64,000 nucleotides of DNA, taken from Clostridium beijerinckii. GTDB taxonomy: Bacteria; Bacillota; Clostridia; Clostridiales; Clostridiaceae. Where the stretch lies: positions 4,847,001 through 4,911,000 of the forward strand of contig NZ_CP144906.1 in NCBI RefSeq assembly GCF_036699995.1, written 5' to 3'. The stretch's first letter is position 1. Every line of letters starts with the position of its first letter. Of this stretch, positions 1 through 64,000 are shown piece after piece. The notes under the pieces are model-generated. The model searched no databases, was not told the origin of the DNA, and saw nothing but the letters and a program-made list of their open reading frames with translations. The translations under genes were made by a program, and so were the position numbers.

Positions 1-870
1 TAGGTGAATTTTTTCTTGTTGAGGTCTTTCTGCAAAACTTGGAATATTAACAATAACGGGAAGTCTTCTAATAAAAGTAGGTAAGAAAGTAGATTGGATA
101 GATTCTGTAGTTGCAAAAATTAACCGTACCTTTGCTTCCTTTTTTATGCTATTATCACCAATAGGAGAATACTCATTTGAATCCATAAATGTAAAAAGCT
201 TTTCTTGACCTTCTTCTGTTAGTCTATGCACTTCATCAAGAAATAAAACCCCACCATCAGCACTTTCAAGAAGTCCCTTTTTATCTTTATCTGCTCCTGT
301 AAATGCCCCTTTTGTATAACCAAATAATAAACTTGATAACAATTCTGGATTATGATAATATTGAGCACAATTTAAAGAAATAAATGAAGACTTGGGATTT
401 ATTAATTTTTCTTCCAAGCAATAATCATAAATACATTTTGCCAGATATGTTTTTCCCGAACCACTTGAACCTAAAAGCATTATAGGAAGACCATTTTCAG
501 GATAAAGCACTGCTGTCTTTATTTGTTCAATCTGTTCTTTTAAGCTTCCTTTTGCCCCAATTACACTACTCCATATATCTGTTTTTTTAACGTTTGAATT
601 TTCTTTCCATAATTCATCTAAAGTATTATATTCATCCTGTGCTGGGGTAAAATATAATTTCGAGAAAGTTTCTTTATATAAAAAGATTACTGGATATTCT
701 TTAATTTTTATAATCCTGCCTTGTTTTGCTTCTTTGTTAAGATAACTACTTACTGTACTCCTACTAAGCTCTACTTTTTCAGCAATTGAATTGGCTGAAA
801 ATTCTTTTATATTATCTTTAGAAAATTCCTTGGTAGCCTCTTTTAAATAATTAGATATATCTATTGCCAT
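1..870 (-). CDS. LevR-type sigma-54-dependent PTS regulator, N-terminal part (cut by window edge)
   Basis: The first 290 residues are present; the gene continues beyond base 1. It would bind upstream DNA and use ATP to open sigma-54 RNA polymerase at the neighbouring PTS promoter. Residues 1-65 form a helix-turn-helix region (SIAEKVELSRSTVSSYL). An AAA+ domain follows with Walker A GSSGSGK near 134-140, the sigma-54 contact motif GAFTGA at 188-193 and Walker B GVLFLDE near 207-213. The ATG at 868-870 has an AAGGGGG ribosome-binding site. PRD and EIIA-like domains, expected in LevR/GfrR proteins, would lie outside the window. It follows the PTS operon in the same direction, 317 bp after the deglycase gene, so it is the likely activator of the promoter at 4762-4778. 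Confidence 0.9.
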   Translation of the reverse strand, partial: MAIDISNYLKEATKEFSKDNIKEFSANSIAEKVELSRSTVSSYLNKEAKQGRIIKIKEYPVIFLYKETFSKLYFTPAQDEYNTLDELWKENSNVKKTDIWSSVIGAKGSLKEQIEQIKTAVLYPENGLPIMLLGSSGSGKTYLAKCIYDYCLEEKLINPKSSFISLNCAQYYHNPELLSSLLFGYTKGAFTGADKDKKGLLESADGGVLFLDEVHRLTEEGQEKLFTFMDSNEYSPIGDNSIKKEAKVRLIFATTESIQSTFLPTFIRRLPVIVNIPSFAERPQQEKIHL

Positions 871-1187
871 TCTGAATGCCCCCTTAGTTAATAAAAGTTA
901 ACCTTATTATTTTATAACATACATTTAGAATAAGGCATATGAAAAAATAATAATTCCAAAATATTATGCATACTTTTAATAAAAATGTACTACTCCCTAT
1001 AGTAGTAGGCCTCTTAAGATGATTCCCTACACAGGATAGCTAAAAATGGAATAAAATATATTTATTATTTTTAAATTTGCCTAAAGCAAAGAAATCGAAA
1101 AATATTCGATTTCCTTACCCGAGTCATTTTTTTGTATTTAGGATTATAAGTAGAACCTGATAACATACGTTTAACGTAAACTTTATT
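871..1187. other. intergenic region upstream of the sigma-54 regulator
   Basis: No gene is visible. The region holds the hairpin at 1091-1113 behind the PTS operon, a second small dyad (TACTACT, 6-nt gap, AGTAGTA) near 989-1008, and presumably the regulator's own promoter, which I could not place confidently. Confidence 0.4.
1091..1113 (-). terminator. hairpin behind the first PTS operon
   Basis: GAAATCGAA and TTCGATTTC form a perfect 9-bp stem with a 5-nt loop about 75 bp after the deglycase stop. The following minus-strand sequence is only moderately U-rich, so termination is probable but not certain. Confidence 0.5.
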
Positions 1188-2156
1188 TTAATATTCTAAT
1201 TTCCACATATATCTTCTTTTAGTTAGTGGATGCTGACGTGCATAAGAAAGTTCTTCAGCATATACACGGAATACTGCTGTAATTAACATTGGATTAAAAT
1301 AATCAATAACTGTTTTTGGGATAACTGAAGATAATCCATAATCCAAAGCATCAACAACTGTTGTTTTCGCTTCAAAACGCTTTAAGAATGTTAATGCACG
1401 GGCATCGATTGGACGAGTGCTTCCCTCATTCATTAACAAAATAAATGGTACATCTTTATCTACTATTTCAAATGGTCCATGGAAAAACTCTCCCGAATGG
1501 AAACTTCCTGAATTAATCCATTGCATTTCCATCATTAAACAAATTGATGTTGAATAAGCAACTTCAGCTGTTGCACCACTACTCATTAAGTAAATCATTG
1601 AATCATTTTTATAAGCTTCAGCAAATCTCTTTGCATCTGCTATCGCTGATTTTGCCGCTGAATCTGCTAAATCATATATCTTGCTGAAAGCAACCTGTGC
1701 ATCTTCATAATCTTTATATCCTTCATATTGCTCTAATATTTCCACTGCAAGTTCAAGCGCATAACCCATCTTTTCTAATTTTGCACCATAGCTTTCAGCA
1801 AATCTATGACAGATAACATAATCAGCATCTTTTGTAAGAGCCGAATTCTCTGCACGAGTTAATGAGATTACATGTGCACCATATTCTTTAGCCTTAGCAT
1901 TAGCTTGTACTGTTTCAGGAGTACTACCGCCAAGTGAAGCGGATATAACAATTGCAGTTTTATCTAATGAAGCTATTGTACCATAATTGAATTCGTTAGC
2001 AGTATAGTGACTAACACGTAGATTTTTCGAATTATTTTCTAAAAAATATTTTGCTGGATATAATTCTGCTTTTGAAGCTCCACATCCTACAAATATAACA
2101 CTTCTAATTTCTTCTTGTTTTTCTTTTATTTCTTTTATAATTTGTTTTGGATTCAT
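1188..2156 (-). CDS. SIS-domain sugar-phosphate deglycase, FrlB (fructoselysine-6-phosphate deglycase) type
   Basis: This 322-residue cytoplasmic protein has two SIS domains, roughly 15-150 and 180-310. The segments MEMQWINSGSFHSGEFFHGP and, at the C-terminus, HPLTKRRYMWKLEY closely resemble what I recall of B. subtilis FrlB, which splits fructoselysine 6-phosphate into glucose 6-phosphate and lysine. It lacks the glutaminase domain of GlmS. As last gene of a mannose-family PTS operon it should act on the 6-phosphorylated imported sugar, as in the Salmonella gfr system. The start has a clear AGGAGGG site. The exact substrate (fructoselysine, glucoselysine or another glycated amine) cannot be read from sequence. 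Confidence 0.8.
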   Translation of the reverse strand: MNPKQIIKEIKEKQEEIRSVIFVGCGASKAELYPAKYFLENNSKNLRVSHYTANEFNYGTIASLDKTAIVISASLGGSTPETVQANAKAKEYGAHVISLTRAENSALTKDADYVICHRFAESYGAKLEKMGYALELAVEILEQYEGYKDYEDAQVAFSKIYDLADSAAKSAIADAKRFAEAYKNDSMIYLMSSGATAEVAYSTSICLMMEMQWINSGSFHSGEFFHGPFEIVDKDVPFILLMNEGSTRPIDARALTFLKRFEAKTTVVDALDYGLSSVIPKTVIDYFNPMLITAVFRVYAEELSYARQHPLTKRRYMWKLEY

Positions 2157-2219
2157 AATAAATCCCTCCTATATTTTTATTTTATATATATTTACATCCT
2201 TTTAAGGAATGTTTTCAAT

Positions 2220-3044
2220 TTATTTAAAAATACCTAAAATACTCAATAATATTCCACCTAGAATACAAATCGCAAGCATCCATCCTGTTGATACTTTCTT
2301 TCTTAATAACCAATACATAAAGAATGTTACGCCAAGTGGTATACTCTGTGGTATTATCCCATTTAATACATCTTGTAAAACAAATTTTTCACCAAACTGC
2401 ACTGGAGTTGTAATTCCAATCATACTGGCCATCATAGATCCAATAACCATAAGTCCAACAATAGAACAAATGTACATTACTTTATCCATGAGCCCTTCAT
2501 TATAGAGCTTTGTTAAATATTTATTTCCCATTGAATAACCAATTTTCCCACCATAATACGTAACAAGAAATGATGGAATAAATGAAATAATTATTGCTAA
2601 TATTGGTCCTAAAATACTACCTTGTTGCGCTAAATTAATACCTAATCCAAAAGCCAATATACGTACAGTTCCTTGAAAGAAAGAGTCTCCTACTCCAGAT
2701 AATGGTCCCATTAATGAAGTTTTCATAGCATTAATCGATTCAGGATTAAAATTTTCTTTGTCTTCATAGTATTGTTCTTCCATTGAAGCACTTAATCCTA
2801 AAACAAAAGCATTTGTTTGAGGTGTACAATTATAAAAATTCATATGGCGTTTATAAGCTTCTTTTTTTAATTCATCATCCTTAGGATCTTTATATATGTT
2901 GTCTAAAATAGGAGCAATTCCATATAAAAAGCCCATATTCATTTGTCTTTCATAGTTCCATGAAGCTTGAATTGCCCAAGAACGCCATAGAAATTTCATA
3001 TACTTCCATTTATTTGGATCATTTTGTTTTTGTATATTTTGCAT
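2220..3044 (-). CDS. PTS mannose/fructose/sorbose family component IID
   Basis: The 274-residue membrane subunit pairs with IIC to form the sugar channel. The family features are visible: an N-terminal amphipathic part with SWAIQASWNYERQMNMG, the motif MKTSLMGPLSGVGDSFFQGT near 110-130, and hydrophobic C-terminal segments. I chose the ATG at 3042-3044 because GGGAGGT lies 6-7 nt before it; a start six codons upstream would put that site inside the gene and overlap IIC. Order in the operon is IIA-IIB-IIC-IID-deglycase. The ribosome-binding site overlaps the end of IIC, suggesting coupled translation. Confidence 0.93.
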   Translation of the reverse strand: MQNIQKQNDPNKWKYMKFLWRSWAIQASWNYERQMNMGFLYGIAPILDNIYKDPKDDELKKEAYKRHMNFYNCTPQTNAFVLGLSASMEEQYYEDKENFNPESINAMKTSLMGPLSGVGDSFFQGTVRILAFGLGINLAQQGSILGPILAIIISFIPSFLVTYYGGKIGYSMGNKYLTKLYNEGLMDKVMYICSIVGLMVIGSMMASMIGITTPVQFGEKFVLQDVLNGIIPQSIPLGVTFFMYWLLRKKVSTGWMLAICILGGILLSILGIFK

Positions 3045-3058
3045 TTTTATACCTCCCA

Positions 3059-3823
3059 TCAATCTAAAATATCTAATTCATCAACTATCTTCTCATTTTT
3101 AAATTTAAATTCAGCCAAAACAAATGCTACAATACAAGCCGAAATAGCAACACCAGTCACACTTAAATTAGAATATGCTGTAATAAAAAATCCTCCTAAT
3201 AAAAATGGAAGCATTTTTGTTGACAGCATAGTGCTAAGCAATAAAGCAAATCCATAAGCTGTTAGAATTTTACTTGATAAATTTAGACCGTTTGTAATCC
3301 ATGACGGAATAACTTCTACAATATTTTTTACTAAATCTGTTCCAAAATAAATTGCTAAAAATATTGGTACAAAATACATTAGTGAATACAAAAATGTTCC
3401 CCAAACAATATGAATATTACAGGCTTTTTTATATTCCCCATTTTCAATTAACGAGTCAGCTTTATGAGTTAAGTTTGCAAGAATAGTTCTCATTAAAACT
3501 CCAAGCATTTGTCCAAGCACCGCAATTGGAATCGCAATAGTTAGTGCTGCCTCTGAATCCGCATTTGATAAAATAGCAAACGATGTAGCAATAATGGATG
3601 CCATATTCATATCTGGTGGTGCTGCCGCTCCTATGTTTACTAATCCTAAAGAAATTAATTCAAGAGCAGCTCCAACCATTAATCCTTTTTGAATATCGCC
3701 TAAAACGAGCCCTACAAGCGTACTAACTATTAACGGCCTTTCTAAATTCATTCTGCCTAAAAGTCTAGAGTCTAAAATACAAATAACACCAATGAAACCT
3801 AATAATATTGACTTAATTAACAT
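3059..3823 (-). CDS. PTS mannose/fructose/sorbose family component IIC
   Basis: A 254-residue, strongly hydrophobic permease with several transmembrane helices and the family segment RPLIVSTLVGLVLGDIQKGL near 30-50, followed by GAALELISLGLVNIGAAAPPD. Together with IID it moves the sugar while IIB phosphorylates it. It starts 15 bp after IIB and ends just before the IID ribosome-binding site, so it is an internal operon gene under the sigma-54 promoter at 4762-4778. Confidence 0.94.
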   Translation of the reverse strand: MLIKSILLGFIGVICILDSRLLGRMNLERPLIVSTLVGLVLGDIQKGLMVGAALELISLGLVNIGAAAPPDMNMASIIATSFAILSNADSEAALTIAIPIAVLGQMLGVLMRTILANLTHKADSLIENGEYKKACNIHIVWGTFLYSLMYFVPIFLAIYFGTDLVKNIVEVIPSWITNGLNLSSKILTAYGFALLLSTMLSTKMLPFLLGGFFITAYSNLSVTGVAISACIVAFVLAEFKFKNEKIVDELDILD

Positions 3824-3838
3824 TCTTGATCCTCCTTT

Positions 3839-4309
3839 TTATATTTTAGAAGTTAAATCTTCCCTCTTTGAAGTAGGAACTTGTTGCATATATAGGTTGA
3901 TCCCCATTGCTTTCAGCTTTTTGGTATCTTCTAATTCTTCTGGATTTAGGAAAATAGCATTACTATATTGCTTTGAATTTTCTTTATTTGCAATTCCCCC
4001 ATAATTAATTTCTTTAATACTAGAGCAGCTTTTACAGAACTCTAATGCTTCTTTAGTACCTCTAAAAACAATCATAATATTATCTTTTAATTGTTCAACT
4101 TTAGACATTCTCGCTAATATGTCGTTTACCGAAAATATATTTAAAGTTACTCCAACTGGTTTTGATAAGTTTAGCGAAACTTTTTTCATTTCATCATTTG
4201 CAGTTTCATCATCTACAACAATAATTCTTGAAATCCCTAAACTTTTTGTCCATGAAAAAACTACTTGTCCATGTAATAAACGGTGATCGATTCTTACCAA
4301 TTTAATCAT
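3839..4309 (-). CDS. PTS mannose/fructose/sorbose family component IIB
   Basis: A 156-residue cytoplasmic phosphocarrier. The motif RIDHRLLHGQV at residues 6-16 contains the phosphorylated histidine (His14 by count, HGQ), the hallmark of mannose-class IIB. It accepts phosphate from the IIA protein and hands it to the incoming sugar. Its ATG overlaps the IIA stop codon (ATGA), indicating translational coupling. Confidence 0.95.
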   Translation of the reverse strand: MIKLVRIDHRLLHGQVVFSWTKSLGISRIIVVDDETANDEMKKVSLNLSKPVGVTLNIFSVNDILARMSKVEQLKDNIMIVFRGTKEALEFCKSCSSIKEINYGGIANKENSKQYSNAIFLNPEELEDTKKLKAMGINLYMQQVPTSKREDLTSKI

Positions 4310-4728
4310 AAATCTTCCTCCTTTATATTTTTACATTCATTAAGCAATTTATTGCAGTCAACTATTCCCTGCTGACTTTCTTCAATAATCTGCTGCAATA
4401 GACTTTCAGAAATTTCATTTGCTTGAGTAGCAACTGAAATAATTATAGGTAAATTCATTCCTGAAATAACATGTATTTTAGGATATTCTTTTATTAAAGA
4501 CATCATTTCTGTATTAACGCTTCCACCAAGAATATCTGTGAAAATAAATATATCTGCTTCAATGTATTTTTCTCTTACTATTTTTTCTACTATTTCCCTA
4601 ACGTTTACTTCTTCGTTTCTATAAGATGAAAAAGCTTCAACCATAGATACATCTCCAATTATCATACCCAAAGTATCTTTCATTCCCTTTGCCAGATCAC
4701 CATGACTAGCTAAAATAATTTGTATCAT
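4306..4728 (-). CDS. PTS mannose/fructose/sorbose family component IIA
   Basis: First gene of the operon: a 140-residue IIA-Man fold protein with the phospho-histidine in the N-terminal motif ILASHGDLAKG (His9). It relays phosphate from HPr to IIB. The ATG has a GGAGGTG site, and about 25 nt of leader separate it from the expected sigma-54 start point near 4752. Confidence 0.93.
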   Translation of the reverse strand: MIQIILASHGDLAKGMKDTLGMIIGDVSMVEAFSSYRNEEVNVREIVEKIVREKYIEADIFIFTDILGGSVNTEMMSLIKEYPKIHVISGMNLPIIISVATQANEISESLLQQIIEESQQGIVDCNKLLNECKNIKEEDL

Positions 4729-4761
4729 TAAGATTCACCTCCATTCTATGTAATTATTATT

Positions 4762-4778
4762 AGCAATAATCGTGCCAA
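4762..4778 (-). promoter_or_regulatory. sigma-54 (-24/-12) promoter of the first PTS operon
   Basis: On the minus strand the sequence is TTGGCACGATTATTGCT. It matches the sigma-54 consensus TTGGCACG-N4-TTGCW at every fixed position, and GG and GC have the required spacing. It sits 34-50 bp before the IIA start codon. Two LevR-type activators in this window supply the matching activator class. Confidence 0.93.
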
Positions 4779-4886
4779 AAAACAGTTTGTATTCAAAAAC
4801 ATACCAAATTAGTCATTTATATATACATTAGTAAATAAAATCAACAGTTACAAAAAAATTAATTGAAGTGTTTGAGCAAAGTGTTG

Positions 4887-4941
4887 AAAAAAATAAGCTT
4901 AATTAAAAGTGTAATTCACGTTTAATTAAGCTTATTTTTTT
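4887..4941 (-). terminator. intrinsic terminator behind the GntR gene
   Basis: An 18-bp inverted repeat (AAAATAAGCTTAATTAAA and its complement) with a 13-nt loop is followed on the minus strand by a U run. It insulates the sigma-54 PTS promoter from transcription of the upstream GntR gene. It is symmetrical enough to work both ways. Confidence 0.85.
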
Positions 4942-5005
4942 CTATTTAATTTTTGAAATTCTATTTTAACTCCATAGTTATAATTGTAATAAAAGTAATT
5001 ATATC

Positions 5006-5716
5006 TTATTTAATACTTACAGTCCTAAATTCAATCCTATCACTTCTATGGTGTGCTGTTGAAAATTCAAAAGGCTGGCCATTGTCTAAAAACCCCACCT
5101 GCTCCACTTCCAATATTGGAAAGTTATTTTCTATTTCTAGATATTCCTGTTCCAACTCATTTGGTAAAATAGCTCGAATAATCCTATGAGCACTTTTTAT
5201 TTTAAGTTTAAGATTTTTTTCAATGTAACCATAAACTGAACTCGTTAAAATATCGTTTTTTATGCCAGGTATAAGGCCTATTGGCATATATGTATACTCA
5301 ATTACATATGGACTATCATCCGCGTATCTAGTTCTTATTACATAATAAACAAAATCATCAGTAGTAATCTTTAGCTTAGTTGCAATTTCTTCCGTTGGGT
5401 GAATTACTTCGAATTTTACAATTTTAGATGTTACTTTTCTATCCTTATGAGCTTCTGAAAATCCTTCAAATTGTTTTGCTAGACTTAATTCCTGAACCCC
5501 CTCTTCATCAAGAGCTTTTACAAATGTTCCAGAACCTCTCCGCTTTATTACTAACCCTTGAATTACTAGCTCATCAACAGCTTTTTTTATTGTTATTCTA
5601 CTAACCCCATAATATTCACACATTTCTTTTTCTAAAGGCAACTGTTCATTAGGATTATATTCACCATTCAATATTCTATTTCTTATGTCTTCAGCAATTT
5701 CCTCATATTTTGCCAT
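5006..5716 (-). CDS. GntR/HutC-family transcriptional regulator
   Basis: A 236-residue repressor-type protein. Residues 1-70 are a winged helix of the GntR class (LPLEKEMCEYYGVSRITIKKAVDEL cut short here as EYYGVSRITIKKAVDEL), and residues 90-230 are a UTRA ligand-binding domain ending RSDRIEFRTVSIK. I chose the ATG at 5714-5716 with AGAAAGGTG upstream; the frame is open 16 codons further but without a ribosome-binding site. It lies directly upstream of the PTS/deglycase operon, so it may respond to the sugar phosphate made there, like FrlR-type regulators. The terminator between them means it is transcribed separately. Confidence 0.88.
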   Translation of the reverse strand: MAKYEEIAEDIRNRILNGEYNPNEQLPLEKEMCEYYGVSRITIKKAVDELVIQGLVIKRRGSGTFVKALDEEGVQELSLAKQFEGFSEAHKDRKVTSKIVKFEVIHPTEEIATKLKITTDDFVYYVIRTRYADDSPYVIEYTYMPIGLIPGIKNDILTSSVYGYIEKNLKLKIKSAHRIIRAILPNELEQEYLEIENNFPILEVEQVGFLDNGQPFEFSTAHHRSDRIEFRTVSIK

Positions 5717-6057
5717 TATATTCACCTTTCTCCTTACAGTATAACTTATATACATGTTTATCATATCATTTATATATTAATTATATCATTTCTATACATT
5801 ATTAAACACTTAAATTAAGTTTAATTATACAAATTATAAGGCAATTATATATGTTCAATAAAATAATATTTACATATATAAATTATTAGTATCTTTATTC
5901 AATTAAAATCTACTGTTTATAATGACTTTACTAGTTGTGTTAAGCACATCTAGTAAAAAAATCCCTGAACATCATAACTCTAACACACAATTCATATTAA
6001 AATATGATATAAATTGTACAAAAAAAGAAATCATTCTTGATTTCCTTCAAAATAATA
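5717..6057. other. AT-rich region upstream of the GntR gene
   Basis: No gene is seen. It contains the GntR ribosome-binding site, two copies of ATATCATTT-N-TATA at 5763 and 5783 (20 bp apart), and a small GAAATCA/TGATTTC dyad near 6028-6045. The promoter of the GntR gene must lie here. Confidence 0.35.
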
Positions 6058-6098
6058 AAAACTATATTAAAAAACTCACCGTTATTTTAATATAGTTT
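6058..6098 (-). terminator. terminator of nagR-nagB
   Basis: AAACTATATTAAAA at 6058-6071 and its exact complement at 6085-6098 form a 14-bp stem with a 13-nt loop, 28 bp after the nagB stop; on the minus strand a U-rich stretch follows. Confidence 0.8.
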
Positions 6099-6125
6099 AA
6101 AATCTTAATTTCACCTATTTTACAA

Positions 6126-6854
6126 TTACTTAATTGCATTTGCCATTTCTTCATCTATTATTACTGTTACATCTTTATGCATGTGTAACATAGTTGCTGG
6201 ATTATGAGTTGTAATATTTCCTTTAAATAATCCTTTTATTGCTTCTGCTTTATCTTGACCTTTTACTAACAATACTATTTTTCTAGCTTTCATTATTTGA
6301 CCAAGACCCATAGATAACGCCTTTGTAGGTACTTCATCTATAGATTTGAAAAATCTAGAATTTGCCTCTATTGTAGTTTTAGTTAAACCTGTTACATGAG
6401 TTTCTGCTATTAAAAAATCATCTGGTTCATTGAATGCAATATGGCCATTAGCACCTATTCCAAGGATTTGTATATCAATGCCACCTAATTCATCCACTTT
6501 TTTATCATAATTCTTAGCTTCTTCATCAAGATTTTCTGCTAAGCCATTTGGAACAAATGTATTTGCTTTATTTATATTAACATGATTAAATAACTTTTCA
6601 TTCATAAAATATCTGTAGCTTTGAGGATCTTCTCCTCCAAGTCCAACATATTCATCTAAGTTTACTGTTTTTATATTAGAAAAATCTATTTCTTTATTTC
6701 TGTTCATTTCTATAAGCTTTTTATATAAACCTTCAGGAGTACTTCCTGTAGCTAGTCCTAGGACAGCATTTGTTTTCTCAGAAATTACCTCCTTAAATAT
6801 TTTAGCTGCAACTTCACTCATTTCTTCATAATCTTTAACTACTAGTAACTTCAT
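6126..6854 (-). CDS. nagB: glucosamine-6-phosphate deaminase
   Basis: This 242-residue enzyme converts glucosamine 6-phosphate to fructose 6-phosphate and ammonia, the last step of amino-sugar breakdown. Clear family motifs are GLATGSTPEGLYKKL near 33-47, NLDEYVGL near 64-71 with the catalytic aspartate, and GIGANGHIAFNEP near 132-144 with the active-site histidine. Length is normal for the short Gram-positive form. It lies 21 bp after nagR in the same direction and divergent to nagA. Confidence 0.97.
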   Translation of the reverse strand: MKLLVVKDYEEMSEVAAKIFKEVISEKTNAVLGLATGSTPEGLYKKLIEMNRNKEIDFSNIKTVNLDEYVGLGGEDPQSYRYFMNEKLFNHVNINKANTFVPNGLAENLDEEAKNYDKKVDELGGIDIQILGIGANGHIAFNEPDDFLIAETHVTGLTKTTIEANSRFFKSIDEVPTKALSMGLGQIMKARKIVLLVKGQDKAEAIKGLFKGNITTHNPATMLHMHKDVTVIIDEEMANAIK

Positions 6855-6875
6855 TATTATTACGCTCCTTTGATG

Positions 6876-7601
6876 TTAATTTTTTAAACAAACCCTGTAT
6901 CTATATTTATCTCCTCTAGCTATTGTTATGGTATATTCAACGATCTCATTTTGCTCATATGCTATTCTTTCAAACTTTAATCCTGCCTGCCCTTGAGGTA
7001 TTTCTAAATAAACACTTTCTAATTTATTTATCAAAACACTTTCTATTACTTCTTCAGCAGATGTAATGTTAATATTAAAAGTATTTCTTAATATCTCATA
7101 TAATGGATTTTTTTCTATCATATCCTTAGTAAGCTGCTTAAATCTTTCATACGGCAAATAAGTCATTTCATATATCATGGGAATGTTATCCGCAATCCTT
7201 ATTCTCGAGATTTTATATACAAGCTCGTTCTTTTCTATATTTAATTTTTTAGACACTTTGCTGTTGGCTTCCATTATTTCAAAATTTAATAATTTAGAAG
7301 TCGGATTTTTTCCACGTTTTTTCATTTCCTCAGTAAAAGATGATACCTTTATTAAATCTTGTTCTACAACTCTTGGCGAAATGAAATTTCCTTTTCCTTG
7401 AACTTTATAAATATAATTATTTTTTTCCAACTCATCTAATGCTTCTCTTACTGTAGTTCTGCTAACAGCATATTTTTTGCATATTTCTCTTTCGGAGTCC
7501 AATTTTTCATTTTCTTCCATGCTGCTTTCTATTTTTTCAATGAGAATATTCATTAGTTGAACATACAAAGGAATATTAGAATTTTTATTTATCGTACTCA
7601 T
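6876..7601 (-). CDS. nagR: GntR-family amino-sugar repressor, NagR/YvoA type
   Basis: A 241-residue protein with a GntR winged helix (residues 8-75, YAVSRTTVREALDEL) and a UTRA domain to the end. NagR/YvoA represses nag genes until glucosamine 6-phosphate or GlcNAc 6-phosphate binds. I chose the ATG at 7599-7601 (MSTINKNSN) behind AGAGGTG; upstream codons in frame have no site. Context is decisive: it is cotranscribed with nagB, is divergent to nagA, and a perfect palindromic operator lies between. The specific name rests on this context. Confidence 0.87.
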   Translation of the reverse strand: MSTINKNSNIPLYVQLMNILIEKIESSMEENEKLDSEREICKKYAVSRTTVREALDELEKNNYIYKVQGKGNFISPRVVEQDLIKVSSFTEEMKKRGKNPTSKLLNFEIMEANSKVSKKLNIEKNELVYKISRIRIADNIPMIYEMTYLPYERFKQLTKDMIEKNPLYEILRNTFNINITSAEEVIESVLINKLESVYLEIPQGQAGLKFERIAYEQNEIVEYTITIARGDKYRYRVCLKN

Positions 7602-7754
7602 AAGTGCACCTCTTTTAGTTCTAGTAGTTTTCCCAACAATTATACTATTCTTGTACACAAAAGAAAATATAAATCAAATAATTTTAAATTTCCTATAAAC
7701 GCTTCTTTTAAGTACTTTCAATTCTATAATTCCTTAAATAATTAATACTTTTCA

Positions 7755-7770
7755 AGTGGTAATTACCACT
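7755..7770. promoter_or_regulatory. NagR-type operator palindrome
   Basis: AGTGGTAATTACCACT is a perfect 16-bp palindrome between divergent nagR-nagB and nagA. It has the TGGT-N4-ACCA form of the dre sites bound by NagR/YvoA and DasR (for example ATTGGTATAGACCACT as I recall it). It could control both directions. Confidence 0.8.
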
Positions 7771-7812
7771 ACAAGAATTATAATTTATTCTTTTAATTCT
7801 GTCAACATACAC

Positions 7813-7842
7813 TTGAAAAATTCTTTATACATGCTATATACT
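7813..7842 (+). promoter_or_regulatory. candidate promoter of nagA
   Basis: TTGAAA at 7813-7818 and TATACT at 7837-7842 are separated by 18 bp and lie 67 bp before the nagA start, downstream of the operator palindrome. This is a sigma-A-like match only. Confidence 0.4.
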
Positions 7843-7908
7843 GAATATATAAACTGATAATGTCCACTTACTATAATATATGAAATTTGACTTAAAAGGA
7901 GAAGAAAT

Positions 7909-9045
7909 ATGTTAATAAGAAATTGTAATATAATTTACCTAGACAAGATAGAACAAGGCTCAATTCTAGTTGAAGATGGGAAAATTAAAGAGATAAATCC
8001 TTCCAATATAGATACAAATAGCATTTTAGATGCGAATGGTCTATATGTTTCACCTGGTTTTATTGATGTTCATATACACGGCGCAGGAGGCTCAGATACA
8101 ATGGACGGTACCAGTGAATCAATCAATACCATTTCTAATACTATAATTAAACACGGAACAACTTCTTTTACTCCTACAACTATGACTGTTGCTGTGGACG
8201 ATATAAGAAAATCTTTAGACGCAATTAAAAGTATAAAAGAAAAAGGTTCAGACGGTGCTCACATTCTTGGAGTGCATTTAGAAGGTCCGTTTGTAAGTCC
8301 GAAAGCAATTGGTGCTCAAAATCCCAACTATATTTTGATGCCATCTATTTCAGCTTACAATGATATAGTTAAGGATTACGAGGATATTATTATATCTATA
8401 ACATTAGCCCCAGAAGTTGAAGGTGCTAAAGAACTTATTAAGTATTTATCCTCAATTGGAATAGTATGCTCATTAGGTCATAGCAGCGCTACGTATGAAG
8501 AGGCTATGGAAGCTATTGAATGTGGTGCTTGCCATGCAACTCATCTTTTTAATGCTATGACTCCTTTAACTCACAGAAATCCAGGAGTAGTAGGAGCTGT
8601 ATTTGACAGTGATATAACAACTGAAACTATTTCAGATGGAATTCATATTTCATACCCAGCTTTAAGAATTGCTTACAAACAAAAAGGTACTGATAATGTT
8701 TTATTAATCTCTGATGCTATGATGGCTTGCTGCATGCCTAATGGTAATTACTCCTTAGGAGGTCAAGATGTTATTGTTAATGATGGTGAGGCACGCTTAA
8801 AAAATGGTGCTTTAGCTGGTTCTGTTCTTACCCTTGATAAAGCAGTAAAAAATGTATACAAAAACTCTAATCTACCACTTTATGAAGTAATAAAAATGGC
8901 ATCTTATAATGGTGCTAAACATTGTAAAGTTGAGGATCGAAAAGGCCAAATTAAGGAAGGCTATGATGCAGATTTGATATTCTTTGATGATGATATAAAT
9001 ATAAAAAAGGTATTAGTTTTGGGTAAGGAAGTATACTCAGAATAA
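7909..9045 (+). CDS. nagA: N-acetylglucosamine-6-phosphate deacetylase
   Basis: The 378-residue enzyme removes acetate from GlcNAc 6-phosphate, feeding NagB. It is an amidohydrolase: DVHIHGAGG near 53-61 carries the first metal ligands, HLEGPFVS near 123-130 the metal glutamate, GHSSATYEEA and HATHLFNAM the later histidines, and LISDAM the catalytic aspartate. Start ATG follows AAAAGGAGAAG. It is transcribed away from nagR-nagB from a shared control region. Confidence 0.97.
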   Translation: MLIRNCNIIYLDKIEQGSILVEDGKIKEINPSNIDTNSILDANGLYVSPGFIDVHIHGAGGSDTMDGTSESINTISNTIIKHGTTSFTPTTMTVAVDDIRKSLDAIKSIKEKGSDGAHILGVHLEGPFVSPKAIGAQNPNYILMPSISAYNDIVKDYEDIIISITLAPEVEGAKELIKYLSSIGIVCSLGHSSATYEEAMEAIECGACHATHLFNAMTPLTHRNPGVVGAVFDSDITTETISDGIHISYPALRIAYKQKGTDNVLLISDAMMACCMPNGNYSLGGQDVIVNDGEARLKNGALAGSVLTLDKAVKNVYKNSNLPLYEVIKMASYNGAKHCKVEDRKGQIKEGYDADLIFFDDDINIKKVLVLGKEVYSE

Positions 9046-9164
9046 CTATTATAGTTTTTAGCTGTATTTCCATTTTTAAAAAACCATGGCATAAAACTAT
9101 ATAAGCAGATATATAACCAATCCAATGAACATTTAGGATAATCTATTATTATAAGCAAAGAGAA

Positions 9165-9257
9165 GACTGAGTTATTTCAAAATTAATAATAAAGTGATTA
9201 ATCACCAATTTTTAAATGGTGCACCTAAGAATCACTTTCCTTTGAAATAGCTCAGTC
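9165..9257. repeat. long imperfect hairpin element between nagA and the ROK gene
   Basis: GACTGAGTTATTTCAAA at 9165-9181 pairs with TTTGAAATAGCTCAGTC at 9241-9257 (one mismatch), and inner arms AAAGTGATT/AATCACTTT and CACCA/TGGTG extend the structure. The 93-bp unit sits between two convergent genes. It may be a bidirectional terminator or a dispersed palindromic element. Confidence 0.6.
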
Positions 9258-9282
9258 ATTATAAATAATTTAATACTGTAAT

Positions 9283-10191
9283 TTATAGAATTTTTTCTCT
9301 CTGAAGATAATTACATAATGCACCTAGTTTATTAGCATCATTTCCAAATACGCATGTTTTTAAAACTGGTTTTATTTTCCCTTCCAAATAACTGCTCATA
9401 AGTATGTCCATTCTCTTATTTATTTCCTCAACATATTCTGTTCTTTCACTTATTGCTCCACCTAAAATAATAACTTCTGGATCATAAGTATATTGAATGT
9501 TATATATTCCTGCTGCCATGATAAAATAATATTTATTAACTTCATTAATTGCTATCTTATCTCCATTATTACACAAGTCAAAAACTTTAACACCATCAAG
9601 GCTTCCTTCATCCAATCCCTTTAATTTCTCAACTTTTCTTACTAATGCTGTGGTAGATCCAACCTTGCTCCAGCTAGCAAATTTAAGTTCTCCCTCTAAT
9701 TCACAGATTATTGAACAGTAGCCAAATTCTCCTCCATGCTTATGAACGCCACCGTGAATCTTCTTATCCTTAACTATTGCTCCACCTATACCTGATCCAC
9801 ATACAACAAATGCTAAATCTTTATTGTCCTTCCCAGCTCCAAGCCAACATTCCCCAAGGGCTGCGCAATTAGCATCGTTTTCAAGTTCAACGTTTAAATT
9901 TGTCTTTTCATTTAAAATCTCTTTAAAGTTAGGCCCATGTATATACGGAATAGCACTTGTTCCTCCTATTAATCCACTTTCACTATCAACTGCTCCTGGA
10001 GCACTTATTGCAATTCCTTTAACATCAAATTTTTCCTTCATTTCATTGGTTGTTCTTGATAACTTAGAAAAAAATTCTTCTTTATCACTTGGAACATTAA
10101 ACTTCCCATTTTCAATAAATTCTCCATTTTCGTTAATTACAGACCATTTTACTGAGCTCCCACCTATATCAAAAACCATAAATTTTCTCAT
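9283..10191 (-). CDS. ROK-family sugar kinase, possibly beta-glucoside kinase (BglK-like)
   Basis: A 302-residue ROK protein: ATP site FDIGGSSVKWSVI at 7-19, catalytic region ELENDANCAALGE near 102-114, and GSGIGGAIV. The usual zinc motif CxCGxxGCxE is absent; GGEFGYCSIICELEGEL stands in that region. Zinc-free ROK kinases include the beta-glucoside kinases that phosphorylate cellobiose at O6. Its gene lies 107 bp after the phospho-beta-glucosidase gene in the same direction, which suits that role. It is too short for, and lacks the N-terminal helix-turn-helix of, a NagC-type repressor. Substrate is inference. Confidence 0.82.
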   Translation of the reverse strand: MRKFMVFDIGGSSVKWSVINENGEFIENGKFNVPSDKEEFFSKLSRTTNEMKEKFDVKGIAISAPGAVDSESGLIGGTSAIPYIHGPNFKEILNEKTNLNVELENDANCAALGECWLGAGKDNKDLAFVVCGSGIGGAIVKDKKIHGGVHKHGGEFGYCSIICELEGELKFASWSKVGSTTALVRKVEKLKGLDEGSLDGVKVFDLCNNGDKIAINEVNKYYFIMAAGIYNIQYTYDPEVIILGGAISERTEYVEEINKRMDILMSSYLEGKIKPVLKTCVFGNDANKLGALCNYLQREKIL

Positions 10192-10236
10192 TGAAAAATC
10201 ACCTCTATATTTAAAATCTAGTTATAGTATAATTCA

Positions 10237-10274
10237 AATAGCCGTCTCAAGATTATTGTTTTGAGACAGCCATT
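10237..10274 (-). terminator. hairpin between the glucosidase and ROK genes
   Basis: AAATAGCCGTCTCAA and TTGAGACAGCCATTT pair over 15 bp with two G-U type mismatches and a short loop. It lies after the glucosidase stop and before the ROK gene; the U run is weak, so it may only reduce read-through. Confidence 0.5.
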
Positions 10275-10298
10275 TGATTGTTAAATATAATTTTCTAT

Positions 10299-11696
10299 CT
10301 AAAATCCGTTATTTTTTGCAACTTCTTTAATCCATCTTCCTGATTTTTTAATTGTCTTTTTTTGAGTATCTAAGTCTACAGAAATAAATCCATATCTATT
10401 TTTATATGCATTAGCCCATGACCAACAGTCTATCGGAGTCCATGTATGATAACCAAAACAATTAGATCCTTCACTTATCCCTTTATAAAGATATGATAAA
10501 TGTTCCTCATAGAACTCTATTCTATAATCATCTTCTATAACTCCATCTGCATTTATATATTTTTCTTCCCCTTCAACTCCCATACCATTTTCAGATATAT
10601 ACCATGGAATGTTGTTATAATTATCTCTTATATTAATTGCTATATCATACATACATTGTGGGTATATCTCCCATCCTCTATATGGATTCATTCTTCTTCC
10701 AGGCATTTCATAATCGTCAAAATACTTATTAGGCATCCAACCTTTTGACTCGTCGAATTTTTCTTCCTTAGCTTTTGCTCTTCTTGGTTGGTAATAGTTA
10801 ACACCTAAGAAGTCAATTGTGTTGTTCTTTATTATTTCTAATTCTTCTTCTGTTGATTCCCATATTACATTATCTTTGGTTAAAACTTCAACTAAATCCG
10901 TTGTAAACTCACCTTTTATAGCTGGATCCAAAAATGAATTGTTAAAGAAATCTTCTGCAAATTTAGCAGCTTTTACATCTTCTTCATTTTGTGATCTTGG
11001 ATATGAAGGCGTTAAATTAAGAATAATACCAATCTTCCCACCATTCTTACTACAATTTGATTCTTTAAACTCTTTTATAGCCTTTGCTGATGCCAAATTT
11101 AGATTATATAAAACTTGCACTGCTTTTTTCCCATCAACTATCTTTGGATAATGGAATTGATATAAATATTCACCTTCAACTACAACCATAGGTTCATTAA
11201 ATGTTGCCCAATGTTTAACTCTATCTCCAAATAACTCAAAGCACTTCTTTGCAAACAATGCAAATAAATCTACTACATGTTTTGATTCCCATCCGCCATA
11301 TTTATCATATAATTCAACTGGTAAATCAAAATGGTGTAGATTCATAACTGGAAGGATATCATTTGCAATACATTCGTCTATTACAGCATTATAGAATTTT
11401 AAACCATCTTCATCTACTTCTCCAGTTTCAAAATCTTTTATCAATCTTGTCCATTGAATTGATGTTCTAATACTATTTAAACCTATTTCTTTAATCAATT
11501 TTAAATCTTCTTTATAGCTGTTATAAAAGTTTGATGCTACATTAGGACCTACTCCATTAAAAAATGCTTCTGGTTCTATATCAAACCAATGATCAAATAC
11601 ACTATCATGCTTTTTATTAAATCGTCCTTCACTTTGTGGACCTGATGTTGCTGATCCCCACCAAAAATTTTCTGGGAACTTGAATTGTATACTCAT
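10299..11696 (-). CDS. glycoside hydrolase family 1, probable 6-phospho-beta-glucosidase
   Basis: The 465-residue protein has the GH1 acid/base in TFNEP (Glu168) and the nucleophile in ISENG (Glu369), and an N-terminal WWGSATSGPQSEG segment. Near residue 426 it has SWANAYKNRYG. In phospho-glycosidases such as LacG the matching serine, lysine and tyrosine bind the sugar phosphate; here Ser426 and Tyr435 align, but the lysine is at 432 instead of 433. Plain beta-glucosidases usually have Glu instead of this Ser. With two ROK kinases and no PTS next to it, it may split kinase-made cellobiose 6-phosphate. No signal peptide. Confidence 0.88.
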   Translation of the reverse strand: MSIQFKFPENFWWGSATSGPQSEGRFNKKHDSVFDHWFDIEPEAFFNGVGPNVASNFYNSYKEDLKLIKEIGLNSIRTSIQWTRLIKDFETGEVDEDGLKFYNAVIDECIANDILPVMNLHHFDLPVELYDKYGGWESKHVVDLFALFAKKCFELFGDRVKHWATFNEPMVVVEGEYLYQFHYPKIVDGKKAVQVLYNLNLASAKAIKEFKESNCSKNGGKIGIILNLTPSYPRSQNEEDVKAAKFAEDFFNNSFLDPAIKGEFTTDLVEVLTKDNVIWESTEEELEIIKNNTIDFLGVNYYQPRRAKAKEEKFDESKGWMPNKYFDDYEMPGRRMNPYRGWEIYPQCMYDIAINIRDNYNNIPWYISENGMGVEGEEKYINADGVIEDDYRIEFYEEHLSYLYKGISEGSNCFGYHTWTPIDCWSWANAYKNRYGFISVDLDTQKKTIKKSGRWIKEVAKNNGF

Positions 11697-11779
11697 CTTA
11701 TGCCTCCTAGATTTCTTTATTTAAATTATGTTATTTCCTTCATACGTTAAATATTTATAAAATGAAATAATATTTTCTT

Positions 11780-12658
11780 CTATAACATTGCTGCACCAAT
11801 AAGACCTGCATTATCACCAATTTGCGCTATTCTTATATCAACAATAGATGGATCTGAAACCTTAGTCTTAGTGCACTCAATAATTTTAGGTAGCAAGTAA
11901 GTATTATATATTAATACTGCTCCACCAATAACTACAGTTTCTGGATCTACTACAGCTATCACATTAGCTATACCAATTGAAATATTGTTAATCCATTTTT
12001 CTATTACCTGGACAGCCTTCTCATCTTTTTTTTCATATAAATTAAATACTTCTTTTGTAGTTAATTCTTGTCCATATATTTGTGATGCTATTCTAGCTAT
12101 ATTCACTCCGCTGCATTGACCTTCTAAGCTGCCATTATTTAAACCCACTTGACGGTATTTATCTTCATTTATTATCATGTTATAAATTTCGCCTGTCTGA
12201 CTATGCGCTCCATTTATAATTTTCTTATTAAGAATTAATGCACCACCTACACCTGTAGAAACGGTTATATAAAATACCGAATCACAATCTTTTGCACTTC
12301 CAACCAGACTTTCTGCAAGACCTGCTACATTTGCATCATTATTAACGCTTACTGGTAAATTCAACCTTTTACTTAGATATTCTTTTATTTTAAAATTTTC
12401 CCATCCCTTTAAATTAACTGGATTTAACAGCTTTCCTTCTTTTAAATCTAATGGCCCTGGTACTCCTACTCCAACTTTTTCGAGTTCATAACGATTCCAT
12501 TTAACTTCTATTTGTTTAATTAATTTATCCAAATTATAAGCTGGACCCCTTTGTACTTCGTTTTCAATTTTAAATATCTCTATTATTTCTCCATCCTTGG
12601 AAATAACCGCTGCCCTTAAATTTGTCCCCCCAATATCTATTCCTATTAAATGAGACAT
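11780..12658 (-). CDS. ROK-family kinase, glucokinase-like
   Basis: A 292-residue ROK protein with DIGGTNLRAAV near 7-17, catalytic NNDANVAGLAE and the ATP motif STGVGGALI. The zinc-binding cysteines and the GEIGH histidine are missing: the region reads QTGEIYNM and then VGLNNGSLEGQCSG. I chose the ATG at 12656-12658 (MSHLIGID), which is correctly spaced from AAAGGAG; the ATG three codons earlier lies inside that site. It is the first gene of the glucosidase cluster and could phosphorylate the glucose freed by the glucosidase. No DNA-binding domain. Confidence 0.83.
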   Translation of the reverse strand: MSHLIGIDIGGTNLRAAVISKDGEIIEIFKIENEVQRGPAYNLDKLIKQIEVKWNRYELEKVGVGVPGPLDLKEGKLLNPVNLKGWENFKIKEYLSKRLNLPVSVNNDANVAGLAESLVGSAKDCDSVFYITVSTGVGGALILNKKIINGAHSQTGEIYNMIINEDKYRQVGLNNGSLEGQCSGVNIARIASQIYGQELTTKEVFNLYEKKDEKAVQVIEKWINNISIGIANVIAVVDPETVVIGGAVLIYNTYLLPKIIECTKTKVSDPSIVDIRIAQIGDNAGLIGAAML

Positions 12659-13132
12659 ATTTAACATCTCCTTTTACTCAAAATACTAAAATTACCAATT
12701 CTAATTTTAAACATTTTAAAGTATTCTCATTGTTTAATTTAATTATACAATAGTATATGTTACTTTTCAATATATGTTATGTCTTTTATTATAATAAAAT
12801 AATATCATTTTAAATGCAATATATTACAATTAACAATTAATGCAAACTTTAATTTTGCATCTTAATATACAAATAGACATCCCAATATTCTATATCTTTC
12901 TATTTATCACTGAGAAGTTTTTATGTTATAAACTTCAAAGTCCAAAAGGCGAAATAAACTAAATTACTGTAGAGTAGTGTAATTGAACTAATAGCATAAT
13001 AAAATTCTTTTATAAATTATAGTAAATAATATTCACAAAGAACTTACTTAGTTGGTAAACTAAGTAAGTTCTTTGTAATTTATTTATTATATATTATTTA
13101 TAAAAAAATTATGAGCATTTATTTTCAATTCA
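12659..13132. other. intergenic region before the kinase-glucosidase cluster
   Basis: Very AT-rich, without a credible gene. It must hold the promoter of the ROK-glucosidase-ROK cluster and, at its right end, the hairpin at 13036-13075 that ends the ABC operon. Confidence 0.4.
13036..13075 (-). terminator. hairpin behind the ABC transporter operon
   Basis: CAAAGAACTTACTTAGTT at 13036-13053, loop GGTA, and its exact complement at 13058-13075: a perfect 18-bp stem 57 bp after the permease stop. Flanks are AT-rich rather than a clean U run. Confidence 0.7.
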
Positions 13133-14788
13133 CTACAAAGTGATTTCTTTTTTACCTGACACCTTAAAGAATATTAGCAACGATATAATTGTAACCAATG
13201 TCAATATTGTTGCTAAGCAAGCTGCTGCACCATAATTACCTCGAAGTACTTCTGTATATATTGCAATTGTCATAGTTTTTGTTTTTGCAGTATACAAAAT
13301 AATTGATGTACTAAGTTCACTTATAATTGTAATCCAGCTTAATATTGCACCTGATATGACCCCTGGCAACATGATTGGCAATGTTATTTTCGCAAAAGTT
13401 TTTAAGTTTGATGCTCCAAGGCTTATAGCAGCTTCTTCTGTGCTAATACTTATCTGATGCATAATAGCTGCACTAGATCTTATTGTATACGGTAATCTCC
13501 TGATTGTAAAAGCTATTATTAAAATTACTGCTGTTCCACTTAATAATATTGGTTTTTTATTAAAGCTTATTAGCAGCGCTATACCTAATATTGATCCTGG
13601 TACTATATAAGGAAACATTGTAAGCACATCCAAAAAGTTAGTCATTGAATTACGTCTTCTTACTGTTACATATGCAATTAATATCGCCAAGATAACAACT
13701 ATTACTATAGCAATTGCAGCAAATAAAAATGTGTTCTTTATTGATCCTCCAATTTTTGAGAAAACTGCTCTATAGCTGTTAAGTGAATACCCTTTTGTGA
13801 ACATCATTCCTGATGTATTTAAAAATGATGTATATATTACGCATAATTGAGGGAGTAAAGCAATAAATGTGAAAATGTATATATATGCATGAGCTAATAT
13901 ATTTTTTATTCCACTAACTTTTTTTGCTTCCATAGGATGAAGTGCACTCATAGTAAATGATTTCTTATTTGATATATATTTTTGAAGCAAGAATATTGCT
14001 GTTGCAAATATAATTACTACAACACTTATAGCTGCTGCAAATCCATCATCGCCGCCAACTTCACCAACAAACTCATTGTATATTAGTACTGGTACTGTCT
14101 GATACCCTTCTCCGATAAGCATTGGAGTACCAAAATCAGCTAAAGCTCTCATAAACACAAGTAATGCTCCAGCTAGCAATGTAGGTAATATAAGAGGTAC
14201 AATTACTTTAAACATTTTTTTTATTCCTGTACATCCCATACTTTCTGCAGCTTCTAATAGCGAATTGTCTACACTCTTTAATGCACCTGATACATACATA
14301 TAAATTAAAGGTACAAGTTGAAGCGTTAGTACTAATAATATTCCAGTAAATCCATAAATCTCTGGTACTTTTATGCCTAATGATTTTTTTAGTATATTAG
14401 TTACTGCTCCATTTCTTCCTAATAATAATATCCATGAATATGCTCCTATAAACGGTGCCTGCATTGAGGAAATAAGTATTAAAATTTGAATAAACGTTCT
14501 TCCTTTAATTTTTACTGTTGCCATAATATATGCTAATGGTGTTGCTATTAAAGCACATAATAATGTAACACTTACTGTCACCTTCAAACTATTAAATAAT
14601 GATCCATAATAATATTCTTTTCCAAAAAATTTAGTAAAATACCCCAGAGAAAATCCACCAGCTTGTCCATTTGCAAAACTTTTTATTAATAGCGAAAATA
14701 AAGGAAATACTAATACTAATATATACATCAAAAATACAATTGTTGTAATTAAAGTCCATATATCAAATTTTCTGTTCTTACTATTCAT
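13133..14788 (-). CDS. ABC transporter permease, fused FbpB/AfuB type
   Basis: At 551 residues this is a double-length inner-membrane permease made of two BPD_transp_1 halves, each with about six helices. Both halves carry the EAA loop that contacts the ATPase: EAAESMGCTGIKKMFKVIVP near 187-206 and EEAAISLGASNLKTFAKITLP near 438-458. This layout is typical of the FbpB/AfuB/PhnU group. The ATG at 14786-14788 follows TAGGTGA; a GTG three codons earlier is less well placed. It overlaps the ATPase gene by 8 bp. Known relatives carry ferric iron, 2-aminoethylphosphonate or hexose phosphates; sequence alone does not decide. Confidence 0.9.
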   Translation of the reverse strand: MNSKNRKFDIWTLITTIVFLMYILVLVFPLFSLLIKSFANGQAGGFSLGYFTKFFGKEYYYGSLFNSLKVTVSVTLLCALIATPLAYIMATVKIKGRTFIQILILISSMQAPFIGAYSWILLLGRNGAVTNILKKSLGIKVPEIYGFTGILLVLTLQLVPLIYMYVSGALKSVDNSLLEAAESMGCTGIKKMFKVIVPLILPTLLAGALLVFMRALADFGTPMLIGEGYQTVPVLIYNEFVGEVGGDDGFAAAISVVVIIFATAIFLLQKYISNKKSFTMSALHPMEAKKVSGIKNILAHAYIYIFTFIALLPQLCVIYTSFLNTSGMMFTKGYSLNSYRAVFSKIGGSIKNTFLFAAIAIVIVVILAILIAYVTVRRRNSMTNFLDVLTMFPYIVPGSILGIALLISFNKKPILLSGTAVILIIAFTIRRLPYTIRSSAAIMHQISISTEEAAISLGASNLKTFAKITLPIMLPGVISGAILSWITIISELSTSIILYTAKTKTMTIAIYTEVLRGNYGAAACLATILTLVTIISLLIFFKVSGKKEITL

Positions 14789-15902
14789 TTGAATCACCTA
14801 CACTAATATTTGTATAATTGATATTCCCATCCTCATTAAATACATTAATCTTCTTCTTTTTTACCGTTAAACCAATTTTTGTTCCAGGCTTAATAATTTT
14901 TTCTATGGTTGACTCTTGAATAATTTCTACTTTTTCTCCTGTTTCTAGTTTAACAAAATAGTGTGTATTTAATCCTAAAAACATACTTGAGATTACAGTT
15001 GCTCCTATTCCATGCATATCTTTTGATATTATAAATTCTTCTGGACGTACAGAAACTTTAACTTTTATATCTTTACTTTTAGTTTCTTTTTCTTTATCTA
15101 AATTCAAATTCATTTCTTCATAATAATCTTCAGTAAAATAAATAAAACATTTACCATTTATTAAAACTAATCGACGATCCAATATATTGGTTCCTCCTAT
15201 AAAAGATGCCACAAATGTATTAGCCGGTCTTTGATATATTTCCTGTGGAGTTCCGACATGCTGAATCACTCCAGCTTTCATTATTGCGATTCTATCAGAT
15301 ATAGCCATAGCTTCTTCCTGATCATGAGTAACGTAAACAGTTGTTATTCCAATTTGATTTTGAATTTCCTTAATCGCATTACGCATTTCAACACGCAGCT
15401 TTGCATCTAAATTGCATAAAGGTTCATCCATTAATAACACATCTGGGTGAATTACAATTGCACGAGCTAAAGCTACACGTTGCTGCTGCCCTCCAGATAA
15501 GTTTTCTGGTAATCTGTCCTTATACTCATCTATCTTAACAATCTTCATAATTTCTTCTACTTTTTTATCTATTTCATCTTTGGGAACTTTACGATTTTTA
15601 AGTCCAAATTCTATATTTTGCCTTACTGTCAAGTGAGGAAATATCGCATAATTCTGAAATACCATTCCAATATTTCTTTTAGATGGATGAATACCATTTA
15701 CCACCTTACCATTAAACTGAATTTCCCCACCTTCTATGCTATTAAAACCTATAATCATTCTTAATAAAGTAGTTTTCCCACAACCTGAAGGCCCAAGCAG
15801 GGTAAAAAATTCCCCATTTTTTATATTTAGATTCAGCCCCGGAATTATTACATTTTTCCCATATTTCTTTACAATATTTTCACAATCTATAGCTATGCTC
15901 AT
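14781..15902 (-). CDS. ABC transporter ATP-binding protein, FbpC/AfuC type
   Basis: A 373-residue ATPase that powers import through the double permease. Walker A GPSGCGKTT (37-45), Q-loop VFQNYAIFPHLTV, signature LSGGQQQRVALARA, Walker B VLLMDEP and switch histidine VTHDQEEA are all intact. Residues about 240-365 form a TOBE-type C-terminal domain. It overlaps the permease gene and follows the binding-protein gene by 30 bp. Confidence 0.93.
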   Translation of the reverse strand: MSIAIDCENIVKKYGKNVIIPGLNLNIKNGEFFTLLGPSGCGKTTLLRMIIGFNSIEGGEIQFNGKVVNGIHPSKRNIGMVFQNYAIFPHLTVRQNIEFGLKNRKVPKDEIDKKVEEIMKIVKIDEYKDRLPENLSGGQQQRVALARAIVIHPDVLLMDEPLCNLDAKLRVEMRNAIKEIQNQIGITTVYVTHDQEEAMAISDRIAIMKAGVIQHVGTPQEIYQRPANTFVASFIGGTNILDRRLVLINGKCFIYFTEDYYEEMNLNLDKEKETKSKDIKVKVSVRPEEFIISKDMHGIGATVISSMFLGLNTHYFVKLETGEKVEIIQESTIEKIIKPGTKIGLTVKKKKINVFNEDGNINYTNISVGDSNE

Positions 15903-15932
15903 TTATTTCACCTTCTCAATGTTATATTTTAT

Positions 15933-16967
15933 CTATTTTGCACTTGTAGCTACTTCTGTATATTTTTGTACAATCTCACTCTTATGAGAAGCAACATAAT
16001 CACAATCCTCTTGAATTATATTTATTTTTGACATTGGTGTCATGTAATCCCCTAATTTTGCATCTTTTCTAAGTGGTCTGTTAGTTAATTGACTTCCAAA
16101 TGCATCTTGAGCTTTTTGTGAAGTTATAAAATCAATAAACTTCTTAGCATTTTCCATATCAGGAGCATTTTTAACAATTCCACTAGTTGCATCTAAGAAA
16201 ACAGTACCTTCCTTAGGATAAACTATTTCTACATCTGCACCACTCTTTACATAACTTGCAGCAGGATCTTCATATGTTAAGCCAACTGTGTACTCACCAT
16301 CTGCTACACTTTTATGAACTGCACCAGATCCACTGGCTATTTTACCATCTAAATTTTGAACAAGACTCTTTACATAATCCCATCCAGCATCAGAAGTATA
16401 GTCTCCGCCTATAGCACGTAACATATCAGTTAAATGAGCAAACGCTGAACTGGAACTAGTTGGATCAGCTGCTGCTATCTTTCCTTTTAATTTTGGATTT
16501 AATAAATCTTTATAACCTTCAATTTTAATATCACCAATAAGATTCTTATTTACAAGAATAACACTGCCATCTGCTACATAAGATGTCATATATCCAGTTG
16601 TATTTCTATGACCCTCCATCATGTCTCCATCATTTTTTGATACATACTTTTCAAATAAATCTTCATTTTCTGCAAATTGTGCTCTTGATCCACCAAATAT
16701 AACGTCTGCATATGGATTATTTTTTTCTGACTGTACACGCTTAAATAATTCGCCTGTGCCTGCACTTACCATCTCAACATCAATTCCTGTTTCATCTTCA
16801 AACATTGGTATAATTGTGTTTATAATATCTTCAGTATTTGGAGAATAGACTACAAGTTTATTTGATCCATCAACTTTTTTAGAATCAGTAGAACCTGCGT
16901 CTCCACAGCCAACTAAACTTGTTACTCCTAACATCGCTGCAGTTACGATAGCAATAATTTTTTTCAT
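15933..16967 (-). CDS. ABC transporter substrate-binding lipoprotein, FbpA/AfuA type
   Basis: The 344-residue protein has a lipoprotein signal (MKKIIAIVTAAMLGVTSLVG then Cys21), so it is anchored on the outside of the membrane. The rest is a periplasmic-binding fold (LVVYSPNTEDIINTIIPMFE; DVIFGGSRAQF; VDFITSQKAQDAFG-like region near 280) of the iron/phosphonate/hexose-phosphate class. It is the first gene of the importer operon, divergent from the YesM-type kinase. Conserved tyrosine pairs typical of true ferric-binding proteins are not evident, which makes an organic phosphate ligand plausible but unproven. Confidence 0.9.
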   Translation of the reverse strand: MKKIIAIVTAAMLGVTSLVGCGDAGSTDSKKVDGSNKLVVYSPNTEDIINTIIPMFEDETGIDVEMVSAGTGELFKRVQSEKNNPYADVIFGGSRAQFAENEDLFEKYVSKNDGDMMEGHRNTTGYMTSYVADGSVILVNKNLIGDIKIEGYKDLLNPKLKGKIAAADPTSSSSAFAHLTDMLRAIGGDYTSDAGWDYVKSLVQNLDGKIASGSGAVHKSVADGEYTVGLTYEDPAASYVKSGADVEIVYPKEGTVFLDATSGIVKNAPDMENAKKFIDFITSQKAQDAFGSQLTNRPLRKDAKLGDYMTPMSKINIIQEDCDYVASHKSEIVQKYTEVATSAK

Positions 16968-17004
16968 TTTGAATTCCCCCTATTTTTCTTTTCTATATTC
17001 ATAA

Positions 17005-17022
17005 TTGTAAACGTATTTACAA
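17005..17022. promoter_or_regulatory. palindromic operator candidate between importer and two-component genes
   Basis: TTGTAAA-CGTA-TTTACAA is a perfect inverted repeat with 7-bp arms, 38 bp before the binding-protein start and 123 bp before the kinase start. It resembles a CcpA cre site in its TGTAAACG half but the second half is not canonical. Confidence 0.5.
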
Positions 17023-17144
17023 AAAAATAAATGTCAAAATATATAAATATAGTGTAAAATACCAAACTATTTTAGATGAGTTACATTATAGTAATTATTT
17101 ATGATAAAATTATTATATATACTACTTATGGGGGGGAATTTAGT

Positions 17145-18851
17145 GTGGTTAAATGCATTAAGTCTTTTAGAAAAACAATAAAACTTCTTTTTTTAAAATA
17201 TACATTTATTCCTATACTCATACTTTTTTTACTCTTCACTATATTTATAGTGGCAATAACCAAAATAAATATAATAATTAATACAAAACAAGCTGGAGAT
17301 AATATTAGCCAGAAGATAAGCGAAGTTTATAAAAACTATTATGAACAAATTAATATGATGGCATCTTCTGAAAACGTAATTAATTATATAAATACGCATT
17401 CAAATACTAATTTGATATATGATGATTATTATAAATTTAATAATAATCAAAAAGTTAAAGGCATTTTAAGTATTATTGATACAAATGATGTATTTGTACT
17501 TTCTACTACCGATTGTGATGCTAATATAAGTCGTTCTATTATAAATAATATTATTCCTAAGTTAAACAGAAATCCTAATGATGTATTGAGTGAAATTAAT
17601 ATACTAGCTTACCAATATAATAAAAACACTACTTATACTTTTGCTAAAGCAGTAAAAAGTAATGAAAAGGTAATAGGTTATTTGGTATACCAACTTTATG
17701 AAGAAGATTTTTCTAAATTATTATTTGAAAATAATAACCAATTAGCAGTTATTACAGATCGACATAATAGAATTATATCAACAAATAATACTTCTCTAAA
17801 AGGCTTAATGAATAAATTTATTCCTCAATACATTGAGGACAATGAAAACTATGTAAACATATCAGGTAATAAATATTACATAGTGAAAGATAAAATTTAT
17901 GATGCTCCAATATATATATATACTCTAAATGGATTTACAATTAAAAACGATATATTTATTATATATTTTTCTTTTATAATATTAGTAAGCATAGTGCTCT
18001 TAATTTTAATAAATTATCTAGCAAATAAAATGTCAGCAAGCAATACTGAATCAATTGATAAGCTTATATATTCTGTAAACGAGTTAAAACATGGGAATAT
18101 GAATTCATATGTTAATATAAATTCAAGAGATGAATTTGAAATATTAGCTAATGAATTTAATATTATGTTAGATACTCTTCATGATTTAATGAAAAAAAAC
18201 GAGGAATTGCTTTCTCTTAATTATGCAAGCGAAGTTAATCTGCTGCAGTCTCAATTTAATCCTCATTTTATATTTAATATCCTATCAACTTTAAGATATT
18301 CCATATTTATTGATCCCAAAGAATCAGAGAATATCATTATGGGACTTTCTAGATTATTGAGATATAGTATAGATTCAAGCAGTCAAAAGGTTATCCTAGC
18401 TAATGATTTATGCTATATAAAAGACTATTTAGAATTAAATAAATTCAGGTTTAAAGAAAAATTAGAATATAATATAAACATTTCTGCTAAAGCTAAAACA
18501 GCACTTATACCTAAATTGTTATTACAAACTTTTGTTGAAAATTCTATTAAATACGGATACAAAGATAAGGAATATATAGTAATTAACATAACAGGAGATA
18601 TTTTAAATAAAAAACTTATCTTAGAGTTAACTGATAATGGATCCGGAATTACCCAGGAACAGCTTAATAATATTATGTCTGTATTAAATAATCCTAATAA
18701 TACTTCAAATCATATAGGGTTATACAATGCATATAGGCGTCTGGTATTACTATATGGTGATAATCAATCATTTAAAATAAAAAGTACCGTTGGAATTGGG
18801 ACAAGTATAAAATTGACAATACCTTACGAAAAGGGGAATTCAGATGTTTAA
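17145..18851 (+). CDS. sensor histidine kinase, YesM (LytS-like) family
   Basis: A 568-residue membrane kinase. A first helix lies near residues 15-35, an extracellular sensor of about 220 residues follows, a second helix lies near 255-280, then HAMP and the His_kinase domain with NPHFIFN (His374) and the ATPase motif LTDNGSGIT. I chose the GTG at 17145-17147 because GGGGGGAA lies about 8 nt before it; the frame is open to an ATG at 17076 without such a site. It overlaps the response-regulator gene by 8 bp. It probably senses a sugar-like ligand of the divergent importer. Confidence 0.88.
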   Translation: MVKCIKSFRKTIKLLFLKYTFIPILILFLLFTIFIVAITKINIIINTKQAGDNISQKISEVYKNYYEQINMMASSENVINYINTHSNTNLIYDDYYKFNNNQKVKGILSIIDTNDVFVLSTTDCDANISRSIINNIIPKLNRNPNDVLSEINILAYQYNKNTTYTFAKAVKSNEKVIGYLVYQLYEEDFSKLLFENNNQLAVITDRHNRIISTNNTSLKGLMNKFIPQYIEDNENYVNISGNKYYIVKDKIYDAPIYIYTLNGFTIKNDIFIIYFSFIILVSIVLLILINYLANKMSASNTESIDKLIYSVNELKHGNMNSYVNINSRDEFEILANEFNIMLDTLHDLMKKNEELLSLNYASEVNLLQSQFNPHFIFNILSTLRYSIFIDPKESENIIMGLSRLLRYSIDSSSQKVILANDLCYIKDYLELNKFRFKEKLEYNINISAKAKTALIPKLLLQTFVENSIKYGYKDKEYIVINITGDILNKKLILELTDNGSGITQEQLNNIMSVLNNPNNTSNHIGLYNAYRRLVLLYGDNQSFKIKSTVGIGTSIKLTIPYEKGNSDV

Positions 18852-19653
18852 ACTTTTAATTGTAGAAGATGAAGAAATGATTAGAAAAGGAGTACGCTAC
18901 ACTTTTGATTGGGAAAAATCAGGTGTTGTTGTTATTGATGAAGCTTCAAACGGCAAAGAAGGATTAGAAAAAATTCAATCTTTAAAGCCAGATATAATCT
19001 TAGTTGATGTAAATATGCCCATTATGAATGGAATTACTATGCTACAAAATAGTATAAAAGAATATAAATATAGTGCAATTATTATATCTGGATATGATGA
19101 ATTTTCATTAGCTAAAGAAGCAATACATCTAGGTGTAACTGAATATCTATTAAAACCTTTAGATAATGATCAGCTATATAACGCATTGGAAAAAGCAAAA
19201 GAACAGGTTACTTTATTAAGAGAACATGCAATTGTGCAGAATAAAATTTATAATTCAAAAGAATTAATTACACTTCAGAATAAACTTTTAAAGGATATTT
19301 CATATTCTTCTAAATATGTGACACAGATGCTCAATTATATCCACAAAGAATACCCCAAAAAAATCACTATCCAGAACCTGGTAGATATATTAGGTGTTAG
19401 TTCTACTTATCTTAATAATCAATTTAAGAAAGAAACCTCATATACATTTAACGATTATTTAAATAGATATAGAGTAAATCAGGCTATAAATATTATGAAG
19501 ACAGGTAAAGGAAAAATATATACTATTGCTACTGATGTGGGATTTAAAGACTACAGATATTTTATTAATGTATTTAAAAAATATACAAATTGCTTACCAA
19601 GTGACTTTATAGAATATTTTAAAGATACTTATTATAAAAATATCTCAGAATGA
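18844..19653 (+). CDS. response regulator with AraC-type DNA-binding domain, YesN family
   Basis: The 269-residue protein has a receiver domain (1-120; phospho-acceptor Asp55 in LVDVNMP, lysine in LLKPLD) and a C-terminal AraC helix-turn-helix pair (about 160-260; NLVDILGVSSTYLNNQFKKE and IATDVGFKDYRYF). It is shorter than most YesN proteins, which have a longer middle region. Translationally coupled to the kinase. The likely target is the divergent ABC operon, with the palindrome at 17005-17022 as candidate site. Confidence 0.92.
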   Translation: MFKLLIVEDEEMIRKGVRYTFDWEKSGVVVIDEASNGKEGLEKIQSLKPDIILVDVNMPIMNGITMLQNSIKEYKYSAIIISGYDEFSLAKEAIHLGVTEYLLKPLDNDQLYNALEKAKEQVTLLREHAIVQNKIYNSKELITLQNKLLKDISYSSKYVTQMLNYIHKEYPKKITIQNLVDILGVSSTYLNNQFKKETSYTFNDYLNRYRVNQAINIMKTGKGKIYTIATDVGFKDYRYFINVFKKYTNCLPSDFIEYFKDTYYKNISE

Positions 19654-19673
19654 TTTTTCAATCACTCTGAGAT
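19642..19673 (+). terminator. terminator of the two-component operon
   Basis: ATCTCAGAATGATT and AATCACTCTGAGAT form a 14-bp stem with one mismatch and a TTTC loop. The left arm contains the stop codon of the response regulator. Confidence 0.7.
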
Positions 19674-19693
19674 CCTTATTATTACCTATTTAA

Positions 19694-20527
19694 TTAAAGT
19701 CTTTCTCGTCTTTTAGTAGATTTAATAAATATTTCTTTTAGTGCTTCTTTATCATCATTTTGTATTGCATCTTTTATTTTATCTAATTCCACTTCAAAAT
19801 TTTCAATGCTTTTTAATAAATTCTCTTTATTTCCAAGGAAAAGTTCGCTCCAAAGATCTTCATTTATATTAGCAATTCTTGTTAAGTCTCTATAACTATC
19901 TCCAATGAAACTTCCTGTTTCTCTTCCTTCAACATCACTATTTACAAGTGCTACAGCTAATGAGTGCGGAAGCTGACTTGTGTAGCCAATCATTTCATCA
20001 TGATATTCTGGAGTTATTCTTTTAACTCTTTTAAATCCAATTTTATAAACCAAATCTTCTACCATGTTTAAATTTTCTTCTTTATTTCTAGAAACCGGTG
20101 TTAAAATATAATTTGCACCTTTAAAAACTTGGCTACTTGCAAAATCTATTCCTTTTTTCTCTCGTCCTGCCATTGGATGGCCAAAAACAAAATCTATATT
20201 TTTCGGTAATATATTTACAATATCTTCTATAAACATTTTTTTTATCCCAGTAGCATCTGTTATTACTGCACCATCTTTAAAATTGTTTTTATTATCTATA
20301 ATAAATTGCTTAACTAACCTAGGATATAATGAAATAATTATAAAATCTGCACTCTTAATTACTTCTTCTCCGTTTTTGAATCCTTCTCTTATTAATCCAA
20401 GTTTTTTAGCTTTTTCTAAAGATTCTTCATTAATATCTATTCCATAAACATCATTATACCCAGCTTCTTTTAAAGCCATAGTAAATGATCCCCCAATTAC
20501 TCCAAGACCTACAACTACTATTTTCAT
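19694..20527 (-). CDS. tyrA: prephenate dehydrogenase
   Basis: This 277-residue enzyme oxidises prephenate to 4-hydroxyphenylpyruvate, the tyrosine branch. The N-terminal Rossmann motif is VVGLGVIGGSFTMAL (4-18); FGHPMAGREKKGID near 117-130 and SQLPHSLAVAL near 184-194 are family signatures. No chorismate mutase or ACT domain is attached, so the regulatory part seen in some TyrA proteins is missing. It is the last gene of the aromatic operon, 23 bp after the second aroF. Confidence 0.94.
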   Translation of the reverse strand: MKIVVVGLGVIGGSFTMALKEAGYNDVYGIDINEESLEKAKKLGLIREGFKNGEEVIKSADFIIISLYPRLVKQFIIDNKNNFKDGAVITDATGIKKMFIEDIVNILPKNIDFVFGHPMAGREKKGIDFASSQVFKGANYILTPVSRNKEENLNMVEDLVYKIGFKRVKRITPEYHDEMIGYTSQLPHSLAVALVNSDVEGRETGSFIGDSYRDLTRIANINEDLWSELFLGNKENLLKSIENFEVELDKIKDAIQNDDKEALKEIFIKSTKRRERL

Positions 20528-20550
20528 ATCTATAGCTCCCTTATATAGAA

Positions 20551-21564
20551 TTAGATTTGCTTATCTTCAATTTTTGCTACAGCTTTAACTTTATTCATTA
20601 GCACATCAAATTGATCTGGAGTAAGTGATTGTTGTCCATCACTTAGTGCATTTTCAGGATCGTTATGAACTTCTATCATAAGTCCATCAGCCCCAGCTAT
20701 AATTGCTGCTTTTGCCATTGGTTCTACCAAGTAAGCATATCCACCTGCATGACTTGGATCAACAATTATAGGTAAATGTGATAATTTCTTAATTACTGGA
20801 ACTGCTTGCAAATCTAATGTATTTCTTGTAATAGTTTCGAATGTTCTTACTCCTCTTTCACAAAGAATTACATTTTCATTTCCACCTGCCATAATATATT
20901 CTGCTGACATAAGCCATTCTTCTATAGTTGCAGATAAACCTCTCTTTAATAGTATTGGTTTATTTGTTTTACCTATTTGCTTTAATAGATCGAAATTTTG
21001 CATATTTCTAGCACCAATTTGAATCATATCCACTTCTTCAACAAAAGTATCTAAGTAATCAGTAGACATAAGTTCTGTTACTATAGGAAGTCCTGTTTCC
21101 TGTTTTGCTGTTTTTAAAAGTTTTAATCCTTCAAGCTCTAAACCTTGAAAGCTATAAGGTGAAGTTCTTGGTTTAAACGCCCCACCTCTTAAAAAGTTAG
21201 CTCCTGCCGCTTTTACTCTTTTTGCGATTTCAACAATTTGTTCTTCACTTTCTACAGAACATGGTCCAGCCATTATCCCAAGTCTTCCACCACCAACTAT
21301 TGATCCCTCAATATTAACTACTGTATCTTCAGGCTTAAATATCCTGTTTGCTTTCTTAAAAGGTTCTTGAACTTTCATAACCCTATCTACACCTTTTAAT
21401 ACTTGTAATTTTTTAGGATCTAATATTGAAGTATCACCAACAGCTCCTACTATAAAATATGTGTCTCCTTTAGAAAGATGGGCTTCTAATCCTTTTGATT
21501 CAATTACCGCCTTTACCTTCCTTACATCTTCTTCACTTGCTTTTGGGTTCATAATAATTATCAT
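20551..21564 (-). CDS. aroF: 3-deoxy-7-phosphoheptulonate (DAHP) synthase, type I-beta, distal copy
   Basis: A 337-residue enzyme that joins phosphoenolpyruvate and erythrose 4-phosphate, the first step of the shikimate pathway. Residues 1-80 are a ferredoxin-like regulatory domain (MIIIMNPKASEEDV) and the rest is the barrel with MAGPCSVESEEQI, GGAFKPRTSPYSFQGL, LLKRGLSATIEEWL and DPSHAGG. A nearly equal paralogue opens the same operon at 28699-29712. The two differ most in the N-terminal domain, so they may be inhibited by different amino acids. The start ATG has AGGAGG. Confidence 0.95.
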   Translation of the reverse strand: MIIIMNPKASEEDVRKVKAVIESKGLEAHLSKGDTYFIVGAVGDTSILDPKKLQVLKGVDRVMKVQEPFKKANRIFKPEDTVVNIEGSIVGGGRLGIMAGPCSVESEEQIVEIAKRVKAAGANFLRGGAFKPRTSPYSFQGLELEGLKLLKTAKQETGLPIVTELMSTDYLDTFVEEVDMIQIGARNMQNFDLLKQIGKTNKPILLKRGLSATIEEWLMSAEYIMAGGNENVILCERGVRTFETITRNTLDLQAVPVIKKLSHLPIIVDPSHAGGYAYLVEPMAKAAIIAGADGLMIEVHNDPENALSDGQQSLTPDQFDVLMNKVKAVAKIEDKQI

Positions 21565-21714
21565 TCTAATTTCCTCCTGTACTACTTTTTAATTTTTACT
21601 TTTCTTTTTTCTACTATACTTCTGTACTACAAATAGGTAGCTCAACTTAAAAATTAGTTGAGAACTTTCTCATCAGCGAATAGAGCAAGACGAGCTTCCT
21701 ATATATAATATAAA

Positions 21715-22155
21715 CTATTTAGACACCTTTTTCAATTCTAGCGCCTTAATAGCTAATATATATCCATCTTCTCCAAATCCACACATCTGTCCTATACATG
21801 CAGGTGCTGTTACAGATTTCTTTCTAAAATCTTCTCTCGCATGCACATTGGATAAATGCACTTCTACTGTATCAATATTTACTCCTTTTATTGCATCATG
21901 AATTGCATAACTATAATGAGTATAAGCTCCTGGATTTATTATTATCCCATCATAATTTTCAAAGTATGCTTTTTGAAGTTCATCAATTATTTCACCTTCA
22001 CAATTACTCTGAAATAAGGTTATTTCATGTCCTCTTTTTTTGCCTTCTTCTTTAATATATTCACATATATCTTCAAAAGATTTAGTGCCATAAATTCCTT
22101 TTTCTCTAACTCCAACCATATTTAAATTTGGTCCATTTATTACCATTATCTTCAT
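21715..22155 (-). CDS. aroQ: 3-dehydroquinate dehydratase, type II
   Basis: A 146-residue enzyme making 3-dehydroshikimate. MVINGPNLNMVGVREKGIYG at the N-terminus includes the flexible lid arginine and catalytic tyrosine; NPGAYTHYSYAIHDA and EVHLSNVHAREDFRKKS are the other family blocks. I chose the ATG at 22153-22155, which follows GGGAGGG; a start seven codons upstream would contain that site. Gaps of 245 bp before it and 150 bp after it are wide for an operon. In the upstream gap a weak internal promoter candidate (TTGAAA, 17 bp, TATAGA, minus strand) can be seen. Confidence 0.95.
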   Translation of the reverse strand: MKIMVINGPNLNMVGVREKGIYGTKSFEDICEYIKEEGKKRGHEITLFQSNCEGEIIDELQKAYFENYDGIIINPGAYTHYSYAIHDAIKGVNIDTVEVHLSNVHAREDFRKKSVTAPACIGQMCGFGEDGYILAIKALELKKVSK

Positions 22156-22400
22156 TAATATCCCTCCCTTCAGCATTTATATTTTTCTAAACTATAGCGT
22201 ATATTACAATAAATTATTTAGTTAGCGAGCCTTCTTCACATGAGTTATGATAGTAAATTATATTAACTCTATAAGATTACAATGTAAGATTTTCAACTTA
22301 ACATATATATGTATATTGCAATTGAGTTTCTACATTTTCTTCTAGTTTAGCACTTGGCTTACTAGAATTTTAAAAATAAGTTTATTATTGAATCTTATAC

Positions 22401-22910
22401 TTAATTCATTTCTAAGTTATCTAGAATAACTTCTTTTATTTCATTAACTATATCTCCAATTTCTCTATCATTTCTAATTATTTTATCTGCACATAATCTA
22501 TATAATTCATAGCGCTCTTCATACAACTTAATTATTCTTTCTCTACCTTCTTTAAGTAAAGGTCTTTTTGATATATCTACATCTCCTAAAAGCTCTTCCA
22601 ATGACCTATCAATAAAAATAATAAATGATTCTTCTTTTAATACGTCTATATTCTCTGTTCTTTTTATTACTCCACCACCTGAAGAAATTATAACCTTTCC
22701 CTCTTTAGCTAATTCTCTACAAGCTAAAGATTCAAAATCTCTAAAATAATTTTCTCCTTGTTCAAAAAGTTCAGGTATCGTTTTAGATGTCATATTTTCA
22801 ATATAATTATCCATATCAATAAAGTTAATTTTTAATTCTTCGCTTACCAATCTGCCAATTGTACTCTTTCCGCATCCAGGCATTCCAATGAATACTACTT
22901 TATTTTTCAT
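22401..22910 (-). CDS. aroK: shikimate kinase
   Basis: The 169-residue kinase phosphorylates shikimate with ATP. It has Walker A GMPGCGKST at 8-16, the substrate aspartate in FIDMDNYIE, and the SSGGGVIKR segment. I chose the ATG at 22908-22910, preceded by TAGGTGG that overlaps the aroE stop; a GTG three codons upstream is part of that site. It follows aroE by 9 bp. Confidence 0.95.
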   Translation of the reverse strand: MKNKVVFIGMPGCGKSTIGRLVSEELKINFIDMDNYIENMTSKTIPELFEQGENYFRDFESLACRELAKEGKVIISSGGGVIKRTENIDVLKEESFIIFIDRSLEELLGDVDISKRPLLKEGRERIIKLYEERYELYRLCADKIIRNDREIGDIVNEIKEVILDNLEMN

Positions 22911-22919
22911 ATGTGCCAC

Positions 22920-23732
22920 CTACTTAAATTCATTTTCAAATATTGAATATAAACCTTGAGTTAGTTCATTATCTAATTGGCATCCCTGCCATATTTCTTC
23001 CGCCTTTATAGCTTGCCCTACTAACATTTCAATACCACCACATACTTTTTTATTTAAACTTTTTCCTATTTTTAGGAATTTTGTCTCCTTAGGGTTATAA
23101 ATTATATCTACTAATGAATTAAAGTTATTTATTATCTCCTCATTAACAGGAGTATCATCAACTTTAGGGTACATGCCAAGCGGAGTCGTATTAATTAAAA
23201 TATCACCTTTTATCTCTGATATTTCTTCATAAGTTTTAAATTCTATTCTTTCATCTTTATCTGCAGAATTTTCTTTGATTTTTCTTGAAACTAAGTAAAT
23301 CTTTTTAATGCCATGATCTAAAAGATAAGTAATAACAGCCTTAGCCGCCCCACCATTTCCTAGAACCATAGCAATACTATCTCTTATAAAAATCTTATTA
23401 TTATTTAATATAGTTCCAAACCCATAATAATCTGTATTATACCCATATAACTTATTATCTTTTAAATAAATAGTATTTACTGCCCCTATTTTTTTAGCTT
23501 CATCCGATATAAAATCTAAATATTCCATTACATCTTGCTTATAAGGAATAGTTACATTAACTCCTTTTATTTTAAGAAGCTTTATTGATTCTATAAGTTT
23601 ACCTAAATTCTCTTTTTCAACTTCAAAAAGCTTATATGCCCCTTCTATTTTTAAATCTTTAAAAAGTGTATTATGAATTTTAGGCGAAAGACTATGAGAT
23701 AACTTTTCTCCTATTAATCCGTAAAATTCCAA
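22920..23732 (-). CDS. aroE: shikimate dehydrogenase
   Basis: A 270-residue NADP-linked enzyme reducing 3-dehydroshikimate. Substrate motif IGEKLSHSLSPKIHN at 7-21, VNVTIPYKQDV near 59-69 with the catalytic lysine, GNGGAAKAV for the cofactor and NTTPLGMYP near 185. The start codon is TTG at 23730-23732, with GGGGG 7 nt upstream. Internal gene of the aromatic operon. Confidence 0.95.
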   Translation of the reverse strand: MEFYGLIGEKLSHSLSPKIHNTLFKDLKIEGAYKLFEVEKENLGKLIESIKLLKIKGVNVTIPYKQDVMEYLDFISDEAKKIGAVNTIYLKDNKLYGYNTDYYGFGTILNNNKIFIRDSIAMVLGNGGAAKAVITYLLDHGIKKIYLVSRKIKENSADKDERIEFKTYEEISEIKGDILINTTPLGMYPKVDDTPVNEEIINNFNSLVDIIYNPKETKFLKIGKSLNKKVCGGIEMLVGQAIKAEEIWQGCQLDNELTQGLYSIFENEFK

Positions 23733-23785
23733 ATTAATGCCCCCTTTTTTTTTAGTTATAGGTTAATAGTTATAACTCTTCATTT

Positions 23786-24925
23786 TTAGTAGTATTTCCT
23801 GTATCCACCAATGAGTTTAAAATACGCACTGCTTTGTTCAATTAAATTCAATGCCTTTTTAACTTGTTCATTTTCAAGATTCCCCTCAAAATCTACATAT
23901 AAGAAATATTTCCACGCTCCCTTTTCCATAGGTCTTGATTCGATCTTCATCATATTTATATTATTTTCTGCAAAGTGTCTTAATAATTTATATAGAGTAC
24001 CTGCTTTATGCTCAAGAGAAAATACAACACTTACTTTATCACAACTGTTATTTAATTCTAACTCTTTTGATATAACTATGAATCTTGTAGAATTTTCTCT
24101 TCTATTATTTATATTTTCTTTTATTATGCTTAAATTGTATATATCAGCTGCCCTTTTACTTGCAATAGCAACCTTTGACATATCTTGTAAATCACTAACA
24201 AGTTTAACACTATCCGCAGTACTATGGAAAGGTATCTTCTTCCAATTACTATATTCTTTTAAAAAATCAGTACTTTGCTCAAACCCCTGTGGATGTGAAT
24301 ATACTTCTTTAACATTATCTAATTTTGTTCCTTTAATCCCAATTAAATTTTGATCTATTTTAATACACTCTTCTCCAACTATATAGAATCCGTACTTATA
24401 TAAGAGATCATAAACCTGTGAAATAGCACCAGTTGAAGAATTTTCAATTGGTAAAACCCCATAGTCAATTTCTCCATTTTTTACTGCTACAAATACGTCC
24501 TCAAACTCATCATACGCCTTAGCATCATCTTTCTTGCCAAAATGCTTAATCATTGCTTCTTCTGAAAATGATCCTGCAACACCATAAAAGCCAACTTTAA
24601 CGTCACTTTTCGCATTTTTTTCTTTAAACTTATCTATAGTCGTAGCTCTTATATCTTCCTTTACTTCTTTATCTTCTAGATCCTTAGAAATATTCATAAT
24701 ATTAATGAAAAATTGTTTCAATCCTTCGGCATAATCTTTATTATTAAGGTATCCTATATTCTTCTCAATAACTTCATCTTCTCTAGCTTTATTGAAAACA
24801 GGTAAATTATTCTGTTTTTTATATTCTCCTACCTTTATTACTATATCCATTCTTTCTTCAAAAAGTCTTGTTATCTCTTTATCTATTTCATCAATCTTAT
24901 TTCTATAATCATCTATAGCCGCCAT
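23786..24925 (-). CDS. pheA: bifunctional chorismate mutase / prephenate dehydratase
   Basis: The 379-residue protein carries out both phenylalanine-branch steps. Residues 1-85 are an AroQ-type chorismate mutase (DDYRNKIDEIDKEITRLFEERM). Residues about 108-285 are prephenate dehydratase (VGFYGVAGSFSEEA; NNRRENSTRFIVI with the TRF motif). A C-terminal ACT domain (KAGTLYKLLRHFAENNINM and ESRP) binds phenylalanine as feedback inhibitor. Besides this enzyme-level control, the whole operon sits behind a Phe/Tyr leader at 29814-29960. Confidence 0.96.
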   Translation of the reverse strand: MAAIDDYRNKIDEIDKEITRLFEERMDIVIKVGEYKKQNNLPVFNKAREDEVIEKNIGYLNNKDYAEGLKQFFINIMNISKDLEDKEVKEDIRATTIDKFKEKNAKSDVKVGFYGVAGSFSEEAMIKHFGKKDDAKAYDEFEDVFVAVKNGEIDYGVLPIENSSTGAISQVYDLLYKYGFYIVGEECIKIDQNLIGIKGTKLDNVKEVYSHPQGFEQSTDFLKEYSNWKKIPFHSTADSVKLVSDLQDMSKVAIASKRAADIYNLSIIKENINNRRENSTRFIVISKELELNNSCDKVSVVFSLEHKAGTLYKLLRHFAENNINMMKIESRPMEKGAWKYFLYVDFEGNLENEQVKKALNLIEQSSAYFKLIGGYRKYY

Positions 24926-25073
24926 TTCATTTCTCCTTACTTAGGAACAATTAAAAAATATTTAATTTCTTAATGCACCTTAACTCATTCAAATTAACAC
25001 TTTGCCTTCTTAATACACTATTTGCGATAAAAAAACTATATATTCATTAACTTAGAATTATAAATTTTTATTA

Positions 25074-26147
25074 CTAAAGCACTAAATCGAGTATTCCAAT
25101 TGCGGTTACAGCTTCTATTACTGGAACAGCTCTTTGCACGATACAAGAATCATGACGACCTTCAATAACAAGCTCAGCTTCCTTTTTTTCTGCAATATCT
25201 ATCGTTCTTTGAATTTTTGATATTGATGGTGTTGGCTTTATTCCAACCTTAAATAATATTGGCATTCCATTTGTTATTCCACCTGTAATTCCACCATTAT
25301 TATTAGTATAAGTTTTTACTTTATCACCGTCATAATAGTATTCATCATTACAATCAGATCCTCTTAATTTGCTCATTTCAAAGCCTTTTCCAAATTCTAT
25401 TCCCTTAACTGCTGGGACAGAAAACATTAAATGAGCTAAAGTTGATTCAACTGAATCAAAAAACGGATTACCGATTCCCGGATTTATTCCAAGAACAGTA
25501 CATTCAATAGTTCCACCTACAGAATCTTGTTCTTTTTTTGCTTTCAGAATTGTATCTCTCATTTCTTCTTCTTTTTCTTGGATTAATAAAGGCAATTCCT
25601 TTGTTTTTAATTCCCCCAAGAGTTCTCTGCTTAATTCCACATCATAAAAACTCTTATCGTGGATATCTCCAATACTCTTAACATGGGCTCCTATATTAAT
25701 TCCTTTACTTTCTAATACCTGCTTACATACAGCCCCAGCAAATACTAATGGTGCAGTAATTCTTCCCGAGAAAGATCCACCGCCTCTGTAGTCGTTAAAT
25801 CCATTATACCTAATGAAACCTGGATAGTCCGCATGACCTGGTCTCATCAAATCTTTAAGTTTTCCATAATCCTTAGAACGCATATCTGAATTTCTAATTA
25901 CTGCGCAAAGAGGGGTACCTGTAGTTTTTCCTTCAAAGAACCCACTCAAAATTTCTGGTGCATCTGCTTCTTTTCTAGCTGTAGATAAATTACTTTTTCC
26001 TGGCGCACGTCTTGCCATTTCTTTCATAATCTCTTCAAGATTAATCTCAACGCCTGAAGGAAGCCCATCAATTGTAATTCCAATCCCAACTCCGTGAGAT
26101 TCACCAAATATAGAAACCTTTAATTTATTCCCCCACATTCCACTCAT
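25074..26147 (-). CDS. aroC: chorismate synthase
   Basis: The 357-residue flavin-dependent enzyme makes chorismate from EPSP. Signatures are FGESHGVGIGITIDGLPSG, RAPGKSNLSTARKEAD, MRPGHADYPG and DYRGGGSFSGR, and RHDSCIVQRAVPVIEA near the C-terminus. I chose the ATG at 26145-26147 behind GGAGGTG; a GTG three codons earlier lies within that site. The start overlaps the end of aroA by 23 bp, a sign of translational coupling. Confidence 0.95.
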   Translation of the reverse strand: MSGMWGNKLKVSIFGESHGVGIGITIDGLPSGVEINLEEIMKEMARRAPGKSNLSTARKEADAPEILSGFFEGKTTGTPLCAVIRNSDMRSKDYGKLKDLMRPGHADYPGFIRYNGFNDYRGGGSFSGRITAPLVFAGAVCKQVLESKGINIGAHVKSIGDIHDKSFYDVELSRELLGELKTKELPLLIQEKEEEMRDTILKAKKEQDSVGGTIECTVLGINPGIGNPFFDSVESTLAHLMFSVPAVKGIEFGKGFEMSKLRGSDCNDEYYYDGDKVKTYTNNNGGITGGITNGMPILFKVGIKPTPSISKIQRTIDIAEKKEAELVIEGRHDSCIVQRAVPVIEAVTAIGILDLVL

Positions 26148-27432
26148 CGAACACACCTCCTAAATTCTTAAAATCATCCCAGAATTGAGGGTATGACTTT
26201 GAAACACATTCATAATCTTTAAGTATAATAGGTTCTTTACACATAGTTGATGCTATAGCCATAGTCATTGCTATTCTATGATCTTTATGACTCCAAACTT
26301 CCACGTTTCCTTTAAGCTCCTTTACACCTTCAATTATCAATCCTTCTTCTTTTTCAATAATTTTAGCACCTAATTTATTAAGTTCTGAAGTTACAGCTGC
26401 TAATCTATCACATTCCTTAATTCTAAGTCTTCCTGCATTTATAATTTCTGTTGTTCCTTCACTTAATGCAGCAACCAATGATACTACTGGGATTATATCT
26501 GGACACTGAGAACCATCAATTATAGTAGACTTAAGTCCAAGACTTGTGCTTCCAATTAAACCATTATCTTTATTATTTAATTTCAATCCCATTCTTTGTA
26601 ATATGTCAATTACTTCTTTATCCCCTTGAAGAGAATCTAGTTTCAAGTCATTAAGCACAACATTACTTGAAAGTGCATCAGCACAGAAGAAGAATGCTGC
26701 TTGTGAGTAGTCACCTTCAACTCTATAATCTATACTCTTATAAATTTGATTTCCCTTTATAATAAATTCTTCATAATTATTATTTATAATTTCTACACCA
26801 AAGTCTTTAATGGCTCTTAAAGTTAAATCAATATATCCTTTGGATTCCATTTCTGTTGTAATTACAATCTTAGAGTCTCCATCTAAAAGAGGAAGCGTAA
26901 ATAATAATCCTGTTATAAACTGTGAGCTAATATTCCCCTCCATTTTAAACTCTCCAGCTTTTAATTTTCCTTCAGTCTTTAAATCAAGAATACCATCTTT
27001 ATAAGAATATTTAATTCCTTGTTCATTAAAAATTTTGTAATAAGTGTCTAATGGTCTCTTTCCTAAATTACCTCTTCCAACAAATCTATTAACTCCATCA
27101 AATAAAGCTGCTATAGGTACTAAAAATCTAAGAGTTGATCCTGACTCGTTGCAATCTATAGTTCTTTGTTCCTTAACTGAATTAGCTTCAATATTTTCCG
27201 GGCTGTTAACTCCATAAACCTCAAGATAATCTTCTTTTTTGGTTATTTTAGCCCCTAATGCTCTCATTGCTTCAATTGTAGCAATAATGTCATCCGAATA
27301 ATCTATATTTGTAACCTTACTAACACCATCTCCAAGAGCTGCGCAAATTACTGCTCTATGTGCCATACTTTTAGATGGTGGTATCTTAACTTCCCCACTT
27401 AATTTTCCAGGATAAATTTTTAAGTTCCCCAT
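26125..27432 (-). CDS. aroA: 3-phosphoshikimate 1-carboxyvinyltransferase (EPSP synthase)
   Basis: This 435-residue enzyme transfers the enolpyruvyl group from phosphoenolpyruvate to shikimate 3-phosphate. PPSKSMAHRAVICAAL near 18-33 and DCNESGSTLRFLVPIAAL near 92-110 are the substrate motifs (LR instead of the glyphosate-relevant motifs of other classes is not informative here); RIKECDRLAAVTSEL and DHRIAMTMAIAS follow. Start ATG has GAGGTAAA. It lies between aroB and aroC, with an 86-bp gap to aroB. Confidence 0.95.
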   Translation of the reverse strand: MGNLKIYPGKLSGEVKIPPSKSMAHRAVICAALGDGVSKVTNIDYSDDIIATIEAMRALGAKITKKEDYLEVYGVNSPENIEANSVKEQRTIDCNESGSTLRFLVPIAALFDGVNRFVGRGNLGKRPLDTYYKIFNEQGIKYSYKDGILDLKTEGKLKAGEFKMEGNISSQFITGLLFTLPLLDGDSKIVITTEMESKGYIDLTLRAIKDFGVEIINNNYEEFIIKGNQIYKSIDYRVEGDYSQAAFFFCADALSSNVVLNDLKLDSLQGDKEVIDILQRMGLKLNNKDNGLIGSTSLGLKSTIIDGSQCPDIIPVVSLVAALSEGTTEIINAGRLRIKECDRLAAVTSELNKLGAKIIEKEEGLIIEGVKELKGNVEVWSHKDHRIAMTMAIASTMCKEPIILKDYECVSKSYPQFWDDFKNLGGVFDEWNVGE

Positions 27433-27518
27433 GATTTTACCTCGCTTTTTTATTCATTGCTTAAGACATACTCAAAAATAACATATCTGCTTGCTAGCCT
27501 ATTTTTTCATATACATCA

Positions 27519-28571
27519 TTAACTAAAAAATTCTACATTTGTTTTTTCTAAATATGATTCTCCAATATTTCTTAATAATACTACTTTTAATACATTATCA
27601 ATATTTTTCTTATCTAATGCTATTGTATCTAAAACTTCCGAGCTATCATCTATTTCAACTTTATAAGGAAGATTGTATTGCACTAGTATCTCTCTTATCT
27701 TTTCACTAACACCTTGATCAGTTAACCCTTTATTTTCTGCAATCTTACTTATTTCATACATTCCTATAGCTACTGCTTCCCCATGTGTAAACTTCTTAAA
27801 GTTATAATATGTCTCTATGGCATGACCTAGTGTATGTCCAAAGTTTAGCAACATTCTCTCTCCAGTATCTTTTTCGTCATTTTCCACAACGCATTTTTTT
27901 ATAAAGCAACATTTGTGGATAATTTTTTCTATATTGTTCATAACCTCTTCTTTATTTTTTAAGCTTTTCAAAAAGTAAAAGAATTCCTTATCTTTTATAC
28001 ATCCATATTTAATAACCTCTGCCATTCCGTCTCTAAAAAATCTTTCACTTAAAGTTTCAAGTACATTTGGATCTATTAAAACTAATTTAGGATGATAAAA
28101 ACTTCCCACTAAATTTTTACCTCTTTCTAAATCTACAGCAACCTTTCCACCTACGCTACTATCAACTTGAGCAAGAAGTGAAGTTGGTATTTGAACAAAA
28201 TCTACACCTCTTAAGAAAGTTGATGCAGCAAATCCTCCAAGATCTCCAATTACTCCTCCGCCTAAAGTTATAATCAAGTCACTTCTTGTAATTTTAAAAT
28301 CTAATAGTTCATTATATATCAAAGGAAGGGTACTAAACGCTTTAGTTTCCTCACCTGGTTCTAGTTCCATTAGCTTAACATCATATCCTGAGTTAATTAA
28401 ACATGATTTTATCCTATCTCCATAATGAGAACCTACATTTTTATCAGTTAGTATAAATATCTTTTTACCTTTAGAAACTTTTTGGATTTCCAGATTCACT
28501 TCATCAATTAATCCTTTTTTAATTATGATTGGATAACTTCTTTCACCAAGTTCAACAACTAAATCTTCCAT
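27519..28571 (-). CDS. aroB: 3-dehydroquinate synthase
   Basis: A 350-residue NAD- and metal-dependent enzyme, the second shikimate step. The cofactor region [20 protein letters not shown] near 103-122, [19 protein letters not shown] near 129-147, NLVGSFYHP, and metal ligands in [11 protein letters not shown] and [11 protein letters not shown] are all in place. Start ATG follows GAGGAGTG. It is the second structural gene of the operon. Confidence 0.96.
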
Positions 28572-28698
28572 TTATAAACACTCCTCTTGTAATTAAACAG
28601 TTAGCATCATGACTAAGATTACGTTATGACTCTTTTCTATTTTTTAGATACTTGTAATGAGTAATTGTTAATACCAACTGTTCTCTAATTTAATAAAT

Positions 28699-29712
28699 TT
28701 ATATTTCTCTTCCAACAGCCGCTGCAATAACTTTTAACTCTTCCATGAGTTTTGCAAACTTACTTGGCTTTATTGATTGTGGACCATCACATAATGCATT
28801 TTCTGGATCATTATGAACTTCAATAATAAGTCCATCTGCTCCAACTGCAACCGCTGCTTTTGCTAGAGGTTCAACCATCCAGTACTTTCCTGCAGAGTGA
28901 CTTGGATCAATTACTATAGGTAAGTGACTTAATTTTTTAACAGCAGGTACTGCACTTAAGTCTAAAGTATTTCTTGTGTAGTTTTCAAATGTTCTTATTC
29001 CTCTTTCGCACAGAATTACATTTTCATTACCACCAGCCATAATATATTCAGCTGACATTAACCATTCCTCTATAGTTGCTGATAAACCTCTTTTTAATAA
29101 TATCGGCTTGTTAGTTTTGCCAAGTTCCTTTAGTAAATCAAAGTTTTGCATATTTCTAGCGCCAACTTGAATTACATCTACATTTTCAACAAACGTTTCT
29201 ATATCATAAGGAGACATAAGCTCTGTAACTATTGGCAATCCTGTATTTGCTCTTGCTTTCTTTAAAAGTTCTAACCCTTCATATTTCATTCCCTGGAACG
29301 CATATGGTGAAGTTCTTGGCTTAAATGCTCCGCCTCTTAAGAAATTTGCCCCAATTTCCTTAACTTCTTTTGCTATTTCAATGATTTGTTCTTCGCTTTC
29401 AACAGAACATGGACCTGCAATCATTGCTATTTTCTTTCCACCAATTTTAACTCCATTAATATCTACTATTGTATCTTCTGGATGAAACATTCTATTTGCT
29501 TTTTTGAAAGGTTCTTGAACTTTCATAACTCTTTCAACTATTCCATTAGCTGCAACAACCGAAGGATCTATTGCACTTGTATCCCCAACTAATCCCAAGA
29601 TACTAACATCTGATCCAACAACTAGGCTCACTGAAACTCCCTTTGCTTCTAGTTGTTTTGTCAATCTTTCTATTTCTTCCTGCTTTGCTTTTTGCTTTAA
29701 TATTACTACCAT
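28699..29712 (-). CDS. aroF: DAHP synthase, type I-beta, leader-proximal copy
   Basis: A 337-residue paralogue of the distal DAHP synthase with the same architecture: ferredoxin-like domain (1-80, MVVILKQKAKQEEIERL) and catalytic barrel (MIAGPCSVESEEQI, GGAFKPRTSPYAFQGM, LLKRGLSATIEEWL, DPSHSAGKYW). It is the first structural gene after the attenuator, 37 nt behind its U run, with ribosome-binding site AAGGGGG. Being both the pathway entry enzyme and the first gene makes it the main target of the leader control. Confidence 0.95.
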   Translation of the reverse strand: MVVILKQKAKQEEIERLTKQLEAKGVSVSLVVGSDVSILGLVGDTSAIDPSVVAANGIVERVMKVQEPFKKANRMFHPEDTIVDINGVKIGGKKIAMIAGPCSVESEEQIIEIAKEVKEIGANFLRGGAFKPRTSPYAFQGMKYEGLELLKKARANTGLPIVTELMSPYDIETFVENVDVIQVGARNMQNFDLLKELGKTNKPILLKRGLSATIEEWLMSAEYIMAGGNENVILCERGIRTFENYTRNTLDLSAVPAVKKLSHLPIVIDPSHSAGKYWMVEPLAKAAVAVGADGLIIEVHNDPENALCDGPQSIKPSKFAKLMEELKVIAAAVGREI

Positions 29713-29748
29713 TGTATATTGCCCCCTTGCATGTATTTGATTATTGCG

Positions 29749-29783
29749 AAAAAAAAATGGAACTCATGTATAATGAGTTCCAT
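29749..29783 (-). terminator. attenuator terminator in the aromatic operon leader
   Basis: ATGGAACTCAT, loop of 5 nt, ATGAGTTCCAT: a perfect 11-bp stem immediately followed on the minus strand by eight to nine U residues. It stands between the promoter and the first aroF, so it stops transcription before the operon unless prevented. Confidence 0.9.
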
Positions 29784-29861
29784 AAAATATCAATACTGAT
29801 ATATATTACAAACTTATATAAAATATAAAAAACTCATTAAAAAGGTATTTTTCAGTTTTTT
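29757..29861 (-). promoter_or_regulatory. four-segment attenuator (alternative RNA pairings)
   Basis: Read on the minus strand: segment 1 AAAAAACT (29854-29861), segment 2 TAATGAGTTTTTT (29827-29839), segment 3 ATGGAACTCATTA (29771-29783), segment 4 ATGAGTTCCAT (29757-29767). Segments 1:2 pair over 8 bp, 2:3 over 9 bp (TAATGAGTT with AACTCATTA), 3:4 over 11 bp as terminator. A ribosome stalled in the Phe/Tyr run would cover segment 1 and free segment 2 to block the terminator; a ribosome reaching the stop would cover segment 2 and let the terminator form. Confidence 0.78.
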
Positions 29862-29960
29862 GCAAAATAAATAGCCAGCGCTAAAATAAAAGCCCCAGAA
29901 TGTAAAATAAAAAAAGCTATAAAATTTTTGCATAACTGATTTTACAATATCCTTTTCCAT
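29814..29960 (-). CDS. Phe/Tyr-rich leader peptide of the aromatic operon
   Basis: A 48-codon ORF starts at the ATG 29958-29960 with GGAG 7 nt upstream. Residues 13-26 read FYSFFYFTFWGFYF: 11 of 14 are aromatic, and the whole peptide holds 11 Phe, 5 Tyr and 1 Trp. The ORF lies between a consensus promoter and the attenuator terminator and ends at TAA 29814-29816. Its codons 33-36 form RNA segment 1 and codons 41-45 form segment 2. This is the design of amino-acid attenuators such as enterobacterial pheL. No T-box is seen here. A small membrane protein is the alternative reading, but the position and pairings favour a sensor of charged tRNA-Phe/Tyr. Confidence 0.8.
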   Translation of the reverse strand: MEKDIVKSVMQKFYSFFYFTFWGFYFSAGYLFCKKLKNTFLMSFLYFI

Positions 29961-30041
29961 GATTTTCTCCATTTCTAAATTTAATAATTATTTTCACGAA
30001 TATTAATTACAATATTTACATTTAAATTTAATCTTTTTATC

Positions 30042-30069
30042 ATTATAACAAACTATATCTAATTGTCAA
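30042..30069 (-). promoter_or_regulatory. promoter of the aromatic operon
   Basis: Minus strand TTGACA (30064-30069), 16-bp spacer, TATAAT (30042-30047): both hexamers match the sigma-A consensus exactly. The expected start is near 30035, giving a leader of about 320 nt before the first aroF, with room for the leader peptide and attenuator. Confidence 0.88.
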
Positions 30070-30260
30070 TACAAATTAACGCTTTTCAAACAAATATTGC
30101 ATTTTGCAATCAAATAATTAAATATATTGTATTTCTATTAATATTAAATCAATAATTAATATATATTTTTTTCACTTTATCATTTCAGCTTTATAGTATT
30201 TATTCTAAAAATCTAGTTATAAAACTCCTATATAAATATATTAATTGGTTAAATTCTTAT

Positions 30261-30291
30261 AAAAAAACACCTAAATACTAGGTGCTTTTTT
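30261..30291 (-). terminator. terminator of the MFS transporter gene
   Basis: ACACCTA and TAGGTGC with A-runs and T-runs on the two sides form a hairpin (AAAAAACACCTA / TAGGTGCTTTTTT). It directly follows the MFS stop on the minus strand and separates it from the aromatic promoter region. Base composition allows function in both directions. Confidence 0.8.
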
Positions 30292-30304
30292 AGTTAAACG
30301 CTAA

Positions 30305-31471
30305 CTATAATTGCTTAATTGATTGTTTGCTCTTAGGAAGAATCTTAATAGAAACTAGCAAAGAAATTACCATAATTGAGAAACCAACCAGATACATTGC
30401 AGTATATCCAAAATTTCTTTGGATTGTACTAAACATATGTGGGTATACAAAGTTAGCTCCTGCTGATCCCAGCACGCTAACAAATGAATATGTACCAGCA
30501 ACTAGTTCGTCATCAACTACTTCTCTTATATATTTAAATAAAAATGTTAAATAACAACCATACATTAGGCCATGTAATTGATCCCCTAAGACAACTAAAG
30601 GCATAGAACCTGTTGAAAATAAAAGTATTCTAGTAGCTCCTATAAGAAATGCTATTATTAAATATTTCTTAGGTTTTTTATCCTTTAGGTACTTTCCTAC
30701 AAGCATGAATGATATAAATTCAACACATACTCTTGAAAATATAGATTTGCTATATATAGAATTAGCCAAATCAGCATTTCCCGTTATTTCAATTAAATAT
30801 GTTGAATATGCAAATTCTATTGCGGTGTAAGTTCCTATGATTAGAATATTAATTACTCCGAGAATTACTGAATTTTTATTTTTAAATACAGCAATTAATT
30901 TCCCTCTATTGGGATTTCCATCTGCTTCAATATTCTTAAACTTCATAGCTATTAATAATATAACTATACATGACATTATGATTCCTATTATATGCATAGT
31001 TTTAAATCCATATTTTAAAATTATAGTTCCACTTAATAAAACTACGCACCCAAATCCTATGGATCCCCATTTTCTTATTTCTGAATACTCTACATTTTTT
31101 CTAACTGCTATTTCTTCAACATATACTTCATATACATTTCCAATTGTTTGTACTATAATTCCATAAAGAACTGCATAAAAATATATAATAGTCTTGTTAA
31201 CAGACATTAAAAATACTATCATTCCAATAAGTGCGCATAAATGTATGATAATAAATCTTTTTTTGTTTTTTCTCATCGAAAATTTACTTACTAAAAATTG
31301 CTGTGAAAGAATTGCAAATAATGCTCCTATAGATACTACAGTTCCAACTTGACTTAATGATAATCCAACTACTTGATTCAAATATGGTACATAAAAAGTA
31401 GTCACTATACTCGTTACTCCATAATTTATATAAGTAGTCAAGGAATAATAAAACTTTTCTTTGCTTTTCAT
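30305..31471 (-). CDS. MFS transporter, LacY/NupG-like (MFS_1) family
   Basis: A 388-residue integral membrane protein with about 12 helices, starting SLTTYINYGVTSIVTTFYVPYL. The motif SEIRKWGSIGFG near 132-143 and the loop GKYLKDKKPKKY near 257-268 are typical of the group that includes LacY- and PrpT/YwbF-like carriers. I chose the ATG at 31469-31471, spaced 6 nt from GGAG; a TTG four codons earlier would coincide with that site. It stands alone with its own terminator. Substrate unknown. Confidence 0.85.
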   Translation of the reverse strand: MKSKEKFYYSLTTYINYGVTSIVTTFYVPYLNQVVGLSLSQVGTVVSIGALFAILSQQFLVSKFSMRKNKKRFIIIHLCALIGMIVFLMSVNKTIIYFYAVLYGIIVQTIGNVYEVYVEEIAVRKNVEYSEIRKWGSIGFGCVVLLSGTIILKYGFKTMHIIGIIMSCIVILLIAMKFKNIEADGNPNRGKLIAVFKNKNSVILGVINILIIGTYTAIEFAYSTYLIEITGNADLANSIYSKSIFSRVCVEFISFMLVGKYLKDKKPKKYLIIAFLIGATRILLFSTGSMPLVVLGDQLHGLMYGCYLTFLFKYIREVVDDELVAGTYSFVSVLGSAGANFVYPHMFSTIQRNFGYTAMYLVGFSIMVISLLVSIKILPKSKQSIKQL

Positions 31472-31667
31472 ATAATGCTCCAATCCTAATGAATTAAATA
31501 TTTCTCCTATTCACTTCTATTATTAAATTTATATATTAAATTATACTCAGTTAAGAAAAAGTTTCCATAACATTAGCAATTTTGTAAAAATAATTATTTA
31601 AGTTCCATAAAAAGTATTTTTAACACTCGTTTATTTAATAGATATTAAGTAAAATACTTAGGCATAT

Positions 31668-31707
31668 AAAACCACTCTTCTATTTCTTTAAGTAAAAGAG
31701 TGGTTTT
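31668..31707 (-). terminator. terminator of the cardiolipin synthase gene
   Basis: AAAACCACTCTT at 31668-31679 and its exact complement at 31696-31707 form a 12-bp stem with a 16-nt loop, 24 bp after the cls stop. Confidence 0.8.
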
Positions 31708-31730
31708 ATCATAATTTTAAATTTCCTATT

Positions 31731-33164
31731 CTATAATATAGGAGATACCAATCTAATTAAGGACTCTTTAATTTTGAGAGACAAACTCCTACTATCGTAT
31801 ATTTCCCTAGTTATCTCTTCTGAGCACTCCATGTCCTTCATAAACTGCTTTTCTCCATCCTTTGCAATTCTATCGTCATAAATAAATGCATTAACTTCAA
31901 AGTTAAGCTTAAAGCTTCTAATGTCTAAATTAGCTGTTCCTATGCTCATTACTAACCCATCAGCTACTATTGTTTTTGCATGAATAAAACCATTTTGATA
32001 ACTATATATTTTAACACCTGCTTCTAATAATTCTCCCACATAAGAACTTGCTGCCCATTGCATGAAGAAATGATCTGGTTTTCCCGGTATTATAATCCGT
32101 ACATCTACCCCTGATAATGCAGATATTTTTAATGATTCCAATATTGGTGAATCAAGAACTAGATACGGAGTTTCCAAATACAAATTATTCTTAGCATTAT
32201 TAATTAATTTTAAATAAGCATTTCTAATATATTCTTCCTTGTGATCCGGGCCACTAGTTACAATCTGTATTCCCACATCTCCTAAGTCTTTCTTGAATTC
32301 TTTTGCATATTTATTATAATCAATTATTTTTTCACCAGATGCATGACACCAATCCAATAAAAATCTTTCATTTAATGCATTAACTGCCTCTCCCTCTATT
32401 CTTACATGAGTATCTCTCCAAAAGCCAACTTCAGGATCTTCATTTATATATTCTTTTCCAACATTAAACCCTCCAACATAGCCGTACTGACCATCAATAA
32501 CAACTATTTTTCTGTGATTTCTATAATTTATACGAGTATTTATATGTGGTAAAATTCCTGGAAAAAACAGTGAAAACTTCCCACCTGCATTCAAGTATTC
32601 CCTAAGAACTTTTTTACTCAACTTGCGTGATCCCATACTATCTAATAATAATCTAACTTCTAATCCGCTTTTAACTTTCTTAGTTAGTTCATCAAGTATC
32701 TGTTTTCCAATAGTGTCTCCTCTAAATATATAATATTCAACATGAATAAACTTTTTAGCATTTTTTATGTCTTCAATTAACTGACTAAATTTTTCTTTTC
32801 CATTTACATATACATCAATTTTATTATTAGTAGTGTATTTTACGCCAGAATTATTAAAATTTAGCCTCCTTAAATCAGCAAATTTTTCTCCTCCATCATG
32901 ACTGTGTTTATTGGATTTATATGTATCTTTTAAGTTTTTTCTCTTCTTTTCATCAAATTTTATTTTTTCCTTAAAAATCTTTTGTCTGCTTAGATTTTGA
33001 CCAAACATGATGTAAATCACAAATCCAAGGCCAGGTAAAATCATTAATATTAAGATCCATGCCCATGTTGTTGTTGGATCTTTTCTTTCTATAAACACTA
33101 ATGATAAAGAAAAAAGTATATTCAAAACTAAAGTTATAACTGTTAAGCCTAAAAGTATGTTCAT
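31731..33164 (-). CDS. cls: cardiolipin synthase
   Basis: The 477-residue membrane enzyme joins two phosphatidylglycerols to cardiolipin. Two N-terminal helices (about 3-25 and 34-54, with the EERKDPTTTWAWILILMILP-type loop between them as FIERKDPTTTWAW) precede two phospholipase-D domains with HRKIVVIDG near 219 and HAKTIVADG near 398. Length and layout match bacterial Cls. Start ATG follows AGGGATG. Monocistronic, with its own terminator. Confidence 0.94.
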   Translation of the reverse strand: MNILLGLTVITLVLNILFSLSLVFIERKDPTTTWAWILILMILPGLGFVIYIMFGQNLSRQKIFKEKIKFDEKKRKNLKDTYKSNKHSHDGGEKFADLRRLNFNNSGVKYTTNNKIDVYVNGKEKFSQLIEDIKNAKKFIHVEYYIFRGDTIGKQILDELTKKVKSGLEVRLLLDSMGSRKLSKKVLREYLNAGGKFSLFFPGILPHINTRINYRNHRKIVVIDGQYGYVGGFNVGKEYINEDPEVGFWRDTHVRIEGEAVNALNERFLLDWCHASGEKIIDYNKYAKEFKKDLGDVGIQIVTSGPDHKEEYIRNAYLKLINNAKNNLYLETPYLVLDSPILESLKISALSGVDVRIIIPGKPDHFFMQWAASSYVGELLEAGVKIYSYQNGFIHAKTIVADGLVMSIGTANLDIRSFKLNFEVNAFIYDDRIAKDGEKQFMKDMECSEEITREIYDSRSLSLKIKESLIRLVSPIL

Positions 33165-33387
33165 TGATTCACATCCCTATATTAAACTCTTCCCTATTCT
33201 AATATTGTATCATAATAACTTATTCTAAAAAAAATATTATTTGCTTTTTTAGATGTAATATTACTCATAACTAAAAATTAATTTCATTTTTAATAAGAAA
33301 ACTACTACTAATATTATTTCAAATATTGCATAAACAATAAGTAGTAATAAGTTTTTACTATTAAACACATATATATAAGTCAACTTC

Positions 33388-33417
33388 TTGACTTTTTTTG
33401 ATTTCTTAATATATAAT
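33388..33417 (+). promoter_or_regulatory. promoter of leuS
   Basis: TTGACT (33388-33393), 18-bp spacer, TATAAT (33412-33417). The expected start near 33424 is just before the T-box RNA. The 220 bp to the left, up to the cls start, contain no gene. Confidence 0.75.
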
Positions 33418-33433
33418 ATTATTAAAATTTTAT

Positions 33434-33673
33434 ATTGTGCGATGAATAGGAGTACTAGTAATAATTATATCTTAAAGAGAGCTGTTGTTTGGTGTAAAAT
33501 AGCGTTATATTATTATGAACTTGCCTAGGAGCTTACTTGTTAAAAGCAAGTACGGTAAACCCGTTAAAATAATAAGTGAGAAGGATAAATTTGTTTTTTA
33601 TCTCTTCTAATTAAGAGTGGTACCACGGAAATTATGCTTTCGTCTCTTTGTTTTAGAGATGAGAGCTTTTTTA
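33434..33673 (+). ncRNA. T-box leader (leucine) before leuS
   Basis: The T-box core AGAGTGGTACCACGG lies at 33614-33628, followed by the terminator hairpin at 33634-33672 (CTCTTT / AGAGA region ending in a T run). The upstream part fits stem I to stem III of a T-box, beginning TTGTGCGATGAATAGGAG. Uncharged tRNA-Leu should bind and switch the terminator to the antiterminator, turning on leuS. A CTT at 33520-33522 within GAACTTGCC is a possible specifier codon for leucine; this placement is tentative. Confidence 0.93.
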
Positions 33674-33813
33674 ATTTATCCATTATTAATGTATAATTTT
33701 AATATTTTAATTAAAACTTTGTTTTAATAACATATTTTTCAATTATTATAAGTGTTTTTCTTTTATATGCATTATATTGTGCATTTTACATTAAAATTAT
33801 AGGAGGCTATATC

Positions 33814-36264
33814 ATGGCAAATTACGGAACAAAAATTGATGAAAAGTGGCAAAAATTTTGGGAGGAGAATGAGGTTTATAAATTTAATCCTGAAAATTTA
33901 GATAAAAAACTCTATACATTAGAAATGTTTTCTTATCCATCAGGTGCTCAATTGCATGCTGGTCACTGGTTTAACTATGGTCCAACAGATTCATGGGCAA
34001 GACTTAAGAGAATGCAAGGATATAATGTATTCCAACCAATGGGATTTGATGCCTTTGGATTACCTGCTGAAAATTATGCTATAAAAACAGGAATTCATCC
34101 TCAAGATTCTACTTTAAAAAATATTGAGACAATGGAAAAACAATTGAAATCTATGGGTGCTATGTTTAACTGGGAAAACGAAGTTGTTACTTGTCTTCCT
34201 GATTATTATAAATGGACTCAATGGCTATTCTTGAAACTTTACGAGAAAGGTCTAGCTTACAGAAAAAAAGCACCTGTAAATTGGTGTCCATCATGCAATA
34301 CAGTATTAGCTAATGAACAAGTTGTTGATGGTGTTTGTGAAAGATGTAGTACTGAAGTTACAAAGAAAGATCTTACTCAATGGTTCTTTAAAATAACTGA
34401 GTACGGCGATGAATTACTTGATAAATTAGATGGTTTAGATTGGCCTGAAAAAACAAAGTCTATGCAAAAGCACTGGATTGGAAGATCTTATGGTGCAGAG
34501 GTTACTTTCAAAGTCAAGGATTCAGATTTGAAATTCGATGTATTTACTACAAGAGTTGATACTTTAAACGGTGTTACTTATGTAGTTTTAGCTCCTGAAA
34601 ACAAACTAGTTGATGAGTTAACTCTTCCAGAGTATAAGGCTGCTGTTGAAGAATATAAGGAAGCTGCTGCAAAGCAATCTGAAATTGAAAGACAATCAGT
34701 TTCAAAAGAAAAGACAGGAGCATTCACAGGATCTTATGCCATTAACCCTATTAACGGAAAAATAGTTCCTATTTGGATTTCTGATTATGTATTGGCTACT
34801 TATGGTACAGGATGTGTTATGGCAGTTCCTGCTCATGATGAAAGAGATTTTGCTTTTGCAACAAAATTCAATTTACCAATCGAAAGAGTTATAACTGATA
34901 AAGAAAATACTAATCCAGACCTTCCATATTGCGAATATGGAGTACTTGTTAATTCAGGAAAATTCGATGGATTAACAACTGATGAGGCTAAAAAGAAAAT
35001 CGTTGAAGAATTAGAAAAAGATGAATTAGGAGCAATGAAGAAAAACTTCAGATTAAGAGACTGGCTAGTTTCAAGACAAAGATATTGGGGTGCTCCAATT
35101 CCTGTTATATACTGTGATGATTGTGGAATAGTTCCAGTACCTGAAAAGGATCTTCCAGTGAAACTTCCTTACAATGTTGAATTTACGCCAGATGGTAAAT
35201 CACCATTAGGTAAATGTGAGGATTTTGTAAATACAACTTGTCCTCATTGTGGGAAGCCTGCAAAGAGAGAAGCTGATACTTTAGATACTTTTGTATGTTC
35301 ATCTTTTTACTATTTAAGATATGTAGACAATAAAAACGATGATGCACCTTTTGATTCTGAAAAAGTCAACAAAATGCTTCCTGTAGACAAATATGTTGGT
35401 GGACCAGAACATGCTTGCATGCATTTATTATATGCTAGATTCATAACAAAAGCTCTAAGAGATATGGGATATTTAAACTTTGATGAACCATTCTTAAGCT
35501 TAACTCACCAAGGATTGATATTAGGACCAGATGGACTTAAAATGAGTAAATCAAAAGGAAATACTATTTCTCCTGATGATTATATTAAAGAATATGGCGC
35601 TGACGTATTTAGAATGTATTTAATGTTTGGATTTGGTTATACTGAAGGTGGAGCTTGGAGCGACGATGGAATAAAATCTGTTGGCAAATTCGTGGATAGA
35701 ATTGAAAGAATCCTTGAAAATTGCAGAAATATAATAAATTCAAATGAGAGCACTAAAGATTCTATTGATTCAGCTGAAAAAGAATTAAACTTCTGGAAAC
35801 ATAATACTATTAAAGGTGTTACTGAAGACGGAGATAAAATGCAATTTAACACTGCAATAGCAAGACTTATGGAGCTTACAAATGCTCTTAATAAGTACAC
35901 TCAAGAAAATATTAAAAACGCAAACTTCTTAAAAGAAACTATAGTTGATTTCATAAAACTACTTGCACCATTTGCTCCTCACTTTGCTGAAGAGCAATGG
36001 AGCTTACTTGGAAATAATTCAACAATCTTTAATGAAAAATGGCCAGAATTTAATCCTGCTGCTTTAGTTAAAGATGAAGTCGAAATTGCAATCCAAATAA
36101 ATGGTAAAATAAAGACTAAAATCATGGTAGCTTCTAATTTAGATGAAGAAGGTATAAAATCTGCTTCATTAGAAAATGAGACTATTAAAGAAAATACTGA
36201 AGGTAAAACTATAGTTAAAGTTATTGTAATTAAAGGAAGACTTGTTAATATAGTTGTAAAATAA
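33814..36264 (+). CDS. leuS: leucyl-tRNA synthetase
   Basis: This 816-residue class-I synthetase charges tRNA-Leu. The HIGH-type motif is HAGH at 48-51, KMSKS is at 576-580, a zinc-type cluster CPSC...CERC lies near 157-177, and the editing domain with TTRVDTLNG occupies about 220-420. The C-terminal tail matches the bacterial length class. Start ATG follows AGGAGG. It is preceded by its own promoter and T-box and ends at a strong terminator, so it is monocistronic and controlled by leucyl-tRNA charging. Confidence 0.97.
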
Positions 36265-36290
36265 AAAAGTGGCCACTTGGCCACTTTTTT
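36263..36290 (+). terminator. terminator of leuS
   Basis: AAAAAAGTGGCCA and TGGCCACTTTTTT form a perfect stem with a 2-nt gap that begins at the leuS stop codon; it also can serve the convergent phosphatase gene. Confidence 0.9.
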
Positions 36291-36327
36291 ATTTATGACT
36301 TTTCCTTATTCCTACTTATCCCCTTGC

Positions 36328-37164
36328 TTAACTATCAAAATTTATACTATTAAATATTCCTCCAATATCCTTAAGTGAATTAAATATTAAAGTCGGCTGT
36401 ATTTCAGATTCCTTTAGATTTTTCATTTGAGTTTCCCCTGTCAAGACTAGAATTGTAACTGCCTTATTGCCTTTTCCTATAGCAATATCTGTATATAACC
36501 TATCTCCTACAAAGGCAACTTCTTCTTCTTTAAGTTTCATATTCTTAAGTATATAATTCAAAGTATAAGAAGACGGCTTACCAAAAAATGTAGGTTTCAC
36601 TCCTGTAGATGCAGTAATCATTGAACATATAGATCCACAATCTGGCATAAAACCATTTTCTATAGGACAATTGAAATCTGGATTTACCGCCAAAAAAGTA
36701 GCTCCATTTCTAATAAAGTCACATGCTTTTGAAACATTTTTATAAGCTAATGAAGTATCAAATCCTGCTACTACCACCTCTGCATTTTCTCCTACTATAT
36801 TAATATTGGAATTTACAAAATCTTTTTTTAAATATTCGTTACCTAAAACAAATACTCTTTTATTTTGAAATTCTCTTTTTATATAATCAATTATTACTTC
36901 ATTAGATATCATCATCATGTCATCCTTTACGTCATAGCCCATATTAGTTATTTTATTTATATAAAATTCAGCATTTTTTGAAGAATTGTTTGTAAAGAAT
37001 TTAAACTTTATATTATTTTCATCTAATATTCTTAGGAATTCTATAGATCCGTCTAATAATGTGTTACCTAGGTATACTGTTCCATCTAAATCAAGAATAA
37101 AACATTTTATCTTTTTTAATAATGTTCTCTCATCCTCTTTTATATCTAAATATTTATTTAACAT
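36328..37164 (-). CDS. HAD-superfamily phosphatase, NagD/AraL type
   Basis: A 278-residue HAD-IIA hydrolase: nucleophile motif FILDLDGTVYLG near 22-33, motif II FFTNNSS near 56-62, lysine in FFGKPSS near 195, and motif IV VGDRLYTDI near 220. Such enzymes remove phosphate from small sugar or polyol phosphates. It starts 1 bp after the AraM-like gene, so the two are translated together. In B. subtilis the same pair, araL-araM, lies in the arabinose operon. Here it ends a sigma-54-controlled PTS operon. Substrate unknown. Confidence 0.88.
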   Translation of the reverse strand: MLNKYLDIKEDERTLLKKIKCFILDLDGTVYLGNTLLDGSIEFLRILDENNIKFKFFTNNSSKNAEFYINKITNMGYDVKDDMMMISNEVIIDYIKREFQNKRVFVLGNEYLKKDFVNSNINIVGENAEVVVAGFDTSLAYKNVSKACDFIRNGATFLAVNPDFNCPIENGFMPDCGSICSMITASTGVKPTFFGKPSSYTLNYILKNMKLKEEEVAFVGDRLYTDIAIGKGNKAVTILVLTGETQMKNLKESEIQPTLIFNSLKDIGGIFNSINFDS

Positions 37165-37165
37165 G

Positions 37166-38542
37166 CTATGCCCTCTCAGCTAAATAATTTTTAATCTTAT
37201 ATGAAAATTCATCTAGTAAATCCAAATCACCTAAAAAACTTAAAATTGTATATCTCGGCCTAACCTCTTTAGCCATTACTGTTGCATCTAACATCGTTTT
37301 AATCTCAATTCCAACATCCTCTGGTTCAGCTGCTGCACCAACTTTTTTAAGAATAGCTTTTATTTCCCCTGCTGTCGGGATATCTTTAATAACATCTTTT
37401 ATTTCATTAATGTTTTCTCTAATGCTGCTAATTCTTTCTAATCTACTTTCTATAGAATTCCTTTTTTCTTTTGCAGCTGTTTTGATAATTTCAGGTGCTG
37501 CTTTTCCATAAAATTGTTTAATATTTTTTTCCCATTGGTCTTGATCAAATAGCTTAGCTTTATTAATAGCTTGATCAAAATTAATTTCATATTCAGATAA
37601 TATTTCACGTAATTTCGTAGTTATGATTGTAGATATTCCCACCTTTGTTCCATGAAGCACAGCTTTTTTACCTTCAAATAAAAACATCATTTCTAGATAA
37701 TGAGCTAAATGATGTTCAGAACCTGAAGCTGGTCTTGAATTGCCAACAAAGCTCATAGCAATTCCAGTTAGAACTAATGCTTCCATTAGATTTTTTATTG
37801 CCGTTTCATCCCTATTTATCATTTTCTCTGAATTATCCATACATTTTTGTATAGAATCCTCTACCATTTTAACTGTTACATCGCAATAATATTCTTTATT
37901 TATAATCTTGCTAAGTTTCCAATCATTTAATGCAGAATACTTTCCAACAATATCTCCAAATCCAGCTAGAATCATTTCCATAGGTGCATCTTTCAATATA
38001 TTAACATCTCCAATAATTGCTTTAGGCACATCAACTTGATAAGTAGTTTTAAGATTTTCAACTATTAATGCAGAACCATTTGATGCAAATCCATCCATAG
38101 ATGGTGCAGTAGCCACAATAACTGATGAAATTTCTAGTTTACGACTAACAAATTTGCCTAAATCATTTAATGTACCTGAGCCTATTGTTAAAATAACATC
38201 TATATCTTTATCAAACTGCATAAATAGTTTACCTACAGCACTTTCATCCGGAACAAGATCATCCTCTGGTTCAAATATAAATTTTTTATACTCAAATTTT
38301 CCTTCTTTCAATGCAGCTTCAACTAGATTTCCAGCTGCTTTATAAGTATTTTTATCCGCTACAACTAATGCATTTTTAAATCCTAAATCTCTCAATATAT
38401 CAGGCACTTTTTTAATTGCATTTTTTTCTATTAATACACGTTCTAAACCTATATTATGTGCTCTGCCACATGTGCATTTTAATCCACTTTTTAGAAAATC
38501 ATCTATTTTTAAATCACTAACATTGTTTATATTTAACTCCAT
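37166..38542 (-). CDS. glycerol-1-phosphate dehydrogenase-like protein, AraM/EgsA family
   Basis: The 458-residue NAD(P)-dependent dehydrogenase belongs to the iron/zinc polyol dehydrogenase group. GSGTLNDLGKF near 120-130 and APSMDGFASNG near 148-158 are the cofactor and substrate blocks; GSEHHLAHYLEMM near 276 and LHGTKVGI near 297 supply metal histidines. A CTCGRAHNI segment near 27-35 is typical of AraM. The ATG at 38540-38542 follows AGGAAGTG. It follows the IID gene by 148 bp in the same direction and overlaps functionally with the phosphatase gene. AraM reduces dihydroxyacetone phosphate to sn-glycerol 1-phosphate; whether this protein does so, or oxidises a PTS-imported polyol phosphate, is open. 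Confidence 0.87.
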   Translation of the reverse strand: MELNINNVSDLKIDDFLKSGLKCTCGRAHNIGLERVLIEKNAIKKVPDILRDLGFKNALVVADKNTYKAAGNLVEAALKEGKFEYKKFIFEPEDDLVPDESAVGKLFMQFDKDIDVILTIGSGTLNDLGKFVSRKLEISSVIVATAPSMDGFASNGSALIVENLKTTYQVDVPKAIIGDVNILKDAPMEMILAGFGDIVGKYSALNDWKLSKIINKEYYCDVTVKMVEDSIQKCMDNSEKMINRDETAIKNLMEALVLTGIAMSFVGNSRPASGSEHHLAHYLEMMFLFEGKKAVLHGTKVGISTIITTKLREILSEYEINFDQAINKAKLFDQDQWEKNIKQFYGKAAPEIIKTAAKEKRNSIESRLERISSIRENINEIKDVIKDIPTAGEIKAILKKVGAAAEPEDVGIEIKTMLDATVMAKEVRPRYTILSFLGDLDLLDEFSYKIKNYLAERA

Positions 38543-38585
38543 GCATATCACTTCCTAATTAATATTTTTGCTTAATTAACAATGA

Positions 38586-38676
38586 GTATGTTGCAATACT
38601 TTGTATATGTCTGAAACTCTTGATTCATAAGTAACTAAATATACTTCTAAAGAAGTACAAAATTGCAGCATACATA
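38586..38676 (-). repeat. structured intercistronic element between IID and the AraM gene
   Basis: TATGTTGCAATACTTTGTA near the left end pairs imperfectly with TACAAAATTGCAGCATA near the right end, and an inner TACTTC-TAAA-GAAGTA hairpin lies between. It sits between IID and the dehydrogenase gene and could lower read-through or protect the PTS message. Confidence 0.45.
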
Positions 38677-38690
38677 TTTATTTTTATTAA

Positions 38691-39548
38691 TTAAAATATA
38701 CCTAAGGCTCCTAAAATTGCTCCTGCAAGTATAAGCACAACCATTAATTTAATTGGAGATGTCCCTCTTCTTACCATTTTTAATACAATCAACGTTAATG
38801 CAAATGGTATTAACCCCGGCATTAATTTATCTAATAAATCTGTTTGCAAACTAAATTTAACTTCTCCCATATTAAAACTCAAATTAGTTTGTAAAGTAAT
38901 AAATCTTCCAACTAGTCCTCCCATTACGAGAGTTCCAAGTACTGATGCAGTCTCAATTACTTTATTAATTTTCCCACCTTGTAATATTTGTTCTACTGCT
39001 TTCTTACCAAGATTGTATCCGCTCATCCATAAACTTAATGAAATACTAGTCATTATTGCATATTGTGCTATTAAAAATATAATTGGACCAAAAATATTCT
39101 TAGTATTTGTAATTCCTATACATATTGCAAGCAAAATAGGTGTAATAATTCCCTGTGTCAATGTATCACCAACACCTGCAAGGGGCCCCATTAATCCTGT
39201 TTTTATCGCATTAAAACCTTCATCATTAATTGGATTACCACCAGCCTTCTCCTCTTCCATGGCTATAGTAATACCATGTATAACTGATCCACAAATAGGT
39301 TCTGTATTAAAAAAAGCTAAATGCCTTTGTACTGCTGCCTTTTTATCTTCATTACTCTTATACAATTTTTTTATTACAGGTAACATGGAATGTGCAAAAG
39401 CCGTAGCTTGTAATCTTTCGTAATTATAATTTGATTGTGCGAAAAAAAACCATCTAATCCATGACTTTATTACATCTCTTTTATCTAAAACTTTAGTTTT
39501 ATTATCATCAATTGATTTATTTTCAGGTATAATCTTTATATTTGACAT
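38691..39548 (-). CDS. PTS mannose/fructose/sorbose family component IID (second system)
   Basis: A 285-residue membrane component with the IID signatures SWIRWFFFAQSNYNYERLQ near 29-47 and IKTGLMGPLAGVGDTLTQG near 110-128, then hydrophobic segments to the C-terminus. It works with IIC. The order IIA-IIB-IIC-IID matches the first system at 2.2-4.7 kb, but the two are clearly different in sequence, so they are not a recent duplication. Confidence 0.94.
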   Translation of the reverse strand: MSNIKIIPENKSIDDNKTKVLDKRDVIKSWIRWFFFAQSNYNYERLQATAFAHSMLPVIKKLYKSNEDKKAAVQRHLAFFNTEPICGSVIHGITIAMEEEKAGGNPINDEGFNAIKTGLMGPLAGVGDTLTQGIITPILLAICIGITNTKNIFGPIIFLIAQYAIMTSISLSLWMSGYNLGKKAVEQILQGGKINKVIETASVLGTLVMGGLVGRFITLQTNLSFNMGEVKFSLQTDLLDKLMPGLIPFALTLIVLKMVRRGTSPIKLMVVLILAGAILGALGIF

Positions 39549-39575
39549 GTATATTCCCCCCTTGTAAATTTTCTT

Positions 39576-40337
39576 CTATGCATTATTAGGTGATGAATTA
39601 TTGCCTTTTATTGCAGTTACTGTTAATGCAATTACTAGTCCTATTATAGAAATGATAACTATATCAAGTTTAAAATATACTGACATTATAATCCCTAGTA
39701 CAAAAAACGGCATTGTAAATGAGTTTCCTATTAGTTTTAAGTTCATTGCAATACCTAATGCTGGTAACATTGCTCCTATTACATTAAATACATGCAATAC
39801 ACTATCATTCATAACACTTAACATTCCAGACACTGCATCGGGACCGAAATATACTACTAATGCAGCTGGAATGAAGCTAAGTAAAAATAATACTATTTGC
39901 GGCGGTATTGTATTTATGAGACTGAGTGAATCTATATTCCCCTTTTCTACCTCTCTATCAGCCCAATGAACAAAAAATGAGTTAATTGTCATTTTTCCTA
40001 TCCATAATACTGTAGCTATAGTTCCAAGTGGAACTGCAATTGCCATAGCAGTTGATACATCTAAGCCGGAAGTTATAGCCAATGCAGTACCTACATATCC
40101 TGCAAATGATGGATCACCCATTTGAGCTCCACCCGCTGATATAAATCCTAGATATATAACATTTATACCTGCACCTATTAATGCTCCCTCCAGAGGTTGT
40201 CCTAATATTATTCCTGTTATTAGTCCTGCTACTAAAGGCCTATTAAATGTAAAAAATCCAACATAAGTAAACCATGGACTCCATGAAATATAGTAAAATA
40301 ACCCTATTAATACCGCTTGTAGAATCGTAACATGCAT
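39576..40337 (-). CDS. PTS mannose/fructose/sorbose family component IIC (second system)
   Basis: A 253-residue multi-helix permease; FNRPLVAGLITGIILGQPLEGALIG-type segment near 29-50 (seen as RPLVAGLITGIILG and EGALIGAGINVIYLGF) and GGAQMGDPSFAGYVGTALA near 69-87 are family hallmarks. Start ATG follows AGGAGGAA. It lies 27 bp before IID and 40 bp after IIB. Confidence 0.94.
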   Translation of the reverse strand: MHVTILQAVLIGLFYYISWSPWFTYVGFFTFNRPLVAGLITGIILGQPLEGALIGAGINVIYLGFISAGGAQMGDPSFAGYVGTALAITSGLDVSTAMAIAVPLGTIATVLWIGKMTINSFFVHWADREVEKGNIDSLSLINTIPPQIVLFLLSFIPAALVVYFGPDAVSGMLSVMNDSVLHVFNVIGAMLPALGIAMNLKLIGNSFTMPFFVLGIIMSVYFKLDIVIISIIGLVIALTVTAIKGNNSSPNNA

Positions 40338-40377
40338 ATAAATTCCTCCTAAATTATAATTTAATTACTAATCACTT

Positions 40378-40851
40378 CTATAATAATTTATCTAATGTTA
40401 TTTGTTTTGCATCAGGGACAATTTGCATAAAAACCTTTACACCACATCTCATAAGTTCCCTAAACGATTCTCTTTCTTCATCAGAAACTGAAATATTTTT
40501 ATATAGTTGTTTTCTTCCTTGTCGTGCTCCCATTCCTCCAAGATTTAACTCCTTAATTCCAATTCCTGCTTTTACAAGACCAAGGACAGTCATAGGAGCT
40601 TTAACTAAAATCAATATTCTCTCACCATCGTCATCTTTATTTAAAATTTTAACTGCATCATCTACTCCATATATCTCCACTTTAAGTGAACTAGGTGCTG
40701 CAGATTTTAGAACCATTTGCATAAATGAATCTTGTGCTACTGCATCATCTACTACTATAATTTTAGTTGCCTTTGTAATTTTGGACCATGCAGTTGCAAC
40801 TTGACCATGTATTAGCCTATCATCAATTCTTGTAAGAACAATATTTAACAT
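40378..40851 (-). CDS. PTS mannose/fructose/sorbose family component IIB (second system)
   Basis: A 157-residue phosphocarrier with the phospho-histidine in RIDDRLIHGQVATAW (His15 region). It passes phosphate from IIA to the sugar during uptake. It lies 23 bp after the IIA gene. Confidence 0.95.
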   Translation of the reverse strand: MLNIVLTRIDDRLIHGQVATAWSKITKATKIIVVDDAVAQDSFMQMVLKSAAPSSLKVEIYGVDDAVKILNKDDDGERILILVKAPMTVLGLVKAGIGIKELNLGGMGARQGRKQLYKNISVSDEERESFRELMRCGVKVFMQIVPDAKQITLDKLL

Positions 40852-40874
40852 ATATAATCTCTCCCTTTTTCCAT

Positions 40875-41291
40875 TTATTTTAATAATGTATTTAATTCAT
40901 TAAATAATTCTTTTACTCCCATAACCCCTGCTTCCATGCAATGCGCCGTCAATTCATCTAACTCATAAGATTCTCTCATAGTAATTGCTTCAAGTAACAT
41001 AGGTAAATTAACACCTGTTATACATTTAAATTTAATATTACTTATTTTATTTGAATTTAAAGCAACAACATTATAAGGACTTCCACCTAACAGATCTGCC
41101 AGTACTAAAACACCTTCCCCGTTGTCTAACAATTTAATAGATTCTCTAACCTTGTCTCCTAATACTTCAATACTATCTCCATGTTCAAGTCCTAAAGTTA
41201 ATATCTTATCTTGTTTTCCTACAATAAGCTCAGCACTTTTTAATATTTCTTCTGAAAATTTTCCGTGAGTGACGAGTAAAATTCCTATCAT
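40875..41291 (-). CDS. PTS mannose/fructose/sorbose family component IIA (second system)
   Basis: A 138-residue IIA-Man protein with the phospho-histidine in LLVTHGKFSEE (His9) and the DLLGGSPYNV motif. I chose the ATG at 41289-41291 behind GAGGAGGTG. The frame is open 14 codons further, but that extension would run through the sigma-54 -12 element at 41333, so it cannot be coding in the mRNA made from that promoter. Confidence 0.93.
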   Translation of the reverse strand: MIGILLVTHGKFSEEILKSAELIVGKQDKILTLGLEHGDSIEVLGDKVRESIKLLDNGEGVLVLADLLGGSPYNVVALNSNKISNIKFKCITGVNLPMLLEAITMRESYELDELTAHCMEAGVMGVKELFNELNTLLK

Positions 41292-41332
41292 AAGATTCAC
41301 CTCCTCTTGTTTTTCTTTATACCTTATATACA

Positions 41333-41349
41333 AGCAACTATCGTGCCAA
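41333..41349 (-). promoter_or_regulatory. sigma-54 (-24/-12) promoter of the second PTS operon
   Basis: Minus strand TTGGCACGATAGTTGCT, again a full match to the sigma-54 consensus, 42-58 bp before the IIA start codon. It differs from the promoter at 4762-4778 at only a few spacer bases. The LevR-type gene just upstream (41684-44353) is the obvious activator. Confidence 0.94.
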
Positions 41350-41378
41350 TAATTAACTTAAAGCGTCTCACTATATAT

Positions 41379-41412
41379 AGCATAGTATTTGAACCATTCT
41401 GGACACTATGCT
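41379..41412. promoter_or_regulatory. candidate activator-binding dyad upstream of the sigma-54 promoter
   Basis: AGCATAGT at 41379-41386 and ACTATGCT at 41405-41412 form a perfect 8-bp inverted repeat with an 18-bp spacer, 30-63 bp upstream of the -24 element. The spacing suits a dimer of an enhancer-binding protein, but this is inference. Confidence 0.4.
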
Positions 41413-41493
41413 CTTGCACATTTTTTAGTTAATACAATATTTCTCATCATAAAAAAATTTATTTATTTGATAATTTAATATTTAAAAATCAGC

Positions 41494-41548
41494 ATGTGTA
41501 TTCAATGTGTATTTAATGTGTATTTAATGTGTATTTAATGTGTATTTA
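41494..41548. repeat. five tandem 11-bp repeats (ATGTGTATTTA)
   Basis: Five head-to-tail units of 11 bp: the first is ATGTGTATTCA, the next four are identical ATGTGTATTTA. One unit equals about one helical turn. The array lies 145-200 bp upstream of the sigma-54 -24 element and directly next to the terminator of the activator gene. Confidence 0.95.
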
Positions 41549-41584
41549 AAAAAGTCTAAATGCAAATACACATTTAGACTTTTT
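41549..41584 (-). terminator. terminator of the LevR-type gene
   Basis: AAAAAGTCTAAATG at 41549-41562 and its exact complement at 41571-41584 form a 14-bp stem with an 8-nt loop; a U run follows on the minus strand. The loop and right arm contain AAATACACAT, the inverse of the adjacent 11-bp repeat. Confidence 0.88.
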
Positions 41585-41683
41585 AGTATTACTATTATAT
41601 TTTTATTAAGCTCAAGGGGCACCTCGTCCAGGAGTGTTACGGATGCTAGCTATCGGATAAATTACAGTAACTTTAACTTACTG

Positions 41684-44353
41684 TTAAACATCTTCTTCAA
41701 TTTTAATATTGTTTAAATCAAAATTAATATCCACCATTTCAACTATATATGCTAGTTCACCATTAGGAATGTGTATTCCAAATACTTCTTCAACTATAAT
41801 AAAATTATTTTTTACAACCTCAAAAAGTTGCTCTTTTGCAGCTTTAATTTGATGAAATTTTTTATACGGCAATGTCTCATTTCTTATAACTCTTTCAATC
41901 ATACATGAACAATGAAATAAAAACTTAATATACATGGCATCATCAATGTCTTTGTTATAAATAGACGCTATATTTTTCAAAACTTCATCTAACGTTTTAG
42001 ACGCTTTTTTAGCACTTAAAAAAGTTAATATTTCTTCTAGCATGCTCACAGCATAATCTCTACAATTTATATTTTCTGATTCAACTTCCATTGGTGGATT
42101 ACTTATTTTTATACCGTCTCCAATTAATGAGCTTACGTTTTTTACACTTTCAACTAATATATCCATAGTTATATCAGGCATCATTGCCTTTCTAGCAGCC
42201 TCAATAACCATTGGAGTGCTAACCATTTTCAGCATTTGTGTTTTTATACCAGTTTTTTCTGCAATTATATCTGAAAATGTGGTTAGTGATCCCATGTCTA
42301 CTAATAAAAGAACTCCTCCTTCACAATCGATTTCTTTAACCATATCTATAGCCTTGCTTAGGGCTATCTCCACCTTTTCTTCCAACGGCATATCCAATGC
42401 ATGAATACAGTTGCAGCCTAAAAGTGCCTTTGCAACTTCTACCATATTAGTCGCAGTCCCATTCCCGTGAGCAATAACTAAAACTTGAATATTTCCACAC
42501 GCTCTTTTTGTATTTACTGAATATAAAAACATAGTTATAAATGCTACTTCATCGTTAGGTACTTTAATTGAAAACTGTTTTTCAATTTTCAATTTTATTC
42601 TTTCAGCTATATTGTATTCATTTATATGCTCCTTATAAGAACTTTCTAAGTTTGGATAAATTGTTACATTTCCTGACTTTAAACGTTCTATAAGGGTTTC
42701 AATATGCAACGCCAGGCTATAAATTAACTTTGTATCTGTACTATTAGCAAAATAATCTTCATTTTCAAAAAATGATTCTTCTATAATATTAACGATTTCA
42801 GGCGTTACAATTTTTGATAAGACTTCTTTATTTATAGTTAAATTTTGAGACTTTTCTGATAGTGGTGAGTTATTAAAACGATCTCGAATTTGATTATTTA
42901 TATTCTCCCTAATTTGGTTTACAGACAAGCCATCTTCATAAAACTTTTGTGCTCTTTCTAACATAACATCATAGAAATCTTCTTCAGTATCATATTTATC
43001 ATAAAGCATTAAGCCATTTAAGCTATCATCAAATTCCTCATTGGAACTATTAAATGTTATGGACTCAAAGTCATTTAAATCAAAATATTTAAAAAGTTCT
43101 TGCCTTTTATCCTCTATTGTAAATAATCCTTCTTTAAAACGCTGTGAAAGCTGTGATAACTTAACGTGTACGTATTTTTGATCTTGTGTTATATATTCAA
43201 CAAATGCATTGGCACAAATAAGCTGGATATCATTTTTCAGTTGGCCTATATTACCTGGGCATTTGTAAAGCAGCAGCACTTTTAAAACTTCTTTCGATAC
43301 TTTTAATTGAGACTTAATTTTAAGACACTCGTTTTTAAAAAATTCATAAATAAGTTTCATTCTCTCTTTTAAGGAACGTTCATCTAAACTTGGTAGTTTA
43401 ATAGTTACTGGAATTCTTCTTAAGAAAGTACTTAGTATAGTAGATTTAGGATCTTCAGTAGTAGCTGCTATAAACAATATATTAGCTCTTCTTGTATTTT
43501 CAGATTCTCCTAATCTACGATAGCTGCCCCTATCTATTAATGAAAATAACATTTCTTGCCCTTCTGGTGGTAAACGATGAACTTCATCTAAAAAGAGAAT
43601 TCCGTTATTAGCTTCATCTATTAACCCTTTTTTTTCTTTATCTGCTCCTGTAAATGCACCCTTTGCATGTCCAAACAGATGTGATAATAATAATTGAGAA
43701 TTTTCTGCATAATCTGCACAATTGAAAATAACATATGGTGCGTTAGTTTCGAGTGTCCCTACATTTATAGCATATCTATACATCATTTCTGCAAAAGTAG
43801 TTTTTCCAACTCCAGTAGGCCCAATTAATAATGTATGTAATCCACTAGTTGGATATAATATTGCTGCTTTTGCCTGTTTAATTTGTGATTTTAAGGAATC
43901 CTTATTTCCTATTATATTTTCAAATATATCCTTAGTCTTATTTTTTGTATTTCCTAAATTATTATTAATTTCATTAGTATTACAAACTTCCATGATATTC
44001 TTACTTTGTGACTCTAAATTTAGCTCTTTATTTATAATTTTTCTAAAGAAATTATATTCTTTTATTATTGGTTCGTTTATCTTTATTTTATAAGTAGATT
44101 CTAGATAATCTTTATCTAAATATAATACAGGCTTGCCCAATATCTTAACTGCCTTCCCTTCATTTACAAGACAGTTTAATTCTTTACTAACATTATTTCT
44201 TGATATTTTTAGTTCTTCAGCTATATAACTTGCTTCAAATCCTATTTTCTCTATTAAGTCATTATCAAAAGCAGTCTCAGCTGTAAGCTGTTTTAACCTT
44301 CCATACACTCTATCTTTTCTACTCAATTTATTATTTTCTGGTTTTATAATCAT
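41684..44353 (-). CDS. LevR/ManR-type sigma-54-dependent PTS regulator
   Basis: The 889-residue activator has, in order: helix-turn-helix (about 20-70), AAA+ domain with Walker A GPTGVGKT (178-185), GAFTGA (232-237) and Walker B GILFLDE (251-257), a PRD domain (about 510-612, His550), a mannose-type EIIA domain (about 620-750, His629 in IAHGNG), and a second PRD (about 775-880, His814 in FLFHCS). Phosphorylation of these histidines by HPr and the PTS would tune its activity to sugar supply. The ATG at 44351-44353 is preferred to an upstream TTG. Its own gene ends in a terminator, so it drives the downstream PTS operon only through the sigma-54 promoter. Confidence 0.94.
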   Translation of the reverse strand: MIIKPENNKLSRKDRVYGRLKQLTAETAFDNDLIEKIGFEASYIAEELKISRNNVSKELNCLVNEGKAVKILGKPVLYLDKDYLESTYKIKINEPIIKEYNFFRKIINKELNLESQSKNIMEVCNTNEINNNLGNTKNKTKDIFENIIGNKDSLKSQIKQAKAAILYPTSGLHTLLIGPTGVGKTTFAEMMYRYAINVGTLETNAPYVIFNCADYAENSQLLLSHLFGHAKGAFTGADKEKKGLIDEANNGILFLDEVHRLPPEGQEMLFSLIDRGSYRRLGESENTRRANILFIAATTEDPKSTILSTFLRRIPVTIKLPSLDERSLKERMKLIYEFFKNECLKIKSQLKVSKEVLKVLLLYKCPGNIGQLKNDIQLICANAFVEYITQDQKYVHVKLSQLSQRFKEGLFTIEDKRQELFKYFDLNDFESITFNSSNEEFDDSLNGLMLYDKYDTEEDFYDVMLERAQKFYEDGLSVNQIRENINNQIRDRFNNSPLSEKSQNLTINKEVLSKIVTPEIVNIIEESFFENEDYFANSTDTKLIYSLALHIETLIERLKSGNVTIYPNLESSYKEHINEYNIAERIKLKIEKQFSIKVPNDEVAFITMFLYSVNTKRACGNIQVLVIAHGNGTATNMVEVAKALLGCNCIHALDMPLEEKVEIALSKAIDMVKEIDCEGGVLLLVDMGSLTTFSDIIAEKTGIKTQMLKMVSTPMVIEAARKAMMPDITMDILVESVKNVSSLIGDGIKISNPPMEVESENINCRDYAVSMLEEILTFLSAKKASKTLDEVLKNIASIYNKDIDDAMYIKFLFHCSCMIERVIRNETLPYKKFHQIKAAKEQLFEVVKNNFIIVEEVFGIHIPNGELAYIVEMVDINFDLNNIKIEEDV

Positions 44354-44549
44354 ACAATAGCCCAATCCCTTTTAACATTTTCAAATTATTTATTAAATTA
44401 TTTCTACCTATTGTAATATATGTGTTACCGCTCTTATATAATTCTAAATTAAAATTATAATTATACTTCAATTATAATAATCAAAAACTTTCCTCGTTAG
44501 CTCTAACTCCAAATCATGTGATTGAAATCCAAATAAATCAATATGGAGT

Positions 44550-45236
44550 TTATGAATTAAATCTATATCCTGTTCCCCAAAGGGTTTCAATATACTCTGG
44601 ATTTCCTGGATCTTTTTCAATCTTCTTTCTTAACTTTTGTATATGAACTGCTACAGTTGCTGTATCTCCATAATAATCCTCTCCCCATATTCTATCGAAT
44701 AATTGATCTTTAGTGAAAACTATATTTGGATTAGAAGCTAAAAATACCATAAGCTCATACTCTTTTGTAGTAAGAATAACCTCTTTTCCATTTACAAAAA
44801 CTTTATGTGAATCTGTTCTTATCTCCAATGCTTTATGGCTAATAATATTGAATTGGGGTCTATTTCCTGATAACCTCTCATATCTAAGCATATGAGACTT
44901 TATTCTGGCTACTAATTCTGCCGGACTAAAAGGTTTGGTTAAATAATCATCTGCACCAAATCCTAAGCCCTTTATTTTATCAATATCTTCACTTCTTGCT
45001 GATACTATTATTATAGGTATTTCATATTTTTCTCTAACTTCTCTTACTATTTCATACCCATCTTTACCTGGCAGCATTAAATCAACTATTATAAGATCAT
45101 ATGTACCAATAAGAGCTTTTTTTAATCCTTGAATACCATCCTGAATTATTTCCACTTTATAACCATTTAATTGAAGATATTCTTTTTCTAGTTCAGCGAT
45201 ATTTATATCATCTTCTATAATTAATATTTGTTTCAT
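44550..45236 (-). CDS. OmpR-family response regulator
   Basis: The 228-residue protein has a receiver domain (1-115; acidic pair EDD at 8-10, phospho-acceptor Asp52, lysine in LTKPFSP) and a winged-helix domain (130-226; DQLFDRIWGEDYYGDTATVAVHIQKLRKKIE-type region seen as FDRIWGEDYYGD and VHIQKLRKKIE). Start ATG has GAGGAGGAA. It lies 165 bp after the kinase gene in the same direction, an unusually large gap for such a pair. Confidence 0.95.
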   Translation of the reverse strand: MKQILIIEDDINIAELEKEYLQLNGYKVEIIQDGIQGLKKALIGTYDLIIVDLMLPGKDGYEIVREVREKYEIPIIIVSARSEDIDKIKGLGFGADDYLTKPFSPAELVARIKSHMLRYERLSGNRPQFNIISHKALEIRTDSHKVFVNGKEVILTTKEYELMVFLASNPNIVFTKDQLFDRIWGEDYYGDTATVAVHIQKLRKKIEKDPGNPEYIETLWGTGYRFNS

Positions 45237-45401
45237 ATGCTTCCTCCTCTTTATTATTTATGCCTTTAAATGACACAACGTCAGATATCTATGATCCGTA
45301 TCACTCCTTTTATTTAATCACGAGATAACAGCTGCACACTACTGAGCATTGTGCCCCTTGTTGGTATAAATTCAACTATAGTTCTCTCCACCTGAAAAGT
45401 T

Positions 45402-46625
45402 TCACTTTATTGGTAGCTCTATAGTAAATGTACTTCCTTTCCCCATTATACTTGATGCATAAATTTTTCCTCCATGAGCTTCTACCATTTCCTTTGCAAT
45501 TGCAAGTCCTAAACCTGTACTCATAAAGTCTTTTGTACGTTCTGTATCTATACGGTAAAATCTATTAAATATATTTGAAAGTTTATCTTCTGGAATCCCA
45601 GGACCATTATCTTTAATTTCTATTTTAATCCATTCATTATTATTACTTAATTCTACTTTAATTATTGAATCTTTTTGCCTTCCATATTTTATAGCATTCC
45701 CTATAACATTCCTAATAACTTGATATATTCTTTTTCCATCTATGTTAATTTCTAATTCTTCCGACAACCTATCTTCAAATTTAAATTCAATATCCTTTTC
45801 TTTAAGAACAAAATCAAACTCTTCCATAAGGTCACTCATAAATGCCTTAAATTTGACTATCTCAAAATTAAAATCTAACTTTTGCATATCTAATTTTGAA
45901 AATAAAAACAAATCATCAATAAGGTTATTTATATAAGTAGTATTATTATGAATTATATTTAGATAATTGTTCACTTTATCTGGTGAAGTAACAACACCAT
46001 CTACTAAGGCTTCAATATATCCATTAATTGAAGTAATTGGAGTTTTTAAATCATGGGAAATATTAGCTATCAATGCTTTTCTATTTTCTTCATATTCAAG
46101 TTTCATCTCTTCAGATTTTTTTAAGGTTTCAGCCATCTTATTAAAATCATATATCAAAATTCCTATTTCATTATATACGTCGTTATCAATTTTTACGTCA
46201 TAATTACCCCTAGCTATCTGTTCAACACCATCTTTTAACTTCTCTATAGGTTTCATAATTCTTTTTTCCATTCTCATAGTGATATATATATGAGAGCTTT
46301 GATGAATAATAAAAATTATTGCAAAAAATATAGTAATTGCTTTTACATCTACAAATTTAAATATAGAAAAAACAAGTAATATGCTTATTAAAATTCCCGT
46401 TGGACGCATCCATCTTAGATATCTATGTATCCTATTAAATTCATTAAATTGTTTATGATGTATTTTTTGATACTCATAAACTAACCCATAACGCATTTCA
46501 TTTAACTCTTTGAGTTTTTCAAAAAATTCCCGATGTTCTTCATCAATTCTATTATGAAAATAAGGATGAACTCTTCCTCTAAATCTTCTAATGCTTTCCA
46601 CCACCTTAAAATAAATTTCTACCAT
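45402..46625 (-). CDS. sensor histidine kinase
   Basis: A 407-residue kinase. An unusual long cytoplasmic N-terminus rich in His and charged residues (1-73) precedes two close helices (about 75-89 and 95-112) with almost no outside loop, then HAMP (113-170), the H-box NISHDLKTP (His191) and the ATPase domain (NAIKYG, DNGPGIP, GLGLAIA). With no extracellular sensor it probably senses membrane or internal signals. The ATG at 46625 has no ribosome-binding site, and a TATAAT box ends only 7 bp before it, so the message may be leaderless or the true start may be further in. Confidence 0.88.
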   Translation of the reverse strand: MVEIYFKVVESIRRFRGRVHPYFHNRIDEEHREFFEKLKELNEMRYGLVYEYQKIHHKQFNEFNRIHRYLRWMRPTGILISILLVFSIFKFVDVKAITIFFAIIFIIHQSSHIYITMRMEKRIMKPIEKLKDGVEQIARGNYDVKIDNDVYNEIGILIYDFNKMAETLKKSEEMKLEYEENRKALIANISHDLKTPITSINGYIEALVDGVVTSPDKVNNYLNIIHNNTTYINNLIDDLFLFSKLDMQKLDFNFEIVKFKAFMSDLMEEFDFVLKEKDIEFKFEDRLSEELEINIDGKRIYQVIRNVIGNAIKYGRQKDSIIKVELSNNNEWIKIEIKDNGPGIPEDKLSNIFNRFYRIDTERTKDFMSTGLGLAIAKEMVEAHGGKIYASSIMGKGSTFTIELPIK

Positions 46626-46647
46626 TGTAATGATTATAACATTACAA
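46625..46647 (-). promoter_or_regulatory. inverted repeat over the -10 box of the kinase gene
   Basis: TTGTAATG and CATTACAA are a perfect 8-bp inverted repeat with a 7-bp spacer; on the minus strand the spacer holds TATAAT (46633-46638). The repeat touches the kinase start codon. A repressor or the cognate regulator could bind here. Confidence 0.5.
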
Positions 46648-46761
46648 ATTAACTTTTAATAAATTAAATTAAAACCGCCTATTAATAATTCTAATAAAAT
46701 CAATTCTATGAGATACTTAAATTTTGATTTAGAACAAAGTTCCTTATTTATTTATAAATGA

Positions 46762-46805
46762 AAATCTCTAAATAATTGAATTTTACATCAATAATTTAGA
46801 GATTT
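46762..46805 (-). terminator. terminator behind the small Cys-protein gene
   Basis: AAATCTCTAAATAATTGA and TCAATAATTTAGAGATTT form an 18-bp stem with one mismatch and an 8-nt loop, 24 bp after the stop at 46829. It separates the His-rich/Cys gene pair from the two-component genes. Confidence 0.8.
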
Positions 46806-46828
46806 CTGAATTTCAACCCCTCTTTACA

Positions 46829-47032
46829 TTAAGAAATACTCATTTTTCTTAATAGATTTTTCACATCAGTTGCATATATATATTTATCATCTTCTTTAAT
46901 CATCACTCTAGTGCGACATTTAAAGCATTTATTATCACAATGCGTTGTCTCAAATTGAATTCCTCTATTATTTAGAGCTTCAACTAATTCATTATACTTT
47001 CTGGTGTTAGTACAAATAAGATATTTGGGCAT
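46829..47032 (-). CDS. small cysteine-containing protein (67 aa), unknown function
   Basis: The 67-residue protein has a good ribosome-binding site (TTAGGAGAT) and follows the His-rich gene by 27 bp, so it is likely real and cotranscribed. It contains CDNKCFKCRTRVMI near 32-45, three cysteines that could bind metal or an iron-sulfur cluster, and a seventh-position cysteine in LICTNT. It loosely recalls small DUF1450/YuzB-like proteins, but I do not recognise it with confidence. Confidence 0.75.
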   Translation of the reverse strand: MPKYLICTNTRKYNELVEALNNRGIQFETTHCDNKCFKCRTRVMIKEDDKYIYATDVKNLLRKMSIS

Positions 47033-47059
47033 TTACTACTATCTCCTAACTTAATTAAT

Positions 47060-47737
47060 TTACCAAACTAAATCTAGTGATCCATTTACAGCATTTTCGC
47101 CTTTAGAAGAAATTTCTACTTTCTCAACTTCATTATCTTTATTTGCATATATTTTTAATATAGCATCGCTGTTTTCAGAACATAATAATTCTTTTATAAA
47201 TTTATGATGCTTATGAAAACCTCTATCATCACTTTCCTTCATTTGTCTTATATGCTCCATTATCTTTTCTTCATCCATTCCTTTATGGCATTCTTTATGC
47301 ATGTCCTTGATTTCTTTAAATACCTCTTTCAATTCTAAAGAAATAATAGCCTTTTCATCTTTTTCCTCTACTTGCACATTATTTAATAAATTTAATATAA
47401 AAGTAACTTTTGAAAGTCCTCCTTTTATTCCACCGTGACCATGCATTCCGTGCATATTCATCCCATGATTATGCATTCCTCTATGAAATCCATGATGCGG
47501 GCAATTCTTTATATTGAATTCTGAATTACTTTCATGTTTTACTTTTCTGCCTTCAGCATCTAAATCAACATTTATATTAGCTTTTGTTTCCCCACTTTTA
47601 GTATTAGTTTCAAATTCATTTGAAAATGATAATACTTTCACATCTCCTTTGGTTGCTTCCAATTTTACGCTTCCTTTAAACACTTCTTTTTCCTTCATAG
47701 TTTTAAATACATCATATAATACTTTAATTTTATTCAT
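47060..47737 (-). CDS. His-rich protein (225 aa), unknown function
   Basis: I do not recognise the family. There is no signal peptide or membrane helix. The outer parts look like beta-rich repeats (VKLEATKGDVKVLSFSNEF; KIYANKDNEVEKVEISSKGE), and residues 81-101 contain eight histidines among Gly and Met (HHGFHRGMHNHGMNMHGMHG), a plausible metal-binding loop. Two more His clusters (HKECHKG; FHKHHKF) occur further on. Start ATG has GGGAGGCG. It leads a two-gene unit with the Cys protein, next to a two-component system that may or may not control it. Confidence 0.8.
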   Translation of the reverse strand: MNKIKVLYDVFKTMKEKEVFKGSVKLEATKGDVKVLSFSNEFETNTKSGETKANINVDLDAEGRKVKHESNSEFNIKNCPHHGFHRGMHNHGMNMHGMHGHGGIKGGLSKVTFILNLLNNVQVEEKDEKAIISLELKEVFKEIKDMHKECHKGMDEEKIMEHIRQMKESDDRGFHKHHKFIKELLCSENSDAILKIYANKDNEVEKVEISSKGENAVNGSLDLVW

Positions 47738-47846
47738 TTATAACGCCTCCCAATATTTTCAAAGATTTATTTCCTTGCTTGTTATGAATTCATTATAAAA
47801 TCTAATTTTAAAAATCCTTTAAAGCAATTATAAAAATTTTATAAAA

Positions 47847-47878
47847 AAATAGAAATCCCTCAAAAGGGATTTCTATTT
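47847..47878 (-). terminator. terminator of the 2-hydroxyacid dehydrogenase gene
   Basis: AAATAGAAATCCCT, loop CAAA, AGGGATTTCTATTT: a perfect 14-bp stem with A/T tails, 71 bp after the dehydrogenase stop. Confidence 0.85.
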
Positions 47879-47949
47879 ATACTATGGAACAAATCACTAT
47901 AGCTTTTCTTCTTAATTTACTAATTATAAATTTTTAACTATAAGCCATC

Positions 47950-48894
47950 TTATTTTATTACATTTTGCGGAGTACCTTTTAACCATTTTTCAATATTATC
48001 AAAAACAATAACCGCTCTCTTTTCGAAAGCTTCAGCCGTTGCAAATGCAACATGAGGAGTAACTATTAAATTCTTTGCTCCAAACAATACATGATCTGTA
48101 GGAATTGGTGGCTCGATTTCAAATACATCTACTCCCGCACCAGCAATTTTGCCATTATTTAAAGCTTCTGCAAGTGCTGAACTATCTAAAACAGGACCTC
48201 GTGCTGTATTTATTAAGATTGCACTTTCTTTCATTAATGATAGTTTTTGATCATTTATTAATCCTTTAGTACTTTCATTTAGTGGAACATGAAGCGATAC
48301 TATATCACAAGTAGCCATTAATGTATCTAAATCTACAAATTTGATTCCTTCAACATCTTTTTTAGTCCTGCTATAAGCGTATACATCACATCCAAATGCT
48401 TTAGCAATTGCAGCAGTTCTCATACCTATAGCTCCTGCCCCTACTACTCCAAACTTCTTTCCTGCGAGTTCAAATCCCACAAGCCCATTCTTTGTTCCAC
48501 CCTCTCTAGTCACCTTATCACATGGTATAATATTTCTATATAGAGAAATAACCATACCAAATACTAAGTCTGCAACTGCAGCAGTTGAGTATCCAGCACA
48601 ATTGCATACTAAAATGTCTCTTTCCTTACAGTAATCCATTGCAACATGGTCTACTCCTGTAAACGCAACACAAATCATTTTCAAATTTGGACAGTTTTCT
48701 ATTACCTCTTTTTTATATGGAAGATTAGATAGTACTACAGCATCAGCATCTTTACTTCTTTCTATTAATGTTTCGGTATCTTCTGCTCTTGTATCATAAT
48801 ATATTATGTCTACTTCATTTCCTAAGCTTTCCTTTGCCATTCCCAATAACTTATCCTTATTTACACCTAATGGCTCCAATATCACTAATTTCAT
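47950..48894 (-). CDS. NAD-dependent D-2-hydroxyacid dehydrogenase
   Basis: The 314-residue enzyme belongs to the D-isomer 2-hydroxyacid dehydrogenases. The NAD motif is GVVGAGAIGMRTAAIAKAFG near 145-164; INTARGPVLDSSALAEAL carries the active-site arginine, EIEPP the glutamate and TPHVAF the histidine. I chose the ATG at 48892-48894, 9-10 nt from GGAGA; an ATG three codons earlier is too close to it. Substrates of the group include lactate, glycerate, phosphoglycerate and hydroxypyruvate; this one has no ACT domain, which argues against SerA of the long type. Monocistronic. Confidence 0.9.
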   Translation of the reverse strand: MKLVILEPLGVNKDKLLGMAKESLGNEVDIIYYDTRAEDTETLIERSKDADAVVLSNLPYKKEVIENCPNLKMICVAFTGVDHVAMDYCKERDILVCNCAGYSTAAVADLVFGMVISLYRNIIPCDKVTREGGTKNGLVGFELAGKKFGVVGAGAIGMRTAAIAKAFGCDVYAYSRTKKDVEGIKFVDLDTLMATCDIVSLHVPLNESTKGLINDQKLSLMKESAILINTARGPVLDSSALAEALNNGKIAGAGVDVFEIEPPIPTDHVLFGAKNLIVTPHVAFATAEAFEKRAVIVFDNIEKWLKGTPQNVIK

Positions 48895-49415
48895 TTTCTT
48901 CATTCTCCTTTATATATTAATTTATATTTAAAAATGATTTGTTAAAAGAGCTTTATCTATATTATAATGATACATCCCTATTAGAATCTTTTGAATAGAT
49001 ATATGTGAAATTTTTTATTTTAATTATCCTCATAGAAAAAAGATTCGGATATTTTCTTCTGGAGTATCTAAGAAAACATCCGAACCTTTTTTCATATTAA
49101 CCAACGTATACGTGATATTTCTAAACGCAATTTCGGAAATAAAATTGAAATATCAGTATATGGTAAATTACATGAATTTGCAAATAATGTTTACATATCG
49201 TATTTGTTGCTTCAACTTACTAAATATTAATTTTATTATTGTAAATAAGACTTAGTAAGCTGAGCATATTTACCAACTTAGTTTTAAAATAATAATGTAT
49301 AAATTTTGAGCCATATAATTCATTCGTTGTAAGAGTACTTACCTTGCATTACCTGATGACTTAATGCAGATTTTGATAGATTAAAATTTTTAGAACGTAT
49401 TGCTTATAAATACAA
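48895..49415. other. intergenic region with a terminator and no clear gene
   Basis: The left part holds the dehydrogenase promoter region and the hairpin at 49036-49092. From about 49070 to 49228 the plus strand has an open frame without a start codon. An inverted repeat CTTACTAA/TTAGTAAG lies near 49217-49260. I see no credible complete gene. Confidence 0.4.
49036..49092. terminator. bidirectional terminator-like hairpin
   Basis: AAAAAAGATTCGGAT pairs with ATCCGAACCTTTTTT with one bulge, and inner TTTTCTT pairs with AAGAAAA. A-run and T-run flanks allow it to work on both strands; on the minus strand it would end dcd transcripts. Confidence 0.75.
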
Positions 49416-49937
49416 CTATTTTTCAAAATCTTTATACATTAAACTTGGCTGTATTCCTTTATTATTCTGATATTTCCCACTGCTATATAAATCATATTCT
49501 CCATGGATATCATGATAATATATTTGGCATATTTCTACGTTAGGATAAACTTTTATTGGTTGAACGCAAAAGATTTCTAACGTCCAATAGCCTGAAAATC
49601 CAATATCTCCGAATCCAGCTGTAACGTGAATGAATAATCCTAACCTACCTGTTGAAGAGCGCCCTTCAAGCATAGGGACGTATTTACTAGTACTGGTAAA
49701 TTCATTTGTCCTTCCTAAATATAATTTGCCTGGTTCTAGTAATAATCCATCCTCTGGAATTTTTATAACCTTTGTTGGATTTGGAGTTTTCATATCTAAA
49801 ATATCATTTTCATAAACTAATAATTCATTATGTAAAGACAAATTGTAACTATTAGGATTTATCTTTTTCTCATCAAAAGGTTCAATTATTATATTACTAC
49901 CAATATTTCTTAATATTTCTTTTCCTGATAATATCAT
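49416..49937 (-). CDS. dcd: dCTP deaminase family protein
   Basis: The 173-residue enzyme deaminates dCTP to dUTP for thymidylate synthesis. Family blocks are INPNSYNLSLHNELLVY near 26-42, LEGRSSTGRLGLFIHVTAGFGD near 89-110 (cut: EGRSSTGRLGLFIH and AGFGDIGFSGYWTLEI) with the catalytic glutamate in TLEI, and the C-terminal GKYQNNKGIQPS. Bifunctional DCD-DUT forms also exist; sequence here does not decide. Start ATG follows GGAGG. Monocistronic. Confidence 0.92.
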   Translation of the reverse strand: MILSGKEILRNIGSNIIIEPFDEKKINPNSYNLSLHNELLVYENDILDMKTPNPTKVIKIPEDGLLLEPGKLYLGRTNEFTSTSKYVPMLEGRSSTGRLGLFIHVTAGFGDIGFSGYWTLEIFCVQPIKVYPNVEICQIYYHDIHGEYDLYSSGKYQNNKGIQPSLMYKDFEK

Positions 49938-50052
49938 TAGTTTTCCTCCAAGCTATATACTTTAATAAATAGTTCATAATGTATTGTTTTAATGTATTAA
50001 AGCTAATAAATTCTAAATGCCTAACCAATAATATCACAATATATAAGCGAAT

Positions 50053-50796
50053 TTATGCATTTAATATTTCTTTAAACTCAAACAATATTTTTTTAACATT
50101 CTCTTCTTCTAAAGGCTTATAGCTATTTAAATATCCTGAAGCATCAAGGGCTTCATATGCTTTCTTACTCATTGAAATCCAATTTTCAGGTATATAAATC
50201 CACACTATATCCTCATATTTACAACTTAATAAAAAATGTTCTAATCCTCTAAATGCATATTCTTCAATTTCGTGAAGCTCATTTAGAGTTTTATAATCCT
50301 CAACTATTTTGGAACTTAACTCACATTTATATATGTCTACATAGAAGAAATCAAATTTATTCTTTTTTGCTTTAAAGGCATCCCCTTTTATTATTCGTAT
50401 TTTTTCATTTTTAGGAAAATTATTATTATATAATTTTATTATTTCTTCACTAATTTCATATACAATTACTTCTTCTACACTATTTTTTTTTGCAATTTCT
50501 TGAACTACATATCCAATACCAAGTCCAATTACACCAACTTTTCCGTGAGCAAAAGAAATTGCTCCATATGAACTTTCAACTGTCTCTGGTGTTAGTTTCA
50601 TTAAATCATTGCCATTTTTATATAATTGAATTATATCTATATCATATTCTTCTTCATTTTCATACATATAACCTTGTAATTCTTGCTTTATTATGGTATC
50701 TTTAACTATTTTATAGTCGCCACAAGTTCCTTGATTAATTAAGTCACTATATCGCTTTATCTCTTGGAACACAAAACTTTTATTATATGGTTTCAT
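50053..50796 (-). CDS. putative SAM-binding (spermidine-synthase-like) protein
   Basis: A 247-residue cytoplasmic protein of unclear role. Residues 85-160 look like a Rossmann methyltransferase core: GKVGVIGLGIGYVVQEIAKK (motif I), EVIVYEISEEIIKLYNNN (acidic residue after strand 2) and FDFFYVDIY. The N-terminal 80 residues resemble the strand-rich lead of spermidine-synthase-like proteins. No polyamine-synthase active-site motif is evident. Start ATG follows AAGGGGAA. Divergent from the HesB-like gene. Confidence 0.75.
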   Translation of the reverse strand: MKPYNKSFVFQEIKRYSDLINQGTCGDYKIVKDTIIKQELQGYMYENEEEYDIDIIQLYKNGNDLMKLTPETVESSYGAISFAHGKVGVIGLGIGYVVQEIAKKNSVEEVIVYEISEEIIKLYNNNFPKNEKIRIIKGDAFKAKKNKFDFFYVDIYKCELSSKIVEDYKTLNELHEIEEYAFRGLEHFLLSCKYEDIVWIYIPENWISMSKKAYEALDASGYLNSYKPLEEENVKKILFEFKEILNA

Positions 50797-51048
50797 AGTT
50801 AATTCCCCTTCTTACAATATTTAATGCAAAATCTTTAATAGTCCTATTTATTATAGCACATTTTCCAATTTATGTATAATATTGTATAATTTATTTATTA
50901 ACATTATATATTCAATAAACCATAATATAATAGCACATTCTTAGCCATAATATAACTATTAATATTAACTTTTTATTTTAATATATATATGCTATACTTA
51001 CTTTAATGATTTAATATCATTAATATTTCACAAAGTAGGTGTTTATAT

Positions 51049-51378
51049 ATGAAAAATGTTAATATAAGTGAAGAAGCTTATAATGAATTTAAAGCTTTTT
51101 TAGAAGAAAATAAAATAACTGATTTCAACATTAGAATAAATTTTGCTGGTTATGCATGTAGCGGCCCAGTTTTTAACATATCTGTTTCAGAAGCTACTGA
51201 TGCTGACGAAGTTGAGAAAATGAATGATATTTCATTTATATACGAAAAATCCCTAATAGAACAATTTGGTGGATTTATAATACTTTCTTCTGATGAAAAT
51301 GAAGGTAATGGTTTAAGCTTAAAGCCCGTTATAGCGCCTGAAGGCGGATGCGGTGGTTCTTGCTCAGGATGCCACTAA
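51049..51378 (+). CDS. HesB/IscA-like protein with cysteine-rich tail
   Basis: This 109-residue protein resembles the HesB-like group: ISEEAYNEFKAFLEEN at the start, then INFAGYACSGPVFNI, where selenoprotein relatives carry selenocysteine near this cysteine, and the C-terminal tail GGCGGSCSGCH with three cysteines. IscA-like proteins carry iron-sulfur clusters, but the exact role of this group is unknown. All positions here are Cys codons, with no in-frame TGA. It is monocistronic with a strong terminator. Confidence 0.85.
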   Translation: MKNVNISEEAYNEFKAFLEENKITDFNIRINFAGYACSGPVFNISVSEATDADEVEKMNDISFIYEKSLIEQFGGFIILSSDENEGNGLSLKPVIAPEGGCGGSCSGCH

Positions 51379-51386
51379 AATCATAC

Positions 51387-51431
51387 AAAAAAATGTAGAA
51401 TAAATGTAGAATATTTATTCTACATTTTTTT
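51387..51431 (+). terminator. terminator of the HesB-like gene
   Basis: AAAAAAATGTAGAATAAA and TTTATTCTACATTTTTTT form an 18-bp perfect stem with a 9-nt loop directly after the stop codon. It can also serve the convergent gene at 51505. Confidence 0.92.
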
Positions 51432-51504
51432 GTTGTTATAAGTTCTTACATCATCTAAGATTAACCTTGCAAAAAGCTTAATTCTTGTCCTACTGTTAAT
51501 CAAT

Positions 51505-52176
51505 TTACTTATTTGTACTATCAACCGACTCTATTTTCCACTGTACATCCCCATAATCATCACTTATTTTATATATACCTTCTAAAAGATCTATCCAATA
51601 ATGATTTTTTATAACTTTACTTTCCTTATCTTCACCTGTGACTCCCTTTAAATTTTCTTCATTAAATTCATTAAAATAGTCATATGTTTTTGAAGAAATT
51701 TCATACATGTATTTAAAAGATTGTAAATCTTCACTTTCTAACTGTACTTTACTTGATTCTTTCTTCATCTCTCTACTTAAAGTAGATAACATATACTCCT
51801 TTATTTTTTCATTTATATTATTTTCCATTATCTTATCTGTTTTAATCACCTTAGAAAAAAACGGTATTGCATTTTGATTATACGCTCTATACTGTTGCCA
51901 TAATTCTATTATGTCATTAGACATTTCATCATAATTCTTATAAAGTTTTAATAAATCTTCATTTTTTAAACTATTTTCTTCAATTCCTTTAGACAATATG
52001 TCCATATTACTTTCATTTCTTTGTTTAAAATCCTCTATCTTAGTATAGGATTCCTGACCTAGCTTGTATTTATAATTGCTCAATTTAAATGATACATATA
52101 TATTAAATATTATACTTACTACAAGAAGTATAGATAAAAGCCTTACATAATCTGTATTTTTTGTTCCTTTGGTCAA
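51505..52176 (-). CDS. membrane-anchored protein of unknown function (223 aa)
   Basis: One helix near residues 11-29 (LLSILLVVSIIFNIYVSF) is followed by a charged, largely helical outside or inside domain with coiled-coil character. I do not recognise the family. The start is probably the TTG at 52174-52176, 8 nt after GGAG; a GTG three codons earlier lies on that site. It is the last of four genes in one direction (repeat protein, AAA ATPase, VWA protein, this one), 79 bp after the VWA gene, so a link to that cluster is likely. Confidence 0.75.
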   Translation of the reverse strand: MTKGTKNTDYVRLLSILLVVSIIFNIYVSFKLSNYKYKLGQESYTKIEDFKQRNESNMDILSKGIEENSLKNEDLLKLYKNYDEMSNDIIELWQQYRAYNQNAIPFFSKVIKTDKIMENNINEKIKEYMLSTLSREMKKESSKVQLESEDLQSFKYMYEISSKTYDYFNEFNEENLKGVTGEDKESKVIKNHYWIDLLEGIYKISDDYGDVQWKIESVDSTNK

Positions 52177-52255
52177 GAATATCACTCCTCTATACTGTAA
52201 TTTATTTTAACATATTCCCTTATGTTTGCCTATTTAAAATTAGCTAATAATTTAC

Positions 52256-53590
52256 CTATCTAGCCCAATCATGTATTGCTTCATTTACCATTTTTAATCC
52301 GATATTTCCACCTGAGCTTTCTTTCTTTTCAGTATTTATTCTTTTAATCTCTCCATAGGGATTTTTTAATGATAATTCTTCATTTCCGGATATAACCCAT
52401 ATAGTTTTTTTATTAATTGGCTTTACCTTAAGCTCTCTTTCTCCAACACCATCTGTAAAATATATTAATACAGCACTTCTTAAATTATTTTCATTTATAT
52501 ACTTAAATACAGGTGTAAATTTCGTAGATCCATTATCCTTACTTCTCTTTCTTATGTCATTCTCATTTCTTAAGTCATATACTTTTCTAATTTCACTATC
52601 ACATTCTATAATTGTGATTTTATTTTTAATATTTGAAGTTATTGACAGTATCTCCACTAGTATCTTATGCATATCACCATCCTTCATGCTGGCACTTATA
52701 TCTATTGCTACAATTAATTCAGTTTGACTTTTAGGTAGTCTTCCTCTTAAATCTAATCTTTCCGGCTGCCTTCTATTCCTTCTTGTTATTGTCCTCTTAT
52801 ATCCTGATTTCACACTTGGAAGAATATTCTTAAGTACTACTTGCCAAGGTATTTCCGCTTTTTCTTTATACGCTAGAATTATATTTTCTAATCCTTTTGG
52901 AGTATTTTCATTATAAGCGCTTAGAGCCGTTTTCTTAGTCAAATTACTAATATCTTCATCACTTATTTGAGCACCCTCCCACAGATCATGGACTTTTGAC
53001 ATATCTACTTCATATTTCGAATCATCATCTTTATCAACTTTATCTTGCTTTATCCTAGACTTAATTGATTTATGAATTTCTTCTGCATATTCCTCAACAC
53101 TTCTATTTTCATCAAGTGACAAATTATATTCCATATTAACTGCATCAAGTCTTTTGCTAAAGGGTGGTAAATCTTTTATATACTGATTAATTGAAATATC
53201 TAAAGCAACATTTACTGCCTCTTTACTAAATCTAGCCTTCAATTTTCTTTCTCTTTCAAAATGAGAATTCATTATATGATATATTTCATGTTTAAATAAT
53301 GCTGCCATTTCTTTTCTATTACAATCCAAAAACAAAAATGGATTGAAATGCATCTCAAATCTATCACGCTTTGGAATAGTTGCTACTGGCGCAGTTAATG
53401 TAGTATTTATTTTCCGTTGAACTCTAAGCATGAATTGTCCAAAAAAAACATCTTGAGTTTGCAGCAAATATAATATAATATCCTCTATTAACTCAAAGAA
53501 ATTTTTTTTATAATTGTCACTAAATTTATCATCTTCACGCAATTGATAGGCCTCTTTTAAAAGTTGCTGTCTTTTTTCTTCAAAATCCAT
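52256..53590 (-). CDS. VWA-like metallopeptidase-type protein (DUF2201)
   Basis: A 444-residue protein with two parts. Residues about 35-250 are a putative zinc-peptidase-like domain with HEIYH at 101-105 (HExxH). Residues about 285-440 are a von Willebrand A-like domain with the metal site AIDISASM and a later TDGVG. The family always goes with a MoxR-type AAA ATPase, as here. It presumably binds or remodels a protein partner under ATPase control; whether it cleaves peptides is unknown. Start ATG follows GGAGGAG. Confidence 0.9.
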   Translation of the reverse strand: MDFEEKRQQLLKEAYQLREDDKFSDNYKKNFFELIEDIILYLLQTQDVFFGQFMLRVQRKINTTLTAPVATIPKRDRFEMHFNPFLFLDCNRKEMAALFKHEIYHIMNSHFERERKLKARFSKEAVNVALDISINQYIKDLPPFSKRLDAVNMEYNLSLDENRSVEEYAEEIHKSIKSRIKQDKVDKDDDSKYEVDMSKVHDLWEGAQISDEDISNLTKKTALSAYNENTPKGLENIILAYKEKAEIPWQVVLKNILPSVKSGYKRTITRRNRRQPERLDLRGRLPKSQTELIVAIDISASMKDGDMHKILVEILSITSNIKNKITIIECDSEIRKVYDLRNENDIRKRSKDNGSTKFTPVFKYINENNLRSAVLIYFTDGVGERELKVKPINKKTIWVISGNEELSLKNPYGEIKRINTEKKESSGGNIGLKMVNEAIHDWAR

Positions 53591-53689
53591 ACTCTCCTCC
53601 CCCTCTTTTATTGATTACTTGCAATAAACTTAATTTGTAATAGCAATTTTTAGGTGTAACTTTACTTTTTAAAGGAAACTCGACTCACA

Positions 53690-53736
53690 TTCGTTCGCTG
53701 AGTAAGTTCGATAAACCAAATCATAGATTTGGATTC
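53690..53736. repeat. pair of short palindromes between the ATPase and VWA genes
   Basis: ACTCACATTCGTTCGCTGAGT (imperfect dyad, near 53682-53703) is followed by CCAAATC-ATA-GATTTGG (perfect 7-bp arms, near 53716-53732). This compact palindrome pair looks like a dispersed intergenic repeat rather than a terminator, since no U run follows. Confidence 0.4.
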
Positions 53737-54825
53737 TCACTTAAATATATTAAAAAATGCATCTAAAAACTCTTCAGTAGCCAGCAGCTTTTCATATAAT
53801 CCATTTTCCGTATAATCTCTTTTTATTTCCTTCATGATACCAAGCCTCAAATCTCTTGGATATAAGTTTAGAAGTTCTGAAAATAGCCTTAAATTTCTTT
53901 CTATAGAACTATTCTCTAAATATCTTAACGAATTTTTTGACAATATATATAATCTAGAATGATTTTCCTTTTCTATTTTTTCCTTTAGCTCAAAATTTAA
54001 AATATCATTGCTGAATATATCTTCAACCTTTACTAAAGGTGTTTTTAGATTGATTAAAAAATTTCCAAAATCATTTGCAATACTAATTCCAACATTTCCT
54101 TTTACAACATTCAGTAAAGTATCTAAAGAGTATTTCCCCTTATTCTTCACAAATATTTTATATGCTTTTGATACTCTCTCCCAGCTTCTTGGAGTAGCTT
54201 TTATTGTTTCTTCTGAATCAGGAGTATGTAGATATTCTGGAAATGTAGACAAAAATTCTATTATATGTTCGTCAATATTTCCATCCTTACTCATTCCCCA
54301 CTTAATCCATTCTTTAATGTCAGAATCAAGCCTTACCCAAACAAATCTATCTTCTTGAGCTGGATCCATATCAACAACATCATATTGACTACTATTAAAT
54401 CCATCATTTTTATTAGAAGGATTCATTGCAGCTATTACTTTAACTCTTTCATCTAATATATATCCATTAATCTCTCTATTTAATATAAGATTCATAAGTT
54501 CTTGTGCTACAGCATGATCGCATCTATTCAATTCATCTATAAATAAAATGACATTTCTGTTTGTGTCTTCATCTAATGCTTTTTTGATTTCAATAAGCTT
54601 ACTATGTGTTGCATATATAGTCGTTCTATTTTCAACTACAGGAAGTCCTCCTATTTCCCCTTCTTTTAGTAAGTTAGCATCTATTGTAACAAGGTAATGC
54701 CCATTTTCTTTTGCTATGCGCTTAACTAATGAAGTCTTTCCAACTCCACTTTCTCCTATAATTAAAGGTACATCATTTGATGCAACTATTAAATCTACTG
54801 TGTTTAAACACTCTGAATAATTCAA
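53737..54825 (-). CDS. MoxR-type AAA+ ATPase
   Basis: A 362-residue ATPase with Walker A GESGVGKT near 28-35, Walker B VILFIDELNRCD near 93-104, sensor 1 VIAAMNPSN near 130-138 and arginine near ATPRSWERVSKAY. MoxR proteins act as chaperones for VWA proteins. I chose a TTG start at 54823-54825 behind GGAGG (8-nt spacing); a GTG five codons upstream precedes the site and is less likely. It starts 17 bp after the repeat-protein gene and is followed by the VWA gene. Confidence 0.88.
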   Translation of the reverse strand: MNYSECLNTVDLIVASNDVPLIIGESGVGKTSLVKRIAKENGHYLVTIDANLLKEGEIGGLPVVENRTTIYATHSKLIEIKKALDEDTNRNVILFIDELNRCDHAVAQELMNLILNREINGYILDERVKVIAAMNPSNKNDGFNSSQYDVVDMDPAQEDRFVWVRLDSDIKEWIKWGMSKDGNIDEHIIEFLSTFPEYLHTPDSEETIKATPRSWERVSKAYKIFVKNKGKYSLDTLLNVVKGNVGISIANDFGNFLINLKTPLVKVEDIFSNDILNFELKEKIEKENHSRLYILSKNSLRYLENSSIERNLRLFSELLNLYPRDLRLGIMKEIKRDYTENGLYEKLLATEEFLDAFFNIFK

Positions 54826-54842
54826 TCTTTTCGCCTCCACTC

Positions 54843-55622
54843 TTATATAGATAATTTATAATCTACTAGAAACTTTTTAGCGTTGGTGCTTCCATATTCT
54901 CTAACAAAATTAATTTTATCCATCTCCAAAACCTCTAACTCTAGAAAATCTTCAATGTATTTCTTACTAATATTATCTTGTCTAATTTTTTCTTGAAGCA
55001 CCTCAACTACTAGTTCTACATCTATGCTTTCATAAATATACTTAACTACATTTATATTTTCATATATAAATTTTTTTATTTCATCTAAATCATAGTTAGA
55101 AATATAATTTATAGCTTCCCCATTTAGTTCTATAGCTTTTATTTTCGCCCTAAGGCTTGGATTTTTTATAAATCTAATTGCTACATAGTAGTTTTCTATA
55201 GCTTTAAGCTGAATTTCTTCAGAAGGATTCTCTATATATTTAATTGCATCATAGTCCCTACTAACAGCTAATAATTGAAGTTCCTCGCTAGGATTCTCTA
55301 CAAATTGTATAGCCCATCCTTTAGTCTTAATAGCTTCCTTTATCACCTTTTCAGTAGGATTATTTATTAACTCTAAAGAGTTCCACAAACTTTTAACACA
55401 CATTATAGCGATTTCTTCATTAACGTCTTTAATATATTTTACTGACAATGGAGTATTTGCAACAGCTTGTTTTTGTACATCTCTGCTAGGATTCTTGATA
55501 TATCTAATATTGTTACCATTATTCTTAACAATAAATAATTCTAATTCCTCATCAACTTTGTCTAGTTCCTGAATATATTCAGGATTGTTTTTCAATCTCA
55601 ATAATAGTTGATCTCTATCCAT
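54843..55622 (-). CDS. repeat protein (DUF4116-like, HEAT-like), 259 aa
   Basis: At least seven repeats of about 23 residues with the core I+YI-NPSEE-QL-AI are visible: IRYIKNPSRDVQKQAV, VKYIKDVNEEIAIMCV, LELINNPTEKVIKEAI, IQFVENPSEELQLLAV, IKYIENPSEEIQLKAI, IRFIKNPSLRAKIKAI and a weaker seventh. Such helical repeats form a solenoid for protein binding. It opens the MoxR/VWA cluster, so it may be the adaptor or the client of that machine. Start ATG has AAGGAGAT. Confidence 0.85.
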   Translation of the reverse strand: MDRDQLLLRLKNNPEYIQELDKVDEELELFIVKNNGNNIRYIKNPSRDVQKQAVANTPLSVKYIKDVNEEIAIMCVKSLWNSLELINNPTEKVIKEAIKTKGWAIQFVENPSEELQLLAVSRDYDAIKYIENPSEEIQLKAIENYYVAIRFIKNPSLRAKIKAIELNGEAINYISNYDLDEIKKFIYENINVVKYIYESIDVELVVEVLQEKIRQDNISKKYIEDFLELEVLEMDKINFVREYGSTNAKKFLVDYKLSI

Positions 55623-55767
55623 TTTTATCTCCTTATTATATATATTAATTTCATATTATGTTATTTCTATATAAAACATTATACTTGATATTGCCGACAT
55701 ATTCACTATGCTTGATTAATAAACACAGTCTACTTCGATGGTACTTAATAAATATTTAATATTCTAT

Positions 55768-55824
55768 AAAAAAATATAGCTGCAGATATTTCTTTTAAAT
55801 ATTGAAAATCTACAGCTATATTTT
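55768..55824 (-). terminator. terminator of the alarmone synthetase gene
   Basis: AAAATATAGCTG and CAGCTATATTTT are the main arms, with further inner pairing (AGAT/ATCT). A run of seven A on the plus strand becomes the U run on the minus strand. Confidence 0.85.
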
Positions 55825-55880
55825 AAGTTATTTGAACAATAAAACATAATTTTCCTTATGAACTAAATATACAAAAATTC

Positions 55881-56672
55881 TTAATCTGTATATTTTTCAA
55901 TTTCTCTTTTAACAGAAAACAATAAACTATTTAGCTCCCAAACTTCGCCATCTTCTATTAACTTATTTAAAGTTTTTTGGAATCTGGCTGCCTCTGTTTC
56001 CTTACCTAGTGAAATTAAAGTTAATAGTAAATTCATTATATTTGAAATTAAATGCGATTTAACCTCAAACAACTTTTGCGCATCTTTAATTTCATCTTTG
56101 ATTTCTAACATTTCTTCATCTAATCTAAATGCTGCATCCGCAGATCTTTTAAGTTTTTCCTTTAATTGCTCTGGTATATGTTGCTTATATTTGTAATTAA
56201 GAGAATGTTCTATAGTTGCCCAGAAATTCATTGCTAATGTCCTTATTTGAAATTCAGCTAAAATTTCAAATAATCCTTCTGCCATATTTACAGGATATTT
56301 TATTATCATATGATAACTTCTATAACCACTTTCTTTGACATTCCTTACATAATCCTTCTCATAAAGTATTTGCATATCTTTACGTTCTCTTAATATCTGC
56401 ACAACTGTGTCTATATCATCAACAAACTGACACATTATTCTTATACCTGCAATATCCTCAAGTTCATATCTAATCCTATCTATTGGTATTTCAAATTTGT
56501 TAGCTTTTTCTAACATACTTGATACTTCTTTTACTCTTCCTGTTACAAACTCTATAGGTGAATATTCATTTTTTTTTCTATATTCTTTTCTAATTGATTT
56601 TAACTTAACTTTCAGTTCATCTACTGCTTGCTCATAAGGCATTAAGAAAACCTTCCAATCATTCATTGCCAT
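55881..56672 (-). CDS. small alarmone synthetase (RelA/SpoT domain, (p)ppGpp synthetase)
   Basis: The 263-residue protein is a RelQ/YjbM-like enzyme moving pyrophosphate from ATP to GDP/GTP. The synthetase fold is intact: DIAGIRIMCQFVDDI near 73-87, ESGYRSYHMIIKYP near 110-123, EFQIRTLAMNFWATIEHSLNYK cut here as EFQIRTLAMNFWATIEH near 136-152. There is no hydrolase HD domain and no TGS/ACT, so it is not full-length Rel. A helical C-terminal tail of about 80 residues may mediate oligomer formation. The ATG at 56670-56672 follows AAAGGGTG. Confidence 0.92.
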   Translation of the reverse strand: MAMNDWKVFLMPYEQAVDELKVKLKSIRKEYRKKNEYSPIEFVTGRVKEVSSMLEKANKFEIPIDRIRYELEDIAGIRIMCQFVDDIDTVVQILRERKDMQILYEKDYVRNVKESGYRSYHMIIKYPVNMAEGLFEILAEFQIRTLAMNFWATIEHSLNYKYKQHIPEQLKEKLKRSADAAFRLDEEMLEIKDEIKDAQKLFEVKSHLISNIMNLLLTLISLGKETEAARFQKTLNKLIEDGEVWELNSLLFSVKREIEKYTD

Positions 56673-56866
56673 TATATCACCCTTTAATACATTACTATCA
56701 TTTCTCAATTTCATCCTTATCTATTATATCAAAAACTTTAAATTAAGTGTAATTAATAATAAATAAACTATTTAAAAAATATTCATATGAATGCGTTTAA
56801 TATGTTATAATCAATGTATAATATAGAATTTTATTCTAGATTGTATTTTTGATGGGGTGACTGAAA

Positions 56867-57547
56867 ATGAGTGATACGAGTATATTAAATCATCTTTTTG
56901 ACAAACAGATAATCTGTCCTGTTTGTAATTCACATTTTAAAGCTAAAACAGTTAAATCTAAGTCACCACGAGTTATTTCTAAGGATTCAGATTTCTTTAT
57001 AAGATACTCTGTAGTAAATCCGTATTTTTATGATGTATTAATATGTAATTCGTGCGGCTACGCTGCAATGAGATCAGATTTCGAAAAACTAAAATTGCAT
57101 AAAAAAGAACTTGTTTTAAGCAACGTAACACCAAAATGGAAACCGAGAGAATATCCACATATCTTAGATGAAAAATTAGCAATTGAGCGCTATAAATTGG
57201 CCTTATTAAATGCCATGCTTATTGATTTACCAAACAGTACAAAAGGGATGATTTCTCTAAAAATTGCTTGGATGTATAGATTATTGGATAATAGTATTCA
57301 AGAAACTTTATTTTTAAAACAAGCTCTCGAAGGATTCAATACTGCTTATATGACTGAGATTTTTCCTATATATGGCTTACAAAGAGATTCTTTAATGTAT
57401 CTTTTGGGAGAATTAAACCGAAGATTAGGAAATAATCAAGATGCATTACAATGGTACTCTAAAACTATTGTTAATACAAATTCTTCTTATAAAATTAAAG
57501 AGATGGCTCGCGTTGGAAAAGATTTAATTAAAACTGCCAACACATAA
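56867..57547 (+). CDS. DUF2225 family protein
   Basis: The 226-residue protein has two Cys pairs, CPVC near 18-21 and CNSCG near 54-58, that could form a zinc ribbon, and a helical C-terminal half with TPR-like pattern (ALLNAMLIDLP... MYRLLDN ... LNRRLGNNQDALQWYSKTI). Function is unknown. Start ATG follows GGGGTGA. It precedes the soluble chemotaxis receptor by 39 bp and is likely cotranscribed. Confidence 0.88.
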   Translation: MSDTSILNHLFDKQIICPVCNSHFKAKTVKSKSPRVISKDSDFFIRYSVVNPYFYDVLICNSCGYAAMRSDFEKLKLHKKELVLSNVTPKWKPREYPHILDEKLAIERYKLALLNAMLIDLPNSTKGMISLKIAWMYRLLDNSIQETLFLKQALEGFNTAYMTEIFPIYGLQRDSLMYLLGELNRRLGNNQDALQWYSKTIVNTNSSYKIKEMARVGKDLIKTANT

Positions 57548-57586
57548 AAATATATTTTTATTTATCATTTCAAGGGGGAATATAAC

Positions 57587-58540
57587 ATGGGATTTTTTAA
57601 CAAAAACAGTAATAAAAATACTACTATGACAGAAACTATTGTATCAAATGTTTCTAACAGTGGGGAAAACAATACTAACGCTAGTCAAAAAAATTTAACC
57701 AACATCAATGATTTAAGAGAAAAAGCTTCTTTAATTGATAATTCTATAAAGAACGCTTCATCTACTGCATCAGAATTAGTATCTTCTGCTGAAGCTCAAA
57801 ATAGAGAAATAAGCAATGTAAAGAATATTTTATCAGGTTTTCGTGCTAATATGGAAGACTTAGCAATTAACATTACTAATGTTCACATTAAAGTGTTAGA
57901 TACTGATAAATTGGCTGATACAGGATTAAATACAATAGGAAATTTAGATACATCTCTAAATGAGCTTGAAGACGCTTTCACAATATCAACTTCAACAGTA
58001 AATGCTTTAGTATCAAAACTAGAGTCTGTAAATAGTATAACTGATTCCATAAGCCAAATCGCAAGCCAAACTAATCTTCTATCATTAAACGCGGCTATAG
58101 AGGCAGCAAGAGCTGGTGAAGCTGGTAAAGGATTTTCTGTTGTCGCAGGTGAAGTTAGAAAGCTTGCAGAGAACTCAAAACTTGCTGTTCAAAGTATAAC
58201 TAGTATACTTGAAGAAATTAAAGTGGACATATTAAAAGCTTCTAATGCAATGAATTCTGGTAATTCAGCATTAACAACTCAACATAACTCACTACAAGAA
58301 GCTAAAACTAGTTTTTCTGATATTAAAACTTCTATAGAAGATGCCACTGAAGAAATTAGCACTTGCATAGAGAATTTGACTACTGCTTCTGAAGCAAAAG
58401 ATACTGTTATTAATTCTATTGATAACATAAGCGTTCTTTTCAAAGAACATGAATCTTTATCAAAAGAAATTATTACAGATCTTAATAACCAAGAAGATGC
58501 TATTAAAAAGATGAGTAATTCAATAGAACATTTATCATAG
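57587..58540 (+). CDS. soluble methyl-accepting chemotaxis-type signalling protein
   Basis: A 317-residue MCP signalling protein without any membrane helix or recognisable sensor domain. The conserved hairpin tip that binds CheA/CheW is intact: [20 protein letters not shown] and [10 protein letters not shown], near residues 165-195. The flanking regions are long coiled coils. The N-terminal 40 residues are Asn/Ser/Thr-rich. It may relay a cytoplasmic signal to the flagellar motor or another pathway. Start ATG follows AAGGGGGAA. Confidence 0.92.
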
Positions 58541-58563
58541 ATTTTAAAATCTATTTATTAATA

Positions 58564-58610
58564 AATAACAAAAGCTATCTAATATTTTCAATTAGATAGC
58601 TTTTGTTATT
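58564..58610 (+). terminator. terminator of the DUF2225-MCP unit
   Basis: A perfect 20-bp stem (AATAACAAAAGCTATCTAAT and complement) with a 7-nt loop lies 24 bp after the MCP stop. It also faces the convergent epimerase gene and may serve both. Confidence 0.88.
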
Positions 58611-58627
58611 TCAATTATACTATAATT

Positions 58628-59506
58628 TTATTCTTCAATAGAAATGATGTAGCTACAGTTAAATTCTTTTCCTTCTTCTAATGACATTATTCCTTCTTTA
58701 TCCTTAAATTCTCCATTAAAATCTCCATAATCAGCATGACCAAACCAAGGTTCTATACATACAAATGGAGCGCCATCAACTGGAGCCCATATTCCCATGT
58801 AAGGAAATCCATCAAACTCCACACTTAAAGACTTATTATGATTCTTTGATTTTATTGTAATTTTATTTGATTTTAAATCATCAAATACTAATGCGTCATC
58901 TTTAAATATATCTTTTTTAAGTTCAATAATATCACTATTAGTTAGATAATCTTTTTTTTCATGGGTAAAATATGTATTCTTATCAAAACACATAATTGAA
59001 CTATTCTCTATCTCATTAAACTTAATATAATAATCCTCTAATATCTCTGTTTTTTCAATTGGACACATAAATGCTGGATGAGCTCCAATTGAAAAATAGA
59101 TTTTTTTATCATCCAAGTTGATAACTTTATAACTTACCTTTACACTATTTTCTTTAATAGTATAAGTAACTTGCAAAGAAAACTTATATGGATATACTTC
59201 AAGACTTTTATCCGAGAACTTTAACTCAAAAGTAATAGATTCATTGCTTTGACTTAGCAATGTAAATTGAGAAATTCTTGCTAACCCATGAGATGGTAAT
59301 TCATATTCCTTTCCAGCAACTCTATACTTAGAATCCTTTAACTTTCCTATTATAGGAAATAAATGCGGTGCGTGGTATTTCCAATATTCCGGATTGCCAT
59401 TCCAAAGATATTCAGTGCCTTCCTTCTTGCCTGTTATAGAGTGTAGCTCAGCGCCATTCTCACTAGCAGTAATTTTAATTTTTTCATTTTCTAAGGAATA
59501 AATCAT
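58628..59506 (-). CDS. aldose 1-epimerase family protein (LacX/YeaD-like)
   Basis: A 292-residue beta-sandwich protein of the galactose-mutarotase superfamily that interconverts sugar anomers. The catalytic residues are suggested by HAPHLFPIIGKL near 44-55, the histidine in IGAHPAFMCP near 150, and the glutamate in VCIEPWFGHAD near 253. This is the LacX/YeaD-like branch, whose members may act on sugar phosphates. Start ATG follows TTGGAGTGA. Monocistronic. Confidence 0.9.
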   Translation of the reverse strand: MIYSLENEKIKITASENGAELHSITGKKEGTEYLWNGNPEYWKYHAPHLFPIIGKLKDSKYRVAGKEYELPSHGLARISQFTLLSQSNESITFELKFSDKSLEVYPYKFSLQVTYTIKENSVKVSYKVINLDDKKIYFSIGAHPAFMCPIEKTEILEDYYIKFNEIENSSIMCFDKNTYFTHEKKDYLTNSDIIELKKDIFKDDALVFDDLKSNKITIKSKNHNKSLSVEFDGFPYMGIWAPVDGAPFVCIEPWFGHADYGDFNGEFKDKEGIMSLEEGKEFNCSYIISIEE

Positions 59507-59695
59507 AAAACGTCACTCCAAATCTTATTATAATTATGTAAAGAGATATAACGTATTTATCACAGTTATATCTATAATAATATGTAAATACAATTACCTA
59601 ATTGCTTATTATTAATATTATTCAGATTAATTTTAGGCTCAAACAAATCTTCTATTTATATTTGTTGAATAAATTTTATTCTATATTTATCTGCC

Positions 59696-60385
59696 TCATA
59701 ATATCTTTTTGGGATCAAAATTCAAGTAATCTGCTGATGTTAGTATATATTCTACTCCATCTAAATATCCATTTAATACTTTTCCAAGTAGTACTGGACC
59801 ATGCAAATGTCCATATATAACTTTTTCTACTTTGTATTCTTTAATCATTCGTGTAAATTCAGATTCCTCAAATTTATCATTTGTAGGAGGATAATGAAGC
59901 ATAACAATTATCTTTTCAAATCCACTATTTTTCGCAGCATCTAACGAAAGTTTCAACCTTATCTGTTCTCTGGTATATATTTTTTCATCCTTGCTAGTAT
60001 ATTTATCTCCGCCTGGGCACATCCATCCTCTAGTCCCACATATAGCATAATCTTCATAAGTATAAAAATTATTTTGGAGAAACTTGGTATTTTCATACAT
60101 CTTATTTAATTTCGATATGCTTCCCCACCAATAATCATGGTTTCCTTTGCTTATAATCTTTTTACCTGGTAATTCGTTTATCCAATCCAAATCATATTTA
60201 CTATCCGTCTCTTTCAAAGACCAGGATATATCTCCAGCTATAAGCACCATATCTTTTTCAGTTATCTTTTTAAGCCAATTTTCTTTTATTTTATCAGAAT
60301 GCGCTTTCCACTTGTCTCCAAAAATGTCCATTGGCTTTTCAACATTAAAACCTAAGTGTAAATCTGAAATAGTATAAAGTGCCAT
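59696..60385 (-). CDS. metallophosphoesterase (calcineurin-like)
   Basis: The 229-residue enzyme has the metal motifs in order: SDLHLG (D-x-H), AGDISWS (GD), KGNHDYWW (GNHD), MLHYPP and YGHLHGP (GHxH). Substrate unknown; relatives act on phosphodiesters. The ATG at 60383-60385 is placed correctly from GGAAGGTG, while a GTG three codons upstream lies on the site. It shares direction with the FlhB-like gene, 27 bp downstream of it. Confidence 0.92.
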   Translation of the reverse strand: MALYTISDLHLGFNVEKPMDIFGDKWKAHSDKIKENWLKKITEKDMVLIAGDISWSLKETDSKYDLDWINELPGKKIISKGNHDYWWGSISKLNKMYENTKFLQNNFYTYEDYAICGTRGWMCPGGDKYTSKDEKIYTREQIRLKLSLDAAKNSGFEKIIVMLHYPPTNDKFEESEFTRMIKEYKVEKVIYGHLHGPVLLGKVLNGYLDGVEYILTSADYLNFDPKKIL

Positions 60386-60412
60386 TTTTCTCACCTTCCG
60401 TGTTTCTTCTGT

Positions 60413-60673
60413 CTATAGTCTCTTCTTATCTAAATCAGTAAGAAAAGCAATTACATGAGCTACTGCTTCATATAATTCCGTAGGAATTTCATCTCCAACA
60501 TCTACATTACACAATAAATCAGTTAGTTCTTTATTGTATACTATTGGTACTTCATTTTGTGTCGCTTTTTCTATTATTTTATCTGCAATATGCCCCATTC
60601 CAGCTGCTGTAACTACTGGTGTATCGCTATTAAATTCATATTTTAATGCTGCGGCCTTCTTCCTCTGATTCAT
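60413..60673 (-). CDS. stand-alone FlhB C-terminal-domain protein (FlhX/YlqH-like)
   Basis: An 86-residue protein matching the cytosolic C-terminal part of the export switch FlhB: AAALKYE, then GMGHIADKIIEKATQNEVPIVYNKE and DVGDEIPTELYEAVAHVIAFL. The autocleavage motif NPTH, which comes just before this part in FlhB, is absent, as if only the segment after the cut were encoded. In Bacillus YlqH is a similar orphan next to YlqG. The ATG at 60671-60673 is favoured over a GTG four codons earlier. Confidence 0.88.
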   Translation of the reverse strand: MNQRKKAAALKYEFNSDTPVVTAAGMGHIADKIIEKATQNEVPIVYNKELTDLLCNVDVGDEIPTELYEAVAHVIAFLTDLDKKRL

Positions 60674-60816
60674 ATTCCTGTACACTCCTAACCGATATTT
60701 TCAATAGTTCTAAAATGTACAATTAAAGCTAAAATTCCTTCTGAATCTAAAAGTAATTATAATTAAGGCTCCTTTATTGCACATTAACTGCATATTTTAA
60801 ATGAATACACTAATTA

Positions 60817-62700
60817 TTATACCTTAATATCGATAGCAGAAATAGTTAAATCGTTAAAGAAATTTCTACAACTTACTAAGTCTACAGGCTTTTCCTTCAT
60901 AGATACACTTATATTAACAAATAGCCCAAGTGTTGATAATCCATCTACTAACTTAGATTTATTATTGTTTAAAATAGATGTAAAATGGCTTTCACATTTT
61001 AAATTCACATCAATTCTATTATCTCTTAATGTCAAATATCCATCAACCTCTCCCAAATTAGCTGTTTTAACACTAACAACCATTTTAGCATTAGTTTTAT
61101 CTATTTTTTTGCCATCTTTTCTATTATCTTTTATTATAAGCTTACATGGATATTCTTGACTATTTGCATTTATAGGAATATTTAAATAATAATACTCATT
61201 GCTTATAGAATTGAATACCTTAATATCATTTATATTATTTTTTATTAAATCCATTATTTTTTCATATCCAGCATCCTTTAAATCCACATGCGCTATTAAG
61301 TTCTTAACTATATCTCTTACTCCATCTATTTTAAATTTCATATCTGCTTTTATAGCTTCTTTGCTATCTAAATTACTTCTTAATAGTAAATCCTCATTTT
61401 TTAGATCAGCAAAGTTTTCCTTAGATGATGTCGATAATTCCTTAGGCTGTATATTTCCACCTTTATCATTAGATCCTGTTTCCTCATAGTGATCTTTTCC
61501 TTCAATTCTATTATTCAATAATTTATTGAATTCTTTATATTCACTATCAGTAAGTTTGACTTCTCTACCTTCAATATTACTCAATAATATTTCTAATTTA
61601 TTTTTATTTGATGATTCTATAAGACTTTGTGCTTGTGTCTTGGGCTCATTATCAGTTGTCATTCCATTACCAATTGCTTCCTTTATTAGATCAACTATTT
61701 CTTTATTATTTAATTTCTCAATTAATGAGGATGGAAGATTTACTTTTTGAGTATTTAAATTATTCTTTTCATTATCAGCAAGCTTTTGAGCTATATTTAG
61801 TTCACTATCTTCACTTCCTGCTAATGTTTTCAATACGTCTAGAACATTTATTTTCCTATTCGAAGGATCATTCTCATTATACAACTTCGATGCTATTGCT
61901 TTAGTTGTATCTGTATTATTCTTCATTAGATCAAGTTCTTTGTCTATAGTTTTATTTTTAACTACAGTCTCAAAGTTATTATTTGGTGATTCTATAAAAT
62001 TTAATGACTCATTCATTTTCTTTAATATTTGCTCTATTGATGAATTTCCTTTAAACAACTTATTAAAACTATCTATACTTTCTTCTGAAAAATCCAAGTT
62101 GTTTTCTATAAATGTAAGTATATCGTCTTGTGTCATATTCTTAAATTCATTCAAGAACTTGGTAAGCATCTCTTTAACTGCTTGACCTTCCTCACTATTA
62201 CCAGATATATTCTTACTTTGAAGATACGTTTGAATAAATGCATCTATTTCCTTTGGATTGGAACTTATCTTTCCATTAAATTGAATTAATCCTTTAATCA
62301 AATTAATATTATCTCTAGTTAGAGGAAGATTACGTTTAACCATCTGTTTTAAAATATCAATATCTTCCTTTGAAAGACCTTCCTTATCAATTATTTCCTG
62401 AAAGCTTTCATCGCCAGTTGATTTTTCATCTACAGAATCCTCAACTAGTTTTAATTTTAACTTTCCATTTTCAAATCCGTTTACTTGGAACTTAACTAAC
62501 TTAAGATCATCCAAATTAATATTTCCTTCAAGCTCAGCGATAAACTGCCATCCATCTGATAACTTGACTGTAATATCTTTTCCATCTCCCTTTGCAACTA
62601 CTCTTCCTGTAAAGCGTTCCCCTACTTCAAAAGTTAACTTGCTAGAAATTTTCTTTGTATTTATATTATATCCATTATTTATATTCCAAATTCCCGGCAT
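60817..62700 (-). CDS. FliK/YlqG-like hook-length-control-type protein
   Basis: A 627-residue, highly charged, Asn/Lys-rich protein with little hydrophobic content. The N-terminus (FEVGERFTGRVVAKGDGKDITVKLSDG) and the C-terminal domain (about 500-620; YYLNIPINANSQEYPCKLIIKD, VSVKTANLGEVDGYL, NVSVSMKEKP-like end) recall FliK-type C-terminal domains. Long low-complexity middle. It lies 143 bp before the FlhB-like gene, the pair known in Bacillus as ylqG-ylqH. I chose the ATG at 62698-62700 behind GGGGAG; the 26 codons upstream have no site. Assignment is by fold pattern and context. Confidence 0.75.
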   Translation of the reverse strand: MPGIWNINNGYNINTKKISSKLTFEVGERFTGRVVAKGDGKDITVKLSDGWQFIAELEGNINLDDLKLVKFQVNGFENGKLKLKLVEDSVDEKSTGDESFQEIIDKEGLSKEDIDILKQMVKRNLPLTRDNINLIKGLIQFNGKISSNPKEIDAFIQTYLQSKNISGNSEEGQAVKEMLTKFLNEFKNMTQDDILTFIENNLDFSEESIDSFNKLFKGNSSIEQILKKMNESLNFIESPNNNFETVVKNKTIDKELDLMKNNTDTTKAIASKLYNENDPSNRKINVLDVLKTLAGSEDSELNIAQKLADNEKNNLNTQKVNLPSSLIEKLNNKEIVDLIKEAIGNGMTTDNEPKTQAQSLIESSNKNKLEILLSNIEGREVKLTDSEYKEFNKLLNNRIEGKDHYEETGSNDKGGNIQPKELSTSSKENFADLKNEDLLLRSNLDSKEAIKADMKFKIDGVRDIVKNLIAHVDLKDAGYEKIMDLIKNNINDIKVFNSISNEYYYLNIPINANSQEYPCKLIIKDNRKDGKKIDKTNAKMVVSVKTANLGEVDGYLTLRDNRIDVNLKCESHFTSILNNNKSKLVDGLSTLGLFVNISVSMKEKPVDLVSCRNFFNDLTISAIDIKV

Positions 62701-62998
62701 ATTATCTTCTCCCCTACTAATTTCATTCGTACTTTCCCGATCAATTACTCTATTATACTTATCGTATGAACATAGCATAAGTTAACTAAAAAATAAAATG
62801 TTATTAATTACAATCTAATTATTTATATTTAAATATTCATCATGATTAATCTATTATAATATTACCGAGTATTTTCTTATTCGATATAACATTATAGCAT
62901 TTATGCTTTCAAATTTTAATATTATAAAAAATAAGGTGAAGATTCCGTTTTAAAGAACCCTCACCTCTATCATTATCTTATTAAATTTACTTAATAAT
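62701..62998. other. intergenic region between butyrate kinase and the FliK-like gene
   Basis: AT-rich without a gene. It holds the butyrate kinase terminator at 62934-62965 and presumably the promoter of the FliK-like unit. Confidence 0.4.
62934..62965 (-). terminator. terminator of butyrate kinase
   Basis: On the minus strand GGTGAGGGTTC pairs with GAATCTTCACC (two mismatches that allow G-U), followed by TTATTTTTT. It lies about 34 bp after the stop codon. Confidence 0.78.
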
Positions 62999-64000
62999 CT
63001 ATTTATATTCTTTAACTTCTTCTTCTCCGTTAAATACTCTAATTACGCCTTGTGCTAAAGCAAGCATTTCATCTTCACCAGGATAGATCACTATAGGTGC
63101 TATAAACCCTACTCGTTCTCTTATTAAATTAACCATTGGCTTTCCATATGCCATTCCCCCAGTTAAAATTATAGCGTCAACATTACCATTAAGTACTGTT
63201 GCTGCCGCACCTATCTCCTTTGAAACTTGATATCCCATAGCATCGTGTACAATCTTAGCCTTTGGATCTCCATCTAGTGCAGCACTTTCTACAACCCTAG
63301 CATCATTTGTGTCGAGATAAGCTACAAAGCCACCTTTTCCTGTTATTTTCTTTAAAATTTCTTCCAATGTATATTTTCCGCTAAAACACATTCTAGCTAA
63401 ATCACCTGATGGAACTCCTCCACTTCTTTCTGGAGAGAAGGCCCCTTCACCGTCAAGAGCATTATTAACATCTACTATTTTTCCTTTTTTATGAGCTCCT
63501 ACAGAAACACCACCACCCATATGTGCTACGATAACATTTACATCTTCATAATTTTTAGAGTTCTCTCTAGCGTATCTTTTAGCTACTGCCTTTTGATTTA
63601 GTGCATGAAAAATACTCTTTCTAGGAAGTTCTGGAACACCCGATAATCTAGCTATTTCTTCCATTTCATCTACTACCACTGGATCTACTATGAATGCAGA
63701 TTTACCAATTGTTTTTGAAATTTCATTTGCTATTATAGCTCCTAAATTAGATGCATGCTCTCCTTTAACACTTTCCTTTAAATCTCTTAACATATTATCA
63801 TTTACCTTATATGTCCCACTTAGGATTGGCTTTAAAAGTCCTCCCCTACCTACTACTGCATCCAATTCTTTTATATCTATTTTATTATCTTTCAATATCT
63901 TCAATATAACTTCTGTTCTAAAGTTTTGTTGATCAGAGATGTGTTTAAATTTTCCTATCTCTTCTGAAGAATGTCTTATAGTTTCTCCAAATACTTCCTT
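62999..64000 (-). CDS. buk: butyrate kinase (N-terminus beyond window edge)
   Basis: The frame stays open to base 64000 and reads KEVFGETIRHSSEEIGKF at its start, the region shortly after the ATP motif NPGSTSTK of this family; about 20 residues are missing. Buk makes butyrate and ATP from butyryl phosphate. Visible blocks are AVVGRGGLLKPI, RKSIFHALNQKAVAKRYA, HMGGGVSVGAHKKGKIVDVNNA cut as HMGGGVSVGAHKKGK, and ILTGGMAYG near the end. A TTG at 63904 is internal and not the start. Usually pairs with phosphotransbutyrylase (ptb), expected just outside. Confidence 0.95.
   Translation of the reverse strand, partial: KEVFGETIRHSSEEIGKFKHISDQQNFRTEVILKILKDNKIDIKELDAVVGRGGLLKPILSGTYKVNDNMLRDLKESVKGEHASNLGAIIANEISKTIGKSAFIVDPVVVDEMEEIARLSGVPELPRKSIFHALNQKAVAKRYARENSKNYEDVNVIVAHMGGGVSVGAHKKGKIVDVNNALDGEGAFSPERSGGVPSGDLARMCFSGKYTLEEILKKITGKGGFVAYLDTNDARVVESAALDGDPKAKIVHDAMGYQVSKEIGAAATVLNGNVDAIILTGGMAYGKPMVNLIRERVGFIAPIVIYPGEDEMLALAQGVIRVFNGEEEVKEYK

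What the first reader, a model, noticed from the sequence alone, without database searches (positions are those of the whole stretch)
29749..30069. Peptide-translation attenuator with a Phe/Tyr-rich leader before the whole aromatic operon
Seen: a consensus promoter, a 48-codon ORF with ribosome-binding site and 11 of 14 aromatic residues at positions 13-26, then a perfect terminator with U run before aroF. Segments in and after the ORF can pair 1:2 (8 bp), 2:3 (9 bp) and 3:4 (11 bp), and segment 1 starts just after the aromatic run. Known: this is the arrangement of enterobacterial pheA and trp attenuators. In clostridia such operons are more often thought of as T-box controlled; no T-box is visible here. 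Inference: shortage of charged tRNA-Phe or tRNA-Tyr stalls the ribosome and opens the ten-gene operon. A leader of this size controlling shikimate, Phe and Tyr genes together in a Clostridium may be undescribed.
Basis: partly seen in the sequence, partly recalled or inferred. Interest (0 to 1): 0.92.

Follow-up and report, generated by a model that had tools for sequence, protein, structure and literature searches.

The report
Aromatic leader-peptide attenuator before shikimate operon
A short Phe/Tyr/Trp-rich reading frame folds over its whole length into an RNA that, with the terminator behind it, very probably lets the ribosome sense aromatic amino acid shortage and switch on a ten-gene shikimate, Phe and Tyr operon; related leaders occur in many clostridia and some of their relatives.

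Summary
In detail: a 12/12 extended -10 promoter, a 48-codon ORF with RBS, 11 aromatics in codons 13-26, and an 11-bp terminator with eight U ahead of aroF (minus strand). It heads a ten-gene aro/phe/tyr operon; no T-box was found before it. The leader family occurs in 56 of 68 genus genomes (E<1e-8), 134 of 206 family genomes (E<=1e-3), and sparsely beyond; 26 of 26 out-of-family hits checked precede aro/phe/tyr genes. The RNA is selected beyond the peptide: synonymous-permutation folding z averages -2.4 (n=153), 147 two-sided compensatory cells against 76 shuffled, GGC and TTC codons fixed in 44 of 44. The real 1:2 is ORF-long: RBS and first codons pair with the ORF's end (AAUGAG), which otherwise pairs with the terminator arm. 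Best explanation: ribosome-mediated transcription attenuation. In my model a stalled ribosome alone does not free segment 2; segment 1 must also be blocked, for example by a trailing ribosome. Prior art: Stav 2019 (Fig. 6b legend) already lists two shikimate-linked Phe/Tyr uORF candidates. No experimental data.

The parts
30042..30069 (-). Promoter TTGACA-16-TATAAT, extended -10
   Evidence: 12 of 12 consensus; a TTGACA-like -35 and TATAAT-like -10 recur upstream of most of the 44 genus leaders aligned (by eye)
29814..29960 (-). Leader ORF, 48 codons (alternative ATG at 29972)
   Evidence: homologues
29883..29924 (-). Aromatic codons 13-26 (FYSFFYFTFWGFYF)
   Evidence: sequence; densest 14-residue window has median 10, minimum 6 aromatics in 137 leaders
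29935..29967 (-). Segment 1: RBS/start region and codons 2-9, pairs with segment 2
   Evidence: duplex -15.0 kcal/mol; covariation
29829..29856 (-). Segment 2: end of ORF; AAUGAG at 29838-29833
   Evidence: AATGAG exact in 99 of 137 leaders, 2% in dinucleotide shuffles; 50 and 46 of the 99 in two reading frames, 3 in the third
29771..29781 (-). Segment 3 (GGAACUCAUUA): pairs with segment 2 (antiterminator) or with segment 4
   Evidence: duplex -10.7 kcal/mol
29757..29783 (-). Terminator hairpin (3:4), 11 bp
   Evidence: -13.6 kcal/mol
29749..29756 (-). U run of the terminator (8 T)
29861..29932 (-). P2 helix: 29932-29926 with 29867-29861 (UGCAAAA:UUUUGCA)
   Evidence: MFE; helix 3, 6 of 7 pairs with two-sided changes, 67% of cells paired (the window row is one column off in A2)
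29871..29920 (-). P3 helix: 29920-29915 with 29876-29871 (AUAGCU:GGCUAU), competes with the base of P4
   Evidence: MFE; not separately tested
29877..29896 (-). P4 hairpin with G.G mismatch, within codons WGFYFSA
   Evidence: mismatch purine-purine in 63 of 65 rows, A-T in 2
28699..29712 (-). aroF, DAHP synthase, first gene
   Evidence: NCBIfam NF006421, TIGR01361
19694..28571 (-). aroB, aroA, aroC, pheA, aroE, aroK, aroQ, aroF2, tyrA
   Evidence: aroK and tyrA below the curated cut-offs
19642..19673 (-). Terminator-like hairpin after tyrA (operon end)

Best explanation
A ribosome-mediated transcription attenuator for the whole aromatic operon. Shown by comparison: the ORF, its aromatic codons, segment 2 (AAUGAG), the terminator and the 1:2 helix are conserved, and the ORF-long helices covary. 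Inferred: when Phe-, Tyr- and Trp-tRNA are charged, the ribosome runs through the ORF and over segment 2, and 3:4 terminates transcription. When nothing is translated, segment 1 (RBS and first codons) pairs with segment 2 in an ORF-long hairpin (P1, with P2-P4 nested inside it) and 3:4 again terminates. When the ribosome stalls on the aromatic codons, which lie between segments 1 and 2, the ORF-long hairpin is split; with segment 1 also kept busy, most simply by the next ribosome loading on the RBS, segment 2 pairs with segment 3 and RNA polymerase reads through into aroF.
For: Leader-peptide profile hits: 56 of 68 genus genomes at E<1e-8; 145 of 206 family genomes at E<=0.1, 134 of them at E<=1e-3; one hit in the own genome. 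Of 153 unique leaders, 147 precede an aroF, aroB, aroK- or aroE-like gene by similarity; 3 more by eye, 2 lie at contig ends, 1 (L262) is unassigned. Out-of-family hits precede aro/phe/tyr genes in 18 of 18 and 8 of 8 checked. In 8 leaders the first gene is aroB; those genomes gave no aroF copy above 69% identity. SD>=4 in 135 of 137, ATG in 132. Terminator found in 137 of 140. 1:2 covaries: cognate -14.1 against non-cognate -9.7 kcal/mol, beating 85.6% of 30 sampled crosses each; 1:3 control 50.7%. Two-sided changes 147 cells against 75.9 shuffled and 65-86 slid. Synonymous permutation: mean z -2.38, 108 of 153 leaders at p<0.05; window z -3.0, 1 of 1000. Model: window P(2:3) 0.99 with stall and upstream blocked, 0.00 free, 0.01 at the stop; means over 137 are 0.65, 0.25, 0.07.
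Against: Masking only a stalled ribosome leaves 1:2 in place in the model (window P(1:2) 0.65, P(2:3) 0.00; mean P(2:3) over 137 is 0.28, free 0.25), so an extra block of segment 1 or a kinetic effect is needed. In 45 of 137 leaders P(2:3) stays at or below 0.5 even in the blocked state, and in 35 it exceeds 0.5 when free. 2:3 itself barely covaries (cognate beats 55.5% of crosses) because the motif is almost fixed. RNAalifold on its own recovers only P4 in the wide alignment. AATGAG lies 12-60 nt before the stop in 77 of 137 leaders, 16 nt in the window, so there a ribosome at the stop masks it poorly or not at all. Control (a) is known to be exceeded by related sequences without structure. 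No transcript, ribosome-profiling or starvation data.
Confidence: 0.87

Rival explanations
1. The leader is a riboswitch or tRNA-sensing RNA in which the folded core (P2-P4) binds a ligand, and the ORF is incidental.
For: Core bases are fixed well beyond coding need (GGC 44 of 44 where the operon's usage is 6%); purine-purine mismatch kept in 63 of 65 rows; structure selected beyond peptide.
Against: RBS (135 of 137), ATG (132 of 137) and a dense aromatic block (all 137) are kept while helix sequence changes. No Rfam family matches at gathering score in the leader regions searched. Most fixed bases are explained by P4 pairing.
Confidence: 0.06
2. A nascent-peptide arrest leader: the conserved W-G-x-x-F-S-A-G-Y peptide itself stalls the ribosome on a free aromatic amino acid, as TnaC does with Trp (recalled).
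For: Non-aromatic residues G, S, A, G and the W are strongly conserved in the genus.
Against: Those residues are the arms of P4, and codons as well as residues are fixed. Distant leaders change the residues together with the pairing (by eye). Segment 2 is kept in two main reading frames.
Confidence: 0.05
3. A small aromatic membrane protein gene that happens to precede the operon.
For: The hydrophobic block followed by KK resembles a membrane helix (by eye).
Against: Terminator in 137 of 140, covarying RNA, 147 of 153 unique leaders before aromatic-pathway genes by similarity, variable ends and frames.
Confidence: 0.02

Closest known systems
Stav et al. 2019 candidate uORFs of shikimate genes (PMC6429828, Fig. 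6b)
   Same: uORFs with Phe and Tyr codons and a structure model, associated with shikimate genes, in a study that includes Clostridium novyi (legend, sections 13 and 15 and passages read).
   Different: Cannot be compared: figure and supplement not readable here. I do not know whether it is the same family or what pairing was drawn. It may well be the same.
uORFC-13-1 motif, Acholeplasma aroF (PMC8632094)
   Same: uORF with Phe, promoter, RBS and terminator before aroF (passage).
   Different: Reported only from Acholeplasma (and unassigned environmental sequences), 24 examples, at least one Phe codon; sequence not compared.
Enterobacterial pheA/pheST/trp attenuators (recalled)
   Same: Leader peptide with control codons and alternative 1:2, 2:3, 3:4 pairing ending in an intrinsic terminator.
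   Different: Here segment 1 is the RBS and first codons rather than the control codons, and the 1:2 structure encloses the whole ORF; all three aromatics; no match to the Rfam leader families.
His leader peptide of bacilli hisS/hisZ (PMC2965389) and Leu-rich ilv leader of S. aureus (PMC5794164)
   Same: Leader-peptide attenuation in Firmicutes (passages of the first; search listing only of the second).
   Different: Other amino acids, other genes; no ORF-long structure mentioned in what I read.
T-box leader
   Same: Senses tRNA charging before amino acid genes in Firmicutes.
   Different: None found before this operon; this works through an ORF.

Membership tests
Ribosome-mediated transcription attenuator (leader peptide type) | Translatable short ORF with RBS at the operon head | tested here: met
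   SD>=4 in 135 of 137, ATG in 132 of 137; translation itself not tested
Ribosome-mediated transcription attenuator (leader peptide type) | Control codons for the operon's end products | tested here: met
   mean 7.6 F, 5.2 Y; W in 121 of 137; genes
Ribosome-mediated transcription attenuator (leader peptide type) | Intrinsic terminator before the first gene | tested here: met
   137 of 140
Ribosome-mediated transcription attenuator (leader peptide type) | Mutually exclusive 1:2, 2:3 and 3:4 pairing, conserved | tested here: met
   1:2 covaries; AATGAG in 99 of 137; 2:3 covariation itself weak
Ribosome-mediated transcription attenuator (leader peptide type) | Stalled ribosome at control codons blocks segment 1 | tested here: inconclusive
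   Footprint alone does not free segment 2 in the model; it does if upstream RNA is blocked
Ribosome-mediated transcription attenuator (leader peptide type) | Read-through rises on starvation | not testable with these tools
   needs experiment
T-box | Rfam RF00230 match before the operon | tested here: not met
   none in the 20 loci; in the 14 loci one T-box, in L044, on the strand opposite to aroF and just before a trpD-like gene (positions)
Rfam Phe_leader / Trp_leader | Match at gathering score | tested here: not met
   E<=10 search of the leader region
Stav 2019 shikimate uORF candidates | Same consensus sequence and structure | not testable with these tools
   figure and supplement not held
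uORFC-13-1 (Acholeplasma) | Same consensus | not tested
   only the describing passage was read

The most novel reading that the evidence does not exclude
The ORF-long hairpin is a new attenuator design: the RBS and start codon themselves are segment 1, so the second (trailing) ribosome, not the stalled one, keeps the antiterminator strand free, making the switch read ribosome queueing; and the near-invariant P4 hairpin (G.G mismatch, tandem U.G/G.U) inside the control codons is a dedicated element, such as an RNA polymerase pause hairpin or a binding site, beyond simple pairing.
Probability: 0.25. Interest if true: 0.8.

Novelty: new variant of a known kind. Interest (0 to 1): 0.62.

Why it matters
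Clostridial amino acid operons are usually discussed under T-boxes (recalled). A leader-peptide attenuator this widespread, heading the common aromatic pathway and reaching families outside Clostridiaceae, gives a single testable sensor for Phe, Tyr and Trp supply, has no match in Rfam 15 in my searches, and shows coding sequence under simultaneous codon, peptide and RNA-structure constraint. It also raises a concrete question: how does a stalled ribosome break a helix whose strands lie on both sides of it?

Tried and rejected
Peptide-only explanation of WG..SAG: rejected because codons are fixed too while aroF shows 0 of 25 glycine and 0 of 7 phenylalanine columns fixed at >=0.98 (1 of 9 serine, 1 of 5 tyrosine) in the 20 of 30 genus aroF genes that could be extracted. 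A W-rich ORF (MWFWRKWICISYEGIRIE) upstream of second-copy aroF genes: by eye the end of aroQ read in another frame, so not a leader. T-box: none found. TRAP-like UAG repeats: judged by eye only, no support. Whole-alignment RNAalifold found only P4, so the other helices rest on the named-structure counts, the duplex test and per-sequence folds. P3 was not separately tested. A second, weak covariance-model hit in the own genome (E 3.55) is taken as chance. Rows dropped: the 44-leader codon table came from 55 leaders chosen by a motif pattern that missed two genus leaders, L090 (ATC in place of TTC, GGC kept) and L109 (deletion); L148 and identical rows were then dropped. L267-L269 and L272 are not in the 153. 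13 of the 153, without an aroF/aroB call or with short flank, and 3 without a detected terminator (L101, L214, L261) are not in the 137. Terminator counts over relatives have no shuffled control; the window's has. Of 29 out-of-family class hits, 18 were checked.

Full report
What is there. On the minus strand, ahead of aroF, lies a compact leader: promoter 30069-30042 (12 of 12 consensus with extended -10), a 48-codon ORF 29960-29814, and an 11-bp terminator with eight U whose stem ends 45 bases before aroF. Rfam finds no element here at gathering score; the only hit in the window is a T-box at 33433-33650 on the other strand. The ten following genes are DAHP synthase, AroB, AroA, AroC, PheA (chorismate mutase and prephenate dehydratase), AroE, AroK, AroQ, a second DAHP synthase and TyrA (AroK and TyrA matched below the families' curated cut-offs), closed by a terminator-like hairpin at 19673-19642.

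Conservation. Loci were collected by aroF and by a leader-peptide profile, A1. At E<=0.1 the profile hits 145 of 206 family genomes (134 at E<=1e-3), 31 of 46 genera; within the genus 58 of 68 at E<=0.1, of which 56 below 1e-8. In the own genome there is one hit, and a covariance model also gives one strong hit (E 7e-13). In a class sample 41 of 391 genomes hit at E<=1e-3, 29 of them outside the family, and in a phylum sample 10 of 398 at 1e-4, 8 outside the family. I checked 18 of the 29 class loci (L273, L280-L296) and all 8 phylum loci: 18 of 18 and 8 of 8 precede an aromatic gene on the same strand (24 DAHP synthase, one tyrA and one pheA as best match). Of 153 unique leaders collected before that, the next gene by similarity is aroF in 132, aroB in 8, aroK-like in 6 and aroE in 1; of the 6 others, 3 precede aromatic genes by eye, 2 lie at contig ends and L262 is unassigned. 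The aroB-first genomes gave no aroF above 69% identity, so the leader stands at the operon head whichever gene is first. Some genomes carry up to four leaders; the extra ones stand before shikimate-kinase-like, aroE or another DAHP synthase gene (by similarity and by eye).

Constraint on the RNA, not only the peptide. In 44 unique genus leaders, GGC at alignment column 27 and TTC at column 25 are fixed in 44 of 44, although GGC is 6% and TTC 21% of the window operon's usage for those residues; the second GGC is 38 of 38 glycines. Two genus leaders fell outside that table because of the motif pattern used: L090 has ATC in place of TTC, L109 a deletion. In aroF of the same genus no conserved glycine column (0 of 25, 20 genes) reaches 98%. 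Permuting synonymous codons within each leader raises the folding energy: mean z -2.38 over 153 unique leaders, 108 of 153 at p<0.05; for the window -27.3 against a mean of -19.5 kcal/mol, 1 of 1000 as low.

Structure. Single-sequence folds show a long nested stem over the ORF in most of those shown: P1 joins the start region with the end of the ORF; P2 (UGCAAAA:UUUUGCA), P3 (AUAGCU:GGCUAU) and P4 (with a G.G mismatch) are nested within. In the fold of the leader alone at least 3 of the 6 bases of AATGAG pair with the start region in 105 of 137. On a 65-row alignment, P1, P2 and P4 give 75.9% paired cells (70.4 shuffled), 147 cells changed on both sides (75.9 shuffled, 0 of 500; 65-86 with slid partners) and a covariation score of 0.228 (0.07-0.12 slid). 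Many P1 and P2 cells are unpaired (those helices are 65-74% paired), perhaps partly from alignment error; and one slid control had more pairs with a two-sided change (25 against 22). Cognate segments 1 and 2 pair at -14.1 kcal/mol against -9.7 for crossed partners. The end-of-ORF motif AATGAG is exact in 99 of 137 leaders (2% in shuffles), 50 and 46 of them in two different reading frames and 3 in the third, so it is an RNA signal. It pairs with the terminator's 5' arm and loop; 2:3 itself shows little covariation (55.5% of crosses beaten).

How it likely works. Segment 2 chooses between segment 1 (termination) and segment 3 (read-through). In partition-function folding of the RNA before arm 4 is made, the window gives P(1:2) 0.65 and P(2:3) 0.00 when free; 0.65 and 0.00 with a stalled footprint; P(2:3) 0.99 when everything upstream of the stalled ribosome is unavailable; 0.62 and 0.01 with a ribosome at the stop. 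Means over 137 leaders for P(2:3) are 0.25, 0.28, 0.65 and 0.07. The switch therefore has the right sign only if the upstream strand is blocked too. Because segment 1 contains the RBS and start codon, a following ribosome is the simplest blocker; this is inference. In 77 of 137 leaders, the window's included (16 nt), AATGAG lies at least 12 nt before the stop; there a fast ribosome would act by passing over segment 2, or 1:2 would re-form behind it, rather than by sitting on it. A genus genome (G062) keeps a promoter-like site and a CUCAUC/GAUGAG terminator before aroF but no leader ORF by eye, so the leader can be lost.

Comparison with print. Leader peptides in Firmicutes were called new in 2010 (His leader in bacilli, PMC2965389, passages). 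A T-box survey reports a T-box before Tyr biosynthesis for the B. cereus group (PMC2494555, passage). Stav et al. 2019 (PMC6429828) shows in Fig. 6b two candidate uORFs with F and Y associated with shikimate genes, from five genomes that include C. novyi (legend read; figure and supplement not readable). PMC8632094 describes uORFC-13-1 before aroF in Acholeplasma. PMC11109978 does not contain the word aroF in its main text. My searches of the held library listed no paper that I could see to give this family's peptide, range or ORF-long pairing; I opened five papers, and subscription journals are mostly not held.

Verdict. A real, widespread, well-supported leader-peptide attenuator; a known kind, probably glimpsed before as a computational candidate, with an unusual ORF-long 1:2 structure and an unexplained fixed hairpin. 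Function is untested by experiment.

Noticed in passing
33433-33650, plus strand: T-box leader (Rfam RF00230, 123 bits) upstream of the gene at 33814, which looks like leucyl-tRNA synthetase (by eye).
   Followed up: no
L199, L204, L215-L217, L225, L235, L249; L044, L049: Extra copies of the leader in some genomes stand before shikimate-kinase-like, aroE or another DAHP synthase gene.
   Followed up: partly
L044, 2184-2445 minus strand: A T-box just before a trpD-like gene, downstream of that locus's second aromatic leader.
   Followed up: no
L271 (genome G062), upstream of its first aroF: Promoter-like site and terminator remain but no leader ORF: an apparent natural loss (by eye).
   Followed up: partly
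P4, alignment A2 columns 105 and 126: Purine-purine mismatch kept in 63 of 65 rows (GG 54, AG 5, GA 2, AA 2) and tandem U.G/G.U wobbles mostly kept; not explained by pairing strength.
   Followed up: no
20551-21564 and 28699-29712, minus strand: Two DAHP synthase genes (about 66% identical) at the two ends of one operon; some relatives show only copies of the more distant kind, and then the leader precedes aroB.
   Followed up: partly
30268-30284: Hairpin with T runs on both sides between the leader promoter and the gene at 30305-31483; probably that gene's terminator.
   Followed up: no
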